Virus record (IMG/VR): IMGVR_UViG_3300046722_000188
Location: 1-31,471 of that record
Length of the DNA: 31,471 nucleotides
Direction: 5' to 3' (one strand)
From: a virus
A program made the position numbers and the translations under genes. Positions 1-31,471 of the stretch are shown here, piece by piece (position 1 is the first letter of the stretch; each line of letters opens with the position of its first letter). The notes beneath the pieces were generated by a model, which was not told where the DNA came from, did not search any database, and worked only from the letters and a program-made list of their open reading frames with translations.

Positions 1-1
1 T

Positions 2-187
2 GCCGACGCGCTGATGGGCCAGTCGCTGCACGTCATGGTGGCGATGCAGCCAGGTCTGGCACGCGAGGCCAAGAGCGCCGAGCAGGCCGCGGCCGAGGTC
101 AAGCAGCGCGTGATCGACACCGACGGTGAAAGCCGATGGATCCTCGATGACCAGGTGCTGAAGATGCTGGAGGCGGCTCAGGCATGA
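2..187 (+). CDS. 3' end of an unknown late gene (partial)
   Basis: An open frame enters from the left edge and ends at TGA 185-187, giving 61 visible residues. They begin ADALMGQSLHVMVAMQPGL and end with an Ala/Glu-rich helical stretch (KSAEQAAAEVKQ) and MLEAAQA. The stop overlaps the next start as ATGA, so the two genes are translationally coupled. No family is recognised. It lies just upstream of the lysis-type genes, so it is probably the end of a virion or late gene, by position only. Confidence 0.6.
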   Translation, partial: ADALMGQSLHVMVAMQPGLAREAKSAEQAAAEVKQRVIDTDGESRWILDDQVLKMLEAAQA

Positions 188-363
188 CGTACAACATTGG
201 GCCTGGCGTACAGGCAGCCATCGACGAGAACGGCGACGAGGCGAGATCTGACGAGCAGTACGTAATCCTTGACCCAGGGTCCAAGATCTCGCTCACACTC
301 GCAAGGGACGCGCAGTACTGGTATTACGAAGCCGATAATCGGGTCAACCGACTGGCTTTCTAA
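184..363 (+). CDS. small hypothetical protein, 59 aa
   Basis: ATG at 184 overlaps the upstream stop (ATGA) and the frame ends with TAA at 361-363. The protein begins MTYNIGPGVQAAIDENGDEA and has a beta-like second half containing VILDPGSKISLTLARDAQYWYYE. It has no membrane segment and no cysteine. The position directly before a cysteine-peptidase-fold protein suggests a late or lysis-linked gene, but no family is recognised. The tight overlap and clean start support it as real. Confidence 0.55.
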   Translation: MTYNIGPGVQAAIDENGDEARSDEQYVILDPGSKISLTLARDAQYWYYEADNRVNRLAF

Positions 364-364
364 C

Positions 365-405
365 AGGGATCGAGCCGGCGCCACCGGCGGTTCGATGGGA
401 TCCCT
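365..405. repeat. nested inverted repeat between late genes
   Basis: AGGGATC (365-371) pairs with GATCCCT (399-405). Inside it, GCCGG (374-378) pairs with CCGGC (384-388) around a 5-base loop. Together they can form a long hairpin filling most of the 50-base gap before the gene at 414. No T-run follows, so it is not a standard intrinsic terminator. It could control translation of the next gene or be a processing site. Confidence 0.35.
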
Positions 406-413
406 ATACACCG

Positions 414-839
414 ATGGAGCCCCAGTTGCTGGACTGGACGTGCGCCGCGTGCAGCCTGGATTGGCTCAAAGTGGCGACCGGCATGGAGGCTGCGAGTGAC
501 CGCTACACCACCACCATGCAGATTGGCTACACCGAGAACATCAACCCGACCTACGGGCTGATGGATGGCTCAGGCGCCGAGCTGCAGCGGGTGCTCGGGG
601 AGTACGGCCAGGACAGCGCGCAGGGGTGGCTCGACTATGACTCGGTGTACGCGCTGGCACGTGAAACGCCGGGCATGCTCAGTGGAGCGAACTGGTACCA
701 CTGGGTCGCTCTGCGCGGGGTGCAGGGCACCAATCTGTGGGTGGCCAACAGCGCGCAAGGCTACAAGGGCATTTACGACATCCTGAGCCGTTCAGACTTT
801 GAACGTCTGGGCGGCTTCAGCGTGGTCTGGCTTACTTAG
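414..839 (+). CDS. C39/papain-like cysteine peptidase-fold protein
   Basis: A 141-residue protein. Its N-terminus has a DWTCAACSLDWL segment, resembling the nucleophile helix of C39-like and papain-fold domains. The middle has WYHWVALRG (candidate catalytic His), followed by LWVANSAQGYKGI (candidate Asn/Asp) and a final aromatic strand FSVVWLT. The Cys, His, Asn order fits a papain-like fold. Proteins of this kind often act in peptide cross-bridge cleavage or peptide maturation. It lies directly before a holin-like gene at the end of the late operon, so an endolysin-type peptidase role is the best guess. There is no signal peptide, in line with holin-dependent release. The giant virion protein carries a separate C39-like domain. 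The family call rests on motifs by eye, and catalytic competence is not shown. Confidence 0.55.
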   Translation: MEPQLLDWTCAACSLDWLKVATGMEAASDRYTTTMQIGYTENINPTYGLMDGSGAELQRVLGEYGQDSAQGWLDYDSVYALARETPGMLSGANWYHWVALRGVQGTNLWVANSAQGYKGIYDILSRSDFERLGGFSVVWLT

Positions 840-856
840 TGCGATAGGGGAACGTA

Positions 857-1018
857 ATGCAGATAGGAACGGTAGGGGCGTACGCGGTGTCGATCGGATC
901 GCTGATAGCAATTATTGTCCTGCTGCTGGCGATCCTGGGGCTGGTCGGGGTGTTGCCGTTGTCGGCGACGGTGGTCTTCGGGTTGGTCGGCGCGCTCGCG
1001 GTCGCTCGTCTGACCTAG
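857..1018 (+). CDS. putative holin, two membrane helices, 53 aa
   Basis: ATG 857 follows a GGGGAA Shine-Dalgarno-like stretch (846-851) and the frame ends with TAG at 1016-1018. The protein is almost entirely hydrophobic. One helix covers roughly residues 9-30 (SLIAIIVLLLAILGLVG) and a second roughly residues 33-50 (LPLSATVVFGLVGALAV), joined by a short turn with proline. Size, two-helix topology and position next to a peptidase-fold late gene fit a small phage holin that opens the membrane at lysis. Small holins share little sequence, so the call rests on topology and context. It is the last rightward gene before the leftward operon. Confidence 0.55.
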   Translation: MQIGTVGAYAVSIGSLIAIIVLLLAILGLVGVLPLSATVVFGLVGALAVARLT

Positions 1019-1044
1019 CCCGTCTAAGCGATCAAGCAGCGCTG

Positions 1045-1100
1045 GGGTGTACGTCGCAGAGCGGCGGCATCGCGTGCGCCTGCTCGAGGCGCGTACACCC
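1045..1100. repeat. 9-bp inverted repeat in the late/lysogeny gap
   Basis: GGGTGTACG (1045-1053) is matched exactly by CGTACACCC (1092-1100), with 38 bases between. The 213-base stretch 1019-1231 has no convincing gene. It separates the rightward lysis genes from the leftward lysogeny operon, so it could hold the late terminator or integrase/excisionase arm sites. No T-run follows the repeat. Confidence 0.4.
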
Positions 1101-1163
1101 ATCGTTCCAGGGCAAACGGGAGCGATTTGGTCGGCGCGAGGCCGATTGTAGACCGCCCTGTGG

Positions 1164-1193
1164 CGAAGCTGTAAGGCTTACAAAGGCGCTTCG
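1164..1193. repeat. nested palindromes in the same gap
   Basis: CGAAGC (1164-1169) pairs with GCTTCG (1188-1193). The interior holds the 13-base perfect palindrome TGTAAGGCTTACA (1170-1182). The element lies between two converging operons (the stop of the + gene is at 1018 and the stop of the - gene at 1232). It could be a bidirectional terminator, a protein-binding site or part of attP; the sequence alone does not decide. Confidence 0.35.
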
Positions 1194-1231
1194 TAAAGTC
1201 GTGAAACGTCCTTTTCGCTTGACATTTCCGG

Positions 1232-1417
1232 TCAGACAGAAGTGCTCATAGGTCTATCAAGCGCCTGATGAAACAGCGCGAGCAGTCGCTCAAGATTCGC
1301 TCGCGCTAGTTCGGGTGTTTTTCCATAGGCCGCGAGATGCAGTTCCGGTGCTCGTGCCAGCCAGCCATGCTTAGCTCGCATCATCTCTGGACCTGGGACC
1401 TCTAACGGCATGGACAT
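1232..1417 (-). CDS. HicB-like small protein, 61 aa
   Basis: The sequence HLAAYGKTPELARANLERLLALFHQAL resembles the strand-helix part of HicB-type antitoxins, where a substrate-like beta strand is followed by a helix with regularly spaced Leu and Ala. The N-terminus is MSMPLEVPGPEMMRAKHG, and either of two nearby ATG codons (1417, 1411) could be the start. No HicA-like partner (a small basic protein with a catalytic His) is seen beside it. It may therefore be a solitary HicB-fold regulator and not half of a toxin-antitoxin pair. It is the last gene of the leftward lysogeny operon, 6 bases after the previous gene. The family assignment is tentative. Confidence 0.4.
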   Translation of the reverse strand: MSMPLEVPGPEMMRAKHGWLARAPELHLAAYGKTPELARANLERLLALFHQALDRPMSTSV

Positions 1418-1423
1418 CCAGAC

Positions 1424-1660
1424 CTAACGGGATTTATCTTGAGCAAGCAGCGCCTGGTCGGTCAGTCGCGTCCTCATCCCCAGCCGTTCACGCAGTGCAG
1501 CCGTCACCTTGATCCCCCGTCGCCAACTCGCCGCCTCAGCGCACAGGCACCGGCGGGCGGTTTCATCGCCCAGCGCCACGGCATCGTGCAGCGACTCCAT
1601 CCCGTCTAGCGCAGCTTCGAGGTCGCGCACGTCGGCCTCTTCGATCTCAATGTCAGCCAT
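1424..1660 (-). CDS. hypothetical protein, 78 aa
   Basis: The protein begins MADIEIEEADVRDLEAALDGM, is mostly helical and acidic in its first half, and then has a basic C-terminal part (SWRRGIKVTAALRERLGMRTRL). Two cysteines sit close together (RRCLCAEA). There is no recognisable domain, signal peptide or membrane segment. It lies 2 bases after the upstream gene in the leftward operon, which supports translation, but no function can be given. Confidence 0.5.
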   Translation of the reverse strand: MADIEIEEADVRDLEAALDGMESLHDAVALGDETARRCLCAEAASWRRGIKVTAALRERLGMRTRLTDQALLAQDKSR

Positions 1661-1662
1661 AG

Positions 1663-1893
1663 CTAACTCGCTTTAGCGCTATCAAGGGCCTTGTCCACAA
1701 TGGATCGGACTGACTCTGGATCAGCCAGGCTCAGGTCTAACTGGACGCGAATGTCGGCGAGCGCTGCCCGTAGCCGCTCGACCTCGGCCTCTGCTCGTTC
1801 GCAACGAGCCAGCAACACGTCGTACAGGTCTTGGCCTGGGTAGCGGCCACCGGGCAGGATGTCGTGGCGGGTCGCGCCTCTGTGGTTTGTCAT
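1663..1893 (-). CDS. hypothetical coiled-coil protein, 76 aa
   Basis: The middle of the protein (ARCERAEAEVERLRAALADIRVQLDL) has a clear heptad pattern, so a short coiled coil is likely, followed by a second helix (ESVRSIVDKALD). The N-terminus (MTNHRGATRHDILPGGRYPGQDLYDVL) is non-helical. The neighbouring gene at 1912-2250 shares the AEAEVER element, so the two may be diverged copies or partners. No enzyme motif is seen. Confidence 0.5.
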   Translation of the reverse strand: MTNHRGATRHDILPGGRYPGQDLYDVLLARCERAEAEVERLRAALADIRVQLDLSLADPESVRSIVDKALDSAKAS

Positions 1894-1911
1894 AGCTAAT
1901 TGGCCTTGTGT

Positions 1912-2250
1912 CTAGCTAGATTCGCGCAAGGTGTCATAACTATCGAGCGCAGCACCGAGCGTGGACATCGCCCGCATTAGCTCGTGGTCATCGGCCAACT
2001 CAGGAGGAGCCTTAGCGAAAGCCAGAAAGGCGCCATTCGCCGCATGAGCAACTGCCCGGAGACGCTCGTTCTCGGCGCGGAGTTCGTCACGCTCAGCCAT
2101 CACGCGTGGCAGATCCTCAGTGATGACCTTGAGCATCGCCTCAGCGCTTTCGCTACACCGCTCGACCTCGGCCTCAGCACGAACTTTTGACGCGATCTCG
2201 CGCAGATACTCGGCGTGCAGTTCGTCGAACGTGACCTCAGCCTGGGTCAT
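1912..2250 (-). CDS. hypothetical coiled-coil protein, 112 aa
   Basis: A long helical protein beginning MTQAEVTFDELHAEYLREIASKV. The stretch from about residue 20 to 70 (RAEAEVERC, then MAERDELRAENERLRAV) has strong heptad periodicity, consistent with a coiled coil. The last third is Ala-rich and helical. It shares the AEAEVER motif with the next gene downstream. Its start overlaps the stop of the zinc-finger gene upstream (ATGA at 2247-2250), so translation is coupled. No catalytic or DNA-binding motif is seen. Confidence 0.55.
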   Translation of the reverse strand: MTQAEVTFDELHAEYLREIASKVRAEAEVERCSESAEAMLKVITEDLPRVMAERDELRAENERLRAVAHAANGAFLAFAKAPPELADDHELMRAMSTLGAALDSYDTLRESS

Positions 2251-2492
2251 GGCACGGGTCGGAAATGCTTGAGAGCCTGGTCGACCTCGTCAGGCTCGAG
2301 CTGGTGGCTGACGTTGAAAAAGCCATACGAGGCCAGGCAGATATGACCGTCCGGCAGCTTGTCGTGTTCGGTGCAGAAACACCTGCAGCATAAAGGGCAA
2401 AACGTTTGCATTGGAGCCTGGCAGCCGGCGCGCTGGCACAGTTGTGGGATGTCGTTCACATTGCCCCCTTGAGGTGAGCACAAATAGGCCAT
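2247..2492 (-). CDS. AN1-like zinc-finger protein
   Basis: An 81-residue (or 70-residue) Cys/His-rich protein. After CQRAGC it carries CPLCCRCFCTEHDKLPDGHIC, that is C-x2-C-x4-C-x2-H-x6-H-x-C, very close to the second half of AN1/B-box-type zinc fingers. These fold around two zinc ions and usually bind proteins. The C-terminus is ordinary (LEPDEVDQALKHF). Two starts are possible: ATG 2492 with AAGG 6 bases before it, or GTG 2459 with AGGGGG about 5 bases before it. The shorter form keeps the whole finger. The reading frame overlaps another Cys-rich frame (2290-2670), so a frameshift joining the two is possible. Confidence 0.55.
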   Translation of the reverse strand: MAYLCSPQGGNVNDIPQLCQRAGCQAPMQTFCPLCCRCFCTEHDKLPDGHICLASYGFFNVSHQLEPDEVDQALKHFRPVP

Positions 2493-2670
2493 CGTTACCT
2501 TGACCGGGACACAACGCGGGTGTTGACTTGTGGTACGCGCAGGCGCGCGAACCGTCTCCCCGCACGAGACGGGTAGGAGGGATGACGACCAGACAGATCT
2601 CGCAGCTCGTGATCGCTTTGCAGGACGCCACGGGCTGCTCGACGACCGTCTGAGCCGTCACCCCTCCCAT
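2290..2670 (-). CDS. Cys-rich protein, possibly frameshifted
   Basis: ATG 2670 follows a GGGGAG ribosome site 9 bases away. The first ~60 residues look coding, with SCEICLVVIPPTRLVRGDGS then RACAYHKST, a C-x2-C...C-x2-H zinc-binding pattern. After about residue 60 the frame overlaps the AN1-like gene for 203 bases and becomes Arg/Pro-rich, as expected for a non-coding frame. Either the two genes overlap strongly, or a one-base frameshift near 2460-2500 splits one longer double-zinc-finger gene. The 126-residue product as read is therefore doubtful, though its N-terminal half is credible. Confidence 0.35.
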   Translation of the reverse strand: MGGVTAQTVVEQPVASCKAITSCEICLVVIPPTRLVRGDGSRACAYHKSTPALCPGQGNDGLFVLTSRGQCERHPTTVPARRLPGSNANVLPFMLQVFLHRTRQAAGRSYLPGLVWLFQRQPPARA

Positions 2671-2770
2671 CTCGATAAACTCCCCTGTGCGGGGAACGGG
2701 AGCGGATGATGGGCGTCGTGGCCTTTGGGTCGTGCAACACGGCGCTCGTCGTCCGCTCGTTCTCTGACAC
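2495..2770 (-). CDS. doubtful small ORF after the integrase gene
   Basis: GTG 2770 lies 3 bases after the integrase stop, in operon position. The first ~30 residues (MSENERTTSAVLHDPKATTP) look plausible. From about residue 35 the frame overlaps the Cys-rich gene and is Arg/Gly/Ser-rich, which suggests the true product is short or that the frame is a remnant. No family is recognised. Confidence 0.2.
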   Translation of the reverse strand: MSENERTTSAVLHDPKATTPIIRSRSPHRGVYRDGRGDGSDGRRAARGVLQSDHELRDLSGRHPSYPSRAGRRFARLRVPQVNTRVVSRSR

Positions 2771-2773
2771 GCG

Positions 2774-3838
2774 TTATCGCCGGCCCTCTTTGAGCCAGTT
2801 CTGGGATGGGCTCACGCGACCGGACCGTTCGGCGATCGTGGCTGCCGACAGGTGGGTGTAGGTTCGCATCACGTCGACGCTGACCTGGCCCAGGATGGCC
2901 CGCAGCCCGGCCTCATCGCCGGGATACTGAGTCAGGTAGATGGTCGCGAAGGAATGCCGAAAGCGATGGCACTGCGCCTCGGTGACGCCCGCGTGTTGAC
3001 CGAGACGACGGATGGTATCCGCGGCGCCGCTGGTCGACATGCGGAAACCCTGGATCGTGAGAAAGAGTCGGCCGGTTCGGCGGGCGGGGAACCTGGCAAA
3101 GAAGGCTTCCCGCTCACGCAGATAGGCTTTGAGTAAGCGGACCGTCTCGCCACCATCGGCGGCCGTGGGATCACCGAACGGGATCGATCGCTCGCGGTTC
3201 CCTTTGCCGATGACGGTGATTCGGCGCAGGGGTGCATCGAGATGGATGCGGTCGACCTCCAGACTGGTGAGCTCGCCGACGCGGGCGCCGGTGTCGAGCA
3301 GCAGGTGGATCAGCAGGCGGTCGCGCAGGGGCGTCTTCGAGGACGTGGTGGCCTCGAGCAGCGCCAGGACTTCGGTGCGCGTGTAGGGCTGGCGTTCGAT
3401 ATCGCGGACCGCGGGGACAGGCAGGCGCTCGAGAGGGTTACCGCCCAGGATGCCCTCGGCGTAGAGCCAGCCAGCCCAGACCTTCATGGTGACGCCGAAC
3501 ATTTTGACGGCCACGGCACCGCCACGTTTGCCGCGGCCGGCGCGCTGCTGCCAGAGGATGGCCTGGCGGACATTGGCCGGGTTCAGGGCGGCGTAGGTCG
3601 CCGGTATTTTTCGCAGTGCCAGGAAATCGAGGAAGCGTTGTTCGTAGGTCTGGTAGAGGGTGATGGTGCGCGGCGACTTGCCGGCCGTGCCCAGGGCGAG
3701 ACGGTGGTACGTCGAGGCTTGGTCAAGGTCCACAGGGCTGAAACTTCCCCCATTCTGAGATGGTCTGTAGAACTGCTGTTCTACAGATAGGGGGAGGATA
3801 GGGGCTGTAGCAGATGGGTGGTACGTCTGTCGCGTCAC
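2774..3838 (-). CDS. int: tyrosine-family phage integrase
   Basis: A 354-residue tyrosine recombinase that would join attP with the host attB. An N-terminal core-binding domain (about residues 40-130, SPRTITLYQTYEQRFLDFL) is followed by the catalytic domain. Visible catalytic residues are Arg in DTGARVGELT, Lys in VIGKGNRER, His-x-x-Arg in HRFRHSFA and the nucleophile Tyr in MRTYTHLS. At the usual LGH position the protein has LGQ, so the fifth residue (normally His or Trp) is Gln. The annotated GTG start overlaps the repressor stop (GTGA). A second candidate start is GTG 3733 with GGGGGAAG upstream. It would give 319 residues and leave about 100 non-coding bases that hold a strong inverted repeat. 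Co-transcription with the repressor means some integrase is probably made whenever the repressor is. Confidence 0.93.
   Translation of the reverse strand: MTRQTYHPSATAPILPLSVEQQFYRPSQNGGSFSPVDLDQASTYHRLALGTAGKSPRTITLYQTYEQRFLDFLALRKIPATYAALNPANVRQAILWQQRAGRGKRGGAVAVKMFGVTMKVWAGWLYAEGILGGNPLERLPVPAVRDIERQPYTRTEVLALLEATTSSKTPLRDRLLIHLLLDTGARVGELTSLEVDRIHLDAPLRRITVIGKGNRERSIPFGDPTAADGGETVRLLKAYLREREAFFARFPARRTGRLFLTIQGFRMSTSGAADTIRRLGQHAGVTEAQCHRFRHSFATIYLTQYPGDEAGLRAILGQVSVDVMRTYTHLSAATIAERSGRVSPSQNWLKEGRR
3764..3787. repeat. perfect 10-4-10 inverted repeat near the int start
   Basis: TCTGTAGAAC (3764-3773) and GTTCTACAGA (3778-3787) are exact complements around TGCT. Read as 9-bp arms and a 6-bp centre it has the size of a recombinase core site (dif type: 11-6-11). 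As RNA it would be a stable hairpin. It lies in the first 25 codons of the long integrase frame, but just upstream of the alternative GTG start at 3733. Candidate roles are attP core, integrase or excisionase binding site, or translational control of int. Confidence 0.5.
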
Positions 3839-4359
3839 GATTGAGCGGCGACGACCGCTAAAGGTAGAAACAAGCAGTGGACGAGGGTGCTGACCCAGGC
3901 ATAAGCAGGGGTTATGCGCCGTCTGCGGCCGTGCTGGTGTCCTGATAAGCGTGGGACGGGTTGGTTATTCTCAGTCGGCCCGCTACCGTTAGTAGGGGCC
4001 TGGAGCGCTTCGCCCGCGGTAGCCATCGCCTCGATGGCCTCGACCACCGGTTCCCAGATCGAGCGTGGCAGGGTGCTCAGCGTCTGACCAACATCGGTCA
4101 GCCTGATCTCGAGCTCGGTCGCGGGGAGGTCGCTCAGGAGTGGCGCGCCCGGCAGATAGCCGCACATTTTCATCAAGTCCTCGTAGGGGACGCCCAGGGC
4201 AGGGGCCAGTCGCTCGAGGGTCCGCGGGTTTGGCCTGGGCGGGTTCGGGCCAACCAGCCGACTGATCTGGTACGCATGCAATCCGCTGGCTTCGGCCAGA
4301 CGGGCGATCGCGCCTCGCTCGGTCAACCGACTGTCGAGTAACGCGACAAGTTCGTCCAC
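3835..4359 (-). CDS. phage repressor (immunity), HTH type
   Basis: The N-terminus carries a Cro/CI-type helix-turn-helix (about residues 15-58: AIARLAEASGLHAYQISRLV, then RTLERLAPALGVPYEDLMKMCGYLP). There is no LexA-type peptidase domain, so it is not the self-cleaving class. GTG 4359 is chosen as the start because the promoter -10 box ends 6 bases before it, exactly as for the divergent gene, implying a leaderless mRNA. GTG 4377 or ATG 4374 would place the operator and -10 inside the coding region. A disordered, polar stretch (about 115-150) leads to a hydrophobic tail (residues 155-174, ending LAVVAAQS) that may be a degradation signal or membrane-seeking. The gene overlaps integrase by GTGA. 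A palindrome within its 3' end is a candidate crossover site. Confidence 0.85.
   Translation of the reverse strand: MDELVALLDSRLTERGAIARLAEASGLHAYQISRLVGPNPPRPNPRTLERLAPALGVPYEDLMKMCGYLPGAPLLSDLPATELEIRLTDVGQTLSTLPRSIWEPVVEAIEAMATAGEALQAPTNGSGPTENNQPVPRLSGHQHGRRRRITPAYAWVSTLVHCLFLPLAVVAAQS
3899..3917. repeat. dif-like inverted repeat inside the repressor 3' end
   Basis: GCATAA (3899-3904) and TTATGC (3912-3917) flank 7 bases. CATAA...TTATG is also the innermost conserved part of XerCD dif sites. It covers codons ~148-154 of the repressor, just before its hydrophobic tail. If this is the crossover core, integration would replace the last ~20 repressor residues and separate int from it. No tRNA-like sequence is seen around it, so attP identity is unproven. 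Confidence 0.35.
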
Positions 4360-4365
4360 GCGTGC

Positions 4366-4394
4366 AGTGTACATCACTCATGAGTGATCGACAA
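4366..4394 (-). promoter_or_regulatory. repressor promoter, leaderless
   Basis: On the minus strand, TTGTCG (4394-4389), a 17-base spacer and TACACT (4371-4366) form a good sigma-70-type promoter. Six bases later comes GTG 4359, so the mRNA should start at or next to the start codon. No ribosome site is present. The spacer is filled by a perfect 16-base palindrome. Confidence 0.7.
4373..4388. promoter_or_regulatory. operator O1, perfect palindrome
   Basis: ATCACTCATGAGTGAT is a perfect 16-base dyad that fills the spacer of the repressor promoter directly after its -35 box. Protein bound here would block the promoter, so negative autoregulation or Cro repression is expected. Confidence 0.7.
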
Positions 4395-4413
4395 CCGCGA
4401 ATGATTGCAATTG

Positions 4414-4442
4414 TTGACGTTCACTCAGGATTGAACTAAACT
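4414..4442 (+). promoter_or_regulatory. early (Cro-side) promoter, leaderless
   Basis: TTGACG (4414-4419), 17 bases, TAAACT (4437-4442), then 6 bases to ATG 4449. The spacing matches the divergent repressor promoter exactly. There is no Shine-Dalgarno sequence before the ATG, so a leaderless transcript is likely. The two -35 boxes are 19 bases apart. Confidence 0.75.
4420..4435. promoter_or_regulatory. operator O2, imperfect palindrome
   Basis: TTCACTCAGGATTGAA matches O1 at 12 of 16 positions and sits at the same place relative to its promoter (directly after the -35 box). Centre-to-centre distance to O1 is 47 bp. Binding here would block early transcription. The weaker symmetry suggests lower affinity than O1. 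Confidence 0.6.
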
Positions 4443-4448
4443 TCTCAC

Positions 4449-4676
4449 ATGAGCGATACTGACGTGGTGCATCCGATCAAGGCGGCACTCAAGCGCACCT
4501 GGCCGCCGATGAGCCAGGCCAAACTCGCGCGACGACTGGACATCAATACCTCGGTTCTGAGCCTGTACCTGAATGGGCATCGCGAGCCGCCCGATGGTTT
4601 CTACATTGCTGCCGCAGCGATTCTCGGGTGTGAACCGGCGGATCTGCGACCACGAGAAGAGCCGGCCGCAGCATGA
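4449..4676 (+). CDS. Cro-like HTH regulator
   Basis: A 75-residue protein with one helix-turn-helix domain filling most of its length: MSQAKLARRLDINTSVLSLYLNGHREPPDGFYIAAAAILG is typical of the HTH_3/Cro-CI class, with the recognition helix around TSVLSLYLNG. Size, divergent orientation from the repressor and first place in the early operon fit a Cro-type antagonist that favours lytic growth. It is expressed from a promoter whose start point coincides with its ATG, with no ribosome site. Its stop overlaps the next start (ATGA). An excisionase or second-repressor role is less likely given the fold. Confidence 0.8.
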   Translation: MSDTDVVHPIKAALKRTWPPMSQAKLARRLDINTSVLSLYLNGHREPPDGFYIAAAAILGCEPADLRPREEPAAA

Positions 4677-5041
4677 AGGGCGGGTTCAGTCCGTCGGGAC
4701 TTGTCCACTGGCGAGAGGGTGAACCACTCGCGCGCACCGATGAATCGCTGAGTACGGCGCCAGACGCTCGCAATTGGTTCATGACGTTCTCCAACCGACC
4801 GAACGCCACCGTGCATATGGCCGCTGACGGCCACGCACACACTGATTGTGGCATCTGGGCCAACGGAACGAAGCACGACCCGACAACGTTCGGTGACGTC
4901 GCCAGGCGGCTGTGCCCGCAGTGTGTCGAAGCCTGGCGTGTTCTGTTGACGGTGGTCGCCAAACCCAACAGCCGACTGGGGAGCGAGGCCCGCCAGATAG
5001 CGCGACGTTCCCGAGCAAAGGCCCGCGCGCGCCGCAAGTAA
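4673..5041 (+). CDS. hypothetical early protein with possible zinc site, 122 aa
   Basis: The start overlaps the Cro-like stop (ATGA). The protein has a polar N-terminal half. The segment HMAADGHAHTDCGIW, later followed by RLCPQCVEAWRVL, gives His and Cys residues that could bind one zinc. The C-terminus is very basic (ARQIARRSRAKARARRK), suggesting contact with nucleic acid. No family is recognised. As the second early gene it could be a regulator or host-takeover factor, by position only. Confidence 0.6.
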   Translation: MKGGFSPSGLVHWREGEPLARTDESLSTAPDARNWFMTFSNRPNATVHMAADGHAHTDCGIWANGTKHDPTTFGDVARRLCPQCVEAWRVLLTVVAKPNSRLGSEARQIARRSRAKARARRK

Positions 5042-5057
5042 ATCCATTGAACGTGGT

Positions 5058-5120
5058 TCCCGAGAGCTAATCGGGACCGCGGACGAGACAAGGAGGTGGG
5101 GGCTGGAGCTAACAGCCCCC
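5058..5120 (+). promoter_or_regulatory. two RNA hairpins with the same GAGCTAA loop
   Basis: Hairpin 1: TCCCGA (5058-5063), loop GAGCTAA, TCGGGA (5071-5076). Hairpin 2: GGGGGCTG (5098-5105), loop GAGCTAA, CAGCCCCC (5113-5120). Both stems are perfect and differ in sequence while the seven-base loop is identical, so the loop is probably the recognised part. Between them lies AAGGAGGT (5090-5097), a full ribosome site with no usual start codon at proper distance. They follow the second early gene, in the place where lambdoid phages carry nut/put-type antitermination sites or small RNAs. No T-run follows. Bases 5042-5151 hold no convincing gene. Confidence 0.6.
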
Positions 5121-5151
5121 GAACCTCAACACCAACGAAAGGACTCTAGCC

Positions 5152-5274
5152 TTGCAGGACGCGATCACATTTCGCAGGTGCGTATGCATCGTAGCCGAAA
5201 CACCGGCTGAGCGCGCAACCTTCCGGTCAACCAATGACGTAACGATTACGTCAGGGTCACGTCTGGGATGGTGA
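5152..5274 (+). CDS. possible small gene with TTG start, 40 aa
   Basis: TTG 5152 follows AAAGGA (5138-5143) at 8 bases. The frame MQDAITFRRCVCIVAETPAERA runs to TGA 5272-5274, overlapping the next ATG at 5268. The chain-like overlap and good ribosome site favour it; the rare start and short length do not. The palindrome 5235-5253 lies inside it. No family is recognised. Confidence 0.3.
   Translation: MQDAITFRRCVCIVAETPAERATFRSTNDVTITSGSRLGW
5235..5253. promoter_or_regulatory. 19-base perfect palindrome (operator candidate)
   Basis: TGACGTAA (5235-5242), CGA, TTACGTCA (5246-5253). A dyad of 8-bp arms with a 3-base centre is typical of a dimeric regulator site. It lies 15 bases before ATG 5268 and could control the downstream early genes. 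It does not resemble the O1/O2 operators, so another protein would bind it. Confidence 0.5.
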
Positions 5275-5495
5275 CGCTCACCAACGGGACCGACCGCACC
5301 TGGTCGATGCAGGCCGAATCGGACCGCGACCAGGCCATCGCGCTGATAAAGGACGCACGCCAGCGCATCTGCGACGTGCGGTTGCTGCTGAACCACTACG
5401 ACACCTCGCTGTCGTACAAGCTGGATGCCTTCCAGCGCGAGCTCAACGACCGTTTGGGTGGCCTGCTTGTCGCGCGGGAAGACGCTCAGTCGTGA
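5268..5495 (+). CDS. hypothetical coiled-coil protein, 75 aa
   Basis: A mostly helical protein. After MVTLTNGTDRTWSM comes a long helix (QAESDRDQAIALIKDARQRI) and a second one (SYKLDAFQRELNDRLGGLLVARED), together suggesting a helical hairpin or coiled coil. ATG 5268 or GTG 5271 could be the start, and the ribosome site is weak. The stop overlaps the next gene (GTGA). No family is recognised. Confidence 0.55.
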   Translation: MVTLTNGTDRTWSMQAESDRDQAIALIKDARQRICDVRLLLNHYDTSLSYKLDAFQRELNDRLGGLLVAREDAQS

Positions 5496-5623
5496 ACTGG
5501 GACGAGATCGTCTACCGCGTCACCCTGCTGGCGGTGATCCTGGGCCTGGTCTGGCTGGTGTTCGCGCCCATGCCCAACGGCGAGCCTCTGCTGCAGCTCA
5601 CCCACCAGGCGTACATCGCATGA
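5492..5623 (+). CDS. small single-span membrane protein, 43 aa
   Basis: GTG 5492 overlaps the upstream stop (GTGA) and the frame ends at TGA 5621-5623, which overlaps the next start (ATGA). The product MNWDEIVYRVTLLAVILGLV continues into a hydrophobic helix (about residues 9-26) and a short polar tail (NGEPLLQLTHQAYIA). One membrane span with a short N-terminus is likely. Both overlaps support translation. Function is unknown. A superinfection-exclusion role is possible for an early membrane peptide but is not shown. Confidence 0.55.
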   Translation: MNWDEIVYRVTLLAVILGLVWLVFAPMPNGEPLLQLTHQAYIA

Positions 5624-5868
5624 CGACGGTGCCCTCGATTCGGATGACCGCCGCGGTGGAGGGTGCGTACACGAAGTACGTCTCGGACCACCACGGCGAT
5701 CTGTCCGACGTCGAGGGGTTCGCCAGCACGATGTTCAACGCCGGCGCCCGCCACGCGGTGACGGCAATGGTCATCTTCGGTGACATCGTGCCGCAGCTCC
5801 ACCGCATCGAAGGCAAGGTCAAAGCCTTGCTCGAGCTGCTCGAAGCTTTTTCAGAGGAGGAGCCCTGA
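5620..5868 (+). CDS. hypothetical protein, 82 aa
   Basis: ATG 5620 overlaps the previous stop. The protein begins MTTVPSIRMTAAVEGAYTKYV and has a helical core (GFASTMFNAGARHAVTAMVIFGD) and a C-terminal helix rich in Leu and Glu (KVKALLELLEAFSEEEP). It is soluble, with no cysteine and no recognised domain. The stop overlaps the next ATG (TGATG), and a strong GGAGG for that gene lies within its last codons. Confidence 0.6.
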   Translation: MTTVPSIRMTAAVEGAYTKYVSDHHGDLSDVEGFASTMFNAGARHAVTAMVIFGDIVPQLHRIEGKVKALLELLEAFSEEEP

Positions 5869-6140
5869 TGGCGTATGTCATCAAGCTCGAGGGACTGGCC
5901 GTGGGACGGCCGAGCGAGTACGACGGCGAGTACCTGTCGTTCTACGATCCTGGCGCGGGCGAGCCGGGCGAGTGCCGGCTGGACACGGTGACCGATCCGC
6001 GGGAGGCGCGCCACTTCGCCACGTTCCAGGACGCGGTCAGGGTCTGGCAGGCTGACGATCCACGCCAGCCAGTGCGTGACGACGGGAAACCAAACCGTCC
6101 TTTGACTGCCTATTCGGTGTCGATCGAACCGGTGACCTGA
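5868..6140 (+). CDS. hypothetical protein, 90 aa
   Basis: ATG 5868 has a strong GAGGAGGAG ribosome site just upstream. The protein begins MAYVIKLEGLAVGRPSEYDG and has a beta-rich first half (EYLSFYDPGAGEPGECRLDTVTD), then a helix (ARHFATFQDAVRVWQADD) and a final strand (YSVSIEPVT). The pattern is that of a small compact alpha/beta protein. Its family is not recognised. It lies directly before the RusA gene, so a role in DNA processing is possible by position only. Confidence 0.6.
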   Translation: MAYVIKLEGLAVGRPSEYDGEYLSFYDPGAGEPGECRLDTVTDPREARHFATFQDAVRVWQADDPRQPVRDDGKPNRPLTAYSVSIEPVT

Positions 6141-6143
6141 GAG

Positions 6144-6494
6144 ATGCTGCTGGCGGCGTTCGTGGTCCCAGGTCAGCCCGTTCCCAAGGCACGAGCTCGG
6201 GTGGTGGGCCGGCACGCGTACACGCCGCGCCGCACACGCGATGCGGAGGAGCGGATAGCCCAGCGGCTGGTGGTGACGCACCCGCATCTGCGGCCCTCGG
6301 TAGCGCGATTACGCGCGGTGCTGCGGTTTCACATCAAGGGTCAGCGGGGCGATGCCGACAATTTTGGAAAGCTCGTGCTCGACGCCCTGCAGGGCCGGGC
6401 ATACGTCAACGACTCTCAAGTCGACCAGGTCGACGTGACGATGGTCCGTTGTTCACCCGAGCCGCGTACGGAAATCGAGCTGTGGCAACTGTGA
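6144..6494 (+). CDS. rusA: RusA-family Holliday junction resolvase
   Basis: A 116-residue protein with the RusA layout. The N-terminal strand VPGQPVPKARARVV is typical of RusA. The family's acidic centre DADNFGKLVLDALQ contains the metal-binding Asp pair and the conserved Asn/Lys, and it is followed by AYVNDSQVDQVDV with the further conserved Asp residues. RusA enzymes are homodimers that cut four-way junctions, here to resolve recombination or replication intermediates before packaging. Length is normal for the family (about 115-130). It lies with Rad52-type, initiator and loader genes in the early operon. Its stop overlaps the next start (GTGA). Confidence 0.9.
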   Translation: MLLAAFVVPGQPVPKARARVVGRHAYTPRRTRDAEERIAQRLVVTHPHLRPSVARLRAVLRFHIKGQRGDADNFGKLVLDALQGRAYVNDSQVDQVDVTMVRCSPEPRTEIELWQL

Positions 6495-6883
6495 GAGCGA
6501 TCGTGGCGGCCTCGTTGCTGGTGACCACGCTGCTCAGCACTTCGACGGCCCAGGCGCGAGACGTAGGCGACGACCCCGTACCGGTGGTAGTGGACGATAC
6601 CCAGGACCAGGTGGTCGAGGCCGTCGTCGAGCCGGTGGTGGTAGAGAACCCGCGGTTGGCGTGTATTCGGCGCATAGAGAGCCACAACGACCCCAACGCG
6701 ACCAACCGGTACTCGGGTGCGATGGGGCTGTACCAGTTCCTGCCGTCGACGTGGAGGACCACGCCGCAGGGACGGGCGGGATTGAGCGCGTACGACCCGG
6801 TCGCGGCCACGGCGGCGGCGAACTGGATGCTGTCGGTTGGCAGGGCGCGCGAGTGGGACGCGGTGAGGTTCTACGGATGCTGA
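6491..6883 (+). CDS. secreted Rpf-like lytic transglycosylase
   Basis: GTG 6491 overlaps the RusA stop. The product starts MRAIVAASLLVTTLLSTSTAQA, a clear signal peptide with an AQA cleavage site, followed by an acidic Val-rich linker. The C-terminal ~75 residues form a lysozyme-like transglycosylase/Rpf domain: CIRRIESHNDPNATN with the candidate catalytic Glu, then SGAMGLYQFLPSTW, and a final RFYGC. The two Cys at the ends of the domain probably form the disulphide seen in this family. Rpf-like enzymes cut glycan strands. It is odd in an early operon between recombination genes, far from the lysis and virion genes. It may be exported in lysogens or early in infection, or be a host-derived accessory gene. 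Confidence 0.8.
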   Translation: MRAIVAASLLVTTLLSTSTAQARDVGDDPVPVVVDDTQDQVVEAVVEPVVVENPRLACIRRIESHNDPNATNRYSGAMGLYQFLPSTWRTTPQGRAGLSAYDPVAATAAANWMLSVGRAREWDAVRFYGC

Positions 6884-6884
6884 C

Positions 6885-7076
6885 ATGAATAGAGCGGCCC
6901 GCCAGAAGTACCTCGATGAGATCTACGCGCTGGACAACGCCGGCCGTCGGCGCCGCAGTCTGACCGAGGTCATTGTCGTCGCCACGATTTGGGGAGTGAT
7001 CCTCGGGGTCAGCGTGCTGATCCTGGTGGGGTCGGTCTTTCTCATAGTCGCGGTGGTGAGGCAGTTTCTCCCATGA
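6885..7076 (+). CDS. small membrane protein, 63 aa
   Basis: The protein begins MNRAARQKYLDEIYALDNAG, a polar helical N-terminus, then RRRRSLTEV and a single hydrophobic helix from about residue 28 to 58 (VIVVATIWGVILGVSVLILV and on). The Arg cluster before the helix predicts the N-terminus inside the cell. The ATG lies just after the transglycosylase stop and the end overlaps the next start (ATGA). The family is unknown. Its place beside a secreted wall enzyme suggests a membrane-linked partner, by context only. Confidence 0.6.
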   Translation: MNRAARQKYLDEIYALDNAGRRRRSLTEVIVVATIWGVILGVSVLILVGSVFLIVAVVRQFLP

Positions 7077-7285
7077 CGCGCTGGGTGCTGGTGGAGCTCG
7101 AGGAGGAATTGCCCGTGTATCGGCAGGTGGGCCTGTTCTGCGCCTTCCAGCAACTACCGGGTGTCGTGAGCGTCTGCGACCTGGAAGCGATCTCGCAGAC
7201 CACGCTGGACGTGCTGCTGCTGGGGCCAACCGAACCGGTGAGTCGTCCAGCCAGACGGGTCAAGCAACTGGACTTCATGACATGA
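7073..7285 (+). CDS. hypothetical protein, 70 aa
   Basis: ATG 7073 overlaps the previous stop. It begins MTRWVLVELEEELPVYRQVG, and a short alternation of strand-like segments (GVVSVCDLEAISQTTLDVLLLG) suggests a small alpha/beta domain. It has two cysteines with no clear metal motif. The stop overlaps the next ATG. No family is recognised. Confidence 0.55.
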   Translation: MTRWVLVELEEELPVYRQVGLFCAFQQLPGVVSVCDLEAISQTTLDVLLLGPTEPVSRPARRVKQLDFMT

Positions 7286-7464
7286 GCAACTACCTGGACG
7301 ACTTCGCTGACGAGATGCAGCGGGTGGCAGACCGGCTGCTCGAGGAGCCGGCGCACTTTCAACAATATTTTGCACGCCATCTTTTGGAAGACCGCAAGAC
7401 GGTGCTGATGCTGGCACTCCGAGAACCAGAACCTGAACCAGTGACGGGGAGGACCGAGAACTGA
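7282..7464 (+). CDS. hypothetical acidic protein, 60 aa
   Basis: A helical protein (MSNYLDDFADEMQRVADRLL, then HFQQYFARHLLEDRKTVLML) with an acidic, proline-containing tail. Both ends overlap neighbouring genes by a few bases. There is no membrane segment and no metal site. It lies directly before the Rad52-type gene, but a functional link cannot be shown. Confidence 0.55.
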   Translation: MSNYLDDFADEMQRVADRLLEEPAHFQQYFARHLLEDRKTVLMLALREPEPEPVTGRTEN

Positions 7465-8024
7465 TGAGCACCGCGGTGCAGATACGACAGGCAGATGCCG
7501 AGGCCGACGCGGCGGCACGGGCCGAATTCCAGCGCGACCAGGGTGGCCAGCAGTCCACGCCACACTGCGCGGTGCAGGGCTGCACGGCTGAAGGCAAGGT
7601 AGTGCGTGAAAGCGTCCGGTACTGCGCGGACCACGCGCCGATTCTGATGACCGACGCGGGCACGCCAACGCCCGCGGGATGGCGCGTGATCGGCGAGCGA
7701 CTGCGGCGCCCGATGCCCACCAGAGCTCGCCCAGGCCGCGGCAATCAGACCTTCCAGTACGTCACCGCCAGACAGGTGCAGGACCGTCTCGACGAGGTCG
7801 TGTCACCAGGCAACTGGTCAACGCATTACTTCGTCGTCGACCAGGTCGGGCCAATCGTCGAATGCACCCTCACGGTCTTCGGCGTGGCCAAAGCCGACGT
7901 CGGCATGTGCAACGCTCCCGAGAAACCCGAGCTGGAGGCCGCCAAATCGGCGTTCTCGGATGCGCTCAAACGTGCGGCTGTGCAGTGGGGCATCGCCAGG
8001 TTCATCGGTCAGGACGATGACTGA
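7464..8024 (+). CDS. Rad52/Rad22-family single-strand annealing protein
   Basis: A 186-residue protein. Residues ~30-60 hold a small Cys/His cluster (CAVQGCTAEG, later RYCADHAP) that may bind zinc. The second half has the hallmarks of the Rad52/Rad22 annealing domain: YVTARQVQDRLDEVVSPGNW, then a beta sheet (VECTLTVFGVAKADVG) and the signature helix AAKSAFSDALKRAAVQWGIARFIG. Such phage proteins form rings on single-stranded DNA and anneal complementary strands, the job of Red-beta in lambda. No partner exonuclease is recognised in this window. The domain lies in the replication block, next to RusA and the initiator. The N-terminal zinc cluster is not part of the usual fold and may aid DNA or protein contact. 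Confidence 0.88.
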   Translation: MSTAVQIRQADAEADAAARAEFQRDQGGQQSTPHCAVQGCTAEGKVVRESVRYCADHAPILMTDAGTPTPAGWRVIGERLRRPMPTRARPGRGNQTFQYVTARQVQDRLDEVVSPGNWSTHYFVVDQVGPIVECTLTVFGVAKADVGMCNAPEKPELEAAKSAFSDALKRAAVQWGIARFIGQDDD

Positions 8025-8229
8025 GCACCAGGCGATCGGCATTCTGCGACGGTGCCGACGCTGCGATTGCTGGCAGTCCATCGAGCACTTCGACGAGCTC
8101 GGCAAGTTGTGTAAGGCGTGCTGCTCCCACAAGGGCACCGCCAACCGGAGGATCGCGCATATGCGGGGCATCGTGCTCACGCCGAAAGCCCGCGCGTATC
8201 TCAACGAAGGGAGGGTGGTGGCAGCCTGA
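8017..8229 (+). CDS. small zinc-ribbon-like protein, 70 aa
   Basis: ATG 8017 overlaps the end of the Rad52-type gene by 8 bases. The sequence CRRCDCWQSIEHF, followed by LCKACCSHKGTANRR, gives two CxxC pairs about 20 residues apart, a zinc-ribbon pattern also seen at the N-terminus of many phage HNH-type proteins. No HNH residues follow, and the remaining ~25 residues are basic and helical. It may be a stand-alone nucleic-acid-binding ribbon. Confidence 0.6.
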   Translation: MTEHQAIGILRRCRRCDCWQSIEHFDELGKLCKACCSHKGTANRRIAHMRGIVLTPKARAYLNEGRVVAA

Positions 8230-8230
8230 T

Positions 8231-9064
8231 ATGCCAGCAAAACGTCTGCCGTGGTTCAAGGTGTGGGTGGGTGCTACGCGACATGAGAAGGTCGCCACCC
8301 TCAGCGATACAGACTTTCGGACATGGGTGGAGCTGCTCGACGCGGGCGCCCAGCAGAGCGTCCGCGGTCACTTCGACAGTGCCGCCAGCGCCGCCGCCGT
8401 CGTGCGCCGACCGCTGGCCTCGGTCAAGCGGTTGATCGCCGCCAGACTGTTGGACGACCAGCCAGACGGGGTGTGGCTGCACGACTGGCCAGACTGGCAG
8501 CGATGGGCTCCCGAAGATGACGCGATCGACTCACGAAGCACTCCTGAACGACTCACGAACAACACGCGAACGACTCACGAACAACACGTGAACGTCAACG
8601 GAACAACACGCGAACGCCCCTCGCGCGGGGCTGAGCGCGCGAAGACGAAAGACGTAGACGTAGAAGAAGACGTAGAAGACGTAAAACCCCCGCTGCTGCC
8701 GCAGCACCCCCAGGGGACAACGGCAGCAGAATTTTCAATCGAAGAGCAAGATCGCATCGACGCGGTGACGGTCGTCCTCGAGTCGTTCGGCATCTCCCAC
8801 GATCCCGGGTTGTGGAGAAAAACCCTCGACACCTACGGGGGCCTCGACCTCCAGGCCGAAGCGCTCAAACAAGCCGACTGGATGCGCCGCCACAAGATCA
8901 AAACGTGCTCCACCGCTCGCTACCTCGAGTGGCTGAACCGGGTCCGCAACGACACACGCCCCACCTCCCACGCCGACGCCGCGGCCGCCGCGGAGGCCGC
9001 CAAACTCGCGTACTTCGAGCAGGAATTCGGCTACCTGCGGAACAAGACCAGCGTGGCGTCCTGA
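8231..9064 (+). CDS. DnaD/O-like phage replication initiator
   Basis: A 277-residue protein. The N-terminal ~95 residues (PWFKVWVGATRHEKVATLSD, then RPLASVKRLIAARLLDD and GVWLHDWPDWQRW) resemble the winged-helix domain of phage replisome organisers. A low-complexity linker (about 97-155) is rich in Thr, Asn, Arg and then Asp, Glu, Val. A helical C-terminal domain (IEEQDRIDAVTVVLESFGI to the end) resembles DnaD-type loader-contact domains. It would bind the origin and recruit the loader encoded next. The DNA that codes for the linker carries the iterons of a likely origin, the same plan as lambda O. Its stop overlaps the loader start (TGATG). Confidence 0.72.
   Translation: MPAKRLPWFKVWVGATRHEKVATLSDTDFRTWVELLDAGAQQSVRGHFDSAASAAAVVRRPLASVKRLIAARLLDDQPDGVWLHDWPDWQRWAPEDDAIDSRSTPERLTNNTRTTHEQHVNVNGTTRERPSRGAERAKTKDVDVEEDVEDVKPPLLPQHPQGTTAAEFSIEEQDRIDAVTVVLESFGISHDPGLWRKTLDTYGGLDLQAEALKQADWMRRHKIKTCSTARYLEWLNRVRNDTRPTSHADAAAAAEAAKLAYFEQEFGYLRNKTSVAS
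8524..8690. other. candidate replication origin inside the initiator gene
   Basis: Four direct repeats with a 22-bp period start at 8524, 8546, 8568 and 8590. Repeats 2 and 3 share 21 identical bases made of GAACGACTCAC then GAACAACACG. Repeat 4 keeps the second half, and repeat 1 matches at about 16 of 22 positions. A GCCCC/GGGGC hairpin follows (8616-8631), then a purine- and A-rich stretch (8641-8686) with repeats of GACGTAGA. Iterons, an easily melted tract and position within an initiator gene match the layout of lambda ori. Confidence 0.7.
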
Positions 9065-10023
9065 TGCGCTCACTCACCGCGCTCCTCCATCCCACCGCCG
9101 CGGACCGTACGCCCGTCGCTGCCTGGCCGCTCGAGAACATCCTGCGCCTGCCCCACACGCTCACCCTGCAGGCCCTCCTCGCCACCGTCGCCCTCGATGA
9201 CCCTGGCGGCCTCGATCGCCTCCGCCGTCTCGAACGCCAGCTCGTCGACGCCCACGAACGTGACCTCCTGGCCGCGGATTTGCCACCGGGGTGCTGGTGC
9301 TACGGCGCCGGCGGCAAGGACGAACGCGCCGTGCTGCTGCCAGGCGACGAGGTGCCACTGGTACTCAGCACGTACTGCGGCTGCGCCATCGGCCAGGTCC
9401 GCAAACTCGCCGACGACGATCTGCGCCAGCAGTCCAGAACCTGGCAGCACCAGGCCCGCCTGATGGGCATCTGGGAGGGCGCCAGAATCCCCGAGCGATT
9501 CGCTGCCTGCAGCTTCGCCACGTTCCCCAGCTCACCCACCACCGATCTGACGATCGCCTCGTTGCGTGCGTGGCTGCTGAGTCCCGGCTGGGCCATCGTG
9601 CTGATGGGTAACTTCGGCGTGGGCAAGACCGGTCTTGCCATCAGTGCCCTCCGCGAGGTCGCCGAGCTTCAGCGCCGTCCTGGCCTGTTCGTCAAAACGC
9701 CCGACTTGCTCGCCCGCATCAAGGCCACCTACGCCAAAGACGCCACCACCACCGAAGCCACCGTGCTCGACAGTCTCCGCACCGTGGACTACCTGGTGCT
9801 CGACGACATCGGCGCCGACAAAGACACCGATTGGGCCACATCGATGCTGTTCCAGGTGCTCGACGATCGCCACGACCACCAGCGCAAAACCATCGTCACC
9901 ACCAATCTCGACCACATGCATCTGGGCATGCACCTCGGCGCCCGCACCATGCGCCGCTTCGAGGAGGACACGGTGTTTCTGACCGTGGACGGTCCTAACC
10001 TGCGCCGGAGCGACGCCGCATGA
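9064..10023 (+). CDS. DnaC/IstB-like helicase loader ATPase
   Basis: A 319-residue AAA+ protein. ATG 9064 overlaps the initiator stop. Walker A is GNFGVGKTGLAIS (around residue 182) and Walker B is YLVLDDIGADK. A sensor-type segment KTIVTTNLD and a C-terminal arginine-bearing stretch (GARTMRRFEED) complete the DnaC/IstB pattern. An N-terminal domain of about 125 residues contains CWC and CGC pairs about 30 residues apart, which probably bind zinc. It would load the host replicative helicase at the phage origin together with the upstream initiator (the lambda O-P arrangement). IstB transposition helpers share the fold, but no transposase is nearby, so a replication role is preferred. Confidence 0.85.
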   Translation: MRSLTALLHPTAADRTPVAAWPLENILRLPHTLTLQALLATVALDDPGGLDRLRRLERQLVDAHERDLLAADLPPGCWCYGAGGKDERAVLLPGDEVPLVLSTYCGCAIGQVRKLADDDLRQQSRTWQHQARLMGIWEGARIPERFAACSFATFPSSPTTDLTIASLRAWLLSPGWAIVLMGNFGVGKTGLAISALREVAELQRRPGLFVKTPDLLARIKATYAKDATTTEATVLDSLRTVDYLVLDDIGADKDTDWATSMLFQVLDDRHDHQRKTIVTTNLDHMHLGMHLGARTMRRFEEDTVFLTVDGPNLRRSDAA

Positions 10024-10994
10024 TCCGCTTTGAAGCGCCGTTGGATTTCGACCTTCCGGACTATGCGCTGGCGCCAGATGGAACGCTGATGCCCATCGAC
10101 GAAGCTCTGCGCCAACGCGCCGTGCAGCGCCGCCGACGACCAGGTGTGAAACAACCACTGGTCGACCGGTACATCGCCGATGGCCAATGGCCGATCATCA
10201 AGAACGGCGATCTGGTCGGGTGTTCGGATGGCACGGACCAGAAGGTCGAATGGGCCTACCAGATTTTCCGACGCCAGGTCGGCATCTGCCATCGTATCGC
10301 CCAGAAGTGGGGCGAACGCTGCATGCTGCTCGACACGAATTCCGGTCCCGGTGGCTACTGCTGGGAGGCCGACAACGGCAACCGGTTCTCTCGAATATTG
10401 CTCCGTGGGACTCCGTTGCAATTTCTCCGAGCGGTCCATGACAGTCCGTGGCTCAACCAGTGGGCCGTCGCGTTTATTGACGCCCAGGAACGGTATTCAC
10501 TGGACCTCTCGCGTCGGATCGAGGAAGCTCGGCTGCGTGGTATGCCGCTGCCGCCGAGCATTGAAATTGCCACCGGCCACAATGTCGCACTAGCGCCAGA
10601 TTGGGTTCGGCGACACTTTCGGTTCGGTGAGCGGCCGTTCGGCCTGGTCGTCCATGATGCCAACAACAGCGTCGATCCGGAGTTGATGGCCGAGTTGGGG
10701 GCACTGCCGCAACTGTCGCGGGTTGACTTCATGGTTTACGTCGCCGCGGCCAATCACAAATGGCATCGCGGTGAACGTCCCGGACCGCTTATCGACTGCC
10801 TGTCTCCCGCACGAAAGGACGTGTGGCTGATCGGCCCGGTGAACGGTCACTGGCAACACGTCTGGCTGCTTGGCACTCGCTGGCAGAGCTACCCCGAGTA
10901 CACAAAGATCGATTTCGTGAGATGGGATTCACCGGAAGGTCAGGCGCGGTGGGAGTGTCTGACCACGACGAAAGCGGAGCGCCGCAGGAGGTGA
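10020..10994 (+). CDS. TcmP-like protein with methyltransferase-like fold
   Basis: A 324-residue protein. The segment KVEWAYQIFRRQVGICHRIAQ, followed by CMLLDTNSGPGGYCWE, resembles three-Cys-motif partner (TcmP) proteins, whose core is a class I methyltransferase-like fold with a D-x-x-x-G-P-G loop. A later segment (FGLVVHDANNSVDPELM, then RVDFMVYVAAANHKWHR) fits the second conserved part of that family. The usual DPNG is HDANNS here, so the active site may have changed. TcmP function is not established. Start ATG 10020 overlaps the loader stop. Third codon positions look less GC-rich than in the flanking genes, which may mean recent acquisition. The family call is by eye and tentative. Confidence 0.45.
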   Translation: MIRFEAPLDFDLPDYALAPDGTLMPIDEALRQRAVQRRRRPGVKQPLVDRYIADGQWPIIKNGDLVGCSDGTDQKVEWAYQIFRRQVGICHRIAQKWGERCMLLDTNSGPGGYCWEADNGNRFSRILLRGTPLQFLRAVHDSPWLNQWAVAFIDAQERYSLDLSRRIEEARLRGMPLPPSIEIATGHNVALAPDWVRRHFRFGERPFGLVVHDANNSVDPELMAELGALPQLSRVDFMVYVAAANHKWHRGERPGPLIDCLSPARKDVWLIGPVNGHWQHVWLLGTRWQSYPEYTKIDFVRWDSPEGQARWECLTTTKAERRRR

Positions 10995-11122
10995 ACCTCA
11001 GGTGTCTCGTCCTGGGGCACCGCTGGCGGTTCTGGGTCCGTGCCCCCCAGGAAAGCCATGAGCTCGCCCTCGATCGCTGCGAACGTTGTTCTGCTCTGAA
11101 ACCTCATTGGAGTCGCTCGTGA
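10955..11122 (+). CDS. small Cys/His protein, 55 aa
   Basis: GTG 10955 gives [20 protein letters not shown], then GHRWRFWV and [13 protein letters not shown]. The C...GH...CxxC pattern resembles small phage proteins with a single zinc site. GTG 10991, which overlaps the upstream stop (GTGA), would give a 43-residue form with AGGAG directly adjacent. Either way the Cys/His residues are kept. Its stop overlaps the homing endonuclease start. Confidence 0.5.
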
Positions 11123-11631
11123 GTCAAGGCGATGAGCGCGTCGGGGTCATTCCTCTCAGTCAGGGACTCGTCGCAATGGTCGATATCGAGGATCTGGCAG
11201 CACTAGCTATGCACAAGTGGTCGGCAACAGCAGGACGGCACACCTTCTACGCCGTCCGGACAGTGTTCGTGGATGTCCGTCAGACAATGGTGCGCATGCA
11301 CCGCGTCATCGCAGGAGCGAGGCCTACGGATGTCGTCGATCACATCGACGGCAACGGACTCGACAATCGACGCGCCAATCTACGCATCGTGTCCCATAGT
11401 CAGAACCTTTGGAACGCACCTAGCTACAAGCCAAGTTCGAGTGGTTTCCGTGGTGTATCGCTGATTCGCCGCGGGAAGAAATGGACGGCATGGTGCGCCT
11501 CGATCAGGGACGGAGTAAGGATCCGACACCTCGGGTACTTCGCTACTGCTGAGGAGGCCGCCAGGGCTTACGACACTGCTGCATTACGGATACGTGGCGA
11601 GTTCGCCCGCCTGAATTTTGGAGACCTGTAA
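11119..11631 (+). CDS. HNH-AP2 homing endonuclease
   Basis: GTG 11119 overlaps the previous stop, giving 170 residues. The first ~50 residues ([20 protein letters not shown], then YAVRTV) are the usual lead-in of phage HNH endonucleases. The HNH core follows: [20 protein letters not shown] and then [19 protein letters not shown]. The C-terminal AP2 DNA-binding domain is clear ([20 protein letters not shown], then [20 protein letters not shown]). Such enzymes cut intron- or gene-free target sites and spread by repair. It appears free-standing, without intron features. It probably inserted between two small genes; a 15-codon frame directly after it may be a leftover. Confidence 0.92.
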
Positions 11632-11678
11632 TGCTCGTCGATACAAAGACCACCCCTCACTGGTCACGTCCCGCATGA
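11631..11678 (+). CDS. 15-codon linking frame, possible remnant
   Basis: ATG 11631 overlaps the endonuclease stop (TAATG). The frame reads [15 protein letters not shown] and its stop overlaps the next ATG at 11675 (ATGA). The double overlap suggests a coupling peptide or the end of a gene broken when the endonuclease inserted. It is too short to identify. Confidence 0.2.
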   Translation: MLVDTKTTPHWSRPA

Positions 11679-11854
11679 CTGACTACGCCCTGGTCACTCT
11701 TCGCGACCTGGCCCGCAAAATGATCGTCCTCGAAGCCAAAGCCAGAGCCGCCCTCGACCACGGCGACGACCTCAAGGCCCGCCAACTCTGGTTTCAGCGC
11801 GTCCAGGTCACCCGCCTCAGGTCTGCAAAACTGCGGGAGTACTGGCGCCGATGA
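11675..11854 (+). CDS. small helical protein, 59 aa
   Basis: ATG 11675 is preferred; a TTG at 11618 in the same frame would add 19 residues and overlap the endonuclease gene. The protein (MTDYALVTLRDLARKMIVLE, then LKARQLWFQRVQVTRLRSAK) is helical and basic with evenly spaced Leu/Val. The stop overlaps the next start (ATGA). It may pair with the following coiled-coil protein. No family is recognised. Confidence 0.55.
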   Translation: MTDYALVTLRDLARKMIVLEAKARAALDHGDDLKARQLWFQRVQVTRLRSAKLREYWRR

Positions 11855-12159
11855 CTACCACCACGGACATCCTGGTCGAAGAGCTCGAGCAGCTTCGCCA
11901 CGAGCTCGCCAACGCCAAAACCCACATCACCCTGCAAGAATCCATCAATCACCTGCTCGAGCAACACATCGCCTCACAGGACACCGTCATCCAGGCCGCA
12001 CGCGAGTTCGTCCTGTGGCACCAGAAAGGTCAGCCCAGAACCCCAGGCACGCTCTACCCCATGACCTACGCTACCCTGGACTCCTGGCACGACGAGTGGG
12101 CTACTCGCCTGGGCGACCTCATCACTCAGGTCACTACCCTCGACCATGCATCAGCCTGA
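11851..12159 (+). CDS. hypothetical coiled-coil protein, 102 aa
   Basis: The N-terminal half (TDILVEELEQLRHELANAKT and LQESINHLLEQHIASQDTVI) has a strong heptad pattern, so a coiled coil is likely. The second half is mixed (FVLWHQKGQPRTPGTLYPMT, then a short helix). Both ends overlap neighbouring genes by 4 and 1 bases. No enzyme motif is seen. Its place directly before the methyltransferase gene does not reveal its job. Confidence 0.6.
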   Translation: MTTTTDILVEELEQLRHELANAKTHITLQESINHLLEQHIASQDTVIQAAREFVLWHQKGQPRTPGTLYPMTYATLDSWHDEWATRLGDLITQVTTLDHASA

Positions 12160-12923
12160 TGGATCATCCTCTCGTGCTGTCACTCTTCCCAGGCATCGGC
12201 CTCCTCGACACCGCCTTTGAGCTCGAAGGCTTCTGCGTCGTCCACGGCCCAGACGTGCTCTGGGGCGGCGACATCAGAAATTTCCATCCGCCAGCCGGCG
12301 TGTTCGCTGGCGTCATCGGTGGGCCGCCCTGCCAGGTCTTCAGCCAGTTCCGCCACATCAACCCTCTGGCCGGCCAGAAACACGGCAACCTCATTCCTGA
12401 GTTCGAGCGATGTACCGCCGAGACGCGGCCTGAGTGGTTCGTGATGGAGAACGTGCCAGCGGCGCCCGCACCAGTCATCCCCGGCTACGCCATCCATTCG
12501 CAGGTCTTCGACAACCGCTGGCTCGGCGAGCCTCAGCGCCGCCGCCGCAGAATCTCATTTGGATGCCGCTCATCGTTCCGCGCGCTCCTGCTGGACGAGG
12601 CCGTCTTCGAGTCGTTCGACTACAGCGAAGCGGTGAACAGCGGCGCTCGTCTGGTTGGCGTGAAGCTAGGCGGCTCCGGCAAGGTCAAACGAACCTATCG
12701 CGTGGATGGCACCAGGCCAACCAGCGGCGTCGGTCCGCGCACCACCGTGGGCGACATGCTGGAGCTCCAGGGCGTACCGCGCGACCTGCTCGATGAATCG
12801 CCGTTCACCGAAAGCGCCAAGCGGCAGCTCATCGGCAACGGGGTGCCGATCCCGATGGGCCGCGCCATCGCTCGCGCCGTGAAACGTGCGATGGGCTATC
12901 CCACGTCCGAAGAGGCCGCCTGA
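12159..12923 (+). CDS. DNA cytosine-5 methyltransferase
   Basis: A 254-residue protein with the ordered motifs of C5-cytosine methyltransferases: motif I LSLFPGIGLLDTAF, motif IV GGPPCQVFSQ with the catalytic Cys, motif VI FVMENVP, motif VIII region PQRRRRRISFG, and motif X IGNGVPIPMGRAIA. It is short for the family (often above 300) because the target-recognition region between motifs VIII and IX is compact. It would transfer a methyl group from S-adenosylmethionine to cytosine at a short DNA site. No restriction enzyme is beside it, so it is an orphan that probably shields phage DNA from host enzymes or marks it for packaging or regulation. ATG 12159 overlaps the previous stop. Confidence 0.92.
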   Translation: MDHPLVLSLFPGIGLLDTAFELEGFCVVHGPDVLWGGDIRNFHPPAGVFAGVIGGPPCQVFSQFRHINPLAGQKHGNLIPEFERCTAETRPEWFVMENVPAAPAPVIPGYAIHSQVFDNRWLGEPQRRRRRISFGCRSSFRALLLDEAVFESFDYSEAVNSGARLVGVKLGGSGKVKRTYRVDGTRPTSGVGPRTTVGDMLELQGVPRDLLDESPFTESAKRQLIGNGVPIPMGRAIARAVKRAMGYPTSEEAA

Positions 12924-12927
12924 GCAC

Positions 12928-13137
12928 ATGCATCATCCTGAATCCATGCAGCTCTACCAGATCGGCGATCGCGTCTACGTCCCGCTCAGCGGCATCACCG
13001 CCGGCTCTGGCACCATCCAGGACCTCTGGCCCCGTGGCTTGCTTTTGATCAAATTCGACTCGGACGGCGTTGTCGCACCCTACCAGCCAGACGACGTCCG
13101 TCCCCTGCCTACCCCATGTGCTGAATTCACCCCATGA
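12928..13137 (+). CDS. small SH3-like beta protein, 69 aa
   Basis: ATG 12928 is used; ATG 12946 is an alternative that keeps the core. The core (MQLYQIGDRVYVPLSGITAG, SGTIQDLWPRGLLLIKFDSD, VVAPYQPDDVRPLP) has the strand pattern of small SH3-like barrels, with a start resembling the VGDRV... entry of such domains. It may bind DNA or a protein partner. The stop overlaps the next gene (ATGA), placing it at the front of the packaging genes. Confidence 0.55.
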   Translation: MHHPESMQLYQIGDRVYVPLSGITAGSGTIQDLWPRGLLLIKFDSDGVVAPYQPDDVRPLPTPCAEFTP

Positions 13138-13505
13138 CCTACCGTGCGCCCGACGATAACCACCGTTGCACTGCTCACAATCAAAACGCTGCGCGGTGTT
13201 ATGCCTACGCCATCCCAGGCGGGAAGGTCTGCCGGTATCACGGTGGCGCCGCGCCACAGGTGAAATTAGCGGCAGAAGACCGGTTGCGGGCGCTCGTTCA
13301 TCCAGCCATCACCGAACTGCAGCAGCTCATCGCCCAGGCCGACTCCGATTCGGTACGACTCAACGCCATCAAAGACATCCTCGACCGCACCGGCTACAAG
13401 CCCACCGAGAAGATCCAGACCACCGGCGACTCCACCATCCGCGTCGAATACGCCGATGCCGCGACACCAACCGTCACCCCAGAACATCGCAACGGCCATG
13501 TGTAA
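13134..13505 (+). CDS. putative small terminase subunit
   Basis: A 123-residue protein directly before the large terminase (TAATG overlap). Its N-terminus has a Cys/His pattern (CTAHNQNAARCYAYAIPGGK, then VCRYHGGAAPQVK) that is common in proteins encoded beside phage terminases and in related HGG-motif proteins, probably binding zinc. A helical section (ALVHPAITELQQLIAQADSD, LNAIKDILDRTGYKP) follows, as expected for oligomerisation of a small terminase, and the tail is disordered. A small terminase would recognise the packaging site and pass DNA to the large subunit. The call rests on position and the HGG pattern; no classical helix-turn-helix is obvious. Confidence 0.55.
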   Translation: MTYRAPDDNHRCTAHNQNAARCYAYAIPGGKVCRYHGGAAPQVKLAAEDRLRALVHPAITELQQLIAQADSDSVRLNAIKDILDRTGYKPTEKIQTTGDSTIRVEYADAATPTVTPEHRNGHV

Positions 13506-14764
13506 TGCCGGTCACCATCACGTTGCCGCGGCCACTGCGCTGGCAGCACGACGTGATGCAGGCCAACGCCCGATTCTCTGTCCTGGCCTGCGGCCGACGC
13601 AGTGGGAAATCCACCCTCGGCCAGCACCAGTTGATCCTGACCGCGCTCTCAGGCCGCCCAGCCGGTTACTTCGCCCCCAGTTACAAGCTGCTCGGCGAGT
13701 TCTGGCGCGAGCTGCGTACCCTGGTCGAACCCGTCACCCGCAACAAGAGCGAGCAGGATCATCGCCTCGAGCTCGTCACCGGCGGCGTGCTCGAGCTCTG
13801 GTCCCTCGATGACCCCAACCCAGCCCGCGGTCGAAAATACCAGCGCGTGGTCGTCGACGAGGCCGCGATGGTGCCCAACCTCCTCGACATCTGGCAGCTC
13901 GCTATCCGCCCTACGCTGGCCGACTACGCCGGCGACGCCTGGTTCCTGTCTACGCCCCGCGGCCTGAACGACTTTCATCAGCTCTACCAACTCGGTCAGG
14001 ACCCGCTGGAAGGGGCCTGGCGGTCATGGCAGATGCCTACCAGCGTCAACCCCTACATCCACCCCGACGAGATCGAGGCGGCACGCCACGAGCTCCCTGA
14101 GCGCGCCTACGCCCAGGAGTACCTGGCGCAGTTCGTCCAGCTCGAGGGCGCTGGCGTGTTCCGCGGTGTGCAGGGTGTCAGCCGTCTCAAACAGATGCCC
14201 CCCCAGCGCGGTCACACGTACGTGTTCGGCGTGGACTGGGCACGGTCCAACGACTTCACCGTCATCAGCGTGCTTGACGCCACCCTGGGCGAGCAGGTCG
14301 CGCTCGATCGTTTCTCCAACATCGACTTCGAGTTTCAGGCTGAGCGGTTGCACAAGTGGGCCGAGCTCTACCACCCCGTGCAGATCGTGGCCGAGGCCAA
14401 CAGCATGGGTGGGCCGCTGGTCGAACGTCTCCAGACGGGCTATGCCAGGTTGCTGGGATCTGCCCGCGCGGCACTGCCGATCTATGCCTGGACGGCCACT
14501 AACGCCTCGAAGGACGCCGCGGTACGGTCACTGGCATTGGCCATCGAGCAGAACCAGATCAGTCTGCTGGACGACCCCGTGCAGACCTCAGAGCTCCTGG
14601 CCTTTGAGAGCAGCGTGACGGTGACGGGCATGGTGCGGTACTCGGCGCCGCCAGGATTGCACGACGATACGGTGATTGGGCTGGCACTGGCGTGGCTGGG
14701 GTCGCAGTTAGCCACGGCCGAACGGCCGCGCTCGAGCTATCGGTTCGCGGCTGGCAGGAGGTGA
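13505..14764 (+). CDS. terL: terminase large subunit (packaging ATPase/nuclease)
   Basis: A 419-residue protein starting MPVTITLPRPLRWQHDVMQA. The ATPase half has Walker A CGRRSGKSTLG and Walker B VVVDEAAM, followed by a coupling-type segment WFLSTPRGLNDF. The nuclease half has the RNase H-like acidic residues: Asp in FGVDWARSNDFTV, Glu in VAEANSMGGP, and the C-terminal HDDTVIGLALAW. It would pump DNA into the procapsid through the portal encoded downstream and cut the concatemer. Length is normal. ATG 13505 overlaps the small-subunit stop. The longer open frame upstream of this start (from 13166) is out of register with the true small-subunit gene and was left out. Confidence 0.95.
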   Translation: MPVTITLPRPLRWQHDVMQANARFSVLACGRRSGKSTLGQHQLILTALSGRPAGYFAPSYKLLGEFWRELRTLVEPVTRNKSEQDHRLELVTGGVLELWSLDDPNPARGRKYQRVVVDEAAMVPNLLDIWQLAIRPTLADYAGDAWFLSTPRGLNDFHQLYQLGQDPLEGAWRSWQMPTSVNPYIHPDEIEAARHELPERAYAQEYLAQFVQLEGAGVFRGVQGVSRLKQMPPQRGHTYVFGVDWARSNDFTVISVLDATLGEQVALDRFSNIDFEFQAERLHKWAELYHPVQIVAEANSMGGPLVERLQTGYARLLGSARAALPIYAWTATNASKDAAVRSLALAIEQNQISLLDDPVQTSELLAFESSVTVTGMVRYSAPPGLHDDTVIGLALAWLGSQLATAERPRSSYRFAAGRR

Positions 14765-14772
14765 ATGTCTGC

Positions 14773-15177
14773 ATGTCCGACTTTATGGAGCAGTACAGAC
14801 GAAGCCAACGAGCAAACCGTGAGTTGCAGGCTGCTGGTATTCGACGTGGCAGGCACGACTTGTCGCAGTCGCAGTTTGACACTGTGCAGGCTATTGCCGC
14901 TGCCACTGATGCCGACCTGTTGCAACTTCGGAATATCGGGCCAAAAGTGCTGGCGGAGATTCGCGCGGTAGTGCCACATAGCTCCACGGTCCAGGGCACC
15001 GAAGCTCCGTGCGACCGGCCTGCTTCGGATGACCTGGAGACGCGTGTTGCCAAGCTTGAGCACGCGGTGGCTCAAGTGCGTTCCATACTCGTCGACTTGA
15101 TGGATGGCAGGACATCCGCGCAGCAACTGATCGCCTGGCTCGAGGACCATGCCCAGCACCGTGTGACCGGCGTGTGA
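14773..15177 (+). CDS. HhH protein resembling the RNA polymerase alpha C-terminal domain
   Basis: A 134-residue protein. ATG 14773 has AGGAGGTG 10 bases upstream; GTG 14761 overlapping the terminase stop is an alternative. The middle ATDADLLQLRNIGPKVLAEI is a helix-hairpin-helix very similar to the alpha C-terminal domain of bacterial RNA polymerase, where it contacts DNA and regulators. The C-terminal third (DDLETRVAKLEHAVAQVRSI) is a coiled coil. HhH motifs occur in many DNA-binding proteins, so an alpha-mimic role is inference. Its place just before the structural operon makes a late-transcription helper or packaging accessory the two best guesses. Confidence 0.6.
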   Translation: MSDFMEQYRRSQRANRELQAAGIRRGRHDLSQSQFDTVQAIAAATDADLLQLRNIGPKVLAEIRAVVPHSSTVQGTEAPCDRPASDDLETRVAKLEHAVAQVRSILVDLMDGRTSAQQLIAWLEDHAQHRVTGV

Positions 15178-15205
15178 CATTGGTGATCGGCGTGTGACGT
15201 ACACT
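15168..15205 (+). promoter_or_regulatory. direct repeat and possible late promoter
   Basis: CGGCGTGTGAC occurs at 15168-15178 and 15188-15198 (20-bp period, two helical turns). TACACT (15200-15205) follows, the same -10 sequence as the repressor promoter, 10 bases before GTG 15216. No proper -35 box is present, so a promoter here would need an activator, perhaps bound to the repeats. The gene has no ribosome site, in line with a very short leader. Confidence 0.35.
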
Positions 15206-15215
15206 TGGCTACGTC

Positions 15216-17225
15216 GTGGCCATCGACCGCTCGAAGAAGGAGCTCAAGCCGCCGGATAGCTCCTATCTGACGTCGCTCCAGACCGAGCTCAGCGATCTGT
15301 ACCTGCAGCAGGACAACGACCTCGACCTGGTCCGCGAGCAGCGCGAGATGCGCCGCCCTGCCCTGTCAGAAGCCGACAAGGACTACATGCTCGTCCACGT
15401 CGACCCCCGCGACCCCGACATTACGGAAGAAGCGTTCCAGCAGACGGCGATCCTAACGTTGGAAAGACCGAAGCTTTCCATCGTCGGCGGCGAAGGTGAC
15501 ACGGCCCAGACCGTCGCCAGCAAGCTCGAGCATTTCACCGAGGAAACCCTCTGGGAATGTGGGACGCGGGAGCCCGGCAGCGACACCATGACCCAGGTCA
15601 CCGACGCCACCCTCAACGATGGCGGCGGCTGGGCCAAGCTGCTCTGGTCGTCCGATCTGTGGTCCGAACGCTACGGCATTGCCTCACCCAAATCGGGCGA
15701 TCCCACCGACGCGTACACGTCCTACGACAAGCTCACCGAAGAGGCCAAGAAGCGCGCCGGCCCACCCTTCGTCTGGCAGTACGTCGACCCTCGCCGCGTG
15801 TACCCGCAATGGAGCAACGGCTACCTGTGCGAGGTGCTCGAGGTGTCAGAGATGCCGATGCGATCGGCGTTCCGGCGGTACCGCTTGTCGCGCGACTCGC
15901 AGGGCGACATCGTCCCCGAGGAGCTCGGCCAGTCTCAGAACATCATCGAGGCCAGCCGCAACATGCTGTCTTCGGTGACGTTCCTCGAGCACTGGGACGA
16001 CGTCTGGGTCAGCTACGCCATCTGCTCGCAGAACTTCAACGGCGACCAGACCGGCTACATCGTCAAGCAGTTCAAGCACAAATACTCGTTCGGCGTGCCC
16101 TACGACTACGCGCCAGGACTGACCATGAACCACTGGCGCAATCGCAAGGTCGGCTGGGGGATTGGCAGGACGAAGTTGTGGCTCGTGCAGTACCGGCAGT
16201 ACCTGCGGGCCATGCACGCGCAGTACGTCGCCAGGGACCTCCTTTCCCCCCTGGTGACGTACGGCGACACGCCCGCCGCCGCGGTGATCGGCGACGACGG
16301 CCTGCCCAAGGAAACCGACCCCACGGTCCACCCCGGCGAGATCCTGAACCTGCCACCCGGTCGCCAGCTTCAAAGGATCCAGTACCCCGACGCCAGCACC
16401 CTGGAAAAACACATGGCGTTGATCGACGGCGCCATCCGCGACCTGGAATCACCTCGAGTGACCACCCTCAGCGGTATGGAGGGCGCCGGCTTCGCCATCA
16501 GCCAGGTCTTGTCGTACTCGAGGACGCGGGTCGGTCCCATCCGCCACGGTATCGAGTCCCTTCTGAAAGGGCAGACCGAGAAGTTGTGGACGCTGATCCG
16601 CGAACGCGCCAACGAGAAGGTGTACGTGTTCAGTGGCGGTATCGACGTCGGCTCTGGCAAGGCGGCCGCGGAGTTCATTGGCTTCGGTCCCAAGGACCTC
16701 GAGCGCCCCATGCGGATCAAGTGGGAAGTTCAGGCCCAGCTCCCAACCGACGAAATGATCATGGCGCGCTACGCCCACGAGCGGCTGGCCGCGGGCACGT
16801 TCGGCAAGGACGAGGCCGTCACCTACCTGGGCGACAACCCCGACGAGATCCGCCGCAGCATCGCCCGCGACCGCATTCGCGCGTCACCCGCGTACCAGAA
16901 ATGGCTGGATGCCGAGGTGTTCATGGAAGCGGGCCGAGGCGATCTGCTGCAGAAAGCGCAGGACGCCGAGCAACTCGCGCTCAGCGGTCAGGTCAACGCC
17001 GCGTTGCCCAGCGGTCAGCCGCAGCCAGGGGTGTTCGAGGGTGGCGGTCCAGGCGCTGGCGGCGTGCCCGACCTGGGCGCACTGGCCGCGGCGCCCAACG
17101 GTGCGGGCGTGGGTCCGCCAGGGTACGGCCAGGTCATCGGTGGCGCGCAGCAACCAGGTGGGACACTGCCGGCGGGTGGCGTGCCGTACGGCCCCCAGGG
17201 GCCAGCCGCACCAGGCGGTCGCTGA
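15216..17225 (+). CDS. portal protein
   Basis: A 669-residue protein that follows the large terminase and a small gene, in portal position, with a size typical of podovirus-like portals. Visible features are an N-terminal helix-rich clip region (ELSDLYLQQDNDLDLVREQR), a wing-like alpha/beta section (FVWQYVDPRRVYPQWSNGYL), a central region with LESPRVTTLSGMEGAGFAIS like the helical core before the tunnel loop, and a Gly/Pro/Gln-rich disordered tail. A dodecamer of it would form the DNA gate and the site of terminase docking. No zinc or catalytic motif is expected. GTG 15216 is the only good start in the frame and lacks a ribosome site. Portal families vary widely, so the call relies on position, length and fold pattern. 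Confidence 0.8.
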   Translation: MAIDRSKKELKPPDSSYLTSLQTELSDLYLQQDNDLDLVREQREMRRPALSEADKDYMLVHVDPRDPDITEEAFQQTAILTLERPKLSIVGGEGDTAQTVASKLEHFTEETLWECGTREPGSDTMTQVTDATLNDGGGWAKLLWSSDLWSERYGIASPKSGDPTDAYTSYDKLTEEAKKRAGPPFVWQYVDPRRVYPQWSNGYLCEVLEVSEMPMRSAFRRYRLSRDSQGDIVPEELGQSQNIIEASRNMLSSVTFLEHWDDVWVSYAICSQNFNGDQTGYIVKQFKHKYSFGVPYDYAPGLTMNHWRNRKVGWGIGRTKLWLVQYRQYLRAMHAQYVARDLLSPLVTYGDTPAAAVIGDDGLPKETDPTVHPGEILNLPPGRQLQRIQYPDASTLEKHMALIDGAIRDLESPRVTTLSGMEGAGFAISQVLSYSRTRVGPIRHGIESLLKGQTEKLWTLIRERANEKVYVFSGGIDVGSGKAAAEFIGFGPKDLERPMRIKWEVQAQLPTDEMIMARYAHERLAAGTFGKDEAVTYLGDNPDEIRRSIARDRIRASPAYQKWLDAEVFMEAGRGDLLQKAQDAEQLALSGQVNAALPSGQPQPGVFEGGGPGAGGVPDLGALAAAPNGAGVGPPGYGQVIGGAQQPGGTLPAGGVPYGPQGPAAPGGR

Positions 17226-17731
17226 TGGCCGGCTCTCCCCAGCAGTCTGAATTCTTAAAGCTGCAGCAGGAGATCACCAGCGAGGTGCAGCGGGATGCGC
17301 CGGCTATTGCGACGGGCGTGTTCGGCGACAACAAAAATCATCCGGATATGGCGCAGGTGTCCAACCAGAAGCTGGACGACCTGTACCGTCAGAAGTACCA
17401 GACCAACGATCGCGCCTGGCTGCAGTCAGAGGCACGGCGTGACCCGCAGCAGTTCCTGGACGTCGCCAAGCGCATTGGCGTCAGCATGCCACAGCCGGGC
17501 GAGCCGTCCACCGTGGTCGACCCCAACGCGTTTGGCAAGGCCGTCATGACCAACGCCGCGACCCCAGCCATGCCCGTTGCGCCGCCGGCTATGCCAGCCG
17601 CGCTACCGGCTCCTCCTCCAGTGATGCCCGCGCCACCGGCCATGATTGCGCCACCACCGGGTCCTGTGGCACCACCACCCGTGATTCTCGGGCCGAACGG
17701 TATGCCGCTACCTGCGACGGGTGTTACTTGA
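17225..17731 (+). CDS. small structural-type protein with proline-rich tail
   Basis: A 168-residue protein with ATG 17225 overlapping the portal stop. The first ~100 residues are helical (SPQQSEFLKLQQEITSEVQR, LDDLYRQKYQTNDRAWLQSE). The last ~60 are a repeated Pro/Ala/Met run (AMPVAPPAMPAALPAPPPVM and on), probably disordered. No family is recognised. A head-neck or scaffold-linked role is inferred from position. Its last 8 bases overlap the 3' end of an antisense gene, after which a terminator follows, so the portal unit probably ends here. Confidence 0.6.
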   Translation: MAGSPQQSEFLKLQQEITSEVQRDAPAIATGVFGDNKNHPDMAQVSNQKLDDLYRQKYQTNDRAWLQSEARRDPQQFLDVAKRIGVSMPQPGEPSTVVDPNAFGKAVMTNAATPAMPVAPPAMPAALPAPPPVMPAPPAMIAPPPGPVAPPPVILGPNGMPLPATGVT

Positions 17732-17939
17732 TGCCCTGGTACTTGTACTGCCACCACCAGTCCGATGGTGGCTCCCAGTGGGACCGGGTGATATCCGGGT
17801 GAGCCGCGTAGTACTCGTTCTGGAAGGCTTGCCAGGCGCGTTCCTTGAACCAGTCGCGCACGTCCGCGAGAGCGATCAGCCCGTACGGCACGCCAACGAT
17901 CAGGGCGAGCGCCACGTATGCCATAAACTGAGAAGACAT
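17724..17939 (-). CDS. antisense membrane protein, moron candidate
   Basis: The only minus-strand gene within the late region. ATG 17939 has TTGGAG 8 bases upstream, a better ribosome site than most neighbours. The 71-residue product has one membrane helix (MSSQFMAYVALALIVGVPYG, about residues 6-25) and a polar, aromatic C-terminus (WFKERAWQAFQNEYYAAHPD, then a WWWQYKYQ run). Single small genes on the opposite strand within a virion operon are often expressed in lysogens and change the host surface or exclude other phages. No specific family is recognised. Its 3' end overlaps the preceding gene by 8 bases. Confidence 0.6.
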   Translation of the reverse strand: MSSQFMAYVALALIVGVPYGLIALADVRDWFKERAWQAFQNEYYAAHPDITRSHWEPPSDWWWQYKYQGIK

Positions 17940-17965
17940 CTCGATACTCCAATTGTCGGGATGAT

Positions 17966-18000
17966 GGCGCTCCAGGTGTGTGGCCTGGGGCGCCCTTGTT
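17966..18000 (+). terminator. terminator-like hairpin after the portal unit
   Basis: GGCGCTCCAGG (17966-17976) pairs with CCTGGGGCGCC (17984-17994), an 11-bp stem with one G-T pair, around a 7-base loop. CTTGTT follows, a weak T-rich tail. It could end rightward transcription from the portal genes. On the other strand it lies in the leader of the antisense gene and has no T tail. Confidence 0.55.
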
Positions 18001-18034
18001 ATAGCCGCAGTGCGTTGAGCCGGGCGTGATTTAG

Positions 18035-21000
18035 ATGCCTGGCACCATCCTCCTCGACGACCTGCGCTCGAGCATCGGCGACGAGCTGCGCTCCCACGCT
18101 CAGGGATTGCTGCAACTCGGCCAGGGCGCCGTCCAGAGCATCAACGATGCGATCCCCCCGCCGCCGCCGGTACCCCAGGGTCCCGACCCCAACCAGATCC
18201 TGCAGGAGCTCCAGCAGCACGCCCAGCAAGCCGCGGCCGCTGCACAACCTGCCGTCCAGGTGCTCGGTGGGGCGCAACAGTCCGCGGGTGACGTGCTGCA
18301 GCAGCTTCAACAGCACGCGTCCAACCTGACCAGCGATGTCGGCCAGCAGTTACAGCAACACGTCAACAGTCTCACCCAGGGCGCGCAGGACGCCGTCCAG
18401 AGTCTGGCCACCCCACCACCGGCGCCACCACCACCAGCGACCACCACGCCATCGCTGGGCGGTCCGCCACCGTCAGACACGGGACCGGCGACCGTCGGTC
18501 AGGGCCAGTCGGCGTTCATCACCAGCCTGCAGGGCATGGCGCAGCGCGCAGCGGCGGCCACGGGCATCGATCCCAACGCCATGCTGGCGATTGCCGCCAA
18601 CGAGACGGGCTGGGGCCAGTCGTCCAACGCCCAGCAGCAGAACAACCTGTTCAGCCTGCAGGGCGACGGCAGCAACGGCTCGAGGTGGGCCAGCTACAAG
18701 AGTCCGCAGGAGTCGTTCGACGCGTTCATCAACCTGGTGCAGACCGCGCCGCGGTACGCCCAGGCGTGGGCCGATCGCGGCAACGCGGCCAAGTTCGTCG
18801 ACGACCTGCGGAACGCGGGCTACGTGGTCGACGAGCCCGGCTATCCCGCGCAGGGCTGGGTCGACCAGGTCAAGTCGATCTACGACCATCTGCCCCCGGC
18901 CGCGCAGGGCGCGGTGAATGCCGTGCAGGGCGCTGGGCAGCAGGTGCTCGGCGCCGCTCGAGGTGCGCTGGACACGGCGTCGACCGCGATGAACCAATCC
19001 CAGTTCGGCGACCCGCAGTTGACGGCCGACGAGGCGTACGCGGCCTGCGGTCCCGCGGCCGCGGTCAGATTCGCCGAACGGTTTGGCCGCAACCCCACGC
19101 TCAGAGAAGCCACCGACCTGGCCAAACAGGTGGGCTGGACGAGCGGCGGCGGCATGGCGGGTATCACCAGCGAACAGCGGCTGCTCAAGAACATGGGCGT
19201 CGACACCCACATCGTGGCGCCGGACTGGGACGCCATCGCCAAGGAAGCGACCACCGGCAACCCGGTGACGATCAGCACGCCCGGCCATTACTTCTTCGCC
19301 GACGGGTACAACCCGCAGACGGGCGCGTTCCACGTGGGACGGTCGGGTCTGGACCTCGTGCATGGCAGCGAGTGGATGACGCCGGCTCAGATGGAGAACC
19401 TGATGGGCCGAGCGCAGGGCGCCCTGTTCGCCGACAACCCCGCGGTGCCGGCATCGAGCACGTCACCCACGGCATTGGGCGGCACCGGTGGCGCATCCAA
19501 CGCCCCGATCACGATCGGTGGGCCAGCCCCCCTGAAGGCGCCGCTGTACGTCAAGGGTGCCATGCAGGACGCCAACGGCAACGTGGTCGCCGACCAGGGA
19601 CCAACCCCGATCCAGTCGGCCGCGGATGTGCTGGGCGGCGCCGCCGGCGCGGTTGGTGAAGCGGTCGGTGGCGCGGCATCGGCACTGGGCTCGGCCGCGC
19701 AGGGTGCGCTCGCTCAGGCCACCGCGCCCGTCCAGCTCCAGCCCGGCCAGGTGTCGGCGCGCGACCAGGTCAACCAGGTGGCCAGTGACGTGCAGCAAGC
19801 CGCGCAGGGCGTGCTGGGCGCGGCACAGGACGTCAACCGGATGACGCCTGGCACATCGGCAGTCAATGCGGTAGCGCCCGTTTTGGGGGCCGCTGCAAGC
19901 GATCTGGGCACCACGGCTCGAGGTGCGGTAGACGCCACCGTTCCCGTGCTCGGTGGTGCGGCCAGTGATCTCGGCACCCAGGCGGAGGCGTTCGCGCGGT
20001 CGCCGGTGGGTCAGCGTCTCTTACAGGCCGCCGCGGAGAATGCCCAGGAGGGGCCGTCGTTGATCCCGGCGGGCACGATGAGCCTGTACCGCGACGTCAT
20101 GCAGGTCAAGAACGATTGGCTCGAGCAGAACAACCCGCTCAACAACCTGCCCGGCGCACGGCCAGAACCAGGCCACGAGGGCGACATCACGCCCGGCGGA
20201 TTGATCGCGGGTCTGACCACGGGCATCGCGCAGCAGTTCACCGACCCGCTGATGCTGGCGTTACTGGGACCGACCAGCGGTGTGGCTGAAGCGGGCACGG
20301 GCGCACTCAGTGGCGCGGTCAGCCGCATCGTCGGACCGCAACTGGCGGAACGTCTGTCGCCCGCCGCGGTATCCGTGCTCGGCACGATCGCCCAGAAGTT
20401 TTCGCAGGGCGCCATTGTCGGCGGGCTGCAGAACGCGATGTTCGAGGCCGAAAAGAAAACGTCCACGCCCGAGTCGGTGGGCCAGGCGCTGGTGGTTGGC
20501 GCCGGTCTGGGCGGCGTGATCGACGTGGGCTCGGTGCCGGTGATGGCGGTCGTGCGGCGCCTGGGCCAGGTGCTGCTTGACAACGCCCCACAGATCAGCG
20601 AAGCGTTGCGCTCGAGGCAACCGGCCCAGGCGCAGGTCGGTGCGGCGCTGGGCCTACCGGCCGGCCAGGACGTGCTGCATGGGCAGGCAGTGCCGCGGCC
20701 AGGGTACGAGCCAGGGACACCCGAGCACACGACCGAGACCTTCCTGCAGGACGCTGCGCGTTCGCAGGGTACGGCCAGGCCACAGATCAGTGGTGCCGAC
20801 GTAGCCGGTCTGCCGGGCATGGCTGGTACCCGGTCCCGTGGTCTGCAGGAGGTCCGCGACGCGGTCGATGCGGGTCTGCCCGCGGCACGGTGGTACCAGC
20901 AGATCGTGCAGCAGGTTCGGCAGGACACCGGCCAGGACATCAACCCGCGTGAAGGGGCCGTGCTGATGGGCGCCTTCGGTGGCAACGCTGGCGTTCAGGC

Positions 21001-24000
21001 GAACTACCACGCCATGCTGAGCGTGTTCGACGCCATGCGCCAGGCGCACCCTGACCTGACCGGCATGGAGAACATGACCGAGGCGCAGGTTCAGGCCACC
21101 CAGGCATTTAAGGATGTCGCGGCGCTGGTGCATGGCGATAGCAGCTACGCCGATGATTCGATGCTGGCGCGCGTCATGCGTGGCTATCGGACGGGCGAGA
21201 TCCCGGTGCCGTCCGGCGCCAAGCTATCGAGTTACACCCAGGATTTTCTCCACGCTCTCAACGAGCAGTACTCGCCCTATTCGACACAGGACGTATGGCA
21301 GGGCCGCTTGTTCGGCGCCAGGCCGGATGTGCAGGGCAATAAGCCGCTGCCGAATGTCTCAGGGAATGATGCCGCGTACAGGACGATGCATGCGCTAACC
21401 AACTGGGTGGCGCGTGAGCGCAACTTGCCTCCAGACCAGGCGCAGGCCGCGGCGTGGACGGTCTTTCGCTCGCTCTACACCGACCCGACGATCGGCCCCG
21501 AGCTCCGCAATGACCGCATCGGCTTGTCGGACGCGATCAAGCAGGGCCAACAGTCGGGCCTGCTCAACCCGCAGTCGCTGGCGACCGGCGGTCTGGCGGA
21601 GGTGACGGCGCCGAGGACCGGCGTGGCGACGTCGTGGACCGACAAGATCAACGACGTTCGCGATCGCATCCGCCAGAACGGCAGCTATAACGCGCCGCCA
21701 CCGGAATCGGCCACCGCCATTAACGAGATGGCGCTGTACCACCCGTCGATTCAGTCTGCAGCGGAGCAGCGGGCCGTGCTCGATCCGGGTGGTTTCCAGT
21801 ACGGCACGGTGGCCGGGCCGAAGGTGGGTGTGAGACGACCGGTTGGCAACGAACCGGCAGCGCGTCTGCGCGACCTGGCACTGGGCGACCAGCCGGTCAT
21901 TCGCGTGCCAGGTGAGCTGGCGGTGGACCCGACCACGGGCAAGATCCCGTGGCTGGCAGTCGAACATGACGTGCAGCAGACCGCCAGTCATGCCTACGTC
22001 ACCGTGCCAGGCATCGGCGATGACGCGGCCCATCTGATCGGGCAACGGCTCGGGGCCGATCGGTTCAACCACGCGGACCCGAACGTGACCAGTGCTGGCG
22101 GTCTGGCGATTGAAGGGCTTTCTCGAGAAGCTCAGGTGCGTTTGGCGGATGCATTCCAGGCGCAAGGACTGCCGGTTATTCGCGAGGTCGCGGGCACAGG
22201 CCTGCGTTTACCGCTCATCGAAGGCAAGCTCGCCGGACTGGGTCGTCAGGTGCAAGATACCCTGAGCAGGGAGTCTGTATCGGGTACAATTACTCCCTAC
22301 ACAGGAGCCTCACATGCCATTAAATCCGCAGGACAAGGCCGAATTGGAGGCACTGGGAATCAGGGGCGAGGCGCCGCCGGATCACTGGGTATACCGACAA
22401 GGAACGGCGTTCGTGGGCAGCAACTCGCACAAGCCGTCTTCCGAGACGCTGCAACCGCGCCCGGCGGCGGAGCCGCCACTCCCGCCAGGGGTGGGCTTCG
22501 AGGCTCCCGAGAGCGAGCCCAGGCCCCAGTCCCCTTCGGTGTAAACCTCGCCGGAGGGGTTGCTGGCGGGTACGCCGGTAACCTGGCAACACCCCAGGAC
22601 GCGTCACCTGAGGAGCGTCTCAGAAACATCGGGCTCGGGGCAACCGCGGGGTTGCTCGGTACGCATCTGATCACCCGCGGTGGTGTGGGTCCCCTCATGG
22701 AACGCGCCGTCGCGGGTGTCGGCCGCGAGGGTGAAGCCGGCTTCCGCGCGCCCGAGACGCGGCCGACCCTCGAGGAACAACTCGCGCGGGCAGCAGACCG
22801 GGGTCCACGGCCAGGCGACAACCTGCTGAGGGCCACCACCGAAGAGCGGCCGCCACCCAGCGAGGAGCCGACCCGCCAGACCGTGCGCGGTGTCGAGTCG
22901 GGCACGCCGCGGAACATCGGCGAGGTCGTCACCAATCCGCATCTGTTGGATGCGGCTGGTCCTGGCGAGACGCCGATGACGATGGACGAGCGACTCGCCC
23001 ACCAGGACACCCTCGAGCAGCGGTACCAGGCCAACCAGGACCGGCTGGCCGCCATCGACGAGCAACTGCGTAATCCTACGCAGAAGCCCGAGCGACCACC
23101 GTGGGGTGCGGGCTACACCAACGACAACCTGGTCGAGATCGCCCAGCAGCACAACCAGAGCGCGTACGACCCGTTGTGGTGGGAGAAGGCCGGCCTGGAT
23201 ACCGGGTCGGGCGAGGTGCGGCTCGACGTCGGCCAGTCGGGTATCCGCGGCACCGGGACGCGCGAGCCCACGCCCACCGAACTGCGCGCGGAACGCAACA
23301 CGCTGGCGCTGGATCAACGCCACATCGAGGCCGCGGGCGAGCAGCAGGCGAATGCGCCGGATGACGCCCAGTTCGCCCGCCGTGGCCAGCGGGCGGCTGA
23401 TCTGCCGTTCGCGGGCGGTGAAGAGAACGCGCCGCACGGGCCGTACGCGACCGAGCAGGCGTCGTCGGGTGCCGGCTCGCTGGCCGAAGACATCGTCACC
23501 CAGAACGGCCGCAAGAGCTACGGCGACCCGCTCAGCGGCGACGGGCTGCGCGAAGCGCCCGGCGAGATCGTGGGTACCAGAGGCGGCGTGACCGGGCGCG
23601 GCATCAGCGACGTCGAAGCGGCCAACGTGCCGCCACCCAGCGAAGCCACTCTCAAGCGGATGCCGAACCTGGACGCGATGCTGAAGGGGGCGATGCCCGA
23701 GGTCAGGGCGCAGATCCAGCGGGCGGCCGAGGACAACCCCGAGCTCTTCGACGCGTACACCCAGGGCAGGATTTCGCATGACTCGCTGGTCAATGACCTG
23801 GCCACCAAAGTGGGCATGACGCGCGAGGAGTGGCTCAAGACGCCTGTCGGCAAGGGTTTCAATCCGCAGGAGATGGTGGCCTTGCAGGCCGCGGCCATCG
23901 ACGCCCAGGCACGGTCCGAGACGATGGCCAGGGATATCGTCGCCAGGGGCGGGGTGGATGCGCTGTCGGACGAGCAGGTCGCGTACGGGCTCAACGAGCT

Positions 24001-26614
24001 CTCCAAGAACACCCAGTTGCTGACGGTGGCCAGGGGTGGGCGCAGTACGGCGGGCCGCACGCTGGAGTCGCTGAAGAATCGGCTGGACGCCACGATGGCG
24101 CGTGGCATCAACGCCAGCAACGAGCGCATCGGTGCCCAGCGCATTGCCGACCAGGCCAAGCGGGCGACGGCTCGCGCAACGCAGCTTCTGGAAAAAACGC
24201 GCGAGATGGATGTCGAGCAGAAGACCGCGGTCGCCACGGCGCGGTCGAACGGGGCGCCGAAGAACATCCTCGATCAGATCGCGGCCGCGTACGACCAGCT
24301 CGATCGCTACAACGCCATGACGCTGCACGAGAAGGCGGACGACTTCAACGCCTTGAAAGCGGCGCGCGAGGCCGCGGCGGCGAAACGTCAGGTAGCGGTG
24401 CGGGAGCCACCCCAGGAATTGCTGAGCGCCTTGCAGGCTGAGCTCGCGGCCGAGCGTAAGAATTTCGCCAACCGCAAGAACACCTGGGAGAACATGGCGT
24501 TCTGGGATAGCAAGGCCAACGAGATCGCGGCTGAGAAACGCAACGCGTTCCGCGGGGGGTTGTACATCGAGCAGTACCGCAAGAGTGCGGACCTGGCCGC
24601 GAAGTCGGCCGAGGCGGACGCCAAACGCGCGTTCGACCTCGAGTCGAAACGTCAGACGCTGCAGTCGCAGCGAGCCAGCAGTGTGCTCGAGGCGATCGGT
24701 GGGGCGAAGCCGTCCAGGGAATTGCTGGCCAGCTACGTCAAGGCCATCACGTCCGACGACCCGCTGGACGCGGGCAAGTTCATCAAGGGCTTGCAGCAGC
24801 AGGGCTGGTGGGGCCGGTCGCAGATCGTGCGTATCGCAGGGTTGCTGTCGTCCACGGTGACGCACATGGCCAATATGGTCGGCAACATCAGCCAGGTGCC
24901 GCTCGAGGTCGCCACGCACGGCATGGTGGTCGGCATCGACTGGGCACGCGCGGCGGCGACCGGTGGTGAGCGTCAGGCGTACATGGCCGAGCTCGGGCCG
25001 ATGCTGGAGGCGTACGGGCCAGGGTTCGCCTCCAGCATGCCCGACGCCCTCAAGATCCTGCAGACGGGCATCTCGCCGGACGACTTGCTCAATCCGAAGA
25101 ACATGCGGGCCGGGCTGCAATCGGGCTCGGCCAAACTCGACGCCGCCGTGGAAATGCCGCTGCGCTTGCTGCAGGCCGAAGACCAGGTGTTCAAGGGTGG
25201 CGCGTTTGCGATGCAGGCGAACCGTGTGGCCACGCGCTACGCGGTCCGCGAAGGGTTCCGCGGCGAGCAGCTCAAGGGACGCACGGCGAACATCGTCAAG
25301 AATTTCGAGGAGTACCCCGAGCTCTACAAGGAAGCGCACGCCGCCATGCTGCGGATGGTCTTCCAGGAACACCGCGACTGGATCCCGTCGCCGCGTGGCG
25401 CCGCGCAGGGGGTCGTGTCGCAGCCGCTGCCGTTCATCAAGACCCCAGCCAATATCACCGCGCAGGGCGGGGGTCTGTCACCGTTCGGGCTGGCCGGCAC
25501 GGTTGCCGCGGTGCGCGCCCGTGGGGCATTGCAGTCTGCCGGCGGCGCAACGTCAGCCCAACTCGGTCGGGCCACCCTGCTGGCCGAGCAGCGATTGGCG
25601 CGCACCGCATTGGGCACCGCCATCGTGGGCATGGGCGTCGGGATGGGCGCTGGCACGTTCTCAGGCGGCAAGAGCATGCTGACGGGTGCGTACGACCCCA
25701 ACGAAGCCAGCACGTACCCGCAGGGGTGGCGCGAGTGGTCGGTGGTCACGCAGGACCCCGTGAGTGGGAACACGTACTACGTGCCCCTGCAGAACTTCGG
25801 CGCCGCCGGCGCGCCATTGGCGATGGCGGCCATCCTGACCGACGCTGGCAAACGTGGGCACAGTCTGCTGGACAAGGACGAGGCCGCTCGAGCGGCGACC
25901 AGCATCGGCCAGTACGTGCTCGACAACACGTTCCTGCAGGGATTGTCCGACACGGTCAACGTGCTGCACGACCCCAGCCGGTACGCCAACAAGTTTCTCG
26001 AGAGTCTTGTGAGCAGCTACGGTCCGTATTCGGCGATGGGCCGCCAGATTCAGCGAGCGTACGGGGTCGCCTCGAGGAATCCGCACGATGGCTTCATGGG
26101 CCTGGTGGAAGCGATGGAGTCGAACTATCCAGGGTTGAGTGGCAACGTGCCCGAGTCGCTGACGGCGATTGGTGAGCCGCGGACGCAGGGCATCTCTGGC
26201 GCCGCGGCGTTTGCGCTGCCAGTCCGGGCCGACATCCTGCGCGACGAGCCCACCCTGAAGGCGTTGCGCGACAACGACGTCCGGATTCCGCCGGCGCCCA
26301 AGGCGGTCAATGTGGGCAATGGCTGGTCGGTCGACCTGACGCCCGAGGAGCAGGACCAGCTGCAGCGGTCGCGCGGCGAGATCATCCGCCAGCAGGTGGC
26401 CGCGGTGATGGGTTCATCGCTGTATAAGGACGGCGACATCAGCGTACGGAACCAGTTGTTGTCGAAGGCGATCAGCAACGCGTCGCAAAACAGCGACGTG
26501 CTGTTTACGCGGACGTTGTCGCGGGCTGATTTGCAGTCCACCACCGCGGGCGGACGCGCGGTCCGTCGTACCGTGCCGACGCCATACACCGTGGCAGGAG
26601 AGGACGCAGCCTGA
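18035..26614 (+). CDS. giant polyvalent virion protein with two wall-hydrolase domains
   Basis: A 2859-residue protein, 27 percent of the window. Residues ~1-150 are Gln/Ala/Pro-rich. Residues ~156-287 form a FlgJ-type glucosaminidase domain (GIDPNAMLAIAANETGWGQS, the Glu being catalytic, then NNLFSLQGDGSNG). Residues ~324-470 form a C39-like cysteine-peptidase domain (Cys338 in YAACGPAAA, His418 in GHYFFADGY). Long helical sections follow, with a conserved-looking domain at ~950-1165, a coiled coil at ~2030-2220, and a C-terminal region (from ~2260: LLSSTVTHMANMVGNISQVP, then PFIKTPANI) typical of large polyvalent phage proteins. It is probably an internal or ejected virion protein that opens the cell wall and guides DNA entry. 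Residues ~1427-1503 are Gly/Arg-rich and coincide with a small gene in another frame. Confidence 0.8.
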   Translation: MPGTILLDDLRSSIGDELRSHAQGLLQLGQGAVQSINDAIPPPPPVPQGPDPNQILQELQQHAQQAAAAAQPAVQVLGGAQQSAGDVLQQLQQHASNLTSDVGQQLQQHVNSLTQGAQDAVQSLATPPPAPPPPATTTPSLGGPPPSDTGPATVGQGQSAFITSLQGMAQRAAAATGIDPNAMLAIAANETGWGQSSNAQQQNNLFSLQGDGSNGSRWASYKSPQESFDAFINLVQTAPRYAQAWADRGNAAKFVDDLRNAGYVVDEPGYPAQGWVDQVKSIYDHLPPAAQGAVNAVQGAGQQVLGAARGALDTASTAMNQSQFGDPQLTADEAYAACGPAAAVRFAERFGRNPTLREATDLAKQVGWTSGGGMAGITSEQRLLKNMGVDTHIVAPDWDAIAKEATTGNPVTISTPGHYFFADGYNPQTGAFHVGRSGLDLVHGSEWMTPAQMENLMGRAQGALFADNPAVPASSTSPTALGGTGGASNAPITIGGPAPLKAPLYVKGAMQDANGNVVADQGPTPIQSAADVLGGAAGAVGEAVGGAASALGSAAQGALAQATAPVQLQPGQVSARDQVNQVASDVQQAAQGVLGAAQDVNRMTPGTSAVNAVAPVLGAAASDLGTTARGAVDATVPVLGGAASDLGTQAEAFARSPVGQRLLQAAAENAQEGPSLIPAGTMSLYRDVMQVKNDWLEQNNPLNNLPGARPEPGHEGDITPGGLIAGLTTGIAQQFTDPLMLALLGPTSGVAEAGTGALSGAVSRIVGPQLAERLSPAAVSVLGTIAQKFSQGAIVGGLQNAMFEAEKKTSTPESVGQALVVGAGLGGVIDVGSVPVMAVVRRLGQVLLDNAPQISEALRSRQPAQAQVGAALGLPAGQDVLHGQAVPRPGYEPGTPEHTTETFLQDAARSQGTARPQISGADVAGLPGMAGTRSRGLQEVRDAVDAGLPAARWYQQIVQQVRQDTGQDINPREGAVLMGAFGGNAGVQANYHAMLSVFDAMRQAHPDLTGMENMTEAQVQATQAFKDVAALVHGDSSYADDSMLARVMRGYRTGEIPVPSGAKLSSYTQDFLHALNEQYSPYSTQDVWQGRLFGARPDVQGNKPLPNVSGNDAAYRTMHALTNWVARERNLPPDQAQAAAWTVFRSLYTDPTIGPELRNDRIGLSDAIKQGQQSGLLNPQSLATGGLAEVTAPRTGVATSWTDKINDVRDRIRQNGSYNAPPPESATAINEMALYHPSIQSAAEQRAVLDPGGFQYGTVAGPKVGVRRPVGNEPAARLRDLALGDQPVIRVPGELAVDPTTGKIPWLAVEHDVQQTASHAYVTVPGIGDDAAHLIGQRLGADRFNHADPNVTSAGGLAIEGLSREAQVRLADAFQAQGLPVIREVAGTGLRLPLIEGKLAGLGRQVQDTLSRESVSGTITPYTGASHAIKSAGQGRIGGTGNQGRGAAGSLGIPTRNGVRGQQLAQAVFRDAATAPGGGAATPARGGLRGSRERAQAPVPFGVNLAGGVAGGYAGNLATPQDASPEERLRNIGLGATAGLLGTHLITRGGVGPLMERAVAGVGREGEAGFRAPETRPTLEEQLARAADRGPRPGDNLLRATTEERPPPSEEPTRQTVRGVESGTPRNIGEVVTNPHLLDAAGPGETPMTMDERLAHQDTLEQRYQANQDRLAAIDEQLRNPTQKPERPPWGAGYTNDNLVEIAQQHNQSAYDPLWWEKAGLDTGSGEVRLDVGQSGIRGTGTREPTPTELRAERNTLALDQRHIEAAGEQQANAPDDAQFARRGQRAADLPFAGGEENAPHGPYATEQASSGAGSLAEDIVTQNGRKSYGDPLSGDGLREAPGEIVGTRGGVTGRGISDVEAANVPPPSEATLKRMPNLDAMLKGAMPEVRAQIQRAAEDNPELFDAYTQGRISHDSLVNDLATKVGMTREEWLKTPVGKGFNPQEMVALQAAAIDAQARSETMARDIVARGGVDALSDEQVAYGLNELSKNTQLLTVARGGRSTAGRTLESLKNRLDATMARGINASNERIGAQRIADQAKRATARATQLLEKTREMDVEQKTAVATARSNGAPKNILDQIAAAYDQLDRYNAMTLHEKADDFNALKAAREAAAAKRQVAVREPPQELLSALQAELAAERKNFANRKNTWENMAFWDSKANEIAAEKRNAFRGGLYIEQYRKSADLAAKSAEADAKRAFDLESKRQTLQSQRASSVLEAIGGAKPSRELLASYVKAITSDDPLDAGKFIKGLQQQGWWGRSQIVRIAGLLSSTVTHMANMVGNISQVPLEVATHGMVVGIDWARAAATGGERQAYMAELGPMLEAYGPGFASSMPDALKILQTGISPDDLLNPKNMRAGLQSGSAKLDAAVEMPLRLLQAEDQVFKGGAFAMQANRVATRYAVREGFRGEQLKGRTANIVKNFEEYPELYKEAHAAMLRMVFQEHRDWIPSPRGAAQGVVSQPLPFIKTPANITAQGGGLSPFGLAGTVAAVRARGALQSAGGATSAQLGRATLLAEQRLARTALGTAIVGMGVGMGAGTFSGGKSMLTGAYDPNEASTYPQGWREWSVVTQDPVSGNTYYVPLQNFGAAGAPLAMAAILTDAGKRGHSLLDKDEAARAATSIGQYVLDNTFLQGLSDTVNVLHDPSRYANKFLESLVSSYGPYSAMGRQIQRAYGVASRNPHDGFMGLVEAMESNYPGLSGNVPESLTAIGEPRTQGISGAAAFALPVRADILRDEPTLKALRDNDVRIPPAPKAVNVGNGWSVDLTPEEQDQLQRSRGEIIRQQVAAVMGSSLYKDGDISVRNQLLSKAISNASQNSDVLFTRTLSRADLQSTTAGGRAVRRTVPTPYTVAGEDAA
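22285..22307 (+). promoter_or_regulatory. -10 box and ribosome site of the nested gene
   Basis: TACAAT (22285-22290) is a near-consensus -10 box in GC-rich coding DNA, and AGGAG (22303-22307) lies 6 bases before ATG 22314. The -35 region is poor. A transcript would start about 22297. Together they suggest that the internal frame is independently expressed. Confidence 0.4.
22314..22544 (+). CDS. nested small gene in the giant gene's other frame, 76 aa
   Basis: The frame begins MPLNPQDKAELEALGIRGEA and continues with DHWVYRQGTAFVGSNSHKPS and a Pro/Glu-rich tail. It has a proper ribosome site and a -10-like box. Over this stretch its third codon positions are clearly more GC-rich than those of the giant frame, while the giant frame reads Gly/Arg/Ala-rich low complexity, as expected for a non-coding frame. 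So this small frame may be the older gene, with the giant protein reading through it after a fusion. Another option is true overprinting. Its function is unknown. Confidence 0.5.
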   Translation: MPLNPQDKAELEALGIRGEAPPDHWVYRQGTAFVGSNSHKPSSETLQPRPAAEPPLPPGVGFEAPESEPRPQSPSV

Positions 26615-28479
26615 TGCCCTACAACTCGAAACAAGCGGTCGTCGACGCGCTGCGACCGGGATCGAAAGTGGTCGGCGAGGCGCCGTACACCGTCAAGGTC
26701 GCCAATCCTCGGGCTGGTCTGGCTGGTGAGCCGGCGCAGATCGATCAGCAGGCGGGCATCACCCTGTCGATCGAGGGGCCGGACGGTGAGCCCGACTCGA
26801 TCGTCGTCAAAGAGATCGGCAACAACCCGGCCACGAAGGGTGGTACGGGGTTCGACGTCATCCAGGGACCGACGAAGGCGCCGTCGAAGACGTCCACGCC
26901 GGCCAGCGGGCTCGAGCGCCTGGACGAGAACCTGAACGTCATCCCGCCGGGCTCGAGCACGCCGACGGTCTACGTCCGCGACCCGAAGGCGCCGCCAGGC
27001 ACCCAGCCGTTCAAGGTCGATCCGAACGTCAAGACTGATCCGTCGACGTGGACGCCGATCACCGACCCGAATGATAAGAGCGACAGTCCGCGCGTCATCG
27101 GTCTGTGGGACCCGGCCAACAACAAGGTCGGCGCCAGCGTCTCGGCCCAGGGCGGCGCGAAGACGTCCGATCCCGGCAAGTGGACGCCGGTGTATCGCAC
27201 GCCAGGCGATGCCAGCAGCGGGGTGGTCGGCCAGTGGGACCCGGCCAACAACGAGCTCCACGCCGTGTCGGCGGCGCCGGATGGGACGCAGATCGTGGCG
27301 ACGCCGACGGCGATCTACACGCTCGACAAGGCCACCGGGAAAGTCATCAACACCCAGGAGGTCGCCCAGGGCGACGTCAACAAGCAGGCCGTCTCGGTCG
27401 GCGGCAAGGTGTACGTGTTCGATCCGAAGACGGGCGGGCTGACACTGCCGGAGAACGTGAAAGACGCGGCGACGGTGGGCAACAGCACCACCCTCAAAGA
27501 CCTGGTCTGGTACGACGACCAGGGCAACGAGGTCAGCCGCACCCCCAACCCCAACTACGGCAAGGCGCCGGTCACCGCGCCGACCCCGAACACGGTTGCA
27601 CCCTACATCCAGGTTCCCGATCCACAGAATCCGTCGCAACTGATCTGGATCGAGAACAAGGGTCAGGTCACCGCATCCGACGCGCTGCAGCAATTGGCGG
27701 CGCATCTGACCGGCCAGGTCATCGACAAGAAGATCAGCGTCGACGAGGCCAAGACGCTGATCGACGCGGCCAACCAGCGCATGACGGCCGACACGGCCAA
27801 GACGAACGCGGAGACGGCCCAGCAGCAGAACGTCACCACGGCCGCGGGCGACATCCTGAGCAACACCCGCGGCAACGCCCAGACGGGCGCTGGCATGCTG
27901 CAGCAGCGGGCGGCGTCGGCGAGCGGGATGCTGCAGAACATCCTGGGCCAGGCGACGGGCGCCAAGAACCTGATGTCGGCGCCGGCGGGGCTCGGCGAGC
28001 AGCTCGTGAACGGTATCGGGGGCTGGACGGCGGACATGATGGGCGGCCAGAGCACGCTGGATTCGGCCGCGCGCATGGTGCAGATGGCCGATCCCAACAG
28101 CAACATGGCGGACCCGGCGACGCAGACCGCGGTGGGCGTGCTGCACCAGATGCTGGACAAGTACCAGCAGACGACGGGAATGCCGCATCCCGCGGTGATG
28201 GCGACCCAGGCCGCGCAGCAGAGCGCACAAACCGGGGGCATGACGGCGCCCAACACCGCGCCGCCTCCACCACCAGCGCAGACGGCCTACGGGGGTCTGG
28301 CGCAGGGAGGCGCGAACATGGGAGGGATGAACCTGTACCCAACGCCAGGCTCGCCAGGGATGCCGATCAGCGGTCTGGCCCAGGGTGGAGGCGGAGGAAT
28401 GCCGCTGCAGCAGATGCCAGGATTCGTCGCCCCAGGTGCGCCCGTCAAGCCGCCGCCAGTCACAGTCACGGTGGGTTGA
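26614..28479 (+). CDS. virion protein with WDPANN repeats, 621 aa
   Basis: ATG 26614 overlaps the giant-gene stop. The first ~330 residues are beta-rich. Two copies of a 43-residue unit end in WDPANN (near residues 165 and 208, in GLWDPANNKV and GQWDPANNEL), and the DNA carries an identical 18-base stretch in each, so the repeat is recent or conserved. From ~350 the protein is helical and Ala/Gln-rich (KKISVDEAKTLIDAANQRMT), and the last ~100 residues are Gly/Met/Pro-rich and disordered. It may be a tail, neck or internal virion protein, which the repeats and location support. No specific family is recognised. Confidence 0.6.
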   Translation: MPYNSKQAVVDALRPGSKVVGEAPYTVKVANPRAGLAGEPAQIDQQAGITLSIEGPDGEPDSIVVKEIGNNPATKGGTGFDVIQGPTKAPSKTSTPASGLERLDENLNVIPPGSSTPTVYVRDPKAPPGTQPFKVDPNVKTDPSTWTPITDPNDKSDSPRVIGLWDPANNKVGASVSAQGGAKTSDPGKWTPVYRTPGDASSGVVGQWDPANNELHAVSAAPDGTQIVATPTAIYTLDKATGKVINTQEVAQGDVNKQAVSVGGKVYVFDPKTGGLTLPENVKDAATVGNSTTLKDLVWYDDQGNEVSRTPNPNYGKAPVTAPTPNTVAPYIQVPDPQNPSQLIWIENKGQVTASDALQQLAAHLTGQVIDKKISVDEAKTLIDAANQRMTADTAKTNAETAQQQNVTTAAGDILSNTRGNAQTGAGMLQQRAASASGMLQNILGQATGAKNLMSAPAGLGEQLVNGIGGWTADMMGGQSTLDSAARMVQMADPNSNMADPATQTAVGVLHQMLDKYQQTTGMPHPAVMATQAAQQSAQTGGMTAPNTAPPPPPAQTAYGGLAQGGANMGGMNLYPTPGSPGMPISGLAQGGGGGMPLQQMPGFVAPGAPVKPPPVTVTVG

Positions 28480-28486
28480 TCAAGTC

Positions 28487-29782
28487 ATGCCAACGTATCC
28501 GAATCCTGCCGGCGGTTCGATGCAGGCCGCCAACGATGCCGACGCCGCGTCCAAGGGTTGGACCCCGAGCATGGGTACGTTCGGGTCGAACACCTACCCA
28601 GACGGCAGCAGTGGAAGTAGTGGTGGTGGAGGTGGCGGCGGAGGCGCAGTCGCGCCGACGGTCACCGCGCAATCGGGCCAGCAGTTGGCCGCGGGTATCA
28701 ACAGCCTGCTGGGCGCCATTGCCTCGGGCAACAAGCAAGCGTTCGACGAGGCGGTTCGCCAGTTCAACGTCACGTCGGGTCTGGATCAGACCAAGTTCGA
28801 CGAGAGCGTCCGTCAGTTCAACCAGAATCTGGGTATTTCCCAGGCGGGGCTGACGGGCCAGTACAACGGCCAGCAGACGCAGCAGGCGCAGCTCCAGGCG
28901 TACAACGAGGCGGTCGGGACCGCTGGCCTGACGGGCTACTACCAGGCACCCGGCGCGGCCGGCGGCGCTGGCGGTGCTCCGACGCAGGCCCAGTACATCG
29001 CCGCGCGCAGCCAGCAACTGCAGGGCATGGGCTGGGCCGCGGGCGCCGCAGCTCAGACGGCATTGTCCGAGTGGAACCAGGGCCTAGCCCAATCGGGCAA
29101 TGTCGCAGGCGGCATGCCAGCCAGTTTGATTCCCGCCTCTGCCGGCGCAGCACCGGGTGGGCTGGGCACGCCGACGTTGGCAGCCCAGGCGCAGTGGGCC
29201 AACCTGTACGGGCAGAACGCGGCACCGACACCGGGTGAGCAGACCCTGGCCGCGCAACTGCAGTACGCCAACCTGTACGGTGGTGCTGGTGCCGCGCCGA
29301 CGGCGGGCCAGACCACGCTGGCGGCGCAGCAGCAGGCGTACGCCCAGCAGATGGGCGCGGTCAATGCCGCGGCCGCGATGCAGGCCAATCCGTTCAGGCA
29401 GGCCCAGGTGATCGGTCAGGCAGGCCGCATTCTGCAGGGCATGCCCACCGCTGGTTTTTCAGCACCGAATACCGTGGCGGGCGTGGGCACGGCCGGCGGC
29501 AACACGCAGGGCGGCATGGGGTATTTGAGCCAGTTGATCTCAGATATTCAGGACCCAACGGCCAACCAGACGACGGCGCAGTCCTGGCTGGACGCGACGC
29601 CGACGCCGAACAAGATCGACTCGGGAAGTTTCCTGCGGGCGACGCCGACAACGCAGAACCTGATTCTGCAGTCGATGCAGGAGAAATTCGGTTTAGACCC
29701 GACCGACTCGTTGAAGCAGATCCAGAACACGCTCCCGCAATTCTCGGCGCCCAACACAACGGGCCAGGTCCGGAGGGGTTGA
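28487..29782 (+). CDS. Gly/Gln/Ala-rich virion protein, 431 aa
   Basis: ATG 28487 is 7 bases after the previous stop. After a short start (MPTYPNPAGGSMQAANDADA) comes a poly-Gly linker (near residue 50), then helical segments (QQLAAGINSLLGAIASGNKQ, with repeats of AVRQFN and SVRQFN). The centre has three related units with LAAQ and ANLYG (about residues 227-285). The C-terminal part has TAQSWLDATPTPNKIDSGS and LQSMQEKFGLDPTDSLKQIQ. The composition fits a flexible virion or internal protein ejected with DNA, like its neighbours. No family is recognised. The ribosome site is weak. Confidence 0.6.
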   Translation: MPTYPNPAGGSMQAANDADAASKGWTPSMGTFGSNTYPDGSSGSSGGGGGGGGAVAPTVTAQSGQQLAAGINSLLGAIASGNKQAFDEAVRQFNVTSGLDQTKFDESVRQFNQNLGISQAGLTGQYNGQQTQQAQLQAYNEAVGTAGLTGYYQAPGAAGGAGGAPTQAQYIAARSQQLQGMGWAAGAAAQTALSEWNQGLAQSGNVAGGMPASLIPASAGAAPGGLGTPTLAAQAQWANLYGQNAAPTPGEQTLAAQLQYANLYGGAGAAPTAGQTTLAAQQQAYAQQMGAVNAAAAMQANPFRQAQVIGQAGRILQGMPTAGFSAPNTVAGVGTAGGNTQGGMGYLSQLISDIQDPTANQTTAQSWLDATPTPNKIDSGSFLRATPTTQNLILQSMQEKFGLDPTDSLKQIQNTLPQFSAPNTTGQVRRG

Positions 29783-29785
29783 GCG

Positions 29786-29920
29786 ATGCCGCTGAAGAAG
29801 AGCGCCAGTAAAGCAGCCTTCAAGGCCAACGTCCGCGAGATGGTCAAGTCCGGCCGCCCCGTCAAGCAAGCGGTTGCAGCCGCGTATTCGACGCAGCGTG
29901 CGGCGAAGGGCAAGAAGTAA
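29786..29920 (+). CDS. small basic protein, DUF6496-like, 44 aa
   Basis: The protein MPLKKSASKAAFKANVREMV continues KSGRPVKQAVAAAYSTQRAA and ends with Lys. It matches a very common phage small-protein pattern (MPLKKG...NIREMI.AG.P.KQAVAAAL), usually seen near structural genes. It is strongly basic and helical and may bind DNA or an acidic virion protein; its function is not established. Its TAA stop overlaps the next start (TAATG). Confidence 0.7.
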   Translation: MPLKKSASKAAFKANVREMVKSGRPVKQAVAAAYSTQRAAKGKK

Positions 29921-30807
29921 TGCCAGGCGACTGGGACCGCAACGTCCACCCCGACCTGGTCGATGACGAGGAGAGCTCGTCGTCCGAGCCGTCGGCGCCC
30001 CGCCCTCGCGGTCGCGGGCGTGCCAACTCTGACGCGGCCCTCCCCGCGACGGCGGGCGAGGCGGTGTCGGAAGAGCCTGTCACTGAGTCAGGTTCCGACG
30101 GCACTGCCGAGCCCGACCCGGCGACACCCGACCTCGCCTGGTTCGACCAGGTCAGAGACGCCAAGGACCCCGTCGAAGCCCTGCGGCTGATCACCAAGAA
30201 CCTGCCGCGGGACCAACTCGAGAAAGACGAGGTCATGTCCGGCGTCATCGGCGCGCGTGCCGAACGCCGGTTCAACGAGATCAAGGCTCAGCAAGAGCGC
30301 GCGGCGCAGGAGCGAGCCAAGCTGGAAGCCGCCGCCAACAACGACCTGTACACCCTGGGCGAAATGACTCAGCGCGAGCTGCAAGGGCAGCTCGCGTCGC
30401 AGCAGGCCGCCCAGGCCGCCGGGCCGTTCATGGACGGCATCGTCCAATTCCAGCGCACCCTGCCCGAAGCGATCCAGAAGAAGATCGCCGGGAAAACCTT
30501 CGGGGCAGGCAAGGGCTATGCCGAGGGCGTGGCAGAATACGTGGCAGCCATCGTCGACGAGGCAGTGGAGCTCGGCGTCAGTAAGCGCGAGTCCGCACTG
30601 AGGAAATCGGTGATGAGCGAGATAAACGGTGACGAGCCTGTCCCTGAGCGCGACTCTGGTACCCCCGGTCGCGTCCGAGAAGTGACAGACGAAATGATCG
30701 CCGCCATGACGTTACGCGAATACGAGGCGCTGTTCGACGAGAACGGTAAGCCAAAGCCAGGGGTACGCCATCGGTCAACCCGCGGCATCCCCGTTCGTCA
30801 ACATTAG
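29920..30807 (+). CDS. scaffold-like protein, 295 aa
   Basis: The N-terminal ~70 residues are acidic, Ser/Glu/Pro-rich and disordered (DDEESSSSEPSAP). A helical middle (ALRLITKNLPRDQLEKDEVM, then a long helix RRFNEIKAQQERAAQERAKL) and a C-terminal basic tail (KPGVRHRSTRGIPVRQH) follow. Acidic disorder, a long coiled helix and a basic C-terminus that can bind capsid protein are typical of phage scaffolding proteins. It sits where a scaffold is expected, directly before the capsid-position gene. No peptidase motif is seen. ATG 29920 overlaps the previous stop. The call rests on position and architecture. Confidence 0.6.
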   Translation: MPGDWDRNVHPDLVDDEESSSSEPSAPRPRGRGRANSDAALPATAGEAVSEEPVTESGSDGTAEPDPATPDLAWFDQVRDAKDPVEALRLITKNLPRDQLEKDEVMSGVIGARAERRFNEIKAQQERAAQERAKLEAAANNDLYTLGEMTQRELQGQLASQQAAQAAGPFMDGIVQFQRTLPEAIQKKIAGKTFGAGKGYAEGVAEYVAAIVDEAVELGVSKRESALRKSVMSEINGDEPVPERDSGTPGRVREVTDEMIAAMTLREYEALFDENGKPKPGVRHRSTRGIPVRQH

Positions 30808-30828
30808 GGGGTCATTCAAGACAACCAC

Positions 30829-30843
30829 ATGGCAACCGGTGCT
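30829..30843 (+). CDS. first exon (MATGA) of the capsid-position gene
   Basis: ATG GCA ACC GGT GCT then meets an in-frame TAG that belongs to the intron. The five codons start a gene placed right after the scaffold-like gene, where the major capsid gene is expected. AGGGGG (30806-30811) lies 17 bases upstream as a distant ribosome site. The last six bases pair with the intron guide. Exon 2 lies beyond the window, so the capsid identity is inference. Confidence 0.5.
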
Positions 30844-31471
30844 TAGTACGGTATAGGCACCTAACGCAGCTCAAATGCGGGGAAGCCCTAAGAGCCTTCG
30901 AGCCTGATTAGGGAAGAGTGCGAAGGATGGACCAATGGGTAATCCGCAGGCGAAAGTTTCAGATATCGAGTACGGCTGGTTAGCCGGGTTCTTTGACGGT
31001 GAGGGTTCTGTGGTACTGACGATTCGTTCCAGCGCAGGCAAGAACGGTGGACCCAAGGTCCAGCCGATGGCGCTGCTCGCTGGGACAGATCAGGCAGCAC
31101 TGGATGCCATCACGAGTATTCTCGATCGCGAGCAGATTGGGCATTGGGTGGGCTGGGGTATTCCGAAGGGAACAGCCCGAAATGGAAACGCCTACAAACG
31201 TGCCTGGGCTGTTCGTCTCGTGGGACTCAAACGAACCCAACGTTTCGTCGAATGGATCTTGCCCGCGCTGCAGACAAAGCGCGAGCGGGCCGAGTTGGTG
31301 CTGCAGTACATCGCAGCGCGTTTGGCTCATAGCGACTTCCGCACGCCGATTCAGCCCGAAGAATGGGCGATGGCGATGCAGATGAAATTGCTCAACAGCA
31401 AGACCCAGCCGTTTACTCGAGAAGTCACCTTGAACACCGAACCAGCCGGGCTCACTTCAGAAGAGGCTCGG
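30844..31471 (+). ncRNA. group I self-splicing intron (5' part)
   Basis: P1: exon bases GGTGCT (30838-30843) pair with GGCACC (30856-30861), the last pair being the required U-G wobble at the 5' splice site. P4: TGCGG (30876-30880, in an AAATGCGGGGAAG element of P type) pairs with CCGCA (30944-30948, in GGTAATCCGCAG, a Q-type element). CCCTAA (30886-30891) and TTAGGG (30908-30913) can form a further stem between them. The R and S elements and the 3' splice site should lie after the endonuclease, outside the window. The intron opens with an in-frame TAG, so splicing is needed to make the protein. Confidence 0.75.
30935..31471 (+). CDS. LAGLIDADG homing endonuclease (partial, in intron)
   Basis: ATG 30935 has AAGGA about 8 bases upstream, and the frame stays open to the window end (179 codons). 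Residues 14-25 (GWLAGFFDGEGS) are a textbook LAGLIDADG helix with the acidic metal-binding end. Further family-like parts are LVGLKRTQRFVEWILPAL and PEEWAMAMQMKLL. One motif is visible so far, so it would act as a homodimer unless a second motif follows. It would cut intron-less copies of the host gene so that the intron spreads. Its first five codons (MGNPQ) overlap the Q element of the intron core, so the same bases serve both RNA folding and translation. Its third-position GC looks lower than that of the virion genes, as for a recent insert. Confidence 0.93.
   Translation, partial: MGNPQAKVSDIEYGWLAGFFDGEGSVVLTIRSSAGKNGGPKVQPMALLAGTDQAALDAITSILDREQIGHWVGWGIPKGTARNGNAYKRAWAVRLVGLKRTQRFVEWILPALQTKRERAELVLQYIAARLAHSDFRTPIQPEEWAMAMQMKLLNSKTQPFTREVTLNTEPAGLTSEEAR

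Follow-up and report, generated by a model that had tools for sequence, protein, structure and literature searches.

Mycobacteriophage LittleE carries a group I intron of approximately 0.82 kb within its major capsid gene, the splicing of which has been proven by a combination of RT-PCR and protein sequencing (PMC3706429). Lactococcal phage Tuc2009 is cited in the same report as having a group I intron in its capsid gene, and it is from this citation that its likeness to the locus described here, a group I intron in a phage capsid gene, is taken (PMC3706429). Phage introns mostly encode endonucleases of the GIY-YIG or HNH type, LAGLIDADG enzymes being uncommon (PMC3984707, PMC11878797), and in bacterial and phage group I introns stop codons in frame and continuous with the upstream exon are common (PMC3984707). 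The td, nrdB and nrdD introns of phage T4 are likewise group I introns within phage coding genes. Phage introns, those of T4 included, typically home with co-conversion.

Here we describe a putative mobile group I intron that appears to interrupt the major capsid gene of an environmental phage after its fifth codon, a reading to which we assign a probability of about 95 % from sequence comparison. Like this codon-5 intron, that of LittleE has a U at the end of exon 1, a terminal G and a LAGLIDADG protein related to I-CreI, whereas its ORF lies on the opposite strand, its exon 1 is long and its insertion site falls past the cleaved delta domain (PMC3706429); here intron and ORF share a strand, the ORF being embedded in the core between the Q element and the P8 loop, and insertion is after codon 5. 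With LittleE as precedent, LAGLIDADG introns of capsid genes are already known as a kind. The unusual points of the present locus are its 15-nt exon 1, an ORF that runs through both halves of the ribozyme core, and two other introns in the same gene.

The intron lies at the right end of the linear IMG/VR virus record IMGVR_UViG_3300046722_000188, the whole 31,471 nt of which form the window analysed. This end cuts both intron and capsid gene, leaving only the first 628 nt of the intron (30844-31471, + strand), which are 99.7 % identical over their length to the complete intron of contig L003 (positions 4165-4930). Relatives were collected from IMG/VR using the intron ORF and the gene preceding the capsid gene as queries, and all sequences are metagenomic. 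The same intron was present in 10 other contigs, seven of which contain both ends (761-766 nt; 766 in L003, 765 in L006, 761 in L008), and many intron-less (empty) contigs were also recovered, dozens with an uninterrupted capsid reading. The introns of L003, L004 and L005 are identical and may represent one virus assembled repeatedly, so that independent carrier alleles number only about five. Judging from the general character of the samples in the collection, the phage probably came from soil. A tyrosine recombinase gene (2774-3838, - strand; Phage_integrase, E 3e-24) suggests that it may be temperate; relatives of the capsid protein were nonetheless absent from a scan of 84,980 bacterial and archaeal genomes, and no relatives of the intron enzyme were found in bacterial genomes. 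Elsewhere the window encodes what is probably a free-standing homing endonuclease of the HNH type that also has an AP2 DNA-binding domain (11086-11631; Pfam HNH_3 E 2e-7, AP2 E 7e-8). It further contains a single ORF of 2859 codons (18035-26614) whose product has a glucosaminidase domain close to the N terminus and is probably a large protein that is either part of the virion or ejected.

Exons, predicted splice sites and the interrupted capsid gene

Exon 1 consists of the 15 nt ATG GCA ACC GGT GCT (30829-30843, + strand), encoding MATGA, as had been proposed from the window alone (an ATG and four codons followed by an intron). A probable Shine-Dalgarno sequence, GGGGG (30807-30811, + strand), lies 17 nt 5′ of the ATG. 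The preceding gene (29920-30807, + strand; 295 aa) has no Pfam or PHROG match, is assigned to the scaffold position by location only, and served to find the empty alleles. In L003 exon 2 begins ACC GAA TTC GTA GAT, and joining exon 1 in frame to the exon 2 of relatives gives MATGATEFVDK, as in the empty alleles. The joined product reads MATGATEFVDKTISDGVFSPDIW, and the same protein is present uninterrupted in the empty contigs L018, L022 and L030, with a single I for V in L030. At the nucleotide level the spliced junction would be ATGGCAACCGGTGCTACCGAATTC (GGTGCT/ACCGAA in L003), and the empty site of the L018 type is ATGGCCACCGGTGCC ACTGAG. The product of exon 2 matches both the major head protein of PHROG 267 (E 6.2e-26) and Pfam Phage_capsid_2 (PF19821, E 3.5e-8), and with empty relatives reading straight through, the original prediction that the interrupted gene is the major capsid gene is borne out.

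The first bases of the intron form an in-frame TAG (30844-30846, + strand; TAA in L008) and unspliced mRNA should thus yield only a 5-residue peptide, terminating translation at the intron. The predicted P1 helix, with a U.G pair at the junction, was recovered in full: its 5′ strand GGUGCU(UA) (30838-30845, + strand), in which the U of the U.G pair is the last base before the 5′ splice site, pairs with a 3′ strand containing the internal guide sequence, UAGGCACC (30854-30861, + strand). All eight pairs form in every complete carrier and the hairpin has a calculated energy of -10.7 kcal/mol in L003. The intron ends in AACAACAGG or AACACAAGG, with a terminal G followed by the ACC of exon 2. The last six bases of exon 1, GGTGCT, are found in all carriers but in only one of 46 distinct empty alleles, as would be expected if a match to the guide sequence is required or if these bases move together with the intron. 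In L008 the intron occupies the identical site next to a scaffold-position gene of only 36 % identity. By the proposed mechanism the guide sequence would hold the last six bases of exon 1 in P1, guanosine would attack immediately 3′ of the U in the U.G pair, exon 1 would in turn attack 3′ of the terminal G, and exon 2 (ACC GAA...) would be joined in frame to produce the full-length capsid protein.

The endonuclease ORF begins with an ATG of its own, and AAGGA, some 7 nt ahead of this ATG, is a plausible ribosome site, as might be seen if the ORF were a free-standing gene placed before a capsid gene that used its own downstream start, without any splicing. However, this arrangement calls for an entire, separately started capsid gene downstream of the endonuclease, and none is present. 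A TAA 12 nt upstream closes the exon 2 frame, which has no ATG or GTG before codon 35, itself a TTG, and yet codons 6-34 are conserved as protein while the DNA diverges (77-80 % identity between L003 and L006). The MATGA codons are moreover kept in all carriers and the ribozyme core covaries, and we therefore give a free-standing gene almost no credence.

Ribozyme core and LAGLIDADG endonuclease

All nine helices expected of a group I intron were found, including the P3/P7 pseudoknot. Those strands present within the window (all + strand) are the P3 5′ strand CGCAGC (30865-30870), which pairs with GCUGCG at L003:4858-4863 and shows three double changes relative to intron 2 (see below); the P4 5′ strand or P element UGCGG (30876-30880); the P5 5′ strand CCC (30886-30888); the P5a hairpin (30895-30926; CCUUCG at 30895-30900 with CGAAGG at 30921-30926), with two double changes; the P5 3′ strand GGG (30937-30939), within the first codons of the endonuclease ORF; and the P4 3′ strand CCGCA, or Q element, together with the P6 5′ strand GGC (30944-30951). 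The P and Q elements noted in the original prediction do pair as P4 (TGCGG at 30876-30880 with CCGCA at 30944-30948). P4, P5 and P6 are identified by pairing and by the covariation alignment, and the P and Q strands also by alignment to RF00028. Extending the sequence rightward through the relatives located P7, the terminal G and an exon 2 that continues the capsid protein, all within 766 nt, the R and S elements, sought within about 1 kb, lying some 0.7 kb downstream. In L003 these distal elements are P6′ GCC (4842-4844), R with the P7 5′ strand GACCC (4850-4854), P3′ (given above), P8 UUGCCCA/UGGGCAA (4865-4884), S with the P7 3′ strand GAGUC (4893-4897) and P9 CUUACAU/GUGUAAG (4902-4919).

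We aligned three alleles of the codon-5 intron with two of the homologous intron 2 to measure covariation. Of the cells in the named structure, which comprises 50 pairs, 89.4 % were paired; 17 pairs had changes on both sides, and none of 500 shuffles attained the covariation score. Slid structures were only 32-48 % paired, a comparison that favours the named structure since it was derived from L003; the double changes in P3, P4, P5a, P7, P8 and P9 are independent of this. Covariation with intron 2 together with exact empty sites in relatives excludes a chance resemblance. In the codon-5 intron P7 forms four of its five pairs, with a constant C.A at position 4, while intron 2 forms all five. 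Rfam gave no match in the window at the curated cut-off, nor any in the last 772 nt when E values as high as 10 were allowed. On the complete intron, RF00028 (Intron_gpI) aligned co-linearly to both halves of the intron at E 1.2 and 2, with 13.3 and 12.6 bits against a 50-bit cut-off; one strong match is not expected because the 0.55-kb ORF in P6 splits the core. Searching the relatives in bulk with Rfam returned only chance matches to unrelated families, whereas narrower stretches gave group I matches. A DNA pattern for the core, CTNAYGCAGCTCAAANTGCNGG, was tried on viral contigs and set aside, as it returned six unrelated coding matches and one true carrier.

The endonuclease ORF sits in the P6 loop, and the window holds the first 179 of its 206 codons (30935-31471, + strand), including the motif LAGFFDGEG. 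As foreseen, the frame overlaps Q, its ATG at 30935 opening the series ATG GGT AAT CCG CAG that is the Q element itself. The complete ORF, as found in relatives, encodes 206 aa with a single motif, spans R and P3′ and has its stop in the P8 loop, so that its last residues are translated ribozyme core. Pfam LAGLIDADG models gave E values of 0.02-0.05 only, below the cut-off. The protein matches PHROG 5046 (E 7.8e-12), its profile matches include I-OnuI-type, I-CvuI and I-CreI chains, and a tblastn search of phage genomes returned Lacusarx as the sole match. The acidic residues D21 and E23 are invariant among 19 aligned sequences. An AlphaFold model has the order alpha-beta-beta-alpha-beta-beta-alpha and a Foldseek search with it returned I-CreI and its variants at E ~1e-7 (6.6e-8 to I-CreI variants), with a TM-score to target of about 0.7; the enzyme is probably an I-CreI-like homodimer. 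The two share the single motif and the predicted fold at an identity of approximately 18 %, and the phage enzyme differs in having some 50 additional C-terminal residues, modelled with very low confidence, which correspond to the translated ribozyme core. The host element of I-CreI is a chloroplast rRNA intron and that of the present enzyme a phage capsid intron. All three of the intron enzymes in this capsid gene (L003:4256-4873, L131:2501-3025 and L135:2501-3013) match PHROG 5046, which is labelled ‘HNH endonuclease’. This label looks wrong, since the LAGLIDADG motif is present in all three and the first is modelled as I-CreI-like.

Between alleles of the codon-5 intron the enzyme has a dN/dS of 0.09-0.16, indicative of purifying selection and hence of an enzyme kept functional. 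This bears on whether the intron could be a decayed relic, with core and enzyme surviving in defective or mis-assembled genomes, as the mismatch in P7 and the sub-threshold Rfam scores might suggest. The enzyme is however intact and under purifying selection in all lineages, the same intact junction recurs on independent contigs with diverged flanks (scaffold genes 36-99 % identical to that of the window), and a capsid gene left unspliced would be lethal; decay is accordingly a highly improbable explanation.

Probable homing, co-conversion and further introns in the same gene

The LAGLIDADG endonuclease would be expected to cut intron-less capsid genes at the insertion site, with repair from the intron allele copying the intron and short stretches of flanking exon. 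A pseudo-palindrome seen by eye around this site was too weak to be considered. Comparison of the exon 2 sequences of L003 and L010 gives 48 differences in nt 121-300 but none in nt 1-120 (Fisher p 1.4e-12). Exact agreement between the two contigs covers 131 nt from the start of exon 2 and, on the other side of the intron, the 123 nt that lead up to the splice site. Downstream of nt 120 of exon 2 their identity falls to 72-77 %. Over nt 120-360 L003 instead resembles the empty contigs L018, L023 and L034 (87-98 %, mostly 90-98 %), and past the conversion boundary L010 resembles the empty L022 at 90-95 %. Gene conversion initiated by a cut at the insertion site leaves just such a footprint, with identity limited to the intron and approximately 120 nt to either side.

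It is also conceivable that the intron splices and is now immobile, its distribution reflecting descent and ordinary recombination of capsid genes. Phages recombine in any case, and upstream of the gene L004 has the look of a simple recombinant with L003: the two are the same across intron and capsid gene but are only 78 % identical 600-900 nt upstream (L004 upstream of 2220), with the edge of recombination falling inside the scaffold-position gene. Such exchange does not predict identity that is confined to the intron and its ~120-nt flanks and drops on both sides, as gene conversion does, and the constraint on the enzyme persists, making present immobility unlikely. We infer both splicing and DNA cleavage from these sequence comparisons, and the prediction of a group I intron with a homing enzyme now draws on a covarying core, exact empty sites, a LAGLIDADG enzyme and tracts of co-conversion.

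We identified two further introns in the same capsid gene. Intron 2 (655 nt; e.g. L131:2409-3063) is found in four contigs (L131-L134) after codon 20 (TTC AGC CCT/GAT). Its core and enzyme are homologous to those of the codon-5 intron and its guide sequence, GGGGCUG, fits its own site; the LAGLIDADG ORF ends in a TAG belonging to the S strand of P7. The enzyme of intron 3 occurs in 14 contigs (L135-L148), 13 of which contain both intron ends (767-777 nt; e.g. L135:2382-3148), with the insertion site within codon 88 (ACC CT/C AAC) and the LAGLIDADG ORF in P5 rather than P6. It is a different group I intron, with a better Rfam score than the codon-5 intron (19.6 bits, E 0.018), and has classical R (UUCAGAGACUA) and S (GAUAGUCC) elements. 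The enzyme of the codon-5 intron shares 22-28 % identity with those of introns 2 and 3. The peptide GNPQ represents the Q element in the same reading frame, at the N terminus in the codon-5 intron and near the C terminus in intron 3. No allele among those checked contained two introns.

Leader spacing and possible consequences for capsid expression

In the three distinct upstream sequences of the codon-5 intron (window 30807-30831, L006 and L008) the spacing between ribosome site and start, measured from the last AGG, GGA or GGG to the start codon, is 17-19 nt; in 41 distinct alleles that lack the intron it is 5-11 nt. As the carriers are related through the intron, the long spacing may represent one founder event spread by co-conversion. 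Alternatively it could be selected, since the 5′ splice site is within reach of the initiating ribosome. A possible if doubtful role for the intron would be as a gate on capsid synthesis, imposing splicing before translation. With the 5′ splice site at +15, the edge of the initiating ribosome, the P1 hairpin (+10 to +33) and the ribosome would be mutually exclusive, a spacing of 17-19 nt would make initiation weaker and leave P1 time for folding, and the altered leader would travel with the intron within the co-converted cassette. Two candidate observations were discarded: a 3-bp hairpin between ribosome site and start that would restore the spacing (GUC..GAC in L003 and L006, UGC..GCA in L008) is expected by chance in stretches of 17 nt, and the start region is predicted to differ only modestly in accessibility once the RNA is spliced.

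Few phage genes are expressed as heavily as the capsid gene, and an intron within it must therefore splice very efficiently. Located 15 nt past the start codon, the codon-5 intron places splicing and translation initiation on the same bases, and gene callers will overlook the start of such capsid genes. Three LAGLIDADG introns at three sites in one gene, with dozens of empty alleles and visible edges of gene conversion, constitute a natural experiment in environmental phages.
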